DNA from: Methanoregula sp. PtaU1.Bin051
GTDB lineage: Archaea > Halobacteriota > Methanomicrobia > Methanomicrobiales > Methanospirillaceae
DNA length: 57,380 nucleotides
NCBI GenBank assembly: GCA_002067895.1
Contig: MVRE01000021.1
Coordinates: 1 to 57,380, forward strand
Direction: 5' to 3'
Of the stretch, positions 1 through 57,380 are shown piece by piece. Each line of letters starts with the position of its first letter. Positions within the stretch are counted from its first letter, which is position 1. Made by a program: the position numbers and the translations under genes. Below the pieces are notes generated by a model. It was given only the letters and a program-made list of their open reading frames with translations, did not search any database and had not been told where the DNA came from.

Positions 1-615
1 TTACTCAACCGGCTCATGAAATTGTTCTACGACTGGGGTGAGAAAATACCCTGTACCGCTGTCGATTCATCCGGGTTCACCAGCTCATACGCCAGCCATT
101 ACTATTCCTGGGGAACCGGTAAGACCAAAAAACGGTTCCTGAAAACATCAATCTCTGTCGACACTGATCAACAGATTATCACAGGTCTGAAGATCTCCCG
201 GCATCCCGTCCATGATATCCGTCACGCCGCAATACTCCTGAAACAATGTCACAGGGTCAAACATTCTGACCTCTATGTCATGGACAACGGATACGACTCC
301 GAAGAGATCCACCGGCTGATCCGGGATACGCTGAACTCTTGTTCGCTCATCCCGATCCGGGAGAGAGAAAGGAAACGGATCTTCGGTTATTACCGCCGAA
401 GAATGAGGGTATTGTTCGATCTGGAACTATACTATCAACGGAATAAGGTCGAAACCGTGTTCTCCGTCTTGAAAAGAAAGTTCGGGGAATCCCTGAAAGC
501 CAGAAAATACCGACTCCAGGTTAAGGAGATTAAAATCAAGGTGATCCTCTATAACCTCTCAAGATTAAGGAAGGGGATTTCTGTTCTGATTGTCATTGAG
601 GAATTCTACAAAGCC
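1..615 (+). mobile_element. Insertion sequence, left-truncated by the window edge
   Basis: The right-hand part of an IS coding for a DDE-type transposase. Its right end is taken as ATTCTACAAAGCC at 603-615, which matches 11 of 13 bases of the reverse complement of the left end GGCTCTGTAGAAA seen in the copy at 57053. Related copies lie at 46454-46905 (deleted) and 57053-57380 (right edge). Insertion cut the neighbouring hydrolase gene, whose minus-strand frame runs into the IS end. Confidence 0.8.
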
Positions 616-684
616 GTTTCTTTACAAAGTCATAACAGTACTTCATCATCTGGTCAATCACGACAGGGTTCCGGGAGAGTCTGA
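1..684 (+). CDS. IS transposase, C-terminal part (partial at left edge)
   Basis: The frame is open to the left edge, so the N-terminus lies outside the window; the first in-frame ATG is at 16. Visible features are a first acidic segment (TAVDSSGF), a [10 protein letters not shown] segment near residue 90, and a C-terminal [17 protein letters not shown] block typical of IS5/IS1182-like DDE transposases, where the glutamate is the likely third catalytic acid. The last 23 or so codons, beyond about 615, are Ser/Gln-rich and come from host DNA after the IS end, so the natural protein probably stops near the terminal repeat. It is probably read from the same left-end signals seen in the copy at 57053. 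Confidence 0.75.
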
Positions 685-1447
685 TGTGGCTATACTGGTC
701 TGGTGCAGGTAGCGGTTTGTCCGATTCGTTGCCTGCTGGCAGAACATCAAGCGTTACCTCGGGGAGTTCTGATTCCCGGGGGGTTACAATCCCATCGCCA
801 TTCCTCGTCATCCGAACCGTTCCATCTTCAGAGGAATCATAGGTTTCCCCAGAGAAATTCGGAAAGAATGCAGGTATTCCTGTCGGGTTTGCCGTGACAA
901 TTACCCGGTAGTAGATATCTTTCCGGATACCAGAAGCCCGAAGCGCCTTCATTACCGATCTGGACGGATGGACATCCTGAACGAGAGGATCCTTATCGGG
1001 ATTGAATCCTTTTGGGACAAAGACACCTGTCAGGCGATCAATAATGCCGGGGCCAAACTGCGGGTTACAAATTAGTTCGGCAAGAGCAGAGTCTTTATTA
1101 GAAGGTCCAAGACCAATCAGCTGCCGAACCCGCTCCTGTCTTTCAGTCCCGTCAATAACTTCGAGAAGATGCCGGGCAATGCAGGTTCCCACCGAATGAC
1201 AGATGATATCAATCTCGGAGTCCCAGCCAGCATCCTCCCGTACCGTTGTGATAAATGTGCCAAGTACGGCAGCTGTCTCAGGCAGGGGCGAGCTGGTCAT
1301 CCCTGAGTGATCGAACCGGCATTACGATATGCCAGCTGCTTCTAGACGGGGGGCAAGCCGGTTCCAGATACCAAGATGGCTGTTCCACCCATGGACGAGT
1401 ATTACAGGAACGACTCTGCTATACATGGCACTAGTATTGGCCTTCAT
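593..1447 (-). pseudogene. Alpha/beta hydrolase (lipase-like), disrupted
   Basis: An alpha/beta hydrolase gene with two lesions. The N-terminal part (from ATG at 1447) reads VPVILVHGWNSHLGIW, the oxyanion-hole HG motif of lipases. An in-frame TAA at 1322-1324 then stops it, and the same frame continues with RFDHSGM and IICHSVGTCIARH, a GHSxG-like nucleophile elbow (here CHSVG). At the other end, the last residues (about ten) are encoded by the inserted IS (boundary near 615), so the native C-terminus is lost. A later ATG at 1300 could restart translation but would lack the HG motif. No good ribosome binding site is seen at 1447. Function in the cell is unknown; most likely inactive. Confidence 0.7.
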
Positions 1448-1520
1448 GAAGGAGAGGTTATGTGGTTCCTAAAAAGAGTAGTATTTCTCTGGTAGATCCG
1501 TAACAGGTATGAGTAATAGT

Positions 1521-2513
1521 CTATCGGCGGCTACTGCCTCTGCCAATCTTCTTTAATGCTTTTTCAATCCCCCACCGCCCGCGACCGAGCTGCTCCTCGA
1601 GAAGGGCAATTATACGGTATCTTGGCAAACCGTCTGATAGCAACTGGTCATATCCATCCATGAGGGCTGAATATTCTTCCTCCGACCAGGATCTCCCGCG
1701 ATTCTTTTGCGAATACACATTAGGCTTACGGAGATTGCAAATCATGGAGCCGGGTCTGATTGTTTCGAGCTCTGCAGATTTAGCTATGAAAACGGGCCTT
1801 GATATCTCGAATCCTACGATCCGTCGGTTCAGACCGATTGCGACCTTCGCTGTTGAGAATCCTCCAAGGAAAAAATCACATACTAGATCACCTTCGTTGC
1901 TGCTGTACTGGATAATCTTTGTAAGCAGCGCGATCGGCAGCTCGTTTTTATTCTTTATCCTCCCGGGTTTATACTCGCGGTTGATGAGCCAAACATCCTC
2001 CCGGTCGGTGTTGTTGAGGGAATTGCGGTTCGCATCCTTTTCATTAAACCCAAACCGTGACTCGGGATTGAAGGTCCTATTCCCACCGGGTTTCTCGTAA
2101 AACAGGATGTGGTAATGAGACGAGATGTACTTGTTCTTTGTAAAGACCCCAAACCTGAATTTCCAGATGATGTGGTTGACCTCTTTTAGGGAGGTCTTCC
2201 GGAGCGCGTTTAAGATGTCAGCAAGGTTCGTATATCCAGACACGATGTAGATTGATCCACCGGGACGCAGGACCCTCTCCGCCTGTCGGATCCAGTGGTC
2301 TGTGAATCCCGCATACTTCTCTTTGGATATCTCAACGTAATCCCCGATAACAAACTCCTCGTTCCTGTTGTAGTGCCGGTGCAGACGGTCGCCGTTGATC
2401 CCGTACGGCGGATCGGTGACTATAAGATCGACTGACCCATCCGGGAGGTACTTTCTAGCACCATAAATACAGTCACAATTGTATACTGTAAAAAAGCGTT
2501 TGAGGGCGCTCAT
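1521..2513 (-). CDS. Orphan site-specific DNA methyltransferase (N6-adenine/N4-cytosine type)
   Basis: A 330-residue DNA methyltransferase. The catalytic motif DPPYG is at residues 34-38 near the N-terminus, and the AdoMet-binding motif CDFFLGGFSTAKVA lies well downstream of it. This catalytic-before-AdoMet order is that of the beta class (N6A or N4C methylation). The C-terminus (about 270-325, starting RSWSEEEYSALMDGYDQL) looks like a Myb/SANT-like helix-turn-helix, a plausible extra DNA-binding module. No restriction endonuclease gene lies beside it, so it is probably an orphan methylase or a remnant of a restriction-modification system next to the IS. The target sequence cannot be read from the gene. 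Confidence 0.85.
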   Translation of the reverse strand: MSALKRFFTVYNCDCIYGARKYLPDGSVDLIVTDPPYGINGDRLHRHYNRNEEFVIGDYVEISKEKYAGFTDHWIRQAERVLRPGGSIYIVSGYTNLADILNALRKTSLKEVNHIIWKFRFGVFTKNKYISSHYHILFYEKPGGNRTFNPESRFGFNEKDANRNSLNNTDREDVWLINREYKPGRIKNKNELPIALLTKIIQYSSNEGDLVCDFFLGGFSTAKVAIGLNRRIVGFEISRPVFIAKSAELETIRPGSMICNLRKPNVYSQKNRGRSWSEEEYSALMDGYDQLLSDGLPRYRIIALLEEQLGRGRWGIEKALKKIGRGSSRR

Positions 2514-2687
2514 AGGAGGGTTCCGTTAACAGTTTGTACTCCTAAACACATAGAACGAGAGGGATAATTAAAAAAACGCCAAATCAGGAAAGGGATAATT
2601 GAATGATAGAAAGAGAATGTGATGGTTATATACCCCCACAAAAGATTATTGCCATCAGCCCTACAGTTTTACTTGGAACGTTGTATT

Positions 2688-3650
2688 ATGGAGAACCTCT
2701 ATCTAAGCAGCGACGAACCAATCCTCCTGACAAGCCAGAATATCGTTATCAACGGTGTCAGGCATGAGGCTGTGCTGACAGATAAACGCCTCGTCGTTGT
2801 CCGGCGTGACGATCCCAAAGCTCCCCACCAAGCGATACCTCTCGCAGCCATCCGATCAGCGATAGCGGGAGAAAATACTCTCCATGAACCAACCATCACT
2901 CTCTCCCTTGCTACTTTAGATGGTGTCCTTAATACTGTTGAACTGGTATTCATCCGGCTTTCCAGTGAACATAAAAACAGTCAGTATGACGAATGGGTCG
3001 CACGGCTCAAGGAGCATATTAATGTCAGTACTGCCGGGTTTTTAGGACCATCCTCCGATCAGAACATTCCAGGAACTGCAGCCACTGGGATGAGCCATGT
3101 GCCTGCATATATCTTCCACCCCCCAAAACCCCTAGCGGCACCCCAGGAGTCCGGCCTTAAGAAGATTGCCATTACAATTATTGTAATTGCAGCCTTGATG
3201 GTTGCGGTATTTGCAGGTTCTCAGCTCCTATCTTCAAAACCAACAGAAGGAATGCAACCTTCAATGACTCCTGACGTAGAAACTTCCCCTGCGATGACAA
3301 TTACGACAACTTCTCCCACGCCATTACCGACGCTGACCGTCCAACCGTCAATGACGCTTATTTCCAGCCCGCAAGTGATAGTCCCATCATCCGGAATCTG
3401 GGTACGGATCCAGTATCCGGGGATTTTTACCGGTTCTGTAGGTACGAGCGGAAGGATGCGGGAGGTAAACAGCACTGGAGACCGGTTCTACCAGATCCCG
3501 GTAATGAGTGGGGTTATCGAAGCGGAGATCCAAAAAACAGAAAAAAACGCTGATGAACTAGCTATTACTGTTTACAAGGACGGAGTGATCGTCAAACGGG
3601 TTAATACGACCGCTCCTGCCGGTTCCATAATCCTGAATGCAGCTGTCTGA
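2688..3650 (+). CDS. PH-like domain membrane protein (paralogue A)
   Basis: About 320 residues: an N-terminal PH-like beta domain (about 1-115; e.g. EAVLTDKRLVVVRRDD), one transmembrane segment (IAITIIVIAALMVAVFAG), a Thr/Pro/Ser-rich linker, and a C-terminal beta domain with SSGIWVRIQYPG and STGDRFYQIP. The start at ATG 2688 is chosen because it aligns with the start of the paralogue at 46983-48575; an upstream in-frame GTG at 2619 would add 23 unconvincing residues. The predicted topology is cytoplasmic PH-like domain, one membrane span, external C-terminal domain. Function unknown. Confidence 0.75.
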   Translation: MENLYLSSDEPILLTSQNIVINGVRHEAVLTDKRLVVVRRDDPKAPHQAIPLAAIRSAIAGENTLHEPTITLSLATLDGVLNTVELVFIRLSSEHKNSQYDEWVARLKEHINVSTAGFLGPSSDQNIPGTAATGMSHVPAYIFHPPKPLAAPQESGLKKIAITIIVIAALMVAVFAGSQLLSSKPTEGMQPSMTPDVETSPAMTITTTSPTPLPTLTVQPSMTLISSPQVIVPSSGIWVRIQYPGIFTGSVGTSGRMREVNSTGDRFYQIPVMSGVIEAEIQKTEKNADELAITVYKDGVIVKRVNTTAPAGSIILNAAV

Positions 3651-3703
3651 AAGTAAAGATAGTTCCTAGATGGTAAGAGCAGGAAGAATCTCTCATGAAT
3701 TTG

Positions 3704-4873
3704 TCAGATATAGAATGATGCGAGGGTGGACTGGCGCCCGCCCCGCGTTACCTGCCGGAGAAGCGAACCTTCATCTATGAACCGCTGCATGGGGAGGGTG
3801 AAACGCACGGCCAGTGACGAGAGTGCCGACCCGATATCCTCGAACTCCTGCCCCTTCTGTTGCATCGCGTGCCGCACGTTCTCCCGCACATTGAAGACCC
3901 CGAGTGGGACGTATCCCTGAACAGCCTCACGGAGCACGATCGCCCCGGCCTGTTTCTGTTCCTTTGCGAGGGCTTCAAGCACCGCCATCTTGCAGGAGTA
4001 GTAGCAGCCTCCCAGCGACGAATAACCGGCCTTCTTCTTATGGCCCTCGCAATCGGAAAAGACGTATTCCTCGCTTCCCAGCACGTGGAGGAAGGCCTCT
4101 GTCCACTCGTATTGCCACGCCGTCGGGAGCAGGATGACTGCGTAATGGTTGTTCAGGCTAGAGAACTCATGGACCCGCACGGTATCGATTGGCGTGCACT
4201 GTTTCACCCGGTAAAGGAGGTTATCGCCAATCGCGGTGTCACATGCCGTGATCGACCAGCGTGTGGGCACGAGGTGCCGGTTCCTCCCCTTTCCCATGGT
4301 CCCTGCCGATAATGCTTTCTGGATGCTAGAGAAGGGGACATGTTCCGCGTGAAGATTAAGGATAGCTTCTTTTGCCGGAAGGTCCGTATCATAGAACACC
4401 TTCTCGAGATCCCGCTGCCATGTGCCGGCGCTGATCTCGAACCGGTCGAGAGGCGCACTCGGTCCGTGGGGTGCATGCTCCTCGGAAAAGAAGAAACCCT
4501 GCGGGCAACGGGCAAATCCCGCTTCGCTCTCTACGGATGCTGAAGAGAGAGCAACTTCCTGCAGCTTTTCGACATAGTGGTTGTCAAGACCGGAGACGTT
4601 AACCCGCCTCGTCCCGCGGACCAGCCCGAGCCGGTACCGGATTATCTCTTCCTGGGTCCGTCTCCCGGCTATCCAGGCTTCCGGCATATCCATCTCGGCC
4701 GTATTCCCGTGAACCGGGGTGACCATCGGGCCAGCCAGCACATCAGGATAATTCCACTGCCCGATAAATATTGAGGGGGGCGAAGTGCCGGAGAGATCGG
4801 GGCCGACAGGCACCGAGGAAAACGGCATCATGGCCGCGGTCAGCTCCTTCAGGTACGACCCCTTGTTGATCAT
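3704..4873 (-). CDS. nreA: Archaeal Nre-family DNA repair protein with PCNA-binding tail
   Basis: 389 residues, matching the archaeal Nre (DUF650/DUF651) family. Family-like segments include PPSIFIGQWNYPDVLAGP near residue 35, RCPQGFFFSEEHAPHGPSAP in the middle and a C-terminal half with conserved Tyr/Trp positions. The last nine residues, QSTLASFYI, form a PCNA-interacting box (QxxLxxFY), which in this family recruits the protein to the sliding clamp and is linked to DNA damage survival. The gene stands alone on the minus strand. The N-terminal zinc-finger cysteines of some Nre proteins are not visible here. The family assignment is from recognition of motifs, and the exact subgroup (A or B) is not certain. 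Confidence 0.75.
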   Translation of the reverse strand: MINKGSYLKELTAAMMPFSSVPVGPDLSGTSPPSIFIGQWNYPDVLAGPMVTPVHGNTAEMDMPEAWIAGRRTQEEIIRYRLGLVRGTRRVNVSGLDNHYVEKLQEVALSSASVESEAGFARCPQGFFFSEEHAPHGPSAPLDRFEISAGTWQRDLEKVFYDTDLPAKEAILNLHAEHVPFSSIQKALSAGTMGKGRNRHLVPTRWSITACDTAIGDNLLYRVKQCTPIDTVRVHEFSSLNNHYAVILLPTAWQYEWTEAFLHVLGSEEYVFSDCEGHKKKAGYSSLGGCYYSCKMAVLEALAKEQKQAGAIVLREAVQGYVPLGVFNVRENVRHAMQQKGQEFEDIGSALSSLAVRFTLPMQRFIDEGSLLRQVTRGGRQSTLASFYI

Positions 4874-4988
4874 GGGTTGCTGAAGGGTTGGTTACCTTTG
4901 ATATAAGGGGTAAGGCATGGGGGGAGAAAGTGAATGGTCTGCTATCGGTCCCCGGCAGGGATCCCGGGCAGGGTTGTTTTTCGTACCG

Positions 4989-5423
4989 CTAAGCCCCCAT
5001 CACGATCTGGACAGCCGTGGGATATTTCCCCATGATGGCATACGCGATCGGGCGGGAGACCCAGAACCTGCCGCCTTCCATCGTGCGCAGCGTGCTCATT
5101 TCGTTCAGGATCTGGAGCGCGGCAAGCGTAGGGGCGTCCGGGCACGAGCAGCTGTCCGGCACATCGGGTGACAGGTAGAAGAGGATGGGCAGTTTCAGCT
5201 GCCGCTGCAATTCTTCCGGAAGGCTTTTTCCGAGAATCTGAATGACGTTTATATCAAAGAAATACACTTCCCCTTTCCTTGTCACCGAGGATGGCTTCAC
5301 CTCACAAAGCAGGAGGGAGAGGGGTTTCCGCTGTACAACCAGCCCATCGTTCATCTTTGCGATCTCGAGGCCCATCCAGCGGGCGAGCACGGATTCATCG
5401 GTGATGCGCGGGGGGTGGGTCAT
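4989..5423 (-). CDS. UPF0216 (DUF61) family protein
   Basis: A 144-residue soluble archaeal protein. It has the family-like stretches MNDGLVVQRKPLSLLL near the N-terminus and EVYFFDINVIQILGKSLP in the middle, and a pair of close cysteines (SCSCPD). Full length for the family. The biochemical role is not known. It lies between the repair protein and serS on the same strand but with gaps of over 100 bases, so it is probably its own transcription unit. Confidence 0.75.
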   Translation of the reverse strand: MTHPPRITDESVLARWMGLEIAKMNDGLVVQRKPLSLLLCEVKPSSVTRKGEVYFFDINVIQILGKSLPEELQRQLKLPILFYLSPDVPDSCSCPDAPTLAALQILNEMSTLRTMEGGRFWVSRPIAYAIMGKYPTAVQIVMGA

Positions 5424-5533
5424 ACGTCACTTGCAGATACGGTCCTTTCCGGAGAGTATTAGGACGAGGATTGGATTGATCGTAAGAAAAATTTTTTGGA
5501 GAAAAACGAGGAGGCTGGTGGTATTGACCTTAA

Positions 5534-6811
5534 TCAGAGCCGGTCGAGGCCGTTCATGTACGGCCGGACGACATCAGGAATGACAACCGAGCCGTCCTTC
5601 TGCTGGTAATTCTCCAGGATCGCCCGCATCACCCGCGAGGTCGCGATCGCCGTCGAGTTGAGCGTATGGACATACTGTTTGGATTCGAAGTCAGCTGGAT
5701 CGCGGACCTTGATATTCAGCCGGACTGCCTGGTATGCCGTGCAGTTTGAGCAGGAGACGACCTCTTTGTACGCGTTCTCGCGGGGCATCCATGCCTCGAT
5801 ATCGTACTTCTTTGCGGCGACCGTGCCGATGTCCCCGGTGCAGATGTTGACGACCCGGTAGGGAAGGCCGAGCTTTTCGAAGATCTCTTCGGCGTTTTTC
5901 AACAGCTCCTCGTGGATCGCCCAGGAGTCCTCCGGTTTACAGAAGACGAACTGCTCCACCTTCTGGAACTGGTGGACGCGGAAGAGGCCCTTGGTGTCGA
6001 GGCCGTGCGCCCCGATCTCGCGCCGGAAGCAGGGCGAGATGCCGGCGAGCCGGAGGGGCAGGTCCTTCTCCTCGAAAATCTCGTCCCGGTACATCGCACC
6101 GATCGGGTGCTCACTCGTTGCGATAAGATAAGCGTCGCTCCCGTCGATCTTGTACATCACCTTTTCGAAATCCGCAAGGTCGGTGACCCCTTCATACGAA
6201 TCCCGGTTGATCATGTATGGGGGACTGACCGGCAGGTACCCCTTGCCGATCAACAGGTCGAGGGCGAAGCGCTGGAGGGCGAGGTCCAAGAGCACGAGGT
6301 TCCCTTTCAGGAAATAGAACCCTGCTCCGGATATCTTGGCCCCGCGCTCGAAGTCGGCCCAGCCCTTCTCCGCTGCAAGCTGCCCGTGGTTCTTCACTTC
6401 GAAGTCGAATGTGCGGGGCGTGCCGGCCCGCCTTATCTCCATGTTCTCCGTATCGTCCTTTCCCACCGGCACGCTCTCGTGCAGGATGTTGGGCAGGCGC
6501 ATCAGGTAGTTCCTGACTGCAGTAGCGATCTCCTCCTGCTCGGCGTCGCACGCCCTGATCTTCTGCGGGAGCGCTGCACCTTCCGCCATCAGGGCAGAGA
6601 CGTCGGTGCCGGCCTTTTTTGCCGCGTTGATCTCCCGTCCGATTTCGTTCCTCCTTTTCCGGAGCTGGTCGGTTGCCACCTTGAGCTCGCGGGACCGGGC
6701 GTCCTTTGCGAGGAGATCGTCGACCCATGCGATCTTCTCCGAATCGTTCCGCTTCCGCAGGTCCGCTTTCACCACGTCGGGGTTCGCCCGTACGAACCGG
6801 ATGTCAAGCAT
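5534..6811 (-). CDS. serS: Seryl-tRNA synthetase (standard class II type)
   Basis: 425 residues from ATG 6811 (an in-frame GTG three codons upstream is less likely, since the family begins MLDxRxVR). An N-terminal coiled-coil tRNA-binding arm (about 30-105) is followed by the class II core: motif 2 region RLAGISPCFRREIGAHG, GLFRVHQFQKVEQFVF, and motif 3 LNSTAIATSRVMRAILENYQ. It charges tRNA-Ser. This is the common bacterial/eukaryotic type, not the rare zinc-dependent SerRS of some methanogens, in keeping with Methanomicrobiales. About 160 bases separate it from the upstream acyl-CoA synthetase gene. Confidence 0.95.
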   Translation of the reverse strand: MLDIRFVRANPDVVKADLRKRNDSEKIAWVDDLLAKDARSRELKVATDQLRKRRNEIGREINAAKKAGTDVSALMAEGAALPQKIRACDAEQEEIATAVRNYLMRLPNILHESVPVGKDDTENMEIRRAGTPRTFDFEVKNHGQLAAEKGWADFERGAKISGAGFYFLKGNLVLLDLALQRFALDLLIGKGYLPVSPPYMINRDSYEGVTDLADFEKVMYKIDGSDAYLIATSEHPIGAMYRDEIFEEKDLPLRLAGISPCFRREIGAHGLDTKGLFRVHQFQKVEQFVFCKPEDSWAIHEELLKNAEEIFEKLGLPYRVVNICTGDIGTVAAKKYDIEAWMPRENAYKEVVSCSNCTAYQAVRLNIKVRDPADFESKQYVHTLNSTAIATSRVMRAILENYQQKDGSVVIPDVVRPYMNGLDRL

Positions 6812-6972
6812 GCCCTGCACCTGCCATCTGCACCATTACTGTATCCATGGTTGGGTGTTAACGCTCATCAGGATTTGCACAGGTTGCGATTCCTTATGAA
6901 CGGAACCGGGGTGGGGTTATTGGAGATGACCCAAAATGTGATAGAAGGGGAAAAAAACGCCGTCTGTTATTA

Positions 6973-8868
6973 TCACTTCTTTGGGAATCCCCTTCGGGCA
7001 AGCGCGTCCTTAATCTGATCGAGGATCGCCGGGTCGTCGATGGTCGCCGGGACCGTGTATGGCGTCCCATCCGCGATTTTCTTGATCGTGCCCCGGAGGA
7101 TCTTTCCGGACCGGGTCTTGGGGAGCCGCTTGACAACAAGCACCTCCTTGAACGAGGTGATCGGCCCGATCCGCTCACGCACCATCTTCACGAGCTCCCG
7201 CTCGAGTTCCAAAGGACTGCGGTCCCTCCCCGCTTTCAGAACCACGAACCCGACCGGGACTTCGGCCTTGATCGGGTCATGCACACCGGAAACAGCGCTC
7301 TCGGCTACATCCGGGTGGGCCGAGAGCACCTCCTCCATCGCGCCGGTCGAGAGCCGGTGGCCGGCCACGTTGATGATGTCGTCGGTTCTTCCCATGATCC
7401 AGAGGTAGCCGTCGGCATCGACCATGCCGGCATCGGACGTGAAATAATAGCCGGGATATGTCGTGAAGTACGTCCTGACGAAATCCGCGTCGTTCTGCCA
7501 GAGTGTCACGAGGCAGCCGGGCGGGAGCGGGAGCTTTGCCACGATATTTCCCTGCGTGCCTGTCGGCACCTCTTTTCCCCCTGAGTTAAGGACCCGGATA
7601 TCGTAGCCCGGCAGTGGCTTTGTGCAGGAGCCGGGTTTTACGGGGAGCTGGCCGAGCCCGACGCAGTTCCCGCCGATTGCCCAGCCGGTTTCTGTCTGCC
7701 ACCAGTGGTCGATGACCGGGACGCGGAGGGCGTCCTCTGCCCATTTCAGCGTCTCGGGATCGCACCGTTCGCCGGCCAGGAAGAGAGTCCGGAACCCTGC
7801 AAGGTCGTACTTCTTCACGTGCGTCGCATCGGGGTCCTCGCGCCGGATCGCCCGGAACGCTGTCGGGGCGCAGAAGAGCACGGCGACCTTGTGCTGCGCG
7901 ATCACCCGCCAGAAAGCGCCGGGGTCGGGAGTGCCCACCGACTTGCCCTCGTACAGGACCGTCGTGCAGCCGGCGGCGAGCGGGCCGTACACGATGTAGG
8001 AGTGCCCTACGACCCAACCGATGTCGGAAGCCGCCCAGTAGACCTCGCCCGGTTCCACGCCGTACAGGTTCTTCATCGTCCAGTAAAGTGCAACGAGGTG
8101 CCCCCCGTTGTCGCGGAGCACCCCCTTGGGCTTGCCGGTCGTTCCCGAGGTGTAGAGGATGTAGAGCGGGTCGGTTGCCGCAACCGGCACGCAGGGGGCC
8201 GGCTTGGCGTCCATGATCTCCTTCCAGTCCCGGTCCCGCCCGGGAGTGAGGGGTGCCCGCTGCTCGTATCGCTGGACGATGACGCAGGTCTCCGGCTTCC
8301 AGGAGCACAGGTCGATTGCAGCGTCGAGGAGCGGCTTGTACGGGATGATCCGGGTGACCTCGATCCCGCAGGACGACGAGATCACGACCCGCGGCTTTGC
8401 GTCCTCGATCCGGGTCGCCAGCTCCCGTGGCGCAAACCCGCCGAAGACGACCGAGTGGATTGCACCGAGCCGGGCGCACGCAAGCATCGCGATCACCGCC
8501 TCGGGGACCATCGGCATGTAGATGACGACCCGGTCGCCTTTTGTAACCCCGAGCCGTGAAAGTCCGCCGGCGCAGCGGGAGACATGATCAAGGAGCTCGC
8601 GGTACGTGTATGTCCTGACCGTGGACGTGACCGGGCTGTCGTAGATGAGCGCGGCCTGCTCCGCCCGGCCTCCTTCGACGTGCCGGTCGAGGACGTTGTA
8701 GCAGGTGTTGAGGATCCCGCCGGAAAACCAGCGGGTGAACGGCGGCTTGTCGTTGTTGAGGACCCGGTCCCACGTCCGCTCCCAGCGGATCGCCTCCGCC
8801 GCCTCGCCCCAGAACTGTTCAGGATTTTCTATCGACCGTGCGTAGACCCCGCTATAGCGTGAACCCAT
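6973..8868 (-). CDS. prpE: AMP-forming propionyl/acetyl-CoA synthetase
   Basis: A 631-residue acyl-adenylate-forming enzyme that turns a short acid (propionate or acetate), ATP and CoA into acyl-CoA, AMP and pyrophosphate. Visible motifs are the phosphate loop LYTSGTTGKPKG, the substrate-pocket stretch SDIGWVVGHSYIVYGPL, the TSDAG and GRTDDIINVAGHRLS hinge, and the catalytic lysine in PKTRSGKILR near the C-terminus. The N-terminal block FSGGILNTCYNVLDRH and IYDSPVTSTVRTYTY resembles PrpE more than Acs, but the substrate is not proven. It would let the methanogen assimilate acetate or propionate. The spacer to the divergent trm5-like gene is 238 bases. Confidence 0.85.
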   Translation of the reverse strand: MGSRYSGVYARSIENPEQFWGEAAEAIRWERTWDRVLNNDKPPFTRWFSGGILNTCYNVLDRHVEGGRAEQAALIYDSPVTSTVRTYTYRELLDHVSRCAGGLSRLGVTKGDRVVIYMPMVPEAVIAMLACARLGAIHSVVFGGFAPRELATRIEDAKPRVVISSSCGIEVTRIIPYKPLLDAAIDLCSWKPETCVIVQRYEQRAPLTPGRDRDWKEIMDAKPAPCVPVAATDPLYILYTSGTTGKPKGVLRDNGGHLVALYWTMKNLYGVEPGEVYWAASDIGWVVGHSYIVYGPLAAGCTTVLYEGKSVGTPDPGAFWRVIAQHKVAVLFCAPTAFRAIRREDPDATHVKKYDLAGFRTLFLAGERCDPETLKWAEDALRVPVIDHWWQTETGWAIGGNCVGLGQLPVKPGSCTKPLPGYDIRVLNSGGKEVPTGTQGNIVAKLPLPPGCLVTLWQNDADFVRTYFTTYPGYYFTSDAGMVDADGYLWIMGRTDDIINVAGHRLSTGAMEEVLSAHPDVAESAVSGVHDPIKAEVPVGFVVLKAGRDRSPLELERELVKMVRERIGPITSFKEVLVVKRLPKTRSGKILRGTIKKIADGTPYTVPATIDDPAILDQIKDALARRGFPKK

Positions 8869-9078
8869 ACCACCGTACCGCCCTCTGTTCCAACAGAGTG
8901 GATCGGGGAGAGCCGTGATAATGGTTGTCAGGGTGCGGGGTTAGTGCACCACGTTCTTTATGGTTGCGAAATGATCCCGGTACTTCGACGGTTGGCTGCC
9001 CCTGATCCGACGGCTCCGGTAAACAATCCCGGTCATCTCCAGTCGGGCCGAACGTCATACCTTCCTTACTGCAACACT

Positions 9079-9087
9079 TTTATTAAA
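9079..9087 (+). promoter_or_regulatory. TATA box for the Trm5-like gene
   Basis: TTTATTAAA about 20-28 bases before the GTG start at 9107. An archaeal transcription start expected about 25 bases downstream would fall at or close to the start codon, so the message may be leaderless or nearly so. No ribosome binding site is seen. Confidence 0.5.
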
Positions 9088-9106
9088 AACTGCCCCACGG
9101 TGATCC

Positions 9107-9907
9107 GTGTCTCTGCGATCTGACTGCGAAGGCATCGTGCCGGCCCCCCTTCTTCCCCTTGTTCCGGCCCGGTTCGACGTCATTGGGGATATCGCCGTCC
9201 TCTCCCTGCCCGACGCCCTTCTGCCGTTCGCTCCCGCAATCGCCCGGGCCATCATTTCCCGCAGGAAGAATATCCGCACCGTTGTACGGAAAGTCTCCAT
9301 GGTCACCGGAGAGTCCCGCACCGCCCGGTTCGGGGTCCTTGCCGGCTCCGGCACGGAGACCGTGCACCGGGAATACGGCTTCACATACCGGCTCGACATC
9401 GCCAAGGCCTTCTTTGCCCCGCGGCTCGGGACGGAACGAAAGCGGGTTTCGGACCAGGTGCGGCCCGGTGAACGCGTACTCGTCCCGTTTGCCGGCGTCG
9501 GTCCGTTTGCAATCCCTGCAGCGGCAAAGGGCGGGGCCGTGACGGCTGTCGAGCGGAACCCGGAAGCGTTCCGGTACCTCGCGGGGAACGCCGCTGCAAA
9601 CGGGGTTTCAGGCCGCATGGCCCTGATTATGGGCGACGCGTCCGATGTATCGCTGCTCCCGGAGCCGGCGTACGACCGCGCCATTATCCCGGCGCCGTAC
9701 GGGCAGGACAGGGTCCTCGATGTGCTCGCCCCCGTTGTGCGAAACGGCGGGATGGTCCATTTCTACACGTTTAAGAAACGGCACGAGATCCCCGCGCTTG
9801 CGGATCATTATGCCGAAACCGGGCTGCCCGTGCAGGCCGTACGCCGGTGCGGCAATGTCGCCCCGGGCGTGAGCCGGTGGGCGTTCGACCTCTGGAAAGA
9901 CGACTGA
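9107..9907 (+). CDS. Trm5/Met-10-type class I methyltransferase (tRNA m1G37-like)
   Basis: 266 residues, GTG start. The order is an N-terminal domain with FDVIGDIAVLSLPD, a linker with REYGFTYRLDIAKAFFAPRLGTE, then a Rossmann AdoMet domain with VLVPFAGVGPFAIPAAAKGG (motif I) and VTAVERNPEAFRYLAGNA. This layout is that of Trm5, which methylates G37 of tRNAs next to the anticodon. The usual N-L/P-P catalytic segment is replaced by IIPAPYGQD, so the family member may be divergent (a wyosine-pathway or unassigned Trm5 paralogue). Probably a single-gene unit. Confidence 0.7.
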   Translation: MSLRSDCEGIVPAPLLPLVPARFDVIGDIAVLSLPDALLPFAPAIARAIISRRKNIRTVVRKVSMVTGESRTARFGVLAGSGTETVHREYGFTYRLDIAKAFFAPRLGTERKRVSDQVRPGERVLVPFAGVGPFAIPAAAKGGAVTAVERNPEAFRYLAGNAAANGVSGRMALIMGDASDVSLLPEPAYDRAIIPAPYGQDRVLDVLAPVVRNGGMVHFYTFKKRHEIPALADHYAETGLPVQAVRRCGNVAPGVSRWAFDLWKDD

Positions 9908-9961
9908 GATGAACAGCCCGATAGGATTTTTTCCCCATCATCCTGCCGGATCTGTCGTACC

Positions 9962-10459
9962 TCACGGGTTGAGGAAATAAATGCCGGCATTCAGTATCGT
10001 TGCAAAACTCACCCACGCGAAATACGGGAGGAGGAGATACACGGCGCTCTTTCGTACCTTGTAGAAAGCCATGATAGTGGCAAGGATCATGCACCAGAGG
10101 ACAATGATATCCAGGAGGCCGAGCAGGGGGGATCGAAGGCCGAAGAAGAGAAACGACCAGAGGATGTTGAACGCAAACTGCACGAAGAACAGGTAAAGGG
10201 CATACCTCACGCCGGGTTTCCCGATGCCCGTCTCCCAGACAAGGTAGAGCGCTGTGCCCATCAGGAAGAAGAGCACTGTCCAGACAGGAGCAAAGACCCA
10301 GTTTGGTGGCTGGAAGGAGGGTTTTGCAAGCAGCGCGTACCATGAGCCAGGCCTCGTAACAGTCACGAGGGACCCGAGACTCCCGGCGATGATACAGAAC
10401 AGCAGGGCTGCGGCCAGCTTTGCAGGAGACCGGATTGTAATCCGTCCGAAAATATCCAT
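9962..10459 (-). CDS. tspO: TspO/MBR family membrane protein
   Basis: 165 residues with five hydrophobic helices. TspO hallmarks are seen: WYALLAKPSFQPPNWVFAPVW in the first loop, ALYLVWETG, and the helix with QFAFNILWSFLFFG. The family binds porphyrins and cholesterol-like ligands in membranes; in archaea its role is unsettled, perhaps tetrapyrrole handling or oxidative stress. No partner gene is adjacent on the same transcript. Confidence 0.9.
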   Translation of the reverse strand: MDIFGRITIRSPAKLAAALLFCIIAGSLGSLVTVTRPGSWYALLAKPSFQPPNWVFAPVWTVLFFLMGTALYLVWETGIGKPGVRYALYLFFVQFAFNILWSFLFFGLRSPLLGLLDIIVLWCMILATIMAFYKVRKSAVYLLLPYFAWVSFATILNAGIYFLNP

Positions 10460-10538
10460 GCACTGTGTTTTTTGTACCCGTTAATAATCCTGCAGGTCGT
10501 GACCTGCCATGGGTTATCAGAGTCCTGCCTGCAGGAGC

Positions 10539-10931
10539 TTATCCCTTCTTCAGGACAAGCCACTGCCCTTCCCCGGCCTTTGCAAAGGGGACCAGCACGT
10601 AGGTGCCGGAAAACCGCCTGCCGGCAAGGGTGACCTCGATCTTGGTATCGCTCCATGTAACCGTCGTGTACGTCCCCGCATCCGCGATCTTCACCTCGCC
10701 TGCGCCGTACTCCCCTTCGGGGATTGTTCCCTCGAACCCTATATAGTCCTCCGGGTGGTCCTCGACCGCGATCGCCAGCCGCCGTTCCCCAGCCTTCTCC
10801 GGAAGTCCCTTGGGGACCGCCCAGCTCTTCAGCACGCCGTCCCGCTCGAGGCGGAAGTCGAAGTGGTGGTGTTTTGCGAAGTGCTCGTGGAGGACGAAAC
10901 GCAGCAGCCCGCCCGCTTCTTTCGGACTCAC
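10539..10931 (-). CDS. Stand-alone LigD-type 3'-phosphoesterase domain protein
   Basis: 130 residues, the size of the single phosphoesterase (PE) domain found in bacterial LigD. Its signature HEHFAKHHHFDFRLERDG contains the metal-binding His and Asp-Arg cluster, followed by SWAVPKGLP, IPEGEYGAGEV and a C-terminal GEGQWLVLKK. The domain removes 3'-phosphates or ribonucleotides from DNA ends before ligation. Stand-alone archaeal versions are known. No ligase, polymerase or Ku gene is next to it. Confidence 0.85.
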   Translation of the reverse strand: MSPKEAGGLLRFVLHEHFAKHHHFDFRLERDGVLKSWAVPKGLPEKAGERRLAIAVEDHPEDYIGFEGTIPEGEYGAGEVKIADAGTYTTVTWSDTKIEVTLAGRRFSGTYVLVPFAKAGEGQWLVLKKG

Positions 10932-11036
10932 GTATTCACCCTGCTATCCGGTATCGTCTTTTGTGCCACATAACCCTGTTGTGCCCTGCCGCCCGTTACC
11001 AATCGTTTAATGGGCTGCAGGCGCACCGGTACTGCA

Positions 11037-12219
11037 ATGGCATATCCGTTCACGTTTGCCGCCCGGATGGGCAGCATCCCCGCGTCGTTCCTTGACACGC
11101 TCTTTACCGTTTCGGCCGACCCTGCGATCATCTCGTTTGCCGGCGGGCTTCCCTCATCTTCACTCATCGACGTTGCGGGGATCCGGCGGGCCGCACACGG
11201 AGTGTTGGAGGACGAGGGCGCCACCGCGCTCCAGTACATGACAACAGACGGTTACCTCCCGCTCCGGGAATATATCGCGGACCGGTACCGGCGCCGGCTG
11301 AACATCCCCGCAACGGCTGCCGAGATCCAGATCGTGAACGGGTCGCAGCAGTGCCTCGACCTTATCGCCAAGATCCTCGTAAACCCCGGCAATTCCATCG
11401 GCATCGAACGGCCCGGCTACCTCGGGGCCTTCGAGGCGTTCTCCCTGTACGAACCGGTCTTTGCACCGGTGCCTCTCGAAGACGACGGGCCGGACCTTGC
11501 CGCGTTCAAGGGCATGCTGGCAAAACACAACCCCGGTTTTACTATGCCGTACCCAATTCCCAGAACCCCTCGGGCTGCACGTACTCCGGTGCGAAGCGGA
11601 AGGAGATCACCTCCCTGCTGGCGGACGGTGGCACTGTCTTCTACGAGGACGACGCATTCGGGGATCTCTTCTTTGACAACCGCCCGCGTGCGCCGGTCAA
11701 AAAATTCCTGCCGGAAAAGACCGTCATGAGCGGGTCGTTCTCCAAAACCATCGCCCCGGGGCTCCGGACCGGCTGGGTGTTCGCGCCGGCGCCGGTGCTG
11801 CGGCAGTTCAACATCGCAAAACAGGCGGCCGACCTCCACTCAAACTTCCTCTCCTAGAGGGTCCTGCACCGTTACCTCGTAACCTGCGACTACGATGTGC
11901 ACCTGCGTACGATCACGGCGGCGTACGGCGCGAACTGCCGTCTTATATGCGACCTCTTCGATGACACCTTCCCCCCGTCGGTAAGCCACACGGTCCCTGA
12001 GGGGGGATGTTCCTGACCGCAACACTTCCTTCCGGCATGGACTCGATGAAGGTCATTACTGAGGGGGTGCGGCAGAAGGTCGCCGTCATGCCCGGCGCCC
12101 CGTTCTTCACGGACGGGGGCGGGAGCGGCACGATCCGGCTGAACTTCTCCAACACGGATACCGCGAGGATAAAAGAGGGGATGGGACGGCTCGCCCGCGT
12201 GATCGCGGGGATGGCCTGA
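11037..12219 (+). pseudogene. PLP-dependent class I aminotransferase, decayed
   Basis: A fold-type I aminotransferase (2-aminoadipate/LysN-like: SFAGGLPSSSL, ALQYMTTDGYLPLREYI, NGSQQCLDL, then SGSFSKTIAPGLRTGW with the PLP lysine). Three lesions break it. One T is missing from a T-run near 11536-11546 (frame 3 to frame 2), an in-frame TAG lies at 11855-11857 between NFLS and RVLHRY where Gln is usual, and one G is missing in a G-run near 12003-12006. The last part (FLTATLPSGMDSMKV to the end) is back in the first frame. The two indels sit in homopolymers, so sequencing error is possible for them, but the TAG is not of that kind. Likely non-functional. Confidence 0.75.
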
Positions 12220-12226
12220 CCCCTGC

Positions 12227-12847
12227 CTACCGCATAAATGTCGTCGTCACGACAGCCTTTTCGATCCAGTGCCCGTTCAGCATGGTATCGATCCCGTCAC
12301 GGTCCGCGGTCGGCAGGCCCATAGTGTAATCGACTGCATAGAGCGTGAACACGTACCGGTGCTTTGGCCCGATCGGGGGGCATGCGGCCCCGTAGCCCCG
12401 GTTGCCTGCCGTGTTGGTACCCTGCTGCCCGCCGCCGGAAATTTCCTTCCCAGCGGTTATGCCGCGGGGAAGACTGCCCCGTTCCGGCGGGATGTTGTAC
12501 ACGATCCAATGGGTAAACGTGCCGGACGGGGCATCCGGGTCGTCCATGATAAGGGTTAAGGTCTTTGTTCCGGCTGGGACATTCTCCCACGAGATTGCCG
12601 GCGACTCGAACGACCCGATGCAGGTGTAATCTTTCGGGAGCGTTTCCCCGTTTGCGACCGAGTCCACGTGCAGGGTGAACGCGCCCGCATGAGCCACCGG
12701 TGCGGTCGTGCCCGGAGCGCCGGCTGCTGCCGGTTGTCCGGCTGTACCCGGTGCGGGCGGTGTGCCGGTACAACCGGTAGCAAAGAGGATGAGAATAAGG
12801 GCAGATGCCATGACGATGAATCCGACAATAGCTCTCATTACAGCCAT
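12227..12847 (-). CDS. Secreted PEBP (YbhB/YbcL) family lipoprotein
   Basis: 206 residues. The N-terminus is a lipoprotein-like signal (hydrophobic stretch ending LFATGCTG), followed by an Ala/Pro/Gly-rich linker, then a phosphatidylethanolamine-binding-protein domain with SPAISWENVPAGTKTLTLIM, DDPDAPSGTFTHWIVYNIP and GYGAACPPIGPKHRYVFTLYA. The ligand pocket residues DPDAP and the HxW are present. Likely anchored outside the membrane; ligand unknown. It is convergent with the aminotransferase pseudogene, only 7 bases apart. Confidence 0.9.
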   Translation of the reverse strand: MAVMRAIVGFIVMASALILILFATGCTGTPPAPGTAGQPAAAGAPGTTAPVAHAGAFTLHVDSVANGETLPKDYTCIGSFESPAISWENVPAGTKTLTLIMDDPDAPSGTFTHWIVYNIPPERGSLPRGITAGKEISGGGQQGTNTAGNRGYGAACPPIGPKHRYVFTLYAVDYTMGLPTADRDGIDTMLNGHWIEKAVVTTTFMR

Positions 12848-12938
12848 GATCGTTGCCTGTTAAAATAAGCCTGACGCTGGAGCGAGACGCATGGTATTGC
12901 TTCCCTGCCGGATCTTCCGTCTTGGGGGGGTGGAGGGG

Positions 12939-13571
12939 TCAGACGTGGGTGCAGACAAGATCGGTTAATTCGGGAGGCACAAGGCTGTTTGCGCACAGCC
13001 AGGACAGGAAAGTATCGGAGAAGAACGCGATCAGCAGGCAGCCGCCGATTGCCCCCACGACAATAGCGATGAAGACCGTCCCCCTCTCCATACCGAGCAG
13101 CCGGCCGATTACGGAGCCGCGGACGCCCCCGCTGCCGAGAAACGGCACCATGACCAGAAAGACGATGCCCGAGAAGTACAGCTTCCGGATCCAGCCATGG
13201 GTTTCAATAAAAGTCCGGCCAGAACGGGTAAAATTTTCCAGCCACTGGCCGAAGACCGGGATCCAGTACACAAGGTCGAAGTTGTAGGCCATGAACAGGC
13301 CGGTCTCGATATCGATGAACGCAACAGCAATCGCCATCAACCACCACGGGATGCCGAACACGATCCCGATGGGGATGACTGTCTCCTTTCCCGCAGGGGG
13401 GAGGATGTAGGCGACCATCAGCCCGAGCGCGAGTGTGAATTGTTGGGGAGTAAGAAGAAGATAAAGGACAAGCAGGTGGATGGCAAGGACCGCAATCGGC
13501 AGCAGGAGGTAAAAGACGAAGGTCGCGGTGTTTTCGCGTTCAGGCCTGCCACTGTACCCGGCTGCCATCAT
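12939..13571 (-). CDS. Putative small multidrug export family membrane protein
   Basis: 210 residues, with about five hydrophobic segments. The C-terminal half has the family-like pattern FLGSGGVRGSVIGRLLGMER followed by a helix GTVFIAIVVGAIGGCLL. This matches the so-called small multidrug export (PF06695-type) family, whose substrate is not established. It ends with a charged cytosolic tail. It sits just upstream of thiE on the same strand (12 bases before the thiE stop side), but a functional link with thiamine is not evident. Confidence 0.65.
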   Translation of the reverse strand: MMAAGYSGRPERENTATFVFYLLLPIAVLAIHLLVLYLLLTPQQFTLALGLMVAYILPPAGKETVIPIGIVFGIPWWLMAIAVAFIDIETGLFMAYNFDLVYWIPVFGQWLENFTRSGRTFIETHGWIRKLYFSGIVFLVMVPFLGSGGVRGSVIGRLLGMERGTVFIAIVVGAIGGCLLIAFFSDTFLSWLCANSLVPPELTDLVCTHV

Positions 13572-13583
13572 AGCGCCCCGGGG

Positions 13584-14246
13584 TCAGTCCCGGTCCCCCG
13601 CCCCCGCTTGGACGGCCCTCTGCACATTGGCACTCCTGACGACCGATTTCAGTTCCCGCGCCGCTCTAGCGATGTCCGGTTGCGCAACGACCGCAGAGAT
13701 GACCGCAACCCCGTCGGCCCCCGCCATGATGGCCTCGCGGGCGTTTGTACTCGTAATGCCCCCGATCGCAACAAGCGGGAGGTCCGTTACGGCCCGGATC
13801 CGGCGGATGCCGGAAAGACCGCAGAACCCGCGGGCGTCCGGCTTGGAGCCGGTGGGAAAGACCGGGCTTGCGGCGAGGTAATCAGCGCCGCCGGCTGCGG
13901 CCTTCTTCGCTTCCGCTGCGGTGCTGACCGAGACGCCGATGATGAACCCTTTCGGCACGATTTTTTTTACGACAGAAACGGGCATATCGTCCTGCCCGAG
14001 GTGGACGCCGTCCGCCCCGCAGGCGATCGCGATGTCCGGGCGGTCGTTGACGATAAAGAGCGTGCCGCTCTTTTTTGCAATCCTTGCGATCCTCCGCCCA
14101 ATCCTTACAAGATCGTTTGTCCCGCACTCCTTGTCCCGGAGCTGGACGATGCCGGCCCCGCCTTCGATAGCAAGGCGCGCGATCTCCTCGTGGGACCGCC
14201 CGCGCCCGACAACCCTGTCTGTTATCACGTACAGCTCGCAGTCCAT
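13584..14246 (-). CDS. thiE: Thiamine-phosphate synthase
   Basis: 220 residues from ATG 14246, which begins MDCELYVITDR as expected; the longer reading frame upstream only shadows thiM. It couples HMP-pyrophosphate to the thiazole phosphate, giving thiamine phosphate. Motifs: GAGIVQLRDKE, LFIVNDRPDIAIACGADGVH, HLGQDDMP, GADYLAASPVFPT and LVAIGGITSTNAREAIMAGA, which bind phosphate and magnesium in a TIM barrel. It follows thiM with 4 bases between stop and start, so the two form an operon. Confidence 0.95.
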   Translation of the reverse strand: MDCELYVITDRVVGRGRSHEEIARLAIEGGAGIVQLRDKECGTNDLVRIGRRIARIAKKSGTLFIVNDRPDIAIACGADGVHLGQDDMPVSVVKKIVPKGFIIGVSVSTAAEAKKAAAGGADYLAASPVFPTGSKPDARGFCGLSGIRRIRAVTDLPLVAIGGITSTNAREAIMAGADGVAVISAVVAQPDIARAARELKSVVRSANVQRAVQAGAGDRD

Positions 14247-14250
14247 ACGG

Positions 14251-15060
14251 TCAGAGGTTGCGGATTTTCGCCATTTTCCCAAGGTCATCAGGGATAAGCG
14301 CAGAGACCCCGTCGACGAGCGCGATCCGGAACGAGTACGGGCCCGATGCATGTGCTGCCGCGCGTTCGCCGGCGATCCCGAAAGCTGCAAGGGCTGCCGC
14401 TGTCGCTGCCACGTGATCCTTTGTTACCGCGGCAAACGCACCAGTCATAGACGCCGCCATGCAGCCGGTGCCGGACATCCTGCCCATCATGGGGTGCCCG
14501 TTCTCCACAAAGACGGTGCGCCTGCCATCCGTGACGATATCGGTCTGCCCGCTGACGGCGACTACGATTCCCGCCTGCCGCGCAAAGTCCTGTGCGATAG
14601 CCACGGCATCGCCGTTCAGCTTCTCCGAGTCCACGCCCCGGACCGTTGCATCCGCACCCGCGAGTATCCCGATCTCGCCGGCATTGCCCTTCAGGACCGC
14701 AATCTTAAGGTCTTCGAGCAGCATCCGGGCGGAATCGGTTCGCATCGAGGTCGCTCCGGCGCCTACGGGGTCGAGGATGATCGGGATCCCCCGCCGGTTC
14801 GCCGCATGCCCTGCCTCCAGCATGGAGAGCACCTGCGAACGGGAGAGCGTCCCGATGTTCAGCACCAGCGCGTCGGCAAGGGCTGCCATCTCGTTGACCT
14901 CCTCGATCGCTTCGGCCATGACCGGCGCGCCGCCGATGGCAAGCGTGATATTCGCGCAGTCGTTAATCGTCACGGAATTTGTTATATGGTGGACGAGCGG
15001 CCGCCTGTTCCGCACTTCGTTAAGAAGTCCTGCGAGGGTCTGGGGGGTTATAGGATCCAT
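14251..15060 (-). CDS. thiM: Hydroxyethylthiazole kinase
   Basis: 269 residues. It phosphorylates the thiazole alcohol for thiamine salvage. Motifs: PLVHHITNSVTINDCANITLA near the start, the VLDPVGAGA-type ILDPVGAGATSMR, and the GTGCMAASMTGAFAAV anion-hole region with the general-base cysteine near the C-terminal third. Translationally close to thiE. Thiamine pyrophosphate made here is the cofactor for the IorA-like enzyme encoded at 21243-22514, but no co-transcription is suggested. No THI-box riboswitch was recognised upstream. Confidence 0.95.
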   Translation of the reverse strand: MDPITPQTLAGLLNEVRNRRPLVHHITNSVTINDCANITLAIGGAPVMAEAIEEVNEMAALADALVLNIGTLSRSQVLSMLEAGHAANRRGIPIILDPVGAGATSMRTDSARMLLEDLKIAVLKGNAGEIGILAGADATVRGVDSEKLNGDAVAIAQDFARQAGIVVAVSGQTDIVTDGRRTVFVENGHPMMGRMSGTGCMAASMTGAFAAVTKDHVAATAAALAAFGIAGERAAAHASGPYSFRIALVDGVSALIPDDLGKMAKIRNL

Positions 15061-15124
15061 GTCTACCAGATCATCCGGTTAGGTGCATCACCTATCAAAA
15101 CATAACGGAACGTGCGCGCCTCCC

Positions 15125-15343
15125 TCAGAGGATCCCGAGCCGTGCAAGGACGAGTCCGGTGACCCAGTACACGGTAAGGATTGCACCGAGGACGAGGGCT
15201 GCAATCGTGACGAGGTCGAACCGTCCGGCGGCGAAAGTCGATGCGAGCCACGCGAGCCCCCAGATGACGCCGGCGGCCAGCAGGAGGAGGGATGCAAACA
15301 GTACGGCAACCCCGGCCGCGCCGTACAGGACAAGGTCGTCCAT
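15125..15343 (-). CDS. Small two-helix membrane protein
   Basis: 72 residues, two hydrophobic helices (AGVAVLFASLLLLAAGVIWG and IAALVLGAILTVYWVTGLVL) separated by a short polar loop. A strong ribosome binding site, GGAGGTG, precedes the ATG at 15343. It lies 34 bases after the glycosyltransferase stop on the same strand, so the two are probably co-transcribed. No family recognised. Confidence 0.7.
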   Translation of the reverse strand: MDDLVLYGAAGVAVLFASLLLLAAGVIWGLAWLASTFAAGRFDLVTIAALVLGAILTVYWVTGLVLARLGIL

Positions 15344-15377
15344 TCCTCACACACCTCCGGTGCAGGAGCATATCCCG

Positions 15378-16466
15378 TTATTCGACATAAGCGGAGAGCA
15401 CTTCCTCGTACAGCCGACGGGCATTGCCGGCCGTCTTTGGCATGTCGGGAAAGCCGGTATAGCCGGCCGCTGCGGCGATATCCCGGGGCAGGTCAAGCCG
15501 GTCCTGCGCCTGCGAGAAGAACCAGCCCTGCTTCCGGTAATAGTTCGAGAGGTACTCCTGCTCGGTCTGGCCGGGGGTCGGCACGAAGAGGGCGTGTTTC
15601 TTCCCGATCTCGGCAAGCTCCATCATCGTCGTGTATCCCGAGCGGCAGACGATGAACTTCGCCCGGTTGAGGAGCGCGATCTTCTCCTCCGTGCTCGCGT
15701 AGCTGGCAACCATCGTCTGCGGGTCCGGGGAGCGGGTGCCCTGCCCCCCGGGGCTCCCGAGAAGGACTGCCTTAATGCCGGGTAGTTCGTGCAGCTGGGG
15801 GAGCATGATGCGCTCGAAGATCGTCCGCTGCGGTTCCGGGCCCGAGATGATGAAGAGGTAATCGAGGTCCTGCGGCAGGTCTATCCTGCGGGCGGTAGCA
15901 AGGATGCCGGTGAAATAGAGATGGGGGTACGACGAGGCGCAGATCGGGTGCGAGAGCTTGCCGGCGAGCGCTGTCGGGCCCGGCGGGTTGTCCGGGACGA
16001 TCACCCGCCGGTACTTATCGAAGAGCACGCGGTTTGCGCCAAGCCCTAAAAGTTCGACCGGCCAGATGGCGAACGGGAGGTGGTAGTGGACCTGGTGGGT
16101 CATGAAGACCGAGGGGACTGTATCGGAATACATGCCGGGCCGGCTGTCGCTGATGATGAGGTCGTACCGGTCCTTTGCGACGATCTTTCTGATGCACCGC
16201 CGCTCTGCGGCAAGCGCCTTTAACATCTCCGGGAGTTTTGTCAGGACACGGGCGAGCATGAGGTTTCCCGGGTCGTACGGCGCGGGGTAGTCGGGGGCGT
16301 CGATGAACCGGCAGTCCGGGAACTCTCGCCTGAGCGTGAGGAGCGCGTTGCCGGTCGCGGCGACCACAACCTCATGGCCGAAGTGCAGCAGCTCCCGGAT
16401 TACCGGGATGTTGCGGGTTGCATGCCCGAGTCCCCAGTTCAGCGGTGATACCAGAACATGGCCCAT
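15378..16466 (-). CDS. MurG-like GT-B glycosyltransferase
   Basis: 362 residues. The start MGHVLVSPLNWGLGHATRN has the GLGHATR glycine-rich loop of GT-B enzymes that act on lipid-linked or glycan acceptors (MurG/UGT-like). The C-terminal domain holds FIVCRSGYTTMMELAEIGK and FVPTPGQTEQEYLSNYY, the nucleotide-sugar binding side. In archaea such proteins add sugars to lipids or surface glycans; the donor and acceptor are unknown. Confidence 0.8.
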   Translation of the reverse strand: MGHVLVSPLNWGLGHATRNIPVIRELLHFGHEVVVAATGNALLTLRREFPDCRFIDAPDYPAPYDPGNLMLARVLTKLPEMLKALAAERRCIRKIVAKDRYDLIISDSRPGMYSDTVPSVFMTHQVHYHLPFAIWPVELLGLGANRVLFDKYRRVIVPDNPPGPTALAGKLSHPICASSYPHLYFTGILATARRIDLPQDLDYLFIISGPEPQRTIFERIMLPQLHELPGIKAVLLGSPGGQGTRSPDPQTMVASYASTEEKIALLNRAKFIVCRSGYTTMMELAEIGKKHALFVPTPGQTEQEYLSNYYRKQGWFFSQAQDRLDLPRDIAAAAGYTGFPDMPKTAGNARRLYEEVLSAYVE

Positions 16467-16652
16467 GGCGAAAGAACACGGCTCCTGGTAAGGATGTAGC
16501 TTTGATAGGATGATATATGAACCTGAATCAGATATCAGAACACATATTTCTCACTTATGCTATCTTCATTCAGGATACTATCGGTTCAAGATGCCAGCCA
16601 GTACAAATTACCTGATCATAATCGGCTTCAAACCATATATCTCCGTGAACTT

Positions 16653-17657
16653 TTAGTAAAGACGATAACAGCGACTGAGAACAGTACGATTTTTTTCTCT
16701 CTTAATTGCCTTGATAACGGCCCCACCAAACTCCTTTGTCCCGGCTGTCCCGCCAAGATCCAAGGTTTTGATGCCGGATGCAAGCACCTTTTGGATCGCC
16801 GTTTCGATCCGCTCAGATCCGGAAGTGTCGCCAAGATGCGCAAGTAGCATCGCGGCGCTCCTGAGGGCAGCAACCGGGTTTGCGATATTCTTCCCGGCAA
16901 TGTCCGGGGCGCTCCCATGCACCGGCTCGAACAGGGCGTAACGGTCACCGATGTTCGCGCTCGGGACAAGCCCGAGCCCCCCGACAAGGTAAGAGGCCAC
17001 GTCCGAGAGTATGTCCCCGAACATGTTGGTCGTGACAACGACATTGTACCGGTCCGGGTGCTGGAGGAGGTCGAGAGACAACGCGTCGATAAATTTGTCG
17101 TTGAACTGCACACCGGCCGCCGTTGCCATATCAAGACAGATGTCCCGGAAGAAGACGTCGGACTTGATCACGTTCGCCTTGTGCCCGATAGTGAGTATGC
17201 CGTTTCTTTGCTTGGCAAGATCGATTGCCTTTCTTATGATCCGCTCCGTCCCCGCCCTCGTCACCACGCGGAGCGTGGTCGCCCGATCCGGCCCGGACTC
17301 CTCGATCCCCGAGTAGAGCCCCTCCGTGTTCTCCCGTACGATCATGATGTCGAAGCCATCTCCCACGACCGGCCGCAGGTTCGCGTACAAGTCGAGCGCC
17401 TTCCGGATCCGCAGGACCACGCTCTGGTAGTCCTTCATCGGAGGGGTCGTGATTGCCCCGAAGAGGATCGCGTCCGCCATCTTCAGCGCCTCGACGTCCC
17501 GGTCGGCGCAGGGGCAGCCGGTCTGCTCCCAGCGGTGATACCCGACATCGACCGCGAAATACTCGTACTCGGGGTGGAGCAGCTCGAGGACTGTTTCCGC
17601 GACCGGGATCACCTCGTGGCCGATCCCGTCCCCCTCGACAATGGCGACCTTTGTCAT
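16653..17657 (-). CDS. aksF: Isocitrate/isopropylmalate-family dehydrogenase, probable homoisocitrate-type (AksF)
   Basis: 334 residues of the beta-decarboxylating dehydrogenase family: GDGIGHEVIP, LDLYANLRPV, IVRENTEGLYSGIE, IGHKANVIKSDVFF and VVTTNMFGDILSDVASYLVG. It would oxidise and decarboxylate 3-isopropylmalate or, in the coenzyme B pathway, homoisocitrate and its longer homologues, using NAD+. It is the last gene of an eight-gene operon and starts with an ATGA overlap with the gene before it. Assignment to Aks rather than Leu rests on operon content (homocitrate-synthase-like AksA, methanogenesis marker 11) and resemblance to archaeal homoisocitrate dehydrogenases; a leucine role cannot be ruled out. 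Confidence 0.75.
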   Translation of the reverse strand: MTKVAIVEGDGIGHEVIPVAETVLELLHPEYEYFAVDVGYHRWEQTGCPCADRDVEALKMADAILFGAITTPPMKDYQSVVLRIRKALDLYANLRPVVGDGFDIMIVRENTEGLYSGIEESGPDRATTLRVVTRAGTERIIRKAIDLAKQRNGILTIGHKANVIKSDVFFRDICLDMATAAGVQFNDKFIDALSLDLLQHPDRYNVVVTTNMFGDILSDVASYLVGGLGLVPSANIGDRYALFEPVHGSAPDIAGKNIANPVAALRSAAMLLAHLGDTSGSERIETAIQKVLASGIKTLDLGGTAGTKEFGGAVIKAIKREKNRTVLSRCYRLY

Positions 17658-18454
17658 CCCTTTCTCCAGCGGGCAGCAAGTTCACTCACCACGCTTGAAA
17701 TCCGGGCCGGGCCTGCACCCCAGTGGACGACAATGCCGGCTTTCCCGTTCCATGTGCCAAAGCCTTCCCGCTCGGAACGGCAGCAGCGGGCGATGAACGG
17801 CTCTTCCTTTACTGCGGTGAGCGGACAGATATTTTCAAGGGTAAACAAAGTCCCATAGCACTCCCCGGCAAGCTGCGAGCCGGTCATGCAGCCTGCGACC
17901 CGCTCCCCGCCGCTGAGCCGGTCGGCGTCCAGTGTCTTTGCAAAACCCGCGGCCCGGCAGGGGTAGACATCGGCTTTTATGCCGGTGATATCTGCGATAT
18001 GGTGGCAAAACGTAACCGAGAGATCGCCGAAGAGGCCGGTCGCCTCGAGCTCGCGGATGGTGGCCGAGAGGCTCGGGCGCGGCGGACTGACATCGTAGAC
18101 GTGGACTTTCAGGAACCCCGACAGGTCAGGGTCCAGCACGAAGTTCAGGTGCTCGTCAAGGCCGGTAAAGACCGTGCACCGGTATCCCGAATCGATCGCG
18201 AGCTGAACGAGCCGGGCACGGTCATTGAGCTGGACCTTCTTCGGATAGCGGTAGACCTCGTCTCTGGCCGCGATTACCCATGACGAGACAATACTCCGCA
18301 TCATGCCCTTCCCGTGCGGGTCCGGTGTCACCTCGAGAACCTCGTACCCGTCGCCGGCCGACCGGACGAGATAGCGGCTCAGGAAATAGACCTTCTCACC
18401 GCAGGGTTTTTCGGACGCGAACCCGACGTACTTGCACTGCTCCGGGAAGATCAC
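17654..18454 (-). CDS. Unknown protein conserved inside the aks operon
   Basis: 266 residues, GTG start overlapping the preceding stop (GTGA). No family was recognised with confidence. It is soluble, with no membrane segments. Cysteine and histidine residues are frequent (e.g. VTFCHHIADITG, VYPCRAAGFAKT, CMTGSQLAGECYG, ENICPLT, FIARCCRSEREG). It is embedded between the isomerase small subunit and the dehydrogenase, with 4-base overlaps on both sides. So tight translational coupling argues for a role in the same pathway. The Cys/His clusters would suit metal binding or chemistry on a thiol, but that is inference only. Confidence 0.7.
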   Translation of the reverse strand: MIFPEQCKYVGFASEKPCGEKVYFLSRYLVRSAGDGYEVLEVTPDPHGKGMMRSIVSSWVIAARDEVYRYPKKVQLNDRARLVQLAIDSGYRCTVFTGLDEHLNFVLDPDLSGFLKVHVYDVSPPRPSLSATIRELEATGLFGDLSVTFCHHIADITGIKADVYPCRAAGFAKTLDADRLSGGERVAGCMTGSQLAGECYGTLFTLENICPLTAVKEEPFIARCCRSEREGFGTWNGKAGIVVHWGAGPARISSVVSELAARWRKG

Positions 18455-18921
18455 CGTTTCACCTTCCAGTACGGAACTAGGCCCCCGGCCTGGACGATCG
18501 CGAGCATCCGTTGCGAGAGGGGGGCGACCTTCTTCCGGCCGGTTCCGGCGTCGACCCAGCCGGCACTCAGATCAAAAGTCACGGCCTTTCCCTCAGTGCA
18601 TGCAAGATCGGCCTCAATAACTGGGAGACCGATGTTGATCGCGTTCCGGAAGAAGATCCGGGCAAACGTCGGGGCGACAACCGCGACAACGCCGGCCTCC
18701 TTCAGTGCGATCGCAGCCTGCTCGCGGGACGATCCGCAGCCGAAGTTCTTTCCGGCAACAATGACCGCCCCCGCAAGGCGCGGTGCAAGTTTCGGATCCA
18801 AGTCCTCGAAAACATGCTCCGCCCAGATACGCCGGTCCTTGGTCCTGAGATACCTGCCGGCAATTATGAGGTCTGTATCGATATCAGACGGCAGGCAGAT
18901 TGCTTTTCCCGTTCCCTGCAT
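18451..18921 (-). CDS. aksE: Homoaconitase/isopropylmalate isomerase small subunit (AksE-like)
   Basis: 156 residues. The aconitase swivel domain: DTDLIIAGRYLRT near the N-terminus, NFGCGSSREQAAIAL with the loop that recognises the substrate, and ARIFFRNAINIGLPV. With the large subunit it moves the hydroxyl group (homocitrate to homoisocitrate and longer homologues, or isopropylmalate). The start ATG shares one base with the stop of the large subunit gene (TAATG). Confidence 0.8.
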   Translation of the reverse strand: MQGTGKAICLPSDIDTDLIIAGRYLRTKDRRIWAEHVFEDLDPKLAPRLAGAVIVAGKNFGCGSSREQAAIALKEAGVVAVVAPTFARIFFRNAINIGLPVIEADLACTEGKAVTFDLSAGWVDAGTGRKKVAPLSQRMLAIVQAGGLVPYWKVKR

Positions 18922-20132
18922 TACGGCACCACCGGTTCGGTGATCTCCCCTTCGAGTGCACTCGCCGCTGCGGTGGCGACCGACGAGAGGTAGATCTCCC
19001 CGTTAACACCCATCCGGTTTTTGAAGTTCCGGTTTGCAGTCGAGAGGCAGACCTCTCCCTCCCCGATGACACCCAAATGAGCGCCGAGGCAGGGGCCGCA
19101 GCCCGGCGTCCCGACCATGCAGCCGGCCGCAATGATATCGGCAAGTACGCCGGTGCGGACGGCTTCCGCAAGCACGGCCCGGGATGCCGGGACCACAATC
19201 GTCCGTACCGCGACCTTCTTTCCCGCAACAATCCGGGCGAACCGGGCAAGGTCGGAGTACCTCCCGTTGGTGCAGGTGCCCACGAATACCTGGTCGACGG
19301 GGAGGCCGGCAAGGTCGTGCACCGGCTTTACGGTATCGACCCGAGGCGGCACCGCAATAAGGGGTACGACATCTGACAGGTCGATATCGACCTCTTTCGT
19401 ATAACTGCACGGCTCCGCTGCCTGCCGCTGCGCCGTAACCCCGTATCCGGCAAGGTACCGTTCGGTGACCCCGTCGGCATAGAACATCCCGGTCTTCGCA
19501 CCGGTCTCGACTGCAAGGTTGCAGAGCACCAGCCGGTCGTCCATGGAAAGGGGGCCTGCACTCTCACCGATGAACTCCAGCGCCCGGTACGTCGCCCCGT
19601 CCATGCCCAGCTTGCTGACATAGGTGAGCGCAAGGTCTTTTGCCTCCGCTGCCTCGGCAAGGGCCCCGGTCAGCCGGATCGCGATCGTTTCGGGGACCCG
19701 GAACCACGTTTCGCCGGTCAGCCAGATCGCGGCCATGTCGGTCGCCCCGACACCGGTCGCGAACGCCCCGAACGCCCCGAGCGTGCAGCTGTGCGAGTCA
19801 GCACCGACAACGACCTCCCCCGGCAGCACGATCCCCTCGCTCATGCACTGGTGGCAGATGCCGCCCCCTGCATCCGAGAACTGCATGAACGAGCTCTTCG
19901 CAAAATCCCGCAGCTCGTGCTGGAGGGTTGCGGTGGTCGAGTTGTTGGCCGGCACAATATGGTCGAAGATCACGTGCAGGCGGGAGGGGTCAGCAAGCCC
20001 GCCTGCGCCCATCTGCCGGTACGATTCGAGCGTCAGCACGCCGGTCCCGTCGTGGACGTACGCCCGGTCAACCGTACGTTCTACGAACTCCCCGGAAGCA
20101 GCACCGAGGATCCGCTCCGAGAGCGTACTCAT
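18921..20132 (-). CDS. aksD: Homoaconitase/isopropylmalate isomerase large subunit (AksD-like)
   Basis: 403 residues from ATG 20132 (MSTLSERIL); this start overlaps the aksA stop by four bases (ATGA), so the longer upstream frame is rejected. It binds the [4Fe-4S] cluster of the aconitase family. Motifs: AYVHDGTGVLTLESYRQMG, FDHIVPANN, GADSHSCTLGAFGAFATGVG, VDQVFVGTCTNGRYSDLA, and CMVGTPGCGPCLGAHLG with the cluster cysteines. Archaeal versions of this size form either leucine-pathway or Aks enzymes; the operon points to coenzyme B synthesis. Confidence 0.8.
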   Translation of the reverse strand: MSTLSERILGAASGEFVERTVDRAYVHDGTGVLTLESYRQMGAGGLADPSRLHVIFDHIVPANNSTTATLQHELRDFAKSSFMQFSDAGGGICHQCMSEGIVLPGEVVVGADSHSCTLGAFGAFATGVGATDMAAIWLTGETWFRVPETIAIRLTGALAEAAEAKDLALTYVSKLGMDGATYRALEFIGESAGPLSMDDRLVLCNLAVETGAKTGMFYADGVTERYLAGYGVTAQRQAAEPCSYTKEVDIDLSDVVPLIAVPPRVDTVKPVHDLAGLPVDQVFVGTCTNGRYSDLARFARIVAGKKVAVRTIVVPASRAVLAEAVRTGVLADIIAAGCMVGTPGCGPCLGAHLGVIGEGEVCLSTANRNFKNRMGVNGEIYLSSVATAAASALEGEITEPVVP

Positions 20133-21262
20133 GCCGGCTTCTCCTCCTTTACCTTCCGGATCATCTTTTTCAGGACTTCGGGAGTGATCGTGCACTTTTC
20201 CTCGGAATGCTTCTTGACGTTCTCCAACACCCGGCAGATCTGGGGTTCGGAAAGTTCACAACCCATCGCGGCGACGACGTGCTCGAGCGCCTTCTTGCCG
20301 GTATGCTTCCCGAGGATGAAGCGCCGCTCGCCCCCTACGAGTTCCGGCGGGAAGTTCTCGTAGCTGTGCGGGTCCTCGAGAATGGCGGCGATGTGGATCC
20401 CGCTCTCGTGGGAGAACGCGAGCTCACCAACAACCGGTTTGTTCCGGGGCAGCGCGATCCCGGAGTACAACTCGACTACGCGGGAGAGCGCGGTTATGTG
20501 CGAGAGGTCGTACCGGTCCACGCCACCGCTCATCCGGAGCGCGATGAGCACCTCCTCGAGAGCAGCATTGCCGGCCCGTTCCCCGATCCCGTTCACCGTG
20601 GTGTGGAGCTGGAACGCACCCGCTTCGGCTGCCGTTATCGTGTTGGCAACAGCGCAGCCCATGTCGTTGTGGCAGTGAGCGCAGAGCGGGCGGTCGACAG
20701 AAGCGACGAGGTCCGACATGACCCTGTACATCTCCAGCGGGGTTAAGCAGCCGGTCGTATCAGCAAAGGAGAGCAGGTCGGTCTTGTGCTCGGATGCCCG
20801 CCGGTACACTTCCTTTAAGAATACCGGGTCGGTCCGTGATGCGTCCTCGGCGGCAAACCGGACCGAAAGGCCATGGTCGTGGGCGTAATCGATGAGGGGG
20901 AGAGTGGAGTCTAGCACCTGATCTTTTGTCTTGTTCTTAAACTTGATCCGCATGTGAAGGTCAGAGGTCGCGATAAAGATAGAGACCATATCCACGTCGG
21001 CATCGATAGCGTCGTTGAGGTCCGATTCCTTTGCCCGGGCAAGGCAGCAGATCCGGGCGTCAAGCCCGAGGTTAGCTATAGTCTTTACGCAGAGCTTCTC
21101 ATTTGCGGAAACAGACGGGAACCCTGCCTCGATCACCTCGACCCCGACCTGGTCGAGCATCCGGGCGATATCCGTTTTCTCCGCGCAGGAGAATGATACC
21201 CCGGGCGTCTGCTCCCCGTCCCGTAACGTTACATCACAGATCTCAACATTCCACGGTTTCAT
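20129..21262 (-). CDS. aksA: Homocitrate-synthase-like 2-oxoacid chain elongation enzyme (AksA)
   Basis: 377 residues from ATG 21262 (MKPWNVEICDVTLRDGEQTP); this start lies inside the end of the upstream TPP gene (20-base overlap). It is a DRE-TIM acyltransferase: DVTLRDGEQTPGV, EAGFPSVS, LCAHCHNDMGCAVANT with the metal-binding HxH-like pair, TVNGIGERAGNAALEE, and SHESGIHIAAILEDP. It condenses acetyl-CoA with 2-oxoglutarate and then with the C6 and C7 2-oxoacids in three rounds, leading to 2-oxosuberate for coenzyme B. An isopropylmalate or citramalate synthase role is the alternative. It lacks the LeuA-type C-terminal regulatory domain, as expected for AksA. Confidence 0.75.
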   Translation of the reverse strand: MKPWNVEICDVTLRDGEQTPGVSFSCAEKTDIARMLDQVGVEVIEAGFPSVSANEKLCVKTIANLGLDARICCLARAKESDLNDAIDADVDMVSIFIATSDLHMRIKFKNKTKDQVLDSTLPLIDYAHDHGLSVRFAAEDASRTDPVFLKEVYRRASEHKTDLLSFADTTGCLTPLEMYRVMSDLVASVDRPLCAHCHNDMGCAVANTITAAEAGAFQLHTTVNGIGERAGNAALEEVLIALRMSGGVDRYDLSHITALSRVVELYSGIALPRNKPVVGELAFSHESGIHIAAILEDPHSYENFPPELVGGERRFILGKHTGKKALEHVVAAMGCELSEPQICRVLENVKKHSEEKCTITPEVLKKMIRKVKEEKPA

Positions 21263-22514
21263 GGCTGCTCCCTTCCGGACACGCCCCTTCAACAACAAGC
21301 ATGCGGGGCGCATCCGTCACCACAAGCTGATCGTTTAACAACTGTTCGTCACCGGCCCAGCAGACAACCGGGTCCGCCCATGCGAGGTATCTCTTCGGGT
21401 CGTGCGCTTCCTGTCCCCCGGTCATGCCCAGCCGGTCGTTCTTCAGCACGATGCAAAGCAAAGGGAGGCGTTTCTCGTATACGTCGATCAGTGCGTTGAT
21501 GCCGGAGTGCAGGAGGGCATAGTCCCCGATCAGCGCCACTTTCGTGCTCCGCGCCGCAATTGCAACCGATGACCCGAGGGCGTAACATGCAATGCCGACC
21601 CGGTACGGCGGGTTCTGGGCAAGCACCGAGCACCCGATGTCGCAGATTGCCTTCATCTTCCGCTCCCTGAGCATTTCCATCAGCGGTTTGAAGGGGCAGT
21701 CCCGGCAGAATGTCCGGCAGTACCCCCGGTCGGCAAACGTAACCGGATTTCCTTCCGGTTTTGGGGCACTGATGCAGCGATGGTCGTGCAGGAACCGGCG
21801 CCCGAACTCGCGCGTATTCAGAAGTTTTTTTTGCGACGCGGGGGGCGGGTAGACCGTCACGGCATGTGAATCGCCAGAAGCTGCCCCGGCACCGACAATT
21901 CCCCCGGTAATCCGGTTCAGCGGGGACTTCCTCGACCATGCAAAGAGTGCCGCCGTCCCGCGCTCTGCCGCCTGCGACCGCCCGTGCATGGTGAGGTCCG
22001 GGTCCGCAAGGTTCCCGGACCCGTTCCGCCGCTTCACACCGGTCATGGCCGCCTCCTGTTCAAGGAGCGGGGGGGTGATGCGGAGGATTGCCACCCGGGA
22101 GAACTCTTCCGACGCCTCAAACGCTGCCTCGACCGCCTCCATGCAGGTTTCCGGTCCCGGTTCGAGGACCGGCACCTGCGCCAGCTCCCCGTAGTACCGG
22201 GAGTCCTGTGTGTTCTGGGACCCGCGGGCGGCAATGTCGTCCCCCGCGACGATCACAATGCCTGCGCGGAGCCCCTGTGTCGTCACGTTCACGAGCGTAT
22301 CAGCGCAGGTGTTCAGCCCCACGTTCTTGATGATGACTGCAGAGCGGCGCTGCGAGAGCGAGTCGCCGATCGCGTACTCGAGCGCGACCTTCTCGTTGAT
22401 CGTAAGTTCCGCACCGGTGATCCGGGCGATATCCGTCACCGGATAGCCCGGGACCGTGTAGAACGTATCGGCGCACGCCTTCAGCGCCGAGGCGACTGCA
22501 GAATCCCCCTTCAT
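21243..22514 (-). CDS. IorA-like thiamine-pyrophosphate enzyme lacking the ferredoxin domain
   Basis: 423 residues. It resembles the alpha subunit of indolepyruvate ferredoxin oxidoreductase. The Pyr half has YTVPGYPVTDIARI, the catalytic glutamate in TINEKVALE (about 41), KNVGLNTCADTLVNV and GSQNTQDSRYYG. The PP half has CRDCPFKPLMEML and a TPP-magnesium motif from GDYALLHSGI (about 330) to KNDRLGMTGGQ (about 368). IorA normally continues into a two-cluster ferredoxin domain and needs IorB; here the protein ends soon after the PP domain and no iorB is present. That fits a non-oxidative decarboxylase better than a ferredoxin reductase. Start ATG 22514 is one base after the upstream stop. Confidence 0.75.
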   Translation of the reverse strand: MKGDSAVASALKACADTFYTVPGYPVTDIARITGAELTINEKVALEYAIGDSLSQRRSAVIIKNVGLNTCADTLVNVTTQGLRAGIVIVAGDDIAARGSQNTQDSRYYGELAQVPVLEPGPETCMEAVEAAFEASEEFSRVAILRITPPLLEQEAAMTGVKRRNGSGNLADPDLTMHGRSQAAERGTAALFAWSRKSPLNRITGGIVGAGAASGDSHAVTVYPPPASQKKLLNTREFGRRFLHDHRCISAPKPEGNPVTFADRGYCRTFCRDCPFKPLMEMLRERKMKAICDIGCSVLAQNPPYRVGIACYALGSSVAIAARSTKVALIGDYALLHSGINALIDVYEKRLPLLCIVLKNDRLGMTGGQEAHDPKRYLAWADPVVCWAGDEQLLNDQLVVTDAPRMLVVEGACPEGSSHETVEC

Positions 22515-22515
22515 C

Positions 22516-23481
22516 TCAGTCCCTCCCCGGCACGAGGTCGCAGCCCGTGCAGCTCGTGCACATGGTCTGCGCAACCCTTGTGTCGAGCCCCTCATCCGCG
22601 AGGGCTTTTTCGTGCATCGCAAAGATCCGCCTGAGCCGTTCGGCGGACGGGCGCTCCCGGTTGGAGAGTGCGGCGACCGGGTTTAACGGCCGGAGGACCG
22701 GGATGATGCCGCGTGCCGTGAGCCGGCGGATGCACTCCTCCATCTCCGCATCGGTCTCCCCAAGCCCAACAATCACGTTCGAGAAGACCCGGTTCCTGCC
22801 AAAGAGCGCAACAGAGCGTTCCAGCACGCCCCAGATCCGGTCGTAGTCGAGTTCCGGGCACATCTCCCCGAAGATCTCAGGCGTCGCCGCCTCGATGTTG
22901 AACTTGACCTCGGCAACATCCAGGTCATGGAGCCTGTCCGGTGTGAGTTCCGTCGGGTAGATGGAGACGCCGATCGGCAGGCCAAAATGCCGCAGCGCCT
23001 TTACAACCGTACGCACGTAGGTTTCCTCCTCCCCAATCGTTGTCAGCACGCCGCTGGTTAACGAGATCGCGGTGACCCGGTCGCGGACCGATTCGACCAG
23101 CCGGACGATCTCCGGGATGGTCTTGCGCTGCCCCCTGAGCGCAGGGACCGGGCAGTACCGGCAGTGAAAGGCGCAGCTTCCCGTGACCGTGATGTACGCC
23201 TGTCTCGGGCAGTGGAGGCCGGGCCGCTCGAGCCGCCCATTCAGCTGCAGCGACCCGTGGAACAGGTCGGCGACCCCTCCCCCGCGGTGGATGACCTCGA
23301 GATCGCTCATCTCGTCGAGGGAGAGCCGGACCCGGTGCCCTCCCATGGAGAAGAAGACCGAACCCTCCCCCCCGGCGCCCGGCCCGGCGGCCGAACGTGT
23401 GATGTACTCGTCCGCGGGCGCACCGGTGAGCCGGGCCGGGCCGGCCGCGAGCAGCTCCGCCTTTACATCCTGCCATCGCAT
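22516..23481 (-). CDS. Radical SAM protein of unknown function in the aks operon
   Basis: 321 residues. The N-terminal 90 residues are an accessory domain (SVFFSMGGHRVRLSLDEM). The radical SAM core begins with GSCAFHCRYCPVP, a CxxxCxxC triad at C103, C107 and C110 for the [4Fe-4S]-AdoMet cluster. The C-terminus has a second triad CTSCTGC at C308, C311 and C314, which could hold another iron-sulfur cluster, a feature of biotin/lipoyl-synthase-like or activating enzymes. It overlaps the marker-11 gene by 19 bases. Substrate unknown; resemblance to biotin-synthase-related proteins is general. Confidence 0.75.
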   Translation of the reverse strand: MRWQDVKAELLAAGPARLTGAPADEYITRSAAGPGAGGEGSVFFSMGGHRVRLSLDEMSDLEVIHRGGGVADLFHGSLQLNGRLERPGLHCPRQAYITVTGSCAFHCRYCPVPALRGQRKTIPEIVRLVESVRDRVTAISLTSGVLTTIGEEETYVRTVVKALRHFGLPIGVSIYPTELTPDRLHDLDVAEVKFNIEAATPEIFGEMCPELDYDRIWGVLERSVALFGRNRVFSNVIVGLGETDAEMEECIRRLTARGIIPVLRPLNPVAALSNRERPSAERLRRIFAMHEKALADEGLDTRVAQTMCTSCTGCDLVPGRD

Positions 23482-24359
23482 AGCCTAAGCGCCTCCTCAT
23501 ATTGCGTAAAGAACGGCAGTGCGGCAACCGCCCCGGTGATCCCGCGGCCGTCCATGATGATCGAGAGATCGGGGTCGCGAAGGCCGGTGAAAAGGTCCGG
23601 GCGGACCTCCCCTCTTTTGACAGCCTTTCCGAACTCCAGGAGTTTTGATGACGGTTCGAATGCCGCAGAGACTGCCATGCCGGTCTTGTCCGAAAGCGTG
23701 TACCGCTCCAGCAGCTGCCGGAACCGTCCGGTAAGCCGGTCCGGTTCCGAGGATGCGAACTCGGCGGCAATGGCAACGCAGTTCTTGGTCCGGAACGGCA
23801 CAGGGAAGAGCTGGACGATGGTGTGCGAGAGGTAGACAGACTTCTCGTCCGCAACAGCCTTCGCGATATTGTGGACGAGCGTCCAGGTCGCCCCCTCTTC
23901 CGGGGTATCGGTATCATCCACGCCTATGATCACCCGCTGCATCCGGGGAAGCCAGATCGTAGACCCGGCGACCTTCCCGCCGCCGGACTCGTCGCTCCGG
24001 CTCCGGATCACGCCGGCAGCGTCCGACCGGCAGGCGGCGGCGCCGACCCCCCCGCCGCCCATGCCGATATAGCTGATGCCGATCTCTTTTGCGGAGACAC
24101 CGACACCGGAAATTCCGGCCGGGAACCGGGAGCCCTCGAGTGCAAGATCAACGGTCCCCCGCTTCAGCATGTACCGCACCGAACCTCCGACCGGGCGGGC
24201 GGAAACGACCAGCGGGCTTTGCGCATAGTGTTTTGCCGACCACATCGCCCCGCCGACACAGTCGAAGAACTCGACCAGCTCCACCCGGTCGCCTTCCCTG
24301 TCGGCCACCGCCGCGATCCGCGGGTAGTGGATCACGTACGGCTCAGCAATCTGTTCCAT
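23463..24359 (-). CDS. Methanogenesis marker protein 11
   Basis: 298 residues. It has the family-like stretch VIIGVDDTDTPEEGATWTLV (a DDTD motif shared with TiaS-type ATP/nucleotide-binding proteins), FPVPFRTKNCVAIAAEF, and an N-terminal half with ARPVGGSVRYMLKRGTVDLA and GISYIGMGGGGVGAA. This family is found in methanogens and has no proven function. It is first in the eight-gene operon. Start ATG 24359 has a weak upstream ribosome site; an in-frame ATG with a strong site lies 22 codons upstream but hits a TGA after seven codons. Confidence 0.75.
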   Translation of the reverse strand: MEQIAEPYVIHYPRIAAVADREGDRVELVEFFDCVGGAMWSAKHYAQSPLVVSARPVGGSVRYMLKRGTVDLALEGSRFPAGISGVGVSAKEIGISYIGMGGGGVGAAACRSDAAGVIRSRSDESGGGKVAGSTIWLPRMQRVIIGVDDTDTPEEGATWTLVHNIAKAVADEKSVYLSHTIVQLFPVPFRTKNCVAIAAEFASSEPDRLTGRFRQLLERYTLSDKTGMAVSAAFEPSSKLLEFGKAVKRGEVRPDLFTGLRDPDLSIIMDGRGITGAVAALPFFTQYEEALRLCDGRM

Positions 24360-24401
24360 GCAGCCCCGCGGGAGACCCCCCGTCCCGTTTGCCCGGTAAT
24401 C

Positions 24402-24425
24402 TCAGACAGACAGCCCGGACTTCAT
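24402..24425 (-). other. Seven-codon upstream ORF with strong ribosome binding site
   Basis: On the minus strand, an AGGAGGAG ribosome site stands about 5 bases before an ATG that begins M-K-S-G-L-S-V and ends at TGA, 42 bases before the ATG of the marker-11 gene and in the same frame. It may be a leader ORF controlling the aks operon. Alternatively, the gene once started here and a TGA has appeared. Confidence 0.4.
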
Positions 24426-24456
24426 ACCTGCTCCTCCTGAAGTCGGTTACTATCAT

Positions 24457-24509
24457 GTTATTACCGAAATTTTCGTTAACAAAAGAATCGTTAATAACAG
24501 TATATATTT
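24457..24509 (-). promoter_or_regulatory. Promoter and inverted repeat of the aks operon
   Basis: Minus-strand TATA-like AAAATATATACTG (about 24499-24511 on the plus strand). Immediately downstream is an inverted repeat with arms GTTATTACCGA (24457-24467) and TCGTTAATAAC (24488-24498), 10 of 11 bases matching, with an internal GTTAAC palindrome. The predicted start of transcription falls inside it, so it could be an operator or a 5'-end hairpin. Confidence 0.5.
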
Positions 24510-24529
24510 TGATCGAAAGGTGATTCCGG

Positions 24530-24544
24530 AAAAACAGGAAAAAA
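24530..24544 (-). terminator. T-rich terminator after ftr
   Basis: Read on the minus strand, the ftr stop is followed within 15 bases by TTTTTT and then TTTTT, the usual T-tract form of archaeal terminators. It lies between ftr and the divergent-looking aks promoter. Confidence 0.45.
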
Positions 24545-24554
24545 GAGGAAGTAC

Positions 24555-25439
24555 TCAGAGCACCTTGTGGAGCTCGATCTTGAAGGGGCCGAGGTTCCCG
24601 CCGAAGTTGCCGGCCGAGATGAATTTGACGCCCGGCACGGTGACTGCCGCCTTGATGCCGGCTGCCATCGCCGCCGCGACGCTCTTTTCATCGATACCGT
24701 CGATAACGATCTCGTAGACTGCTTTGACGCCGGCCGGGACCTTGCTGTCCGCAACCTTCTCACGGAGCGTTGGGCAGTACTTCTCGTTCGTGGATGCCGG
24801 CATGAACTTGTATTTCAGGCTGCCGACCTTCGACCCGCTCCCGACAATGCCGCCCGGGAAGCTTGTGATAACGCCATCTACGTTCGCAATTGCATCGACA
24901 GCTGCCTGTGCCCCGATGAGGGCGGCCATCTGGTTCTCACCCATCACAAAGAAGTTGCCGCCGGCAACACCCTTGACGATCCCGAACTCTTCCTCGCCAA
25001 CGTATTCCCCGTTCATGATCGGGATGACCCAGCACTTCCGGCCGCCGACCTCTTTCTGGTACTCGTACCCGTCTCCGAAGAAGTGGAGCTTGACTGCGAT
25101 CTTCTCCTCGGCACTCGTGATGCCGTTGAAGACCGCAGTCGTCGGCGCTGTAAGCACGCACTCCGCGAGGCGCTCTACGACCTGCTCTTTTAACCTTTTC
25201 TTGCTTGCACAGATAAGGATGGCAACGCCGGGCCTTCCGTCAGGAGTCTCGGACCCGTCCAGTTCGCATTCGATGCCGGCCTCGCATGGGCAGCCGATCG
25301 CGGATGTAGCAAAACCTGTAGCCTCGATTGCAGCCTTCCTTGCCCATTCCTTTGTCACTGCGGTGATAATGACCCGGCAGACCCAGGTCGGGAACGCTTC
25401 TGCATACGTGTTGTCAATCGTAACACCGTTGATCTCCAT
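24555..25439 (-). CDS. ftr: Formylmethanofuran--tetrahydromethanopterin formyltransferase
   Basis: 294 residues, full length. It moves the formyl group from formylmethanofuran to tetrahydro(sarcina)methanopterin, step two of CO2 reduction to methane; a soluble tetramer. Recognisable stretches are MEINGVTIDNTYAEAFPTW at the start, GCPCEAGIECEL, HFFGDGYEYQKEVGGRKCW, TSFPGGIVGSGSKVGS and GNFGGNLGPFKIELHKVL at the end. A GGAGG ribosome site sits 8 bases before the ATG. It is divergent from the fwdF-hdr operon across a 470-base spacer. Confidence 0.97.
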   Translation of the reverse strand: MEINGVTIDNTYAEAFPTWVCRVIITAVTKEWARKAAIEATGFATSAIGCPCEAGIECELDGSETPDGRPGVAILICASKKRLKEQVVERLAECVLTAPTTAVFNGITSAEEKIAVKLHFFGDGYEYQKEVGGRKCWVIPIMNGEYVGEEEFGIVKGVAGGNFFVMGENQMAALIGAQAAVDAIANVDGVITSFPGGIVGSGSKVGSLKYKFMPASTNEKYCPTLREKVADSKVPAGVKAVYEIVIDGIDEKSVAAAMAAGIKAAVTVPGVKFISAGNFGGNLGPFKIELHKVL

Positions 25440-25909
25440 AACATATACCTCCGGTATCTCTAGAGTTGCATGATTTCCCTAGAATAAATTTTCTAAATGT
25501 TTTTCTCTGTACAGGAGCGCAGGAGCGCATGAAAAAATTCCCAGAAAAATGAAAAAAGTAAACCTTAAAACATTAACCGCTTATAAAACTTGGTATTTGA
25601 TTTTTAAATAAATTACCTGTTTTTTTCCGACATCATGGCGTAATTTCAGAACATTTATCTACATTTCTCAACTACAGTTTGGATAGTCGATTTTTGAAAT
25701 CGATCATAGCTGGTGCGTGTAAAAATGGTGCGTGAATAATGGCATGTGAAATGCCTATCAACCTGAGACACTGTACTGGCTGTAGAAATCACATAGTTTG
25801 CCTTCCGGCCATAAACGCACGGACGAGTGGTGGGGGATCCAGTCGTGAGGGCGGGACCTGCACCGCTGGCAACGGTATAACAGATGAACACGACGTGAGG
25901 GTTTAATTC
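25440..25909. promoter_or_regulatory. Divergent control region between ftr and fwdF
   Basis: An AT-rich 470-base spacer without a credible gene. For the plus strand, TATA-like CTTATAAAA (25580-25588) and TTTTTAAATA (25601-25610) would give a leader of nearly 300 bases before fwdF. Within that leader the direct repeats TGGTGCGTG (25711-25719), TGGTGCGTG (25726-25734) and the variant TGGCATGTG (25740-25748) are spaced 14-15 bases apart, a possible protein-binding array. The ftr side has an A/T-rich stretch around 25480-25500. Confidence 0.45.
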
Positions 25910-27082
25910 ATGGCATTGTTTCCAAAGTTCTCGAAAAAGCGAGATGGTGTTAACGTTATCATGGAGCAGAAACTTCTGCAGAACGTTAGCAACCTGATTC
26001 TCAACTCAGAGACATGCACAGGATGCGGCATCTGTGTTGACGCATGCCCGGAGGAAGCGATTGTCCTTGGTCTTGTCGGAGCAGCCCGGCGCGGCGCCAT
26101 CGATTACGCTGCCCCGATCGATGTTGATGAGACCAAGTGCTCGTACTGCGGTGTCTGCGTTATCATGTGCCCGTTCAATGCTCTGACTCTGAAGGTTGAC
26201 GGGCAGGAGAGGCTTCCGATCATCGAGAAGGAAGGCTTCCCCCAGTACGACATGAAGGCGGAGATAGACCAGGAAAAGTGTGTCAAGTGCACGATCTGCG
26301 AGGAAGTGTGCCCGCGTGACGCCATCGACCGGAATGTACCGGCCTATGAAGGCACCTACAAAGGGCCGGTTGCCGGTGCAAAGCCGAAGGCGGCCGCAAT
26401 GCAGAAGAAAACGACATTTACAGTCGATAAGGAGAAGTGCACCTACTGCGGCCTGTGCGGTGCTATCTGCCCGGCAATTGTTGTGAAGCACAAGGATTTC
26501 ACAGCAGAGTCTGGCAAGGTCGAGGGAGAGGTCATCTGGGACGAGACCAAGTGCGACGCGTGCAAGGTCTGTGTCGAGGTCTGCCCAGAGGAGTGCATCA
26601 CTGTCGAGCGTGAGATTGTTTCCGACAAGATCGATGGCACCGTCAATATTATCCAGGACAACTGCTGCACCTGCACATGGTGCTCGAAAAACTGCCCGAC
26701 CGAGGCGATCACGGTTGAGAAGATCTTCGAAGGCGATATCGAGTTCCATGCCGAGAAATGCCCCGGCGGCTGCTCGACCTGCGCCGAGATCTGCCCGGCA
26801 AACGCGATCTACCTCCCCACCCCGAAGCCTGCGGCCGATATGAAGAAGGAGATCGAGCCCACGATTGCGGTCAACAAGGACCTCTGCATTCTCTGTGGCG
26901 CCTGCGTGAATGCCTGCCCGGGTGAGGATATCATCATCATGCAGAGGAACGGCATCCGTATCAAGGGAACCGAGACCGACCTGTTCAGGAAGATCAAGGA
27001 GAAGCTCTTCACTAAGCGCACCTCCAAGGTCAAGGAAGAGGTGCCCGGACAGGTCTCGATCAAAGTCATGGGGAAGGCGTGA
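25910..27082 (+). CDS. fwdF: Polyferredoxin, FwdF type (formylmethanofuran dehydrogenase)
   Basis: 390 residues with eight [4Fe-4S] motifs: CTGCGICVDACP, CSYCGVCVIMCP, CVKCTICEEVCP, CTYCGLCGAICP, CDACKVCVEVCP, CCTCTWCSKNCP, a CPGGCSTCAEICP variant, and CILCGACVNACP. Eight clusters and this length match FwdF, the wire-like subunit that links formylmethanofuran dehydrogenase with heterodisulfide reductase. The N-terminus (FPKFSKKRDG) and the C-terminal tail are basic. It heads an operon with hdrCBA and mvhD, which physically fits a Fwd-Hdr supercomplex; no fwdABCD is in the window. An MvhB-type polyferredoxin is the alternative. Confidence 0.8.
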   Translation: MALFPKFSKKRDGVNVIMEQKLLQNVSNLILNSETCTGCGICVDACPEEAIVLGLVGAARRGAIDYAAPIDVDETKCSYCGVCVIMCPFNALTLKVDGQERLPIIEKEGFPQYDMKAEIDQEKCVKCTICEEVCPRDAIDRNVPAYEGTYKGPVAGAKPKAAAMQKKTTFTVDKEKCTYCGLCGAICPAIVVKHKDFTAESGKVEGEVIWDETKCDACKVCVEVCPEECITVEREIVSDKIDGTVNIIQDNCCTCTWCSKNCPTEAITVEKIFEGDIEFHAEKCPGGCSTCAEICPANAIYLPTPKPAADMKKEIEPTIAVNKDLCILCGACVNACPGEDIIIMQRNGIRIKGTETDLFRKIKEKLFTKRTSKVKEEVPGQVSIKVMGKA

Positions 27083-27087
27083 TTATC

Positions 27088-27669
27088 ATGGCACGAACAA
27101 AAGGCTACCCGGAAGCACTGGAAAAGAAACTGCGCGACCAGAGATATTACCGCGAGGATTCCGACCCCGAATTTTTAAAGAAAGTCCGGGGAATCTCGCG
27201 CACGGTCGCCCATATGTGCTATCAGTGCGGAACCTGCACCGGCTCCTGCCCGTCTGCACCCCGCAGCACCTACCGCATCCGTAAGTTCATGCGGAGAGCG
27301 GTGCTTGGTCTTGAGAACGAGGCACTCACCGATCCCGATCTCTGGCTGTGCACGACCTGCTACAGCTGTTCCGACCGCTGCCCGCGCGATATCCTGCCAA
27401 CCGATGTCATTATGGCGATGAGGAACCTCGCCTTCAAGCGGGATATCGTTCCGGTCAACTTCCTAAAGACCGTGCAGGCGATCTACTCATCTGGTCACGG
27501 TGTGCCCAACAACGACGTCAACCGTGCGGCCCGCGAGAGGCTCGGCCTGACACGCGACCCGCCGACCACCCACATGTACCCCGAATATATCAAGGGCATC
27601 CAGAAGATCCTTGACCACTACAAGCTCAAGGCGAATGCCGACCGGATTGTCAAGGAACGGGAGGGCTGA
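27088..27669 (+). CDS. hdrC: CoB-CoM heterodisulfide reductase subunit C
   Basis: 193 residues from ATG 27088 (MARTKGYP); an in-frame GTG three codons earlier overlaps the fwdF stop. It carries two [4Fe-4S] motifs, CYQCGTCTGSCP and CTTCYSCSDRCP, that pass electrons from HdrA to the active-site clusters in HdrB. Sequence and length are typical of the soluble HdrABC type (not the membrane HdrDE). Six bases separate it from hdrB. Confidence 0.95.
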   Translation: MARTKGYPEALEKKLRDQRYYREDSDPEFLKKVRGISRTVAHMCYQCGTCTGSCPSAPRSTYRIRKFMRRAVLGLENEALTDPDLWLCTTCYSCSDRCPRDILPTDVIMAMRNLAFKRDIVPVNFLKTVQAIYSSGHGVPNNDVNRAARERLGLTRDPPTTHMYPEYIKGIQKILDHYKLKANADRIVKEREG

Positions 27670-27675
27670 TCCACC

Positions 27676-28602
27676 ATGGCAGAAGCACCAGAAGCTAAAT
27701 ACAAATTCGCATTCTACCTCGGATGCATTGCCCCGAACCGGTATCCCGGTGTCGAGTCCGCCTCGATCAAGGCAATGAAGAAGCTCGGAGTTGAGCTTGT
27801 CCCCCTCAAAGGAGCAAGCTGCTGCCCCGCACCAGGCGCTTTCGGCTCGATTGACCTCAATGTATTCTATGCGATGGCGGCACGGAACCTCGTCCTTGCC
27901 GAAGAGATGAAGATGGACATCGCACTGGTCTGCAACGGCTGTTACAAGTCGATCTGGGAGGTCAACCACAAGCTGAAGCACAATAAGGATCTCCGGGACA
28001 ATGTCAACGAGGTCCTAAAGGAAATCGACAAGGAGTACAAAGGTACCATCAATGTCTACCATACCGCAGAACTGCTCTATAATGACAAGTTCATCGGTGT
28101 CCAGAAGGTACGTGACAGCGTAACGAACCCGTTAAAGGGCGCACGTGTCGCCGTCCACTACGGGTGCCACCTTGTCAAGCCCCATAAGGACCGGGAGTTC
28201 GAGAAAGAGGTTATGCTCAACACAGAACACCCGACATGGATGGAGGAACTCGTCGCAGCGCTCGGCGCTACGCCGGTCGAGTACCGCAACAAGATGCAGT
28301 GCTGTGGTGCCGGGGGCGGTGTTCGGGGGTACGATATCGTGCACTCGCTGGACATAACGAACGAGAAGCTGATCAACCTCAAAGAGGCAAAGGCGGATGC
28401 ACTAACTGATATCTGCCCGTTCTGTCAGCTCCAGTTCGACAGGGGCCAGATCGAGATCCAGGAGAAATTCGGTGTAACGTACAACCTGCCCGTCCTCCAC
28501 TACGCAGAACTGCTCGGACTGGCACAGGGAATGAGCCCGCAGGACCTCGGACTGGACCTTCACGGTATCAGCTGCGAACCATTCCTGCAGAAGGTCCTGT
28601 GA
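27676..28602 (+). CDS. hdrB: CoB-CoM heterodisulfide reductase subunit B (catalytic)
   Basis: 308 residues. It has two CCG-type cysteine domains that hold the non-cubane iron-sulfur clusters that split CoM-S-S-CoB: first SCCPAPGAFGS and LVCNGCYKS, then YGCHLVKPH, QCCGAGGGVRGYD and CPFCQLQFD. All expected cysteines are visible. Together with HdrA, HdrC and MvhD it forms the cytoplasmic bifurcating complex. Confidence 0.97.
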   Translation: MAEAPEAKYKFAFYLGCIAPNRYPGVESASIKAMKKLGVELVPLKGASCCPAPGAFGSIDLNVFYAMAARNLVLAEEMKMDIALVCNGCYKSIWEVNHKLKHNKDLRDNVNEVLKEIDKEYKGTINVYHTAELLYNDKFIGVQKVRDSVTNPLKGARVAVHYGCHLVKPHKDREFEKEVMLNTEHPTWMEELVAALGATPVEYRNKMQCCGAGGGVRGYDIVHSLDITNEKLINLKEAKADALTDICPFCQLQFDRGQIEIQEKFGVTYNLPVLHYAELLGLAQGMSPQDLGLDLHGISCEPFLQKVL

Positions 28603-28612
28603 GGTGAGAGAG

Positions 28613-30760
28613 ATGGCGGAAAAGAAGAAAACAACCAAAAAGACCGAGACCAAGAAGCAGGACGTTAAAAAGGAGGCTCCCGTGAAGCAGGAAGCGAAGA
28701 AACAGGCTCCCGCACCGGCAGCAAAGGCCACCGCTGCACCCGGTGCCACAACTAGGCAGGAGGCCCGCATCGGCGTGTTCATCTGCCACTGCGGTACCAA
28801 CATCGCCGGTTCGATGGACATCCCTGCAGTAGAGGCATATGCAAAGACACTCCCGAACGTGGCCTATGTCGACAACTACAAGTACATGTGCTCGATGCCC
28901 GGGCAGACCGTGATCAATAAGGCGATCAAGGACAACAAGCTGACCGGTGTCGTCGTTGCCGCATGCTCCCCGCGGCTCCACGAGCCGACCTTCAGGACAG
29001 CAACCAAGGAAGGCGGTCTCAACCCGTTCCGGTTCGAGATGGCAAACATCCGCGAGCAGAACTCGTGGGTACACATGCACGACCGCGAGGGTTCGACCGA
29101 GAAGGCAAAGGATGCCATCAGGATTGCTGTTGCCAAGGCAGCCCTCCTGCAGGACCTGTTCCCGAAGACCGTGCCGGTCGAGAAGGCCGCGATGGTCGTC
29201 GGCGCTGGTGTTGCCGGCATGCAGGCAGCACTCGACCTTGCGGCAGCGGGTATCAAGACGTACCTTATCGAGTCCGATATGAGCATCGGCGGGCGCATGT
29301 CCCAGCTGGACAAGACCTTCCCGACGCTGGACTGTTCCCAGTGTATCCTGACACCAAAGATGGTGGATGTCGGAAGGAGCGAAAATATCGAACTGATGAC
29401 ATGGTCTGAAGTGGATGCAGTCGAAGGCTACATCGGCAACTTCGATGTCACGATCCGCAAGAAGGCCCGCGGGGTACTTACGCCCAAGGAGGCAGAGGCA
29501 AAGGGGATTGTCGGTGGCGGCTGCAACGGCTGCGGCGACTGCGAGGTTGTCTGCCCGGTTGTCAAGCCCAACGACTTCGAAATGGGCATGAAACCGCGCA
29601 AAGCAATCTACATCAACCACCCTCAGGTCGTACCCCTTATCTATACGATCGACTTCAATTCCTGTATCAAGTGCGGGCTGTGCGTGACCGCCTGCGGTCC
29701 CGAGAAGAAGGCAATTGATCTCGAGATGAAAGACGAGTTCGTCAAGGTCAAGGTCGGGACGGCGATCCTTGCAACGGGATATGACATCTTCCCCATCGAG
29801 AAAAAAGAAGAATGGGGTTACAAGCGGTTCGAGAACGTGATTACGAGCCTCGAATTCGAGCGGTTGATCTGCGCATCCGGCCCGACAGGCGGCCACCTTG
29901 TCCGCCCGAGTGACGGGGAAACACCCAAGCGCGTGGCATTTGTGCTCTGTGCGGGGTCGCGTGACAACACCGGTGTCGGCAAGCCGTACTGCTCGCGGTT
30001 CTGCTGCATGTATTCATTGAAACATGCCCACCAGATTTACGAGAAGATCCCCGGTGCACAGACCTACCTCATGTACATGGATATCCGGTCGTTCGGCAAG
30101 ATGTACGAGGAATTCTATTACCGAATCCAGGACGAGGGCGCCAAGTTCGTCCGTGGCCGCGTCGCCAACATCCTCGAGGACCCGGTAACGAAGAACCTCC
30201 ATGTCTACACGGACGACACGCTGCTCGACCGGCCGCTCGACCTCGAAGTCGATCTGGTCGTACTCGCTGCAGCAGTCGAGCCGAAGGCAGACACGAACCG
30301 GACCCGCAAGCTCTTCGGTGTCTCCTGCTCGATGGACGGCTGGCTCCTCGAAGCCCACCCGAAACTGAACCCGTGCGGGACCACGACCGCCGGCGTGTTC
30401 CTTGCCGGCGTTTGCCAGGGACCCAAGGATATCCCGGACACGGTTGCATCGGCTGAAGGTGCCGCTTCCGCTGCAAGCATCCCGATCCACAAGGGAGAAG
30501 TCGAGCTCGAGCCGTACTTCGCTATGTGCATCGAGGAGAAATGCGCCGGCTGCGGCATGTGCGTGAACCTCTGCCCCTACAGCGCTCTCTCGCTCGTAGA
30601 GAAAGAGGGCCGTAAAGTCATGCAGGTCACAGAAGCAAAATGTAAGGGCTGCGGTACATGCGGAGGGTTCTGCCCCGGTGGTGCAATCTGGATGAACCAT
30701 TTCGCAACCCCGCAGGTTGTGGCTCAGATCGATGCCTTCCTGCTCGGGGGTGAGCAGTAA
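28613..30760 (+). CDS. hdrA: CoB-CoM heterodisulfide reductase subunit A (flavin bifurcating)
   Basis: 715 residues from ATG 28613, preceded by a GGTGAG ribosome site. The order is: a Lys/Ala/Pro-rich extension (about 1-50), IGVFICHCGTNIAGS, the FAD Rossmann motif VVGAGVAGMQAALDLA, DCSQCILTPKMVDV, an inserted two-cluster ferredoxin (CNGCGDCEVVCP, CIKCGLCVTACG), the YCSRFCCMYSLKHAH cysteines of the upper cluster, and a C-terminal ferredoxin (CAGCGMCVNLCP, CKGCGTCGGFCP). It bifurcates electrons at FAD to ferredoxin and to HdrB. The basic low-complexity N-terminal extension looks unusual for HdrA. It overlaps mvhD by one base (TAATG). Confidence 0.97.
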   Translation: MAEKKKTTKKTETKKQDVKKEAPVKQEAKKQAPAPAAKATAAPGATTRQEARIGVFICHCGTNIAGSMDIPAVEAYAKTLPNVAYVDNYKYMCSMPGQTVINKAIKDNKLTGVVVAACSPRLHEPTFRTATKEGGLNPFRFEMANIREQNSWVHMHDREGSTEKAKDAIRIAVAKAALLQDLFPKTVPVEKAAMVVGAGVAGMQAALDLAAAGIKTYLIESDMSIGGRMSQLDKTFPTLDCSQCILTPKMVDVGRSENIELMTWSEVDAVEGYIGNFDVTIRKKARGVLTPKEAEAKGIVGGGCNGCGDCEVVCPVVKPNDFEMGMKPRKAIYINHPQVVPLIYTIDFNSCIKCGLCVTACGPEKKAIDLEMKDEFVKVKVGTAILATGYDIFPIEKKEEWGYKRFENVITSLEFERLICASGPTGGHLVRPSDGETPKRVAFVLCAGSRDNTGVGKPYCSRFCCMYSLKHAHQIYEKIPGAQTYLMYMDIRSFGKMYEEFYYRIQDEGAKFVRGRVANILEDPVTKNLHVYTDDTLLDRPLDLEVDLVVLAAAVEPKADTNRTRKLFGVSCSMDGWLLEAHPKLNPCGTTTAGVFLAGVCQGPKDIPDTVASAEGAASAASIPIHKGEVELEPYFAMCIEEKCAGCGMCVNLCPYSALSLVEKEGRKVMQVTEAKCKGCGTCGGFCPGGAIWMNHFATPQVVAQIDAFLLGGEQ

Positions 30761-31185
30761 TGGCTGACACGGAATGGAAACCCAAGATCCTCGGTATGGT
30801 ATGCAACTGGTGCTCCTACGCAGGGGCCGATCTTGCCGGCGGCGGCCGTATCCAGTACCCGCCGGACGTCCGGATCGTCCGCGTGATGTGCACAGGGAGA
30901 CTCGACCAGCTCTTCGTCCTGAAAGCATTCGCGGATGGCGCCGATGGTGTGCTTGTCTCCGGCTGCCACTTCGGCGACTGCCACTACCTTGAGGGCAACT
31001 ACAAGGCGGCAAAAAGGATGTTCATGGTCAAGCGGCTAATGAAGAGTATCGGGCTTGACGACCGGCGCTTCCGGATGACTTTTGTGTCCGCATCGGAAGG
31101 CGCAAAATGGGGCAAAGTCATTACCGATGTTGTCAAGACGATCAAGGATCTCGGCCCGAGCCCAATTAAGGAGTTCAGCAAGTAA
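30760..31185 (+). CDS. mvhD: MvhD-type electron transfer subunit of heterodisulfide reductase
   Basis: 141 residues. Cysteine motifs for a [2Fe-2S] cluster are seen: MVCNWCSYAGADLAGG, MCTGRLDQ and SGCHFGDCHYLEGN. MvhD docks the electron donor (F420-non-reducing hydrogenase or formate dehydrogenase) to HdrA. Its ATG overlaps the hdrA stop. No mvhA or mvhG follows, so the donor is encoded elsewhere. Confidence 0.95.
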   Translation: MADTEWKPKILGMVCNWCSYAGADLAGGGRIQYPPDVRIVRVMCTGRLDQLFVLKAFADGADGVLVSGCHFGDCHYLEGNYKAAKRMFMVKRLMKSIGLDDRRFRMTFVSASEGAKWGKVITDVVKTIKDLGPSPIKEFSK

Positions 31186-31440
31186 TACAGGAAAATTACA
31201 ACGGGGATCAGTAAGCCGGAATCGGCATACAACAAACCCTCACATCCCCGATCGTCAATTTTTTTATCAAAGAGCGCACCGGAAATTCAAAAAAATAACT
31301 ATCAGACATAACATCAGGTAATACTTTCATTAGATTTATTCACACCCAGTAAAACAATGATTCTAGAACTATATGCACTATTTCAATATTGCGCTTTTTT
31401 AACTTATTATTATTGGGCTATTATAGACGGAAAAATCCGA
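31186..31440. other. Spacer after mvhD with T-tract
   Basis: No gene seen. A TTTTTTTATC run at about 31259-31268 is a likely terminator for the hdr operon, followed by AT-rich DNA leading to the mcr promoter. Confidence 0.5.
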
Positions 31441-31453
31441 AAAAAATAGTAAG

Positions 31454-31509
31454 GCTTATAAGTCGAAGTTGGTTATTATTGCATGTCCCACCTTAGGGGA
31501 CGTGCAATA
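31454..31509 (+). promoter_or_regulatory. mcr promoter with hairpin at the transcription start
   Basis: TATA-like GCTTATAAG at 31454-31462. A near-perfect inverted repeat follows: TATTGCATGTCCC (31477-31489) and GGGACGTGCAATA (31497-31509), 13 pairs with one G-T/G-U pair and a 7-base loop. The predicted start (about 31480-31488) lies in its left arm. It is therefore either an operator at DNA level or a hairpin at the 5' end of an mRNA with a leader of about 120 bases, which ends with GGAGG before mcrB. Confidence 0.6.
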
Positions 31510-31603
31510 GTGACTTTCATTCATCATCAGTGACGCTGTTAGTACAGACCATCGTTCACGGACTATACTGTATCGATGTATAACCAAATATGGAGGAATA
31601 TAC

Positions 31604-32917
31604 ATGGCAAAATACAAGGACACAATTGATCTTTACGACGACGAGGGTAAGCTATTAAAGAGTAATGTTGCTCTCGAAAGAATAAGCCCCGTAACCAACA
31701 AGGGCGCGCTGAGGATCCTCGACCTGACCAAGAGGACGGTTGCGGTCAACCTTGGTGGCATTGACGATGCACTCAAGACCGGTAAAGTCGGCGGCAAGGG
31801 TAACCAGATCCTCGGCCGCACCGTTAAGACTGACTGCGTCAAGGATGCAGATACACTCGCCAAGGCAATCAAGGCAATGGTCCAGGTCACCGACGGCGAT
31901 GACACCAAGATCACCAAGGTTGGCGGCGGCAAGATGCTCCTCGTCGAATGCCCGAGCGCCCGCCTCGCAGCAGCAGCTACCTACGATGTCGCATCAACGG
32001 CAGCAGCTGCAGCAACAACGCAGGCCATCATTGACCAGTACAAGGTCAGCATGTGGGATGCACCGCTGGTCAAGGCAGCAGTCTGGGGTATGTACCCGGT
32101 CACTATGGACATGGCAGGTGGAAATGTCGTCTCGATCCTGTCCATCCCGCAGAACAGTGAAGGTCTCGGCTACGCACTGCGCAACATCCCGGCGAACCAT
32201 GCTGCGATGATGACCCACCGCAATGCCATCCAGGCAGCAGCTCTCTCCTCGACCTTCGAACAGGCAGGAGAGTTCGAGATGGGCATGGCAATCGGTCCGT
32301 TCGAGCGCGCCCAGCTCATGCTCTACGCTTACCAAGGCTTAAACGCTAACAACCTCACCTACAGCCTTGTCAAGGAGAACGGCAAGACAGGTACCATCGG
32401 TACTGTCGTGCAGAGCCTTGTCGAGCGCGGTATCGAGGACAAGGTCATCAAGCCTGGCAAGAAGGGCAAGAGCGGCTACATCTTCTACGAGACCAAGGAT
32501 CCGATGCTCTGGAACGGCTACGCAGCGGCCGGTACCCTCGCAGCAACCATGGTCAACTGTGGTGCGATGCGTGGTGCACAGGCGGTTTCGTCAACCCTGC
32601 TGTACTTCAACGACCTGCTCGAGCACGAGACGGGTCTCCCAGGCTGTGACTACGGCCGTGTAATGGGAGTCGCTGTCGGGTTCTCGTTCTTCAGCCACTC
32701 GATCTATGGTGGCGGCGGTCCCGGTGTCTTCAACGGCAACCATGTCGTGACCCGGCACGCAGCCGGTGTCGGTATCCCGTGCGTCGTTGCAGCCTGCGCT
32801 CTCGATGCAGGCACCCAGATGTTCGGCCCCGAACAGACCTCCAAGGTCTACCAGGACACATTCGGCCAGCTTGACGAGTTCAAGAAGCCGATGCAGGCAG
32901 TTGCAAAGGGCGTATAA
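31604..32917 (+). CDS. mcrB: Methyl-coenzyme M reductase beta subunit
   Basis: 437 residues, typical length. Recognisable stretches are DTIDLYDDEGKLLKSNVALE at the start, WGMYPVTMDMAGGNVVSIL, LGYALRNIPANHAAMMTHRN and SIYGGGGPGVFNGNHVVTRH near the coenzyme-binding face. Structural and active-site subunit of the (alpha-beta-gamma)2 enzyme that releases methane. First gene of mcrBDCGA; GGAGG ribosome site 7-8 bases before the ATG. Confidence 0.98.
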   Translation: MAKYKDTIDLYDDEGKLLKSNVALERISPVTNKGALRILDLTKRTVAVNLGGIDDALKTGKVGGKGNQILGRTVKTDCVKDADTLAKAIKAMVQVTDGDDTKITKVGGGKMLLVECPSARLAAAATYDVASTAAAAATTQAIIDQYKVSMWDAPLVKAAVWGMYPVTMDMAGGNVVSILSIPQNSEGLGYALRNIPANHAAMMTHRNAIQAAALSSTFEQAGEFEMGMAIGPFERAQLMLYAYQGLNANNLTYSLVKENGKTGTIGTVVQSLVERGIEDKVIKPGKKGKSGYIFYETKDPMLWNGYAAAGTLAATMVNCGAMRGAQAVSSTLLYFNDLLEHETGLPGCDYGRVMGVAVGFSFFSHSIYGGGGPGVFNGNHVVTRHAAGVGIPCVVAACALDAGTQMFGPEQTSKVYQDTFGQLDEFKKPMQAVAKGV

Positions 32918-32933
32918 CCCAATAGGATTCCAA

Positions 32934-33404
32934 ATGACCGAAACCACGTTCCCTCAGTGCAGAATCGTAACGCACCGGCTGCTGAATCCCGATACCGTCG
33001 AGCGGCTGCTGAATAAATTTTTCAACATCCACGGGATCCGGCGGATGGTCCTCAACGGCCCCCGTCTTCCCACGGTTATTCCTTCCGGCCCGTCCAAAGG
33101 GATTCCCAATCCCCACGGGATGAGAAGGACCATTACAGTCGGGAACCAGGAACTGACACTCCAGGTCCATGTCGGGACCATCCTCTTGGAACTGGAGAAC
33201 CGGGACGCGATTCCCGCGCTGAAAAACGCGTGTGACGATGTGTTCACCGAGTTTCCGTACCGTCTTTCCGAAGGAAGGTACATGAAAACGGAACCGACCC
33301 TTGTTGATTATGCAAAATACGGTCCGAATGCCGATAAGGAGATGCTGGGTCTAGCCGACCCGAGCAGCCGGACCGGGCCGATTATCCTGCAAGGTACCAA
33401 GTAA
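32934..33404 (+). CDS. mcrD: Mcr operon protein D
   Basis: 156 residues from ATG 32934 (MTETTFPQCRIVTHRLLNP); longer upstream frame rejected because it overlaps mcrB. McrD is a conserved accessory protein thought to help assemble or load F430 into Mcr; not part of the active enzyme. GGIRRMVLNGPRLP-like segment and GRYMKTEPTLVDY are family-like. Its stop shares bases with the mcrC start (TAATG). Confidence 0.95.
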   Translation: MTETTFPQCRIVTHRLLNPDTVERLLNKFFNIHGIRRMVLNGPRLPTVIPSGPSKGIPNPHGMRRTITVGNQELTLQVHVGTILLELENRDAIPALKNACDDVFTEFPYRLSEGRYMKTEPTLVDYAKYGPNADKEMLGLADPSSRTGPIILQGTK

Positions 33405-34039
33405 TGCCGATAGGACGCGTAACCCAGGTTGTTGACTGCCGCGAGGCGATGGGTATGGGAAAAGGAGGGGGACTTGCCCAGCGGGGCACCATCTCTGAAT
33501 GCCGGTACCCGGATGTCATTGTTGTGGGAATGTCTCCGGGCCGCCGCCATGTCACCAAGCCCGTCTGCGATATCACCTCGGGCCTTCGGCAACAGGGTGT
33601 GGAATACAGCGTCAGTACGCTCGTCCTGAACGCTGGCAGCGGCGTGCCACCGGACGCCCCGAAAATTGCAGGGGGGGTCATCGGAGCATACTTCGGCCTT
33701 TCCGATAAGGAGATCGCCCAGATCGAGCGGCACAAGGTTGCAATCCTCCACCACGGGAATGTCAGATCCCACGTGGTACATAAGGTGAGGTTCATCCTTC
33801 AGGCCTGCAACATCCCGGCGATCGTTGTATCCCAGTCACCCGTGGATTACGAGGATTTTGCAAAGGAGGGTGTCAAGACAGCGCTCGTTATGCCGCCTGC
33901 CGACCGCATCGTGACGAAAGGAACGGTTGCGGCCATCGTCAGCGGCGTTACACGTGGCCAGACCCCTACACGCGAGAAAATGGTTGAAGTCATTTCGGCA
34001 GTGATGAAACTGTTGAAAAACAAGGAAAAATTGGAGTGA
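33404..34039 (+). CDS. mcrC: Mcr operon protein C
   Basis: 211 residues. McrC belongs to the ATP-dependent complex that activates the nickel of F430 in Mcr. Family stretches: GRVTQVVDCREAMGMGKGG, GMSPGRRHVTKPVCDITSGL, TLVLNAGSGVPPDAP and HVVHKVRFILQACNIP. The ATG overlaps the mcrD stop by one base; mcrG begins 7 bases after its stop. Confidence 0.97.
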   Translation: MPIGRVTQVVDCREAMGMGKGGGLAQRGTISECRYPDVIVVGMSPGRRHVTKPVCDITSGLRQQGVEYSVSTLVLNAGSGVPPDAPKIAGGVIGAYFGLSDKEIAQIERHKVAILHHGNVRSHVVHKVRFILQACNIPAIVVSQSPVDYEDFAKEGVKTALVMPPADRIVTKGTVAAIVSGVTRGQTPTREKMVEVISAVMKLLKNKEKLE

Positions 34040-34046
34040 TAAAAGA

Positions 34047-34811
34047 ATGGCATATAAACCACAGTATGGCCCGGGTTCCACCATTGTTGCCGCAAACAGG
34101 CGCAAACAGATGGATCCCAGCCACAAGCTGGAGAAGCTTCGCGACATCAGCGACAAGGACATTGTGCTCATGATGGGACACCGTGCACCGGGGTCCGCAT
34201 ACAAGACGGCACACCCGCCCCTTGCCGAGCAGCAGGAACCCAACTGCCCGATCCGGAAGCTCGTAACCCCGACCGACGGGACCAAGGCCGGCGACCGCAT
34301 CAGGTACATCCAGTTCACCGACTCGATGTACAATGCACCCTGCCAGCCTTACCAGAGGTCCTATGTTGAGTCCTACCGCTTCCGCGGAATGGACCCGGGT
34401 ACTCTGTCCGGTCGTCAGATCATCGAGTGCCGCGAGCGCGACCTCGAGAAGTACGCGAAGGAACTGGTCAACACCGAGCTCTTCGACCCGGCACTCACCG
34501 GCATCCGCGGGTGTACCGTGCATGGCCACTCCCTCCGTCTCGATGAGAACGGGATGATGTTCGACATGCTTGCCCGTACGCAGTACGACAAGAAGTCCAA
34601 CACGGTCAAGATCGTAAAGGACCAAGTCGGCGTCCCGCTGGACACCGAGGTCAAGGTCGGCAAGCCGATGGACGACAAGTGGCTCAAGGCGCACACGACT
34701 ATGTTCCACTCTGTTGCCGGCACCGCCTTCCGCGATGATGCAGAATATATCGAATACGTCCAGCGCATCCACTCGCTGAGGACCAAATACGGCTTCATGC
34801 CCAAGGAGTGA
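34047..34811 (+). CDS. mcrG: Methyl-coenzyme M reductase gamma subunit
   Basis: 254 residues, full length. Typical stretches: [59 protein letters not shown] and [11 protein letters not shown] at the C-terminus. Forms part of the active-site channel with McrA and McrB. A GGAGTGA ribosome site for mcrA overlaps its stop. Confidence 0.98.
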
Positions 34812-34816
34812 AAGAC

Positions 34817-36505
34817 ATGGCAGCAAAAGCAAAAATCGAGAGGACCCAGAAGCTCTTCCTGAAGGCAATGAAGGAGAAGTTCGCTGAGGACCCCCAGGCA
34901 CAGAACACTGTCTATGCCCGCGAAGGCCTGAAGCAGTCTGCCCGCAAGATGGAGTTCGTCAAGGCAGGCAACAAGGTTGCAATGGACCGCGGCATCTCCG
35001 CATACGACCCGGTCCGCTGCCACTGCGGCGGTATCCCGCTCGGGCAGCGCCAGCTGATGACCTACGAGATCAGCACCACCGGCGTCTTCGTTGAGGGTGA
35101 CGACTGCCACTTCGTCAACAACGCTGCAATGCAGCAGATGTGGGACGATATCCGCCGGACTATCATCGTCGGGCTCGACCTCGCCCACCAGACCCTGCAA
35201 AAGAGACTGGGCAAGGAAGTTACTCCTGAGACCATCAACGAGTACCTCCACGTCCTGAACCACGCAATGCCCGGCGCAGCCGTCGTCCAGGAACACATGG
35301 TCGAGACCCACCCGTCGCTCACCGATGACTGTTACGTCAAGGTATTCACCGGGGACGATGAGACAGCCGACGACCTTGAGCCCCAGTTCGTCCTGAACCT
35401 CGACAAGCTCTTCCCGAAGAAGAGCGCAGAGCAGCTCAAGGCGGCACTCGGCAAGTCGATGTTCCAGGCAATCCACATCCCGACGATCGTCTCCCGCACC
35501 TGCGATGGCGGTACCACCTCACGCTGGTCAGCCATGCAGATCGGTATGTCCTTCATCGGGGCCTACAAGATGTGCGCCGGTGAGGCAGCTGTCGCTGACC
35601 TCGCATTCACCGCAAAACATGCCGGCATGGTCGAGATGGCAACCATCCTGCCCGCCCGCCGTGCCCGCGGCCCGAACGAACCCGGTGGTATCAAGTTCGG
35701 CCACTTCGCCGATATGATCCAGTCCGACCGCAAGTACCCGAACGACCCCGTCCGGTCCTCCCTTGAGATCGTCGCCGGCGGCTGCATGCTGTTCGACCAG
35801 ATCTGGCTGGGCAGCTACATGTCCGGCGGTGTCGGGTTCACCCAGTACGCAACCGCTGCATACACCGACAACATCCTTGACGACTACACCGCCTACGGTG
35901 TGGACTATGTCAAGAAGAAACTCGGCGGCCTTGGCAAGACAAAGCCGACCCAGGACGTTGTCAACGACATCGCAACCGAGGTCACCCTCTACGGCATGGA
36001 GCAGTACGAGGAGTTCCCGACCGCGCTCGAGTCCCACTTCGGCGGCTCCCAGCGTGCAACGGTCCTTGCAGCAGCGTCCGGTGTCACCACCGCGCTCGCA
36101 ACGGCAAACTCCAACGCCGGCTTAAACGCCTGGTACCTGTCCATGCTCCTGCACAAGGACGGCTGGTCACGGCTCGGGTTCTACGGCTACGATCTGCAGG
36201 ACCAGTGCGGTACCACGAACTCGCTCTCCTACCGGTCCGACGAGGGCTGTATCGGAGAACTTCGTGGCCCGAACTACCCGAACTATGCGATGAACGTCGG
36301 TCACCAGGGCGGCTACGCCGGTATCGCCGGTGCAGCCCACATTGCACGCCAGGATGCCTGGGCACTGTCTCCGCTTATCAAGATCACATTCGCCGACCCC
36401 TCGCTCAAGTTCGACTTCTCCGAAGTCCGCCGCGAGTTTGCAAAGGGTGCCATCCGCGAGTTCATGCCCGCAGGCGAGCGCTCGCTGGTCATCCCCGCCC
36501 GTTAA
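34817..36505 (+). CDS. mcrA: Methyl-coenzyme M reductase alpha subunit
   Basis: 562 residues from ATG 34817. It makes methane and CoM-S-S-CoB from methyl-CoM and CoB at nickel F430. All residues known to be modified in the Methanothermobacter enzyme are present: His268 (N-methyl-His), Arg282 (5-methyl-Arg, in PARRARG), Gln412 (2-methyl-Gln, in FGGSQRA), Gly457 (thioglycine, in GFYGYDL) and Cys464 (S-methyl-Cys, in LQDQCG). Whether each is modified cannot be read from [22 protein letters not shown] is the F430-pocket stretch used as a marker. Last gene of the operon. Confidence 0.98.
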
Positions 36506-36518
36506 ACGGGAAGATACC

Positions 36519-36538
36519 AAATTTTTTTCTTTTTTTAT
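36519..36538 (+). terminator. T-tract terminator of the mcr operon
   Basis: ATTTTTTTCTTTTTTTATC begins 16 bases after the mcrA stop, a typical archaeal poly-T termination site, without a strong hairpin. Confidence 0.7.
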
Positions 36539-37243
36539 CTTCTGGAGAGAGATCATCGTTTTTCATAACGTTTATGGGGCTGAGGATCCCCCACTGTGGC
36601 ATCCCGAAGACCGCTGACGCGTTCTTCTCAACTTCCATGGCTTTGGCAATGGCTGTACCCCTCATGCGATATCCGGGGAATTCCGTACTGATCCGGATAC
36701 TACGTGCTCAGGGGACTTCGCATATTTCTCCGGATCTCTTTTTATGAAAAGTTACTCTCAGATGCCCGGTTCACCTGACATCATCGCTGCGGGCATTGAC
36801 AGCAGCTCAGAACAGGTGGTGGACACAAATTAACACGGCCGACCCCCAACCCAGATTTGAGAGCCGGAATCAGCGCATCCCCGGCTTATTTTCCTTCTTA
36901 AAAAAACATGAATCAGCTGGTAAAATGCGTGTTATGTATACCGGGTTAATAAGGGGGTCGGACCACTTTTTTCTTTCGTACCGGCCCAATCGCTCATGAT
37001 ACAATGTATCATCCCATTCAGTGAAACCAGAAAATACCGTCGGAAAATCCCGAGACAATGCGAGAAAGGAGGATCGTGGGACACCAGGTCACGATCACAA
37101 TAATCCATGCCCGACCCCCAAAAAGGATCCGGTAATTCAACCACCAAGGATTTATTGTTCCTTCTCATTCTCCCGGATCAGGATGCTCACGTACTTCCGG
37201 TCCCGATGGGATGGCGGTTGTGCTGACGGAGACGAGGCAATAT
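36539..37243. other. Spacer with possible gene remnants
   Basis: About 700 bases with no convincing complete gene. On the minus strand, 36570-36710 has a protein-like stretch (TEFPGYRMRGTAIAKAM, then ASAVFGMPQWGILSP) that runs into the mcr terminator without a stop. On the plus strand a 30-codon frame at about 36744-36836 contains PDIIAAGIDSSSEQ. Both could be remnants of lost genes. The rest holds T-tracts and AT-rich DNA, and a TATA-like element for the next gene is not clear. Confidence 0.35.
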
Positions 37244-37747
37244 ATGTCACAGTTTAAACAGATGACAGGAAAACGGAGCGCGTACCGCAAGCTGAAGAAT
37301 CCGTTCCCGGACATAATGGAGTTCGATGCCGTCACCCGGTCGCTCATCACGAAGAACCCGCTCGGGTGCACATCCTATATGAAGGCAGGAAAGAACCACC
37401 CGCCCGTTGAGAAGGTGCGGGAGATGTATACCGCGAAGTTTGTATATCAGAATGCAAACGGGAAACGGATCGGGTACGGGCTGGACATGTACCATACCAT
37501 AGAAGGTTACCAGTACGGCATCGCTGCCGTCATCTCCAACGTGGCAAATACCTCGGCACATGGAGGGAAGGCCCGGCACCTCCCCGATGCCGACCTCTTC
37601 TCGGTGACCCTGAAATGCCATGATCCTGAAGACGGATTTTTCTTCATCAGCATCGCCCGTGACCGGGTGACCCTCTCCTCGTATGGAGATGATGTGATAC
37701 GTGACAGAGTCGTAAGATGGGCCGACTCTATCGCGGCTCTCGCATAA
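37244..37747 (+). CDS. Unknown 167-residue protein
   Basis: Start ATG 37244 is chosen because GAGG lies six bases upstream; an in-frame ATG at 37211 has none. No family recognised. Soluble, mixed charge. Notable stretches: MTGKRSAYRKLKNPFPDI, YGIAAVISNVANTSAHGG and DGFFFISIARDRVTLSSYGD at the C-terminus, suggesting an alpha/beta fold. It is convergent with the radical SAM gene, with 60 bases between their stops, and lies between the mcr and mtr operons. Confidence 0.6.
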   Translation: MSQFKQMTGKRSAYRKLKNPFPDIMEFDAVTRSLITKNPLGCTSYMKAGKNHPPVEKVREMYTAKFVYQNANGKRIGYGLDMYHTIEGYQYGIAAVISNVANTSAHGGKARHLPDADLFSVTLKCHDPEDGFFFISIARDRVTLSSYGDDVIRDRVVRWADSIAALA

Positions 37748-37807
37748 AGTGCATCCTGAAGCAGAATTTTTTTTACATTCCTGTTCTGGTTTGTAGATAA
37801 ACGGGGA

Positions 37808-38971
37808 TTAACGGGATGCGATGGTTTGCATGAGGGCCATGATCCCCGGCTTCATTGGCTTCCTTCCGGCTTTCTCGAACGGTGCCATCTCCATTGCCGG
37901 TCCCTCGAACATCTCCCGGTTGAGCCGGTCCGTCATCTCATCGAAGATCCTCTTGTAAGCAGTGCAGTTGCAGTCAACGCCCCGGTCGGGCCCGCCATTG
38001 GCGACAATGGCATTGTACGGGCAGCCGCCCCGGCAGTAACGGATATGGGCACAGGTTTTGCATGCAGTATCCACGTTCTTGGTGAACCGGTACATCCGCT
38101 CCCAGGCAGCTGTCTTCCGGATCTCGTCAAAGGACGGCCGGTCAGAAACATTCCCGTAACAATACTCCGGCATGCCGATGAAACGGTAGCAGGGGAAGAT
38201 ATCCCCGTCAGGGCCGATCGCAAACGTGCTGCCAACGCAGTCAACAAAAGTACAGACCGAGCCGTGCCGGGTGAACACGCACCTGAAGAGGTCGTTGATG
38301 TTCATGATCTCGATCTCTCCGAGGTGGATGAGGTACTGGTCGAGTAGGTAGACCAGAAGCTCTCCGTATTCCGCAGGATCGAGCGCCCACTGCCCCGGCT
38401 CATTGCTCTTCAGCGAGGGGAGCGCCGGGTGCAGTTTCATGGTGAATCCGTTCCGCAGGAAAAAGTCAAATATCTCCTCCTTTCGTTTCACGGACCGGGC
38501 GGTAAACGTGCAGATGAACCGGACATCCACACCATGTGCCCGTGCGATCCCGAATCCCTCCATCGTCTTCCTGAAGTACCCCGTTCCCCGCTGCGAATCG
38601 CAGATCTCCTCAGGCCCGTCGATAGATGACCCGACAGGGATGTGGTACTCTGTAAGGATGTTTGCTAGTTCCGGTGTCATGAGCCAGAGGTTGGACTGGA
38701 GGGCAAACTGCGGTTGCAGGTGCGACAAGCCCCCCGCAAGCAGCGGGAGCGCCTGCCGGTAATAGTCAGCACCGGCAAGGAGGGGTTCCCCCCCGTGGAA
38801 GGTAAAGGTAACCCGCTCATCCTCCCGGAACTCCCGCAGCCATTCCACCACGTCATTCACCGTGTCGATTGTCATGACCGGCGACCCCGGTTCCGAGCTC
38901 CAGCAGTAACTGCACCGGGCAGGGCAGCCCAGCGTGGGAATAAGCATGACATGGAACGGGGTCTTCATCAT
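37808..38971 (-). CDS. Radical SAM/SPASM protein, peptide-modifying type
   Basis: 387 residues. The core begins IPTLGCPARCSYCWSSEPG with C16, C20 and C23 for the AdoMet cluster, then FTFHGGEPLLAG. The C-terminus is a SPASM-type cysteine region: CVGSTFAIGPDGDIFPCYRF, then CKTCAHIRYCRGGCPYN and VDCNCTAYKR. This layout is that of enzymes that modify ribosomal peptides or mature sulfatases; I associate it with the methanogen peptide-modifying group (Mhun_1560-like). No short Cys-rich precursor was found within a few hundred bases. It is divergent from the mtr operon. Confidence 0.75.
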   Translation of the reverse strand: MMKTPFHVMLIPTLGCPARCSYCWSSEPGSPVMTIDTVNDVVEWLREFREDERVTFTFHGGEPLLAGADYYRQALPLLAGGLSHLQPQFALQSNLWLMTPELANILTEYHIPVGSSIDGPEEICDSQRGTGYFRKTMEGFGIARAHGVDVRFICTFTARSVKRKEEIFDFFLRNGFTMKLHPALPSLKSNEPGQWALDPAEYGELLVYLLDQYLIHLGEIEIMNINDLFRCVFTRHGSVCTFVDCVGSTFAIGPDGDIFPCYRFIGMPEYCYGNVSDRPSFDEIRKTAAWERMYRFTKNVDTACKTCAHIRYCRGGCPYNAIVANGGPDRGVDCNCTAYKRIFDEMTDRLNREMFEGPAMEMAPFEKAGRKPMKPGIMALMQTIASR

Positions 38972-39142
38972 ATCCGATTCCCCCCTTTTAGGTATTAAGC
39001 GTATTCAAATTCCCTTAGTATTCCGATATAGTTCCGTCGCAAATTTCCCGGATATGATGGAAATGTACGCTTCTGAAATCAACTCAACTTTTCTTTCATT
39101 AAAGTAAATTTACATGTTTAGAAATCCACGGAAAGGGGCGCT

Positions 39143-39208
39143 TTTATAAAAACGGCCGTTTTTACAGGCATTTAAGCCGAATTCGTTTCGAAACCTTTTT
39201 TTAAATAC
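39143..39208 (+). promoter_or_regulatory. mtr promoter region with perfect palindrome
   Basis: TTTATAAAA at 39143-39151 is overlapped by the perfect 18-base palindrome TAAAAACGGCCGTTTTTA (39147-39164). A second TATA-like TTTAAATAC lies at 39200-39208, which would give a start near 39232 and a leader of about 75 bases before mtrE. The palindrome may be an operator acting on one of the two divergent promoters (mtr or the radical SAM gene at 38971). Confidence 0.55.
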
Positions 39209-39309
39209 AGACTAATTTTAGAATGACCACAAAGAGTTTTAACTCGATGTGCGTGGCATTGCATTTTGAATACTCTCGTGCACTCTTCAGCACGCAGGGA
39301 GGAGGCTAA

Positions 39310-40224
39310 ATGGAGAATATTGTATTTGGCATTGGAATTACTGCATTGACAGGAGCTCTTGCCACCGTAGCCGGAGCTGCGGAAGATACTGAGTCCAATA
39401 TCGGATCGCAGGGAGATCCGAACTCACAGGTCCAGCTCGCTCCGCAGATGGGTTTCCTGCACCGCATCTTCAATAAGGCGGTCGCCGGCGAACCACCGGC
39501 ATACGGGTTGTGGTGCTGTCTTGGCGCCGGACTTGCATGGGCTTTCATGGCGATGCAAATCAACGCGGTCCTCGCGATCGTTCTGGGCTGTGTTCTCGCA
39601 GTCTTTGTCCAGGGTGTTTACGCAACTACCGCGTATCTGGGTAGGCAGGCCAGCCTGAAAAAGTTCGGGCAGCCGATCTACGTAGACATCTTAAAGTCCA
39701 TGACCACGGTGACCATGGCACATGCCTTTGTCGCTATTTTCTGTACTGTAACCCTCTGTTTCCTGATCAACGCCGCGCTGGGACACCCGTTCCCGCTGCC
39801 GCTGCTTGGTCTCGTATGGGGTATTGCACTCGGTGCAGCAGGATCGGCTACAGGCAACCCGTACTATGGCAAGGAACGCCAGTACCAGAACCAGAAATTC
39901 GGTGCGGGCGTCCCGATCTCGGCGTCGGGCAACATTGTCCGCTATGCCGAAGCCGGCGAACGCAATTCGCTGGACAACGGGTTCTTCACCGCCAAGCTCG
40001 GTGGCCCGGCATCCGGTGTCTGTTTCGGCCTGATCGTCTTCCTCGAACTCTGGCGAACCGTTATCTTCGAGAAGATTGATTTCCCGGGTCTTGGTCCCGG
40101 CTGGTATGCAATTTTCGTCGGCATTCTTATGATCCTCGTATTTACGATAGCCGACCGGTATATCGAGACGTGGGCACGGAAGACCTACGGACCTTATGCC
40201 GAACCGAAGGAGGCATCCTCATGA
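39310..40224 (+). CDS. mtrE: Methyl-H4MPT:CoM methyltransferase subunit E
   Basis: 304 residues, integral membrane protein with about six helices (LWCCLGAGLAWAFMAMQI, AVLAIVLGCVLAVFVQG, MTTVTMAHAFVAIFCTV, GLVWGIALGAAGSATGN). With MtrC and MtrD it forms the sodium-pumping part of the Mtr complex. AGGGAGGAGG ribosome site before the ATG. The stop overlaps mtrD (ATGA). Confidence 0.97.
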   Translation: MENIVFGIGITALTGALATVAGAAEDTESNIGSQGDPNSQVQLAPQMGFLHRIFNKAVAGEPPAYGLWCCLGAGLAWAFMAMQINAVLAIVLGCVLAVFVQGVYATTAYLGRQASLKKFGQPIYVDILKSMTTVTMAHAFVAIFCTVTLCFLINAALGHPFPLPLLGLVWGIALGAAGSATGNPYYGKERQYQNQKFGAGVPISASGNIVRYAEAGERNSLDNGFFTAKLGGPASGVCFGLIVFLELWRTVIFEKIDFPGLGPGWYAIFVGILMILVFTIADRYIETWARKTYGPYAEPKEASS

Positions 40225-41054
40225 GCGCGGTCGCAGCAAAGCCGGCAGCCGGCGGGGCAATGAATCCAACGGCAATGGGCGTCGGTATCGTCATGCTGCT
40301 TATCCTGCTTGGGATATGCTGGTATGTCGCACCGGGGCTCGGTCTCATGGCACTGATAGGGATAATCATTGGCGGTGTCCTGATCGGGTTCGGTACCCAC
40401 TTCGTTCCGGTCGGCGGAGCGCCGGCCGCAATGGGGCAGGCTCCCGGTATCGCAACAGGCGTTGCGATGCTCGCGGCTGGTGCCGGTCTCGCTGGTCTCT
40501 TTGGTGGAGCATGGGCCGCTGAACAGGGAACTGTGATCGCAGTCGTTACCGGTGGAGTCGGTGGCGGCCTGATGATGGCGATCACCTGCATGATGGTCAA
40601 CTTCGTCTATGTCTTCGGCATGGGCATTCCTGCAGCATCGGGCAAAGTCAAGGCTGATCCCATCACAGGCGATACCCAGGCAGAATACAAGTCCCAAGGT
40701 ACTGAAGGACACGGGCTCCCGTTCGTCTCGTTTGTCGGTGGTGTCGTCGGAGGTATCCTTGGCGGGGCTGGAGGTACACTTATCTACCTGATGCTTCTTG
40801 ACCTGTACAAGGTTACACTGCCCACGATGATGAGTGCTACAGAGGCACAGATTATGCCGATCGCAGTCTCTGCTGCAGGTATGTTCGCTGTTGGCATGTT
40901 CCTCGTAAACGCCGTCCTGACTGCATACAACATTACAGGAACGATCGAGGGTCCCCACGATCCCAAGTTCAAGCGGTGGCCCCGGTCGGTCGTTGCTTCT
41001 GCTGTCGCATCTGCGCTCTGCGGAATTGTAGCGATCCTGATCGTGGTGATTTGA
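40221..41054 (+). CDS. mtrD: Methyl-H4MPT:CoM methyltransferase subunit D
   Basis: 277 residues from ATG 40221, which overlaps the mtrE stop by four bases; the longer frame upstream is rejected. About six helices (VGIVMLLILLGICWYVAPG, LMALIGIIIGGVLIGFG, ALCGIVAILIVVI at the end) plus a soluble loop with GDTQAEYKSQGTEGHGLPF. Membrane subunit of the sodium translocator. Confidence 0.97.
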   Translation: MSAVAAKPAAGGAMNPTAMGVGIVMLLILLGICWYVAPGLGLMALIGIIIGGVLIGFGTHFVPVGGAPAAMGQAPGIATGVAMLAAGAGLAGLFGGAWAAEQGTVIAVVTGGVGGGLMMAITCMMVNFVYVFGMGIPAASGKVKADPITGDTQAEYKSQGTEGHGLPFVSFVGGVVGGILGGAGGTLIYLMLLDLYKVTLPTMMSATEAQIMPIAVSAAGMFAVGMFLVNAVLTAYNITGTIEGPHDPKFKRWPRSVVASAVASALCGIVAILIVVI

Positions 41055-41063
41055 GGTGGAGAA

Positions 41064-41912
41064 ATGACCGTTAAAGTTGAAGTTGTAGAAGGTGGCGTCC
41101 CGCACACCAAGATCATGGCGGCAGGAATTATCGTCAGCCTTGTCTGTCTCTACCTGTCATACCTGAATACTATGACCGGAACCGAGATGTTCTCGTTCTT
41201 CGGAGGGCTTGCCGTTGTTGCAGCTCTCATCTGGGGAAGCCACACAATCAAGGTCCTGTGCAGTTACGGTATTGGTACCGGTGTACCTTCCGCGGGTATG
41301 ATCGCCTTCGGTTCCGGTGTGATCGCAATGCTGCTGGCAACCAAGTTCGGGCTTGCAGCCCCAATCGTTGCATTTGTTCTTGCGATCGTGGTGGGCCTGA
41401 TTCTCGGGTACCTTTCAAATGAGGTGCTCAATATGAAGATCCCGGCAATGGTCCAGTCGCTGACTGAACTTGCCGTTGTCGGTGCATTCACGCTTATGGG
41501 ATTTGCCGTCTTAATCAGCGGCAGTTTCACATTTACAGGACTCACGACCGGATCGATCACAATTCTCGGGGCAAGCCTGCCCAGCTACCAGGTATCCTTT
41601 ATTGGAGGGAGCCTGATCGCCGTAGCATTTATGCTCGGAGGAATCGCAATCCAGCATCCGTTCAACGCGTGCCTCGGGCCCGGCTGGACCCAGGACAGGA
41701 TGCTCATGCTCACCGCCGAATGTGGATTCCTTTCAATGATCGTCGCTGCAGTGATGTCGTTTGCCCTCATTACAACAGGGTCGGCACTGATATCGCTGAT
41801 TGTTGCAATCATAGGATGGATCTACACGTACAAGCAGTATTTCGCCCTGTCCAAGCGCGATGCTGCAGACTGGCTCGATGCAAAACCGATTCCTGATTTG
41901 GAGGGACACTGA
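41064..41912 (+). CDS. mtrC: Methyl-H4MPT:CoM methyltransferase subunit C
   Basis: 282 residues, about eight membrane helices; GGHxxKIMAAGIIVSLVCLY-like N-terminus (PHTKIMAAGIIVSLVCL) and the family stretch GIAIQHPFNACLGPGWTQD. GGTGGAGAAATG gives a good ribosome site. Membrane subunit of the sodium translocator. Two bases separate its stop from mtrB's start. Confidence 0.97.
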   Translation: MTVKVEVVEGGVPHTKIMAAGIIVSLVCLYLSYLNTMTGTEMFSFFGGLAVVAALIWGSHTIKVLCSYGIGTGVPSAGMIAFGSGVIAMLLATKFGLAAPIVAFVLAIVVGLILGYLSNEVLNMKIPAMVQSLTELAVVGAFTLMGFAVLISGSFTFTGLTTGSITILGASLPSYQVSFIGGSLIAVAFMLGGIAIQHPFNACLGPGWTQDRMLMLTAECGFLSMIVAAVMSFALITTGSALISLIVAIIGWIYTYKQYFALSKRDAADWLDAKPIPDLEGH

Positions 41913-41913
41913 C

Positions 41914-42207
41914 ATGGCATACATTCAGGTACTTCCGGAATTCGGGCTCGTTGCCGACCCCATGGTCGGTGTTGTGACGAGCGCCGGTGAGTCGCTCTCA
42001 CCGATTGTCGAGAAAGTGACCGTTCTTGAAGCGGTAACCGATGACCTTATCAATATGCTGGCGGGAGATGGTAACTTCCTTGCCTCATTCCCGAACCGCG
42101 ACAAGTCGCTCAAGATCGCTGCTTCGATGAACTCGTTCTGGTACGGGCTTGCTGTCGGATTACTCATTGCAGGAGTCATTGCATTCCAGCTGATCAGGGT
42201 GAGTTAA
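41914..42207 (+). CDS. mtrB: Methyl-H4MPT:CoM methyltransferase subunit B
   Basis: 97 residues from ATG 41914 ([16 protein letters not shown]); a longer frame upstream overlaps mtrC and is rejected. One C-terminal helix ([20 protein letters not shown]) anchors a small soluble part in the membrane. Length and ends are typical of MtrB. mtrA begins 2 bases after its stop. Confidence 0.95.
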
Positions 42208-42208
42208 T

Positions 42209-42726
42209 ATGGCAGACAAGAAATCACCCGCAAGCGGATGGCCGCTCATCAAGGGAGACTTCATCTCCGGTGACCCCAACAGCCCGGTCGCTGTCGTGAC
42301 CATGGGCTCCCACCTCGACGAGAAAGGGATCTGCGATGCAGGCGCCGCACTCTGCGGTTCCTGTAAGACGGAAAACCTCGGTCTCGAAAAGGTTATCGCC
42401 AACGTGATCGCAAACCCCAACATCAGGTTCATCCTGTTTTGCGGTACTGAAGTCAAGGGCCACCTCTCCGGCCAGACCTTCGGCGCCCTCCACAAGAACG
42501 GCGTCAAGGATGGCAGGGTCGTCGGCGCTGAAGGCGCTATCCCCTTCATCGAGAACTTAAAAGACGACGCTATCAAGCGCTTCCAGGAGCAGGTCGAAGT
42601 CGTCAATATCATGGAGTCTGAAGACTTGGGCACCATCAAGGCCAAGATCAACGAACTCAAGGCCAAGGACCCCGGTGCCTTTGGTGAACCAATGGTCGTC
42701 GAGGTCAAGGAAGCTGCAGGTGGCGC
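42209..42726 (+). repeat. 518-base direct repeat, copy 1 (mtrA module)
   Basis: Read base by base, 42209-42726 is identical to 43149-43666, a spacing of 940 bases. The identity starts exactly at the ATG and ends at GGTGGCGC, after which the two genes diverge (T versus A). Flanks on both sides differ. Confidence 0.97.
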
Positions 42727-42931
42727 TGGCGAGGAGGCTGGCGGCGCGGTGCGCCCGCTTTCAGGCGAGGTTGCACTTATTACGGCCAGAATGAAGATCA
42801 TTGAGAAGATGGTGACCGACATCGGGTACCGCGATAAGTTCGCAGCCGGTGTGTATGCAGGAAAGATCGAGGGGCTCATGATTGGCCTTATTGTCTCGTT
42901 TGCCCTGCTTGGATTCCTGTGGTTGAGGTGA
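42209..42931 (+). CDS. mtrA: Methyl-H4MPT:CoM methyltransferase subunit A (corrinoid)
   Basis: 240 residues. Residues 1-172 are the cytoplasmic corrinoid domain; His85 in [12 protein letters not shown] matches the cobalt-ligating His of the family. Then an Ala/Gly/Glu linker, [20 protein letters not shown] and a C-terminal helix ([18 protein letters not shown]). It carries the methyl group between MtrH and coenzyme M. The first 518 bases are repeated exactly in the gene at 43149. Confidence 0.97.
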
Positions 42932-42936
42932 TCAAG

Positions 42937-43137
42937 ATGGCAGAAGAAGCAAAAGCTGCAGGACCAATAAGAATGGTCGCAATCGACAACATGGTTGAGA
43001 ACATCCGCTACAAGGCACAGATCCTGGCGCGGACCAACAAGCTGGACTCGAGCGTCTCCGCAAGAGGGGTCCTTGGGTTTACAATTGGCCTGTTAACCGC
43101 ATTCATCATGGTCTTGGTGCCGGTATTACTGGTGTGA
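42937..43137 (+). CDS. mtrF: Methyl-H4MPT:CoM methyltransferase subunit F
   Basis: 66 residues from ATG 42937 (MAEEAKAAGPIRMVAIDNM); the frame begins earlier but overlaps mtrA. One C-terminal helix (GFTIGLLTAFIMVLVPVLLV). Typical length and sequence (NMVENIRYKAQILARTNKL) of MtrF, a small structural membrane subunit. Confidence 0.95.
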   Translation: MAEEAKAAGPIRMVAIDNMVENIRYKAQILARTNKLDSSVSARGVLGFTIGLLTAFIMVLVPVLLV

Positions 43138-43148
43138 GGTGAAAAGAC

Positions 43149-43666
43149 ATGGCAGACAAGAAATCACCCGCAAGCGGATGGCCGCTCATCAAGGGAGACT
43201 TCATCTCCGGTGACCCCAACAGCCCGGTCGCTGTCGTGACCATGGGCTCCCACCTCGACGAGAAAGGGATCTGCGATGCAGGCGCCGCACTCTGCGGTTC
43301 CTGTAAGACGGAAAACCTCGGTCTCGAAAAGGTTATCGCCAACGTGATCGCAAACCCCAACATCAGGTTCATCCTGTTTTGCGGTACTGAAGTCAAGGGC
43401 CACCTCTCCGGCCAGACCTTCGGCGCCCTCCACAAGAACGGCGTCAAGGATGGCAGGGTCGTCGGCGCTGAAGGCGCTATCCCCTTCATCGAGAACTTAA
43501 AAGACGACGCTATCAAGCGCTTCCAGGAGCAGGTCGAAGTCGTCAATATCATGGAGTCTGAAGACTTGGGCACCATCAAGGCCAAGATCAACGAACTCAA
43601 GGCCAAGGACCCCGGTGCCTTTGGTGAACCAATGGTCGTCGAGGTCAAGGAAGCTGCAGGTGGCGC
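43149..43666 (+). repeat. 518-base direct repeat, copy 2 (mtrA module)
   Basis: Second copy of the mtrA module, identical to 42209-42726. Exact identity over more than 500 coding bases, third codon positions included, implies very recent duplication or continuing gene conversion. Confidence 0.97.
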
Positions 43667-43886
43667 AGGTGAAGTCGCTGCAGCTGGTGCGAACCCGCAG
43701 TTCCTCGAGATTGAGAAACGGCTCGACAAAATCGAGAAGAGACTCGAATTCGTGGATGCGGAAGTTGCCCAGCGCGTGGGCAGAAAGATTGGAAGGGATA
43801 TTGGTATCCTCTACGGCCTCGTCGCAGGACTGACCGTATTCGTGATGCTGCTCTTCCTGTTAGAGAAACTGTTGGTAATGGTGTAA
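43149..43886 (+). CDS. MtrA-MtrG fusion protein
   Basis: 245 residues. Residues 1-172 repeat the corrinoid domain of MtrA without a single base change, including cobalt-ligand His85. After a short [13 protein letters not shown] linker the protein becomes Mtr[41 protein letters not shown] and a membrane helix ([20 protein letters not shown]). No separate mtrG gene exists between mtrF and mtrH, so this is the only MtrG. If made as a fusion it would put a second corrinoid domain on each Mtr protomer. The ribosome site GAGGTGAAAAG precedes the ATG. The junction is at exactly the end of the repeat. Confidence 0.9.
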
Positions 43887-43903
43887 TGGAGGTGTAAATC
43901 AAC

Positions 43904-44941
43904 ATGTTCAGATTTGAAAAAGAGCAGAGTGTCTGGGATTTCAACGGCACCAAGATCGGGGGGCAGCCGGGGGAATACCCGACGGTATTGGCAGCCTCGA
44001 TCTTCTATAACAAGCACGAGATCGTAAAGGACGACCACAAGGGTGTCATCGACAAGGCAAAGGCCGAGGCACTCTGGAACCGCTGTCAGGAACTTTCCGA
44101 TGCAACCGGAATTCCGCACTTCATCCAGATCCTCGCGGAATTCCCCGAGGCATTCGAAAGCTACATCAGCTGGTTTGACAGTGTCGATAAGAAGACTGCA
44201 TTCCTGATGGATTCTTCAGTACCTGCAGCGCTAGCACATGCCTGCAAGTATGTGACCGAAGTCGGTCTTGCAAAGCGTGCAATCTACAACTCGATCAACG
44301 GTTCGATCCTTCCGGAGAACATCGAGGCCCTGAAGAACAGCGATGTCGATGCAGCAATCGTCCTCGCATTCAACCCCGCCGACCCCTCCGTTGCCGGCAG
44401 GGAGAAAGTGCTTGCCGAAGGCGGCGTCGCAGGACAGACGAAGGGGATGCTCCAGATCGCGGAAGAGTGCGGGATTACCCGCCCGATTCTCGACACTGCA
44501 GCTACCCCGCTCGGTCTCGGATCCGGCGGTGCATACCGTGAGATCCTTGCATGCAAGGCAATCCATGGTTACCCCACCGGTGGTGCATACCACAACATGA
44601 CCGTTGCCTGGACTTGGCTCAAGCGCTGGAAGGGGACCAGTAAGACCCCGTCGGTGCTGGCAGCGGGCTACAAAGGCAAGGACCTCCTCCTTGAGCAGAT
44701 GTCCCACCACTACCTTGGCGGTATCGAAGGCATCAAGCAGGCAGCATGGTCCGCACCCGATATCGGATGCAACATGATCGCGAGCACGCTCGGTGCCGAC
44801 CTGATTATGTACGGTCCAATCGAGAACGTCGAAGCAATGATCACGGCACAAGCATATACAGATATCACCATTCTTGAGGCAACCCGCCAGCTCGGGATCG
44901 AATGCAAGGCAGAGAGCCACCCCATCTTCAAACTTATCTGA
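43904..44941 (+). CDS. mtrH: Methyl-H4MPT:CoM methyltransferase subunit H
   Basis: 345 residues, soluble. TIM-barrel methyltransferase that moves the methyl group from methyl-H4MPT to the corrinoid of MtrA. Family stretches: GQPGEYPTVLAASIFYNKHE at the start, GTPILDTAATPLGLGSGGAY-like DTAATPLGLGSGGAYREILA, and TVAWTWLKRWKGT. GGAGGTG ribosome site before the ATG. Last gene of the operon. Confidence 0.97.
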   Translation: MFRFEKEQSVWDFNGTKIGGQPGEYPTVLAASIFYNKHEIVKDDHKGVIDKAKAEALWNRCQELSDATGIPHFIQILAEFPEAFESYISWFDSVDKKTAFLMDSSVPAALAHACKYVTEVGLAKRAIYNSINGSILPENIEALKNSDVDAAIVLAFNPADPSVAGREKVLAEGGVAGQTKGMLQIAEECGITRPILDTAATPLGLGSGGAYREILACKAIHGYPTGGAYHNMTVAWTWLKRWKGTSKTPSVLAAGYKGKDLLLEQMSHHYLGGIEGIKQAAWSAPDIGCNMIASTLGADLIMYGPIENVEAMITAQAYTDITILEATRQLGIECKAESHPIFKLI

Positions 44942-44972
44942 TGCTCTGTCAACAGAGCACCAGGCTTTTTTT
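44942..44972 (+). terminator. Terminator of the mtr operon
   Basis: Right after the mtrH stop: TGCTCTG, loop TCAA, CAGAGCA (7 perfect pairs), then a short gap and a seven-T run. A strong hairpin plus T-tract. Confidence 0.8.
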
Positions 44973-45025
44973 ACAATGGGAAAAAAAGAGATAATAGTCT
45001 CATCTGTTTTGTTTGTTTATAACGA

Positions 45026-45661
45026 TCAAATGGTTTTTTTACCTTGTGGAAAATTTACCATCCTCATACAGTTGTCAGCTTCTTGAGATCTCCCGAGATT
45101 TCTTAAGGTTACGGCCTTGTGATACATCACAAACGAGTTGACCGGATTGAGCGCGAGAGCCTTATCAAAGTAAGACAGGGCTTCCTCGTTCTTCCCCAGT
45201 TCGCGAAGCGCAATCCCTTTCGCTGTCATTGCCCGGAGGTTCTGCGGGCTTTCGGAAAGGGCGCGGTCGAAACACTTGATTGCCTCCTCGTACTTCCCTA
45301 TCTCGTTCAGTGCATAGCCTTTATTGTTCAGGGCGAAGAGATAATCCGGATCGATTGCCAGTGCCTGATCAAAACACCGGATTGCATCCTCATAACGGTG
45401 ACTTTTGCGGAGCGTATAGCCTTTTTCGAAGATTATCGAAATATTTGAGGGATCGATTGCCAGCGCCCTGTCATAAGCGGCTATCGCTTCCTCATGCCTG
45501 CCTAAATAATAAAGTGCCCGTCCGGTATTTTCCAAAGCGGTTGTATTCGTCTTGTCAATGAGGAGGACCTGACTGTATAATGCAACTGCATCTTCATACC
45601 GGCCGACTTTAACCTTCCGGCGTGCCTGCTCAAGAAGCTCCGGTACATCCATAGAGATCAT
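45026..45661 (-). CDS. TPR repeat protein
   Basis: About 211 residues from ATG 45661; the same frame extends to 45829 but the upstream part is not TPR-like. A GGGGGA ribosome site fits ATG 45661 (ATG 45652 or 45670 are alternatives). Roughly six tetratricopeptide repeats, each about 34 residues: AVALYSQVLLIDKTNTTALE, AIAAYDRALAIDPSN, AIRCFDQALAIDPDY, AIKCFDRALSESPQN, ALSYFDKALALNPVN and a partial one. Protein-protein scaffold; partner unknown. Confidence 0.85.
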   Translation of the reverse strand: MISMDVPELLEQARRKVKVGRYEDAVALYSQVLLIDKTNTTALENTGRALYYLGRHEEAIAAYDRALAIDPSNISIIFEKGYTLRKSHRYEDAIRCFDQALAIDPDYLFALNNKGYALNEIGKYEEAIKCFDRALSESPQNLRAMTAKGIALRELGKNEEALSYFDKALALNPVNSFVMYHKAVTLRNLGRSQEADNCMRMVNFPQGKKTI

Positions 45662-45825
45662 AGCGTACATCCCCCTTCCGGAAGATAATACTATACGATC
45701 ATCGATGCTCTCGCAATAGGAATTTTTTACCGCACGGAGCCTCTCCCAAAGACCAACGCAAGCAGAAAGATCGATATCAGCAGAACAAAGCTGTCTCCGA
45801 TCGGTGAAAAAGGTTAAATCTGATA

Positions 45826-46305
45826 TCAAGCTTCGAGGGGACTGAAACCTTCCTTCTGGATCTTTCCGAATGTTCTGGTAATCTTGGGATCAAGGGCGCA
45901 GACCGGACACCGGTAATCATCAGGAAGATCCTCGAATCGCGTTCCGGCTTTTATCCCACGGTGGGGTTCACCCCGTGCTTCATCATAGACATAGCCGCAG
46001 AACGAACAGATATACCGTGTCGGGCGCCATTCATCAAAACCCCATTTGCCGACTCTTCCCTTGCCCTGAAAACCACAAAGCGGGCAGACATAGGTATCCG
46101 GAAGATCCTCAAACTCCGTGCCTGCAGGGATCCCGTTATGAGGTTCGCCGCGAAGTGGTGAATAGATATACCCGCATACACGGCATTTGTACCGTACGAC
46201 AGATACCGAAGCAGTCTTTTTCTTCGCCCTCCCTCCAGCCACCTTTCCCTTCATCGCATCAGCTTTTTTCTTAGGAGTTTTTGCTATCACTGCAACCTTT
46301 GCCAA
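45826..46305 (-). CDS. Double rubredoxin with basic N-terminal tail
   Basis: 159 residues. A Lys/Ala-rich tail (about 1-35, [12 protein letters not shown]) precedes two rubredoxin domains. The first has [17 protein letters not shown] and [12 protein letters not shown], the second [17 protein letters not shown] and [11 protein letters not shown], so each has the two CxxC pairs for one iron. It could carry electrons for oxygen or peroxide detoxification in this anaerobe. The basic tail is not usual for rubredoxins and might bind nucleic acid or a partner. The IS remnant lies just upstream. Confidence 0.9.
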
Positions 46306-46798
46306 AGTACACCTCCAGAATCATCATTTCCCCGGCTGTGAGCCGCAGGAAGATCCTGTACACGGATGATGGCGAGGCTTCCATAATATGCGTTGTGATA
46401 GGGACAATGTGGACCCCCCGGTCTTTCGTTTTTTTATAAAAGGAGAAACTAACGACTTTGTAGAATTCCTCAATGACAATCAGAACAGAAATCCCCTTCC
46501 TTAATCTTGAGAGGTTATAGAGGATCACCTTGATTTTGATTTCCTTGACCTGGAGTCGGTATTTTCTTGCTTTCAGGGATTCCCCGAACTTTCTTTTCAA
46601 GACGGAGAACACGGTTTCGACCTTATTCCGTTGATGGTATAGCTCCGGATCGAACAACACCCTCATTCTTCGGCGGTAATAACCGGAGAGTCGTTTTCGT
46701 TTTCGATCCCGGATCGGGATGAGCGAACAAGAGTTCAGCGTATCCCGGATCACACCGGAGGATAATTCAACAAACCTGATATACCGGTTCGCTGACAT
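46271..46798 (-). pseudogene. Transposase with internal deletion
   Basis: The frame starts with MSANRYIRFVELSSGV, the N-terminus also seen at 57162, then jumps directly to [19 protein letters not shown], matching the C-terminal half at 1-615. The junction lies at TGATCCGG, which occurs at both sites in the longer copies, so an 8-base microhomology deletion removed the middle, including the first catalytic acids. The last 60 residues beyond the IS end are host-derived and overlap the rubredoxin gene. Cannot be an active transposase. Confidence 0.8.
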
Positions 46799-46905
46799 TA
46801 ATTCGTCTCCTTACGTCGTATAAGCATACCAATGTAAGGAGGCACTGTACCTTAGATCTTTTGGTCACTGTTTTACGTCTGTTAGCTTAGCATTTCTACA
46901 GAGCC
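46454..46905 (-). mobile_element. Internally deleted IS derivative
   Basis: About 452 bases with both ends: TTTCTACAGAGCC at 46893-46905 (left end, read minus) and GACTTTGTAGAAT at 46454-46466 (right end). It is a shortened version of the IS seen at both window edges, a non-autonomous, MITE-like element lying just upstream of the rubredoxin gene. Confidence 0.8.
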
Positions 46906-46982
46906 AAAGAAACGGCATTAAGAAATGAAAATGAGGGTGTAATTTAATACCGGCGTCTCTCGTCTATAGTAAAGCCTCTCAC

Positions 46983-48575
46983 TTAAATACGCGTGGGTAT
47001 GCCACTTGGGAAGCCCCCGGTCTCCGGATCGATGATAAAATCGATGGAACCTCCCGGGACCCGGGTACTTCGGGACGTTATCAATGTACCGTTCCGGTAA
47101 ATCCCGATCGCGAGTATCTCACCCGAATAGTCCCGTTTCTGGAATGATACTTGGACAAGACGCACATCATCTGGTATTTTATAGAATCGATCCCCTGAAC
47201 CGCCGATATGCTGGAGATTTCCAGGATTCCCAAAATAGCCGACAAAGCTTGTATTACTGGATACTCGAAGCCAGAGGCCATCAGGAGGAATCGTAACAGG
47301 TTCCGATGTGATAGGGATCGATTCGGCAGGTAATGCAGTAATAACCGGGATTTCTGGAGGGAGGGTCTGGCTTGGTCTATAACTGGCTGAATAGAATATA
47401 CCCCCTGCAAGAAGGATGACGATGATGATAATGGCAGCAATGATGATGCTGGGGTGTCTGGCCACGTGTGCAGCGGGGGAGGCTAACTTTTCTGGGCAAG
47501 ACACTGGTTCCTCCGTGGTTTCTTCCGTTTGGCTTTCCGGATAAAGAATGACCGGTTCTGCCGGCTGTTCCTGGGCCGGGACTGATTCTTCCACCACGGA
47601 TGAGAGGGAGATAATCTCTTCAGGTGGAACCACTGCACTGCCCTCACTTTCCATCTCATTTTCAGTCTCTCGCAGCTGGAAGACGTTCGTGATCCGTGCC
47701 AGCAGCCCCGCCGTTTGCACCGGAGCAGGTAAAATCAGGTCCTCAGCCGCCGGAGCGCCCCTTGAGTGTCCTGAATCTAATGTACTTTCCTGCACGGCGA
47801 TTGCTGCTGCTGTGAAGAGATCGATAGGAGGCGTTTGAACCATCTCACCCCCCTCTGATATCTCCGGTTCTAGTGCTGGAGGGATGGCAGGCTCTTCAGT
47901 TCTCATCTCATCTTCTTCCGGTATCCCAGATTCTTCCATAGCTTTTTCGGATGTCGCATAGGCTGAGGTTCTAGAATCTTCCGGAGATGTTACAGGTATA
48001 GTTTCTGGTACCGGTTCTACAACAGGTGAAAGCGGGGCAACCTCTTCTGTCATGGCCTCATCCGGTTCTTCAGGGAGGATGTCGAGACTCACAGGAGCAG
48101 GCTCAATCCCTATGACTGATTTATATGGCACCGGAAGCTCAACCCCACGCGTCGAGGCCTGCGGGCCTCGTTCCTGATTTCCTGCCCCATCTTCCCGAGG
48201 CGGTACTGGCTGTTCGGAAGAGTGGCGTACTGCAACAATCTGCTCCATCAGTTTCCGGATCCACTCGTCCCGTTCCCTTTTTCGTTGCTCGGCAGCCTGC
48301 TGCGTAAAGAACAGGTTCATGGAGGGCAGTGGCTCGGAATCGTCCTCACCGGAAAACGAGAGAGTTATTACCGGCTCCCCGGTTGTGACCTTTCCGGCCG
48401 CCACTGAAAGGATTGTCCGAAGTGGGATCTTCCGCAACTCGAACCGTAAAGAGCTGTTGTCAACAAGGATGAGGTGCCCTGTCGTGAGCATCATATCGTA
48501 CAGGACAAAGTCTACACTGATTCGGTGTGCTGTTGCGATAAACGCCTCGCCCTTGTCAAGGTACGGCTCAGCCAT
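46983..48575 (-). CDS. PH-like domain membrane protein (paralogue B)
   Basis: 530 residues from ATG 48575, preceded by GGGAGGCGG; the upstream extension of the frame overlaps the divergent adenosine-specific kinase gene and is rejected. N-terminal PH-like domain (about 1-115: MAEPYLDKGEAFIATAHRIS, RFELRKIPLRTILSVAAGK), then a long acidic Pro/Glu/Ser-rich linker, a transmembrane segment (SIIIAAIIIIVILLAGGIFY), and a C-terminal beta domain (PPDGLWLRVSSNTSFVGYF, SGDRFYKIP). Same architecture as the gene at 2688-3650, with a much longer linker. Function unknown. Confidence 0.75.
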   Translation of the reverse strand: MAEPYLDKGEAFIATAHRISVDFVLYDMMLTTGHLILVDNSSLRFELRKIPLRTILSVAAGKVTTGEPVITLSFSGEDDSEPLPSMNLFFTQQAAEQRKRERDEWIRKLMEQIVAVRHSSEQPVPPREDGAGNQERGPQASTRGVELPVPYKSVIGIEPAPVSLDILPEEPDEAMTEEVAPLSPVVEPVPETIPVTSPEDSRTSAYATSEKAMEESGIPEEDEMRTEEPAIPPALEPEISEGGEMVQTPPIDLFTAAAIAVQESTLDSGHSRGAPAAEDLILPAPVQTAGLLARITNVFQLRETENEMESEGSAVVPPEEIISLSSVVEESVPAQEQPAEPVILYPESQTEETTEEPVSCPEKLASPAAHVARHPSIIIAAIIIIVILLAGGIFYSASYRPSQTLPPEIPVITALPAESIPITSEPVTIPPDGLWLRVSSNTSFVGYFGNPGNLQHIGGSGDRFYKIPDDVRLVQVSFQKRDYSGEILAIGIYRNGTLITSRSTRVPGGSIDFIIDPETGGFPSGIPTRI

Positions 48576-48699
48576 GATCCCGCCTCCCTTCATTTCTGGG
48601 CTCTCTTGGATGATATGCTTTATAGCTGCTCTTGGCAGTCTGCCAGATGCGTCCGCTTTATCATCCCGCGAGCGCATCTCTCTGCTGTGACGTAACGGT

Positions 48700-49197
48700 A
48701 TGGCAGGAACAATGGGATTCGTAACGGTCCGGGTGGAGAAGCCGGACGATGTCAATATGGTGCTTGGGCAGGCGCATTTCATCAAGACGGTCGAGGACCT
48801 GTACGAGGCGGTCGCAGGATCGGTGCCGGGCGCGAAGTTCGGCCTCGCATTCTGCGAGTCATCAGGGGACTGCCTCGTCCGTGTCGAGGGAAATGACACC
48901 GGGCTCAAGACACTCGCGCAGCAAAACGCGCTTGCAATCGGCGCAGGCCACTCGTTCATCCTCTTCTTAAAAGACTGCTTCCCCATCAATGTCCTCAACG
49001 CGATCAAGGGTGTTCCCGAGGTCTGCACGATCTTCTGCGCCACGGCCAATGCTGTCGAGGTCGTTATCGCGGAGTCGGCGCAGGGCCGGGGGATCCTCGG
49101 GGTAATCGACGGGGCAAAGCCAAAGGGTGTCGAAGGGCCTGACGGCGTTGCCTGGCGGACGGGGCTGCTCCGGAAATTCGGGTACAAGCGGGGATAG
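48700..49197 (+). CDS. Adenosine-specific kinase family protein
   Basis: 165 residues of the archaeal adenosine-specific kinase family (PF04008-type). Stretches: FIKTVEDLYEAVAGSVPGAKFG, LAFCESSGDCLVRVEGND, GHSFILFLKDCFPINVLNAI and VIAESAQGRGILGVIDG. The name comes from a structure with bound adenosine; the in vivo reaction is not settled. Divergent from the PH-like protein; short spacer with no clear promoter read. Confidence 0.85.
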   Translation: MAGTMGFVTVRVEKPDDVNMVLGQAHFIKTVEDLYEAVAGSVPGAKFGLAFCESSGDCLVRVEGNDTGLKTLAQQNALAIGAGHSFILFLKDCFPINVLNAIKGVPEVCTIFCATANAVEVVIAESAQGRGILGVIDGAKPKGVEGPDGVAWRTGLLRKFGYKRG

Positions 49198-49230
49198 GAG
49201 CCGGCCCGGGTGATCCGGGGCTGCGGCAGG

Positions 49231-49270
49231 TTAATATACAACAGTCCACCATATTGACTGACTAGTCAAT
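49231..49270 (+). promoter_or_regulatory. Promoter and TetR-type operator of the reductase/ABC operon
   Basis: TATA-like TTAATATAC at 49231-49239, then the perfect inverted repeat ATTGACT-GACT-AGTCAAT at 49253-49270. The predicted start (about 49262) is in the middle of it. TTGACTnnnnAGTCAA repeats are typical TetR-family operators, and a TetR gene is the second gene of this operon, so self-repression is likely. The leader before the ATG at 49286 is about 24 bases. Confidence 0.75.
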
Positions 49271-49285
49271 TTACAGGTCCACAGT

Positions 49286-50527
49286 ATGCTGTACCGTAAC
49301 GTCCCCAGAACCGGTGACAAGCTCTCGATCCTCGGTTTCGGCTGCATGCGGCTTCCCCTGACAAGGACCGGCGGTGTCGACGAGGAACGGGCCATCCGGC
49401 AGATCCGGCACGCGATCGACTGCGGCGTGAATTACTTCGATACGGCCCCCATCTACCATTTCGGGAAGAGCGAGCAGGTGCTGGGCAAGGCACTCGCCGG
49501 CGGGTACCGCAAGAAGGTCCGGATAGCAACCAAGCTTCCGCACTGGTCCGTGTTTGAACGTGCGGACATGGACCGGATCCTTGCCGGCCAGCTCCGGACA
49601 CTTAAGACGGATCACATCGATTATTACCTGCTCCACGGCCTTGGCAGGGAGAGTTTCGAAAAACTCAGGCGCCTCGGTGTCTTCGAATTTCTCGATGCCG
49701 CAAAGAAGGACGGGAGGATTATAAACGCAGGCTTCTCATTCCATGGCGATCCTGCCGCGTTCAGGGAGATCGTCGACGCCTACGGCTGGGAGTTCTGCCA
49801 GATCCAGTACAATTACCTTGACGAGAAGAACCAGGCGGGAACGGAAGGGCTGCAGTACGCAGCCGGACGCGGGCTTGCGGTTATGGTTATGGAACCGCTG
49901 CGGGGCGGCAACCTCGCCGGCAGGGTGCCGGATGAGGTGAAGGCGATCTGGGAAGAGGCGCCCGTTCACCGCTCGCCGGCGGAGTGGGGCCTGCGCTGGG
50001 TCTGGAACCACCCGGAGGCAACTGTCGTCCTCTCGGGCATGAATGACGAGGCCCATATCGATGAGAACATACGGGCCGCAGATACGGGGCAGGCAAATTC
50101 GCTTACGCAGGACGAGCTCGCCCGGATCGAACGCGCCCGCGATACGTATAAGCGGCTGATGAAGGTCGGCTGCACGGGCTGCGGGTACTGCATGCCGTGC
50201 CCGGCTGGCGTAAATATTCCCGGCTGTTTCGCGGAATACAACGCACACGTCCTCTTTCCCCATGACAGGACGGCAAAGTTCCAGTATATCGGGCGGTACG
50301 GCGGGCTCCTGAGCGGAAAGTCGTACGCCGGGCTCTGCCGGGCGTGCGGGAAATGTGCGGAAGCGTGTCCCCAGCACCTGCCGATCCCTGCGCTCATGAA
50401 AGAGGTCTCGCGGGAGATGGAGGGAATGATGACGGTTGTCGTTCCTGTACTGAAGGGGCTGCTCTGGTGCCAGAATACGGCCGGGCGCGTTCGCCGGGCC
50501 ATCACCAGGGAGAAGGCCCATGCGTAA
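49286..50527 (+). CDS. Aldo-keto reductase with C-terminal ferredoxin domain
   Basis: 413 residues. An aldo-keto reductase barrel with GFGCMRLPLT, the catalytic residues Asp52, Tyr57 and Lys83 (FDTAPIYHFG, ATKLPHW) and His in YYLLHGLGRE. The C-terminus adds two cluster motifs, CTGCGYCMPCPAGVNIPG and CRACGKCAEACPQHLPIP, for [4Fe-4S] clusters. Such proteins link NAD(P)H or ferredoxin to reduction of an unknown carbonyl substrate. First gene of a four-gene operon; its stop overlaps the TetR start by 8 bases. Confidence 0.9.
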   Translation: MLYRNVPRTGDKLSILGFGCMRLPLTRTGGVDEERAIRQIRHAIDCGVNYFDTAPIYHFGKSEQVLGKALAGGYRKKVRIATKLPHWSVFERADMDRILAGQLRTLKTDHIDYYLLHGLGRESFEKLRRLGVFEFLDAAKKDGRIINAGFSFHGDPAAFREIVDAYGWEFCQIQYNYLDEKNQAGTEGLQYAAGRGLAVMVMEPLRGGNLAGRVPDEVKAIWEEAPVHRSPAEWGLRWVWNHPEATVVLSGMNDEAHIDENIRAADTGQANSLTQDELARIERARDTYKRLMKVGCTGCGYCMPCPAGVNIPGCFAEYNAHVLFPHDRTAKFQYIGRYGGLLSGKSYAGLCRACGKCAEACPQHLPIPALMKEVSREMEGMMTVVVPVLKGLLWCQNTAGRVRRAITREKAHA

Positions 50528-51095
50528 GCCGGCAAAGGATAAGCAGGAAGCAATCCTGAAAACTGCGCTTACCCTGTTCACCGAACGGGGTTTTTTTGGC
50601 ACGCCGACTTCGTTAATTTCGAAGGAGGCCGGGGTCGCTACCGGCACGCTCTTCTTCTACTTCAGGACAAAGGAAGAACTGATCGACACCCTGTACCGCC
50701 GGATCAAGGGTGAGGCGGCAGCCGCGATGTGCCGGGGGCTGGATAAGGAGAAGGGCGTGAAGGAAAAGCTGCATCGCATCGGCATCAATGCGGTTGCGTG
50801 GGCGACACAAAACCCTGAAAAAATGAAGTTCATGGAGCAGTTCGCCCACTCGCAGTTCGTTTCGACAACGGCGCAGGAGGAAGGGATGTCGCGTTTTCTC
50901 TTTCTTAAAGACCTCATACGGGAAGGCATCTCAAAAGGCACCGTAAAGGATCTCGACCCGGATCTCGCAGTCTCCCTGATGGCATCGTCGATATCAGGGG
51001 TCGTTGCCCGGGCCTCAACTGCAATTACCCCTGCGGAGCGGGAGGAGATCATCGGGCAGGGGCTTGATTTCGTATGGGACGGCCTGAAGGCATGA
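50520..51095 (+). CDS. TetR family transcriptional regulator
   Basis: 191 residues. The N-terminal helix-turn-helix is clear: AILKTALTLFTERGFFGTPT, ISKEAGVATGTLFFYFRTKEEL. The C-terminal ligand-binding part is variable, as usual. Probably represses its own operon through the operator at 49253-49270; inducing ligand unknown, perhaps a substrate of the neighbouring reductase or transporter. Confidence 0.9.
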   Translation: MRKPAKDKQEAILKTALTLFTERGFFGTPTSLISKEAGVATGTLFFYFRTKEELIDTLYRRIKGEAAAAMCRGLDKEKGVKEKLHRIGINAVAWATQNPEKMKFMEQFAHSQFVSTTAQEEGMSRFLFLKDLIREGISKGTVKDLDPDLAVSLMASSISGVVARASTAITPAEREEIIGQGLDFVWDGLKA

Positions 51096-51150
51096 CGTGG
51101 AACGGTTATGGACACGCGAATACCGGTAACGGACAGGATGGTGTGACAGG

Positions 51151-51876
51151 ATGACGGAAGTAATAGCAGCATCGGAACTCTCAAAGACGTATGGCGAGGT
51201 GAAAGCGGTCGATGCGGTAACGCTCTCGGTCCGGAAGGGGGCGTTGTTCGGGCTGCTCGGGCCCAACGGGTCCGGCAAGACGACAATGATCAAGCTCCTA
51301 ACCGGCCAGATCCGGCCGACCGGCGGCTCGGCGGTCGTGCTCGGGCTGGACATCGTAAAAGATCCCATCGGCATCCGGGAGCGGGTGGGGATCATCCCCG
51401 AGCAGGAGACGCCCCCCAGCTTCCTTACCGCGACAGAGTATCTCGACTTCGTCGGCGCGGTGCGGAAGATCCCCGATGCCAGCGAACGGGCGGAAGAGTG
51501 GTTTGATCTCCTCGAATTCAAGGACAAGAGAAACGTGCTCTGCAAGGACCTCTCCCGGGGCACACGGCAGAAACTGATGTTTGCGCAGGCCTTCATCCAC
51601 GGGCCGGTGCTTGCATTGATCGACGAACCGCTCATCAACTTCGACCCGATCATGCAGGATCTCGTCAAGGAATACCTCGCCGACTATGTGAAGAAGGGCA
51701 GGACCATCTTCATTTCCACCCATATTCTCGAGGTGGCGGAAGAGATCTGCTCGGATTTTGCGATCCTGCACAGGGGAAGACTGCTGCATTCCGGGCCGGT
51801 TGCTGACCTCGCTCTGAGGAACGAACACCTTCCGGGGTTCTTCCTCTCGCTTGTGCGCGAGGGCCGCCATGCCTGA
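51151..51876 (+). CDS. ABC transporter ATP-binding protein
   Basis: 241 residues. Walker A GPNGSGKTT, a signature DLSRGTRQKLMF (in place of LSGGQ), Walker B LALIDEPLINFDP and the switch His in FISTHILE. The type is that of export systems or drug-resistance transporters (CcmA-like). Third gene of the TetR-controlled operon; partner permease follows with an 8-base overlap. Confidence 0.95.
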   Translation: MTEVIAASELSKTYGEVKAVDAVTLSVRKGALFGLLGPNGSGKTTMIKLLTGQIRPTGGSAVVLGLDIVKDPIGIRERVGIIPEQETPPSFLTATEYLDFVGAVRKIPDASERAEEWFDLLEFKDKRNVLCKDLSRGTRQKLMFAQAFIHGPVLALIDEPLINFDPIMQDLVKEYLADYVKKGRTIFISTHILEVAEEICSDFAILHRGRLLHSGPVADLALRNEHLPGFFLSLVREGRHA

Positions 51877-53275
51877 ACTGTTCAGGAACATGATGAAGGA
51901 GGAATGGCGGGTCCATTCCACGATGTTCGGGAGCATCAGCTTTGCCCTGTTCCCGGTCATGATCTTCGGGATCGCGTTCATGGGCGCCTTCCTGCTCCCC
52001 CTGATACAGGCTGCGCTCCCTGCCGGCAGCCTTGCCGTGCTCGTCCATGCAAATTTCCTGCTCCTCGGCTTTCTGGTCGGCGGCTTTGGTCTTATCGGGA
52101 ACGAGGTGATGAACCGCCGGTTCGGGCAGGCGAGCCTGCTCGCCTACTCGGCAAGGAGCCTTCCGCTCTCGGAGCGGTTCATCTTTGTCACCTTCGTTCT
52201 CAAGGACATCGTCTATTATTTCTTCTTCTGGGTCTTTCCGTTCGGGTTTGGGTACATCGCAGCCTCGCCGTTTACCGGAATCCCCCTCGAGCGCACGCTC
52301 CTCCTCCTCGTAACGCTCACGCTTGCGTTCCTCTTCGGGCTCTGCACGGTCTTTATCCTTTCAACGGTCTATGCGAGATCGAGGGCTGCCCTCTGGCTGG
52401 CGGTCATCGTCCTCGGGGTTTTCTGGGGATCCCTTGCTGCAGTTACCGGCATGAACCCGGCCCTCTTCTTCCCGCCGCTCCTCCTCTATTTCTCCTTCTC
52501 ATACGCGAGCCTCGTACTCTCCTGCGCCCTTCTTCTGCTCCTGTTCCTCCTTTCCGTGATGCTTTTCAGCCCCGAGTATGCCGGGACGGTTAAAGAGGTG
52601 AAGAACTCTTTTTCCCCTCTTACGCGGAGGCTCTCGTTCTTCCCCGACCCCCCGCTTGCTGCCAAGGACCTGCTCGACCTGCACCGGAGCGGAAGCGTCG
52701 TCGGCCAGACGCTTTTTTCATTCCTGATCCCGCTTGTCGTCATCTGGTTCTTCCTCTCCCTGCTCGGCCCGTTCTTCCCGCCCCACGGCCTGCTCTTTAC
52801 CTTTGCAATCCTCACCGGGGTGATCGCGTCCACCATGTACACGTGGGTCACGATGTTCGACACGTTCGGGCCGTACGCCTGCCTGCCGGTTTCGGTCAGC
52901 ACCCTGATACGGAGCAAGGTCAGCACGTTTGCGGTTCTGCAGGCGGTCCCGGCCGCGTTCATCGCGGCCGTTGCCGTTCTCACCGGTGACGCTCCTGCGC
53001 TCGTCCCTGCTGTCGTGCTCTGCCTTGCCGTCTCGTTTTATGCCGTTTCGGTTACGGTCTGGCTGACCGGGCTCTCGCCCAACGTGCTGGTCTACGACGT
53101 CAGGGTGCTGATCTCCTACCTTATCCTCGTCGGGATTGTCCTCACAATCTTCTCCGCGGTATCCTTTGCCGGCCTGTACTATGCCCTTACATCCGTTGTC
53201 CTTGTTATCCCCTCCCTCCTCTTTTTCAGACGGGCCATGGTTAAATGGGATACTGTTGACCAGGCAGGATTCTGA
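51869..53275 (+). CDS. ABC transporter permease
   Basis: 468 residues from ATG 51869 (MPELFRNMMKEEWRVH), with GAGGG upstream; an upstream in-frame start would overlap the ATPase gene further. About 12 hydrophobic segments, e.g. ISFALFPVMIFGIAFMGAFL and LIPLVVIWFFLSLLG. The two-half arrangement suits an ABC-2-type exporter. Substrate unknown. Last gene of the operon. Confidence 0.85.
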   Translation: MPELFRNMMKEEWRVHSTMFGSISFALFPVMIFGIAFMGAFLLPLIQAALPAGSLAVLVHANFLLLGFLVGGFGLIGNEVMNRRFGQASLLAYSARSLPLSERFIFVTFVLKDIVYYFFFWVFPFGFGYIAASPFTGIPLERTLLLLVTLTLAFLFGLCTVFILSTVYARSRAALWLAVIVLGVFWGSLAAVTGMNPALFFPPLLLYFSFSYASLVLSCALLLLLFLLSVMLFSPEYAGTVKEVKNSFSPLTRRLSFFPDPPLAAKDLLDLHRSGSVVGQTLFSFLIPLVVIWFFLSLLGPFFPPHGLLFTFAILTGVIASTMYTWVTMFDTFGPYACLPVSVSTLIRSKVSTFAVLQAVPAAFIAAVAVLTGDAPALVPAVVLCLAVSFYAVSVTVWLTGLSPNVLVYDVRVLISYLILVGIVLTIFSAVSFAGLYYALTSVVLVIPSLLFFRRAMVKWDTVDQAGF

Positions 53276-53747
53276 TTATTACAGAAGATAACACCGGGAG
53301 AACCAAGCGGTTGATTATCTGGCTTCTTACGTATTCGGCCGGTCTCAACGGCACCAGAACCGGGCCACTGCCATTACCAAGATGATGGCACCCCTCCCGT
53401 CTCTATAAACCAATATAAAGTTTACACCGTCGTCAGGCCGGTCATTCCGTATGCTTCAGGGCAGGCAGTTCAGCATTAACTGGTATATTAAACATTCCTA
53501 AGTTCTATTGTAGGTGTTCTTCGGGGGTACTCTACAGTGCCGTTTCTGAAATACGCTATATTTCAACAGTTCTTTGTTATTCACCGGTTTTCTTAACCAG
53601 AATATCTGATCCGACAATTTCATAATCCTTTTATACCCCTTTGTTTCCACTGGAGAGTCTGGCTGAAAGACCGTTATTTTATAAAAAAATGATACTTTAA
53701 ACCCGGAATGTGGATTGCCGAAAATGATTGTAAACGGAAGTAAAGAT
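53276..53747. other. Gene-free AT-rich spacer
   Basis: About 470 bases with no credible coding frame. It holds T-rich stretches and several TATA-like elements (e.g. CTATAAACC near 53402, TTATAAAAA near 53680). Probably terminator of the ABC operon and unassigned DNA. Confidence 0.5.
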
Positions 53748-53969
53748 CTACTTTTTCACGACCATTTTATGTGCCTTGGGATCGACATGATACGAATCAG
53801 GCCGGTCGAGAAGGTCCATGGCATTGATCTTCATATCGATCAGCTCTTCGTAATTGAACGAATCCCATTTCTTGTCATTTCCTTCCAGCCAGAAAACAAC
53901 AATCCCGTTTTCCATCTTCTTACTTCCAATGATCGGGTACATATGTTTCATTCTCATAAGCCGGATCAC
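53748..53969 (-). CDS. Small unknown protein
   Basis: 73 residues from the longest start; a shorter form from MYPIIGSKKMENG is possible. No family recognised. It looks like a real gene because of its composition and a plausible beta stretch (NGIVVFWLEGNDKKWD) followed by helical EELIDMKINAMDLLDRPDSY and a basic end HKMVVKK. Stands alone. Confidence 0.5.
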   Translation of the reverse strand: MIRLMRMKHMYPIIGSKKMENGIVVFWLEGNDKKWDSFNYEELIDMKINAMDLLDRPDSYHVDPKAHKMVVKK

Positions 53970-54257
53970 ATCAAACTATCTGAAGGGGAAGCCGGTCCGG
54001 CGCGAAGCAGGTGGAGCATCGTTCCATAAACCTGCATGAGGGGCTTTTTTCAGGATTAAGTTTTTATGATCGGAGTGAGGAAGGAAATACGGTGTACTTC
54101 AGCATCAGCCAGTCTGTAATGATGGCCGAGCAGGTACATGCCGCTCCGACTAAGCGGAAGCTATTTTTCGTTAAGTGAGTAGGTTTTGATTTCTGCCTAT
54201 TAATCTGGCGGGAACAGTACAGTTTTCTGAACATAATCCTGTGGGAATTTGCTGGAT

Positions 54258-54698
54258 ATGTGCGTTGAAAGATTGACGGGTTCATGGCCGGGCAAAGCGC
54301 TCACGACTGTTGAGCTTTACCGGCTCATCGATGAAACGGAGGAGACCAGAAACCGGGAAGACCGCATCAGGGCCATTATTGGGATGGGCGAGAGCGGCGA
54401 TCCCCGGGTTGTCACGCCTCTTATTGCGTGCAGCAGGGACCGGGATGCAGAAGTGAGGGGGTACGCAACAGAGGCTCTCCACAAGCTCCGGAGCGGGAGG
54501 GCTGTCAGTGCCCTTATTGAGAGGCTCCGGGACAAGGGCGAACTGCCGGGGACACGACAGCGGGCAGCTGCGGCCCTTGCATTGATCCGGACTTATGATG
54601 CTGTCAAAGAGCTCAAGGAACGACTCTCAGATAGCCGGGAGACCGACAACATCCGTCGCTATGTTTCCGAGGTGATCAGGAAAGCGGGAATCCGGTAA
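54258..54698 (+). CDS. HEAT-repeat protein
   Basis: 146 residues from ATG 54258 (a TTG nine bases upstream is less likely). About three alpha-helical HEAT/PBS-lyase-like repeats: RAIIGMGESGDPRVVTPLIA, VRGYATEALHKLRSGRAVSA and RAAAALALIRTYDAVKELKE. Such repeats serve as protein-binding scaffolds; partner unknown. Confidence 0.75.
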   Translation: MCVERLTGSWPGKALTTVELYRLIDETEETRNREDRIRAIIGMGESGDPRVVTPLIACSRDRDAEVRGYATEALHKLRSGRAVSALIERLRDKGELPGTRQRAAAALALIRTYDAVKELKERLSDSRETDNIRRYVSEVIRKAGIR

Positions 54699-54929
54699 TT
54701 GTGGGGTACGTTGATAATTACTCCTGCACTTTCAAGACAGATATTTTGAAATGACGACGGCAGGCAAGCAGATGGGGGATCAGGCGTTTCCTGAATAGTG
54801 ATGGATCTTTGAAGAGTGGAACTTTCAGATTTCAGGAATATCTTTCGCACATATCAATTATATCAGGTTGCCGACACGGCTTTTCATTCCCCGATCCAAT
54901 TATAGCCAAAAGTGCGCTATCTGCAATTG

Positions 54930-55832
54930 ATGGAGAACGCTCCTCATATCGGGTTTCTTAAGGTCTTACAATCTCATACTCCGGATCCGCACAAGCCGCT
55001 TGCTCTGATCCGAAAGGAGTTCTCTGAATTCTCTATTGCCTGCCAGCAGGATAACGAACCAGAGCCTCTGGTGGAGAGGGTAACGATAGATGAGAACAAC
55101 CTTACCGGATATTTTGTCTCGGTCGAAGAGTCAGCATACGGACTGACAGTCCTTTTCTTTCATGGCGGGAGATTCACGGTTGGTTCGACTGCTGACCACC
55201 TCTGGCTTATTACAAGGATCGCAAGGGCTTCCGGAACCAGGGTCCTGTCAGTAGATTACTGGCTTGCACCGGAACATACGTTTCCTTCTGCGGTCAATAA
55301 TGCGATAAATTCCTATCGCTGGCTGATCGCACGAGGGCACTCTTCTCACCGGATCAATCCTATGGGCATCTCGGCAGGCGGCAACCTCGTACTTTCCCTC
55401 CTGCTCTCGGCACGGGACCTGAAGCTCCCTCTTCCAGCTGCTGCAGTCTGCATATCCCCTGCCATGGATCTTGACTTCCCTGGCGCATCAGTTCAGAAAA
55501 ACCGTGAGAAAGACTGGATCACTCCTGAAAGGCTTGCTGCTATTCGGACCAGCTACCTCGCCGGCCATAATTCTGTAGATCCCCTTGCCTCACCCATCCA
55601 TGCGAATCTGCGGAATTTGCCCAGAGTGCTTGTACAGGCCGGTATGCGCGAGGCACTCTATGACGATATCACATCATTTATCGACAAAGCCCGGTAGGCT
55701 GGTCTCGTTGTCCGTTTCGAGGTCTGGCAGGAGATGTTCCATTGCTGGCAGGTGTTTGCATCCTCTATTCCCGAAGGTCAGGAAGCGATCGATCATGCCG
55801 GTGTATATATCCGTGAAGTGATGGACCGGTAA
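54930..55832 (+). CDS. HSL-family alpha/beta hydrolase interrupted by an in-frame TAG
   Basis: About 300 residues if read through the TAG at 55695-55697, 255 if not (from ATG 54930; GTG 54912 also possible). Motifs: FFHGGRFTVGST (oxyanion HGG), SVDYWLAPEHTFPSA, GISAGGNLVLSLL (GxSxG, Ser nucleophile). After KAR-TAG-AGLVVRFEVWQEMFHCWQ the same frame continues with the catalytic His region. Without read-through the His is lost. A hormone-sensitive-lipase-like esterase; either a nonsense mutant or recoded. Confidence 0.65.
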
Positions 55833-55923
55833 CCAGTTATGTTGAATTCTGAAGCAGTAGACGGCCCGGAGATCTTAAATCAGCAGCATCATGCCGAGAG
55901 GACTCCCGTACAAATCTTACGTT

Positions 55924-56949
55924 TCACATTCGGTACATGCCGGTGGGAACGCGGATTTCAAACCGTGCACCCTTTCCCGGCGTACCGGTTTCTGTAATAG
56001 AGATCCCCGTAATCCCGAGGATTTCCCGGACCAGGAAGAGCCCAAGACCGGTATTCTTTCCATAGCCCCGGTCAAAGATCTTCTCCTTCTCTTCAGGGGG
56101 GATGCCTACCCCGTCATCTTCACAGATAAGGATAAGGCCGTCATCCCGCTCCTCGGAATCAAACCGGATCGTCGTCACGTTCCTGTTATGCCGGATTGCA
56201 TTGTCCATCAGGTTGTAGATCACTTTCTCAAAAAGCGGATCGGCGAAGATGCGCACGTCCTGTACCGGGGCGACGACTTTTATTTCAGGAGGCAGAATCT
56301 GGCGGGCTGTCGATTCAACCAGTGTCTGGACAGGGTTCCAAACCGGGGCATCAGTGCCTAGGGTCTCATAATCCCTTGTAAACTCAATCTGGCGGTAGAT
56401 CTGAGCGAGAAGGAGGCTTTCCCGTTCGATATGTTCAAGGAATGCAGGGTCGGTTGCATTCATTTTTGCGAGGTCGACAGCAGTCATCAGTGCGGTTAAG
56501 GTATTGATGATATCGTGCCTCGTAATGGAAGAGAGGAGATTGAGCTTCCGGTTTGCCTGTCGCAACGATTTCTCGATCCGGAATTTTTCCAGAGCGACTT
56601 CTATCGTCGTCCGTAGAGCATTCAGGGTAACTGGCTTAATGAGGTACCCGTATAACGACGTTCCGATCGCTCGGTTGAATGTCTGGTCGTCCGAATAGGC
56701 AGTCAGGTAAACAACAGGGATATGGTGCTGCTCGTGGATCATCTGGGCTGTCTCTATCCCGTCCATCGTGTCGCCAAGGTGGATATCAAGCAGGACGAGA
56801 GAGGGCTGGTGCTCCCGGGTCATCACGAGAGCATCTTGTCCGGTCGAGGCCATGCCCGCGACATGATATCCCAGTTCGGACAGCGTTTTTTCCAGCGTCC
56901 GTGCGACAATAAAGTCATCTTCAACAATAAGAATACTCGCCGGTTTCAT
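55924..56949 (-). CDS. Receiver-histidine kinase hybrid
   Basis: 341 residues, no membrane segment. A receiver domain (about 1-120) has acidic pocket E10, D11, D12, phosphoacceptor D55 (LVLLDIHLGD) and K105 (YLIKPVT). It is followed by a coiled linker, a histidine-kinase dimerisation part with H145 in SITRHDIINTLTAL, and an ATPase domain with NLMDNAIRHN, EDDGVGIPPEEKEKIFDRGY and TGLGLFLVREILG. The order receiver-first is common in methanogen soluble kinases. Signal and output unknown. Confidence 0.9.
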   Translation of the reverse strand: MKPASILIVEDDFIVARTLEKTLSELGYHVAGMASTGQDALVMTREHQPSLVLLDIHLGDTMDGIETAQMIHEQHHIPVVYLTAYSDDQTFNRAIGTSLYGYLIKPVTLNALRTTIEVALEKFRIEKSLRQANRKLNLLSSITRHDIINTLTALMTAVDLAKMNATDPAFLEHIERESLLLAQIYRQIEFTRDYETLGTDAPVWNPVQTLVESTARQILPPEIKVVAPVQDVRIFADPLFEKVIYNLMDNAIRHNRNVTTIRFDSEERDDGLILICEDDGVGIPPEEKEKIFDRGYGKNTGLGLFLVREILGITGISITETGTPGKGARFEIRVPTGMYRM

Positions 56950-57052
56950 ACCGCCTCATGGATCCTTACACTTCATGCATGCCCCGAGGCAGAAATAGTT
57001 TCCTGTATTCTGAACCAGGATATCTGGACCCTTTAAAACTCAATGTTCTAGG

Positions 57053-57380
57053 GGCTCTGTAGAAACCCCGATCTAAAACCGAATTGCACCGACGACCGAA
57101 AGATCTAAGGTACCGTGTCTCCTTATTTTGTTATGTTCAGTAACGATAAGGAGACGACATAATGTCAGCAAACCGGTATATCAGGTTTGTTGAATTATCC
57201 TCCGGTGTGATCCGGAATTCCCGAATCCCCCTTTACTCATCAAAGTTCTCGAAAAGAACCTATAACCAGCACCAGTAACTCATTCTCCTTCTCCTGAAAG
57301 AGTACCTTGCTGAAGATTACCGGGATACCGTTGAACTCACCGGGATCATGGACTCTCTCCGGGAAAAGATCCATCTCGAT
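57053..57380 (+). mobile_element. Insertion sequence, truncated by the right edge
   Basis: Left end GGCTCTGTAGAAA at 57053-57065, then 109 bases to the transposase start at 57162. The same family as the copies at 1-615 and 46454-46905. The sequence leaves the window inside the transposase gene. Confidence 0.8.
57162..57380 (+). pseudogene. Transposase N-terminal part with nonsense codon
   Basis: Starts MSANRYIRFVELSSGV, followed by IRNSRIPLYSSKFSKRTY and NQHQ, then TAA in frame (about 57276-57278), and the same frame goes on with LILLLLKEYLAEDYRDTVEL up to the edge. The TAA therefore splits an otherwise intact N-terminus, so this copy is probably inactive. Confidence 0.7.

Follow-up and report, generated by a model that had tools for sequence, protein, structure and literature searches.

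A stretch of 57,380 nucleotides from Methanoregula sp. PtaU1.Bin051 (termed ‘the window’ below) contains an operon for Mtr, the methyltransferase that pumps sodium in methanogenesis, in which the corrinoid domain of MtrA is encoded twice: once with its own membrane anchor, and once again, base for base, in fusion with MtrG. This arrangement raises the question of how the two copies came to be identical (by recent duplication, by gene conversion or by an error of assembly), as well as that of whether an Mtr trimer holds three corrinoid domains or six.

The mtr operon and its repeat

The genes on the forward strand follow the order E-D-C-B-A-F-(A-G)-H, as had been claimed in the preliminary description of this DNA; the assignments draw upon open reading frames and Pfam matches, with mtrD and mtrH identified by position and translation only. 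The features are as follows:

39310..40224, + strand: mtrE, which opens the mtr operon (open reading frame; Pfam MtrE, 423 bits)
40221..41054, + strand: mtrD (open reading frame; length and place in the operon; 40221 was chosen as the start)
41064..41912, + strand: mtrC (open reading frame; Pfam MtrC, 223 bits)
41914..42207, + strand: mtrB (Pfam MtrB, 104 bits)
42209..42931, + strand: mtrA-1, corrinoid domain with its own C-terminal membrane anchor (240 aa; Pfam MtrA, 276 bits; TIGR01111, 338 bits)
42209..42726, + strand: first copy of the repeat, matching 43149-43666 at all 518 nt (direct base comparison)
42937..43137, + strand: mtrF, a unique spacer that separates both repeat copies (Pfam MtrF, 84 bits)
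43149..43886, + strand: mtrA-2b, MtrA domain fused to MtrG (245 aa; Pfam MtrA, 276 bits, and MtrG, 81 bits)
43149..43666, + strand: second copy of the repeat and presumed tract of gene conversion, matching 42209-42726 at all 518 nt
43671..43883, + strand: residues 175-245 of the fusion protein, corresponding to MtrG (search of solved structures)
43904..44941, + strand: mtrH, which closes the operon (open reading frame; the same gene lies 3' of the fusion in related loci)

Direct base comparison established that the identity of mtrA and the fusion gene, previously described as extending over 518 nucleotides, is exact: it comprises precisely 518 bases counted from the ATG, with no matching base directly before the two start codons, and it ends at the start of the membrane anchors, past which the copies diverge. 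Pfam recognizes MtrA in both proteins with an equal score, and MtrG (residues 184-235) in the fusion protein only; together with NCBIfam, it places the MtrA domain and then MtrG within one open frame, located between mtrF and mtrH and downstream of a normal mtrA-1. The MtrG part is nearly complete, aligning from residue 4 of the MtrG chain of M. mazei in the solved complex 9qtq, and is joined through a short linker rich in Gly and Ala; the predicted mass of the fusion protein (26.1 kDa) agrees with the earlier guess of about 26 kDa. A search of the whole genome (2.31 Mb in 23 contigs) returned two matches to MtrA and a single match to MtrG, which is the fused one, and found no separate mtrG elsewhere, as the preliminary description had also held.

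In the window, the MtrA domain of the fusion is 100% identical to that of its own mtrA-1, versus 87.9% (75% at third positions) for the nearest MtrA among the other genomes compared, and these values exclude chance as the source of the identity. That the copies are exactly identical, rather than 99.x%, could be an effect of polishing or assembly.

Several further features of the window were recorded. A radical SAM protein with a SPASM domain adjoins the mtr operon on the opposite strand (37811-38971, - strand), a protein of 159 residues with two tandem rubredoxin domains is encoded at 45829-46305 (- strand), and at 46274-46798 (- strand) lies a short frame, probably a remnant, that encodes the C-terminal portion of a DDE transposase (PF01609 positions 118-200). 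A scan for promoters and terminators, the model of which is bacterial, returned nothing usable.

Distribution of the fusion and published counterparts

Relatives of the fusion were recovered at 78 loci, for which the named records all belong to Methanomicrobiales or are labelled just Euryarchaeota, and of which the nearest named to the window are from Methanoregula and other Methanomicrobiales. On every contig of sufficient length the genes read B-A-F-(A-G)-H, save in three metagenome genomes (L016, L025 and L028) that are considered below. A phylum sample of 197 genomes, 43 of them from the order of the window, was then used to delimit the fusion. MtrG is present in all 43 members of the order, its frame being long and fused or else truncated by a contig end or an N gap: most frames measure 226-319 aa, and four are shorter (119, 124, 168 and 201 aa), of which three adjoin the end of a contig and the fourth (from G062) is a fusion interrupted by a gap of 105 N inside its MtrA domain. 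In the other 69 genomes with MtrG, its frame measures 67-127 aa and is thus unfused, and no genome outside Methanomicrobiales in the sample carried the MtrA-G fusion. Because it is found in 43/43 genomes inside the order, and MtrG is unfused in the 69 others that have it, the fusion is an ordinal character and not a peculiarity of the window genome; a search for MtrA-MtrG fusions in related genomes, which the preliminary description had proposed, thus found them order-wide.

The fusion and its conversion, although presented as new in that description, are already known. In 2015, Wang et al. (G3, PMC4632066) described under the name ‘mtrA-2b’ an mtrA-G fusion of Methanomicrobiales, situated between mtrF and mtrH, explained its near identity to mtrA-1 as the result of long-lasting gene conversion, and reported mean identities for the order of 92.4% within species and 73.7% between species. 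A genome-wide survey in 2018 (PMC6053082) subsequently recovered mtrA-2b with a different framework; a search for later literature on mtrA-2 returned only these two studies. The locus of the window shares with the published mtrA-2b its position in the operon, the fusion of MtrA to MtrG, the loss of the MtrA anchor and the near-identical converted domain, and differs from it in no respect of kind; at 100% over 518 nt, above the order mean given in that paper, it is an extreme example of mtrA-2b.

Two other arrangements are informative for comparison. In mtrA-2a, an mtrA-F fusion of Methanococcales and Methanocella arvoryzae (PMC4632066), a second MtrA domain is likewise carried on another stalk helix and subject to gene conversion, but it is joined to MtrF, lies between mtrA-1 and mtrG, and is of independent origin according to the same authors. 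The canonical mtrEDCBAFGH operon, represented by the solved complexes of Methanothermobacter marburgensis (8q3v, PMC10998594) and Methanosarcina mazei (9qtq, PMC12774963), encodes the same subunits, with solved chains to which each half of the fusion can be aligned, but its MtrA is single and its MtrG a separate protein of 72-86 residues.

Gene conversion and its alternatives

Both copies were extracted from 55 loci, many of them in single-contig genomes, and statistics on identity and phylogeny were computed for 51 non-redundant genomes, with each pair compared over 495 nt. Within a genome, the two MtrA domains display a mean identity of 95.4% in DNA and 89.4% at third positions, versus 75.3% and 52.5%, respectively, for orthologs of different genomes; these figures, from a larger set, agree with those of PMC4632066. 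Six pairs are identical across all 495 nt, including those of the window and of the single-contig genome L098, and the pair in single-contig L091, of the same genus as the window, displays one difference. The closest relative of mtrA-1 is its own paralog in 45/51 genomes, and the two domains of one genome are sisters in 43/51; a tree of the anchors, by contrast, places all mtrA-1 anchors in one group and all MtrG tails in the other, with support of 1.0. Differences between copies of the same genome rise toward the 3' edge of the domain, from 1-4% over codons 1-160 to 6% over codons 161-170 and 44% over codons 171-180. A single old fusion followed by repeated overwriting of the domain fits both trees, and repeated fusion does not.

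The preliminary description had offered recent duplication and continuing gene conversion as the two readings of the exact identity, and had added an assembly chimera as an alternative. A recent copying of the mtrA domain onto mtrG in the lineage of the window would account for the identity over 518 nt, third positions included. However, the fusion is syntenic throughout the order, close relatives such as L091 carry the same fusion with a different sequence, and the MtrG tails are separate from all MtrA anchors, so that independent fusions at the same junction would be needed in every lineage; recent duplication, which both PMC4632066 and PMC6053082 also disfavour, is exceedingly improbable, and a strain-specific event was rejected on the strength of the order-wide synteny and the anchor tree. 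An assembly in which two copies were mis-joined, or one was duplicated by the assembler, might be suspected in a genome of 23 contigs, given that many metagenome contigs break within the repeat and that L016, L025 and L028 appear collapsed; yet artefacts of this repeat break or collapse the locus, whereas the window retains both copies with the unique mtrF between them, and the same architecture is present in single-contig genomes, among them L098 (100% identical domains over the compared region) and L091 (1/495 nt differing). This explanation, too, was rejected as very improbable.

The locus is therefore very probably an instance of mtrA-2b as published, in which an ancient, order-wide duplication and fusion was followed by recurrent gene conversion that has kept the MtrA domain nearly identical. 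Of the two readings, conversion is supported by the contrast of within- and between-genome identities, and recent duplication falls with the order-wide, syntenic fusion. In the proposed course of events, an ancient duplicate of the corrinoid domain of MtrA became attached to the N-terminal end of MtrG, a stalk subunit, and recurrent conversion between copies 940 bp apart in one operon has maintained the near identity of the domains; the sequence comparison shows that conversion does not pass the bounds of homology, which are the ATG on one side and the dissimilar anchors on the other. The result is a clear case of concerted evolution limited to one domain.

The process is episodic, rather than continuous everywhere, since several genomes depart from the sister pattern: in L060, L061 (both Methanomicrobium), L096, L104 and L064 the paralogs are not mutual closest relatives, and L053 represents a tie. 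In the first five, divergence has brought mtrA-1 and the fusion down to 79-83% identity, and sequences of another genome are nearer, or slightly nearer, to them than they are to each other. Such exceptional genomes hold copies without homogenization since their latest split from a relative, and the drifted pairs, as natural cases of stalled conversion, are useful for dating the process.

Metagenome assemblies often break at the mtrA repeat because it is about 500 bp long and nearly exact. In the metagenome genomes L016, L025 and L028, the mtrA-G fusion comes immediately after mtrB, no mtrA-1 anchor is present there, and no match to MtrF was found in any of the three genomes. The order B-(A-G)-H is the expected product of collapse, or of deletion, between identical domains; since mtrF is lost in all three, an assembly cause is likelier than a real deletion by recombination, and if collapse is responsible, mtrF will be wrongly recorded as missing when such genomes are annotated. 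L004 and L082 (apparently the same genome) and L087 have a fusion whose MtrA domain is interrupted near codon 134 or 123 and reads in two frames, most likely through assembly errors within the repeat. A truncation of mtrA-1 in L045 proved only apparent, and corresponds to a scaffold gap of 365 N.

A probable second corrinoid domain in the Mtr complex

The cobalt-ligating histidine is present in both copies in 55/55 pairs. In the window, both copies contain His85 within the motif KGHLS, which is the counterpart of the cobalt-ligating His84 of M. marburgensis, as well as CKTEN at position 52 and GAIPF at 109; roles of the TEN and GAIPF motifs have been described for MtrA (PMC4915002). In the structure of the M. 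marburgensis complex (PMC10998594), the MtrA anchor and MtrG lie side by side in the stalk with their N-termini in the cytoplasm, and the soluble domain of MtrA is disordered; because the two helices are adjacent and similarly oriented, a second MtrA domain mounted on MtrG is topologically possible, and with it the altered methyl-transfer stoichiometry that the preliminary description had suggested.

The fusion product would most likely replace plain MtrG in the complex; proteomic proof of the protein was not found in a literature search. Each protomer would then probably hold two corrinoid domains, the first on the MtrA anchor and the second on the neighbouring MtrG helix; this would give six per trimer instead of three, and thereby methyl carriers that are redundant or more densely placed between MtrH and the MtrCDE sodium pump. 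Alternatively, the fusion might serve as a dosage copy, from which a protease or an internal start frees MtrG and soluble MtrA, leaving the number of corrinoid domains in the complex at three per trimer. The short linker, rich in Gly and Ala, and an in-frame ATG at codon 162 (at 162 or 163 in most relatives, but not universally) are compatible with such release; near the junction, however, no other start codon is close enough to yield MtrG alone, ATG 162 encodes a residue within the MtrA domain, 17/55 fusions contain no ATG in this stretch, and the fusion frame is maintained across the order, which leaves the dosage copy an unlikely account.

For a trimer with six domains on two different anchors per protomer, it is conceivable, if rather doubtful, that one domain is methylated at MtrH at the same time that the other of the pair loses its methyl group at the sodium pump; were this alternation true, the coupling ratio or the rate would differ from that of the solved complexes with three domains.
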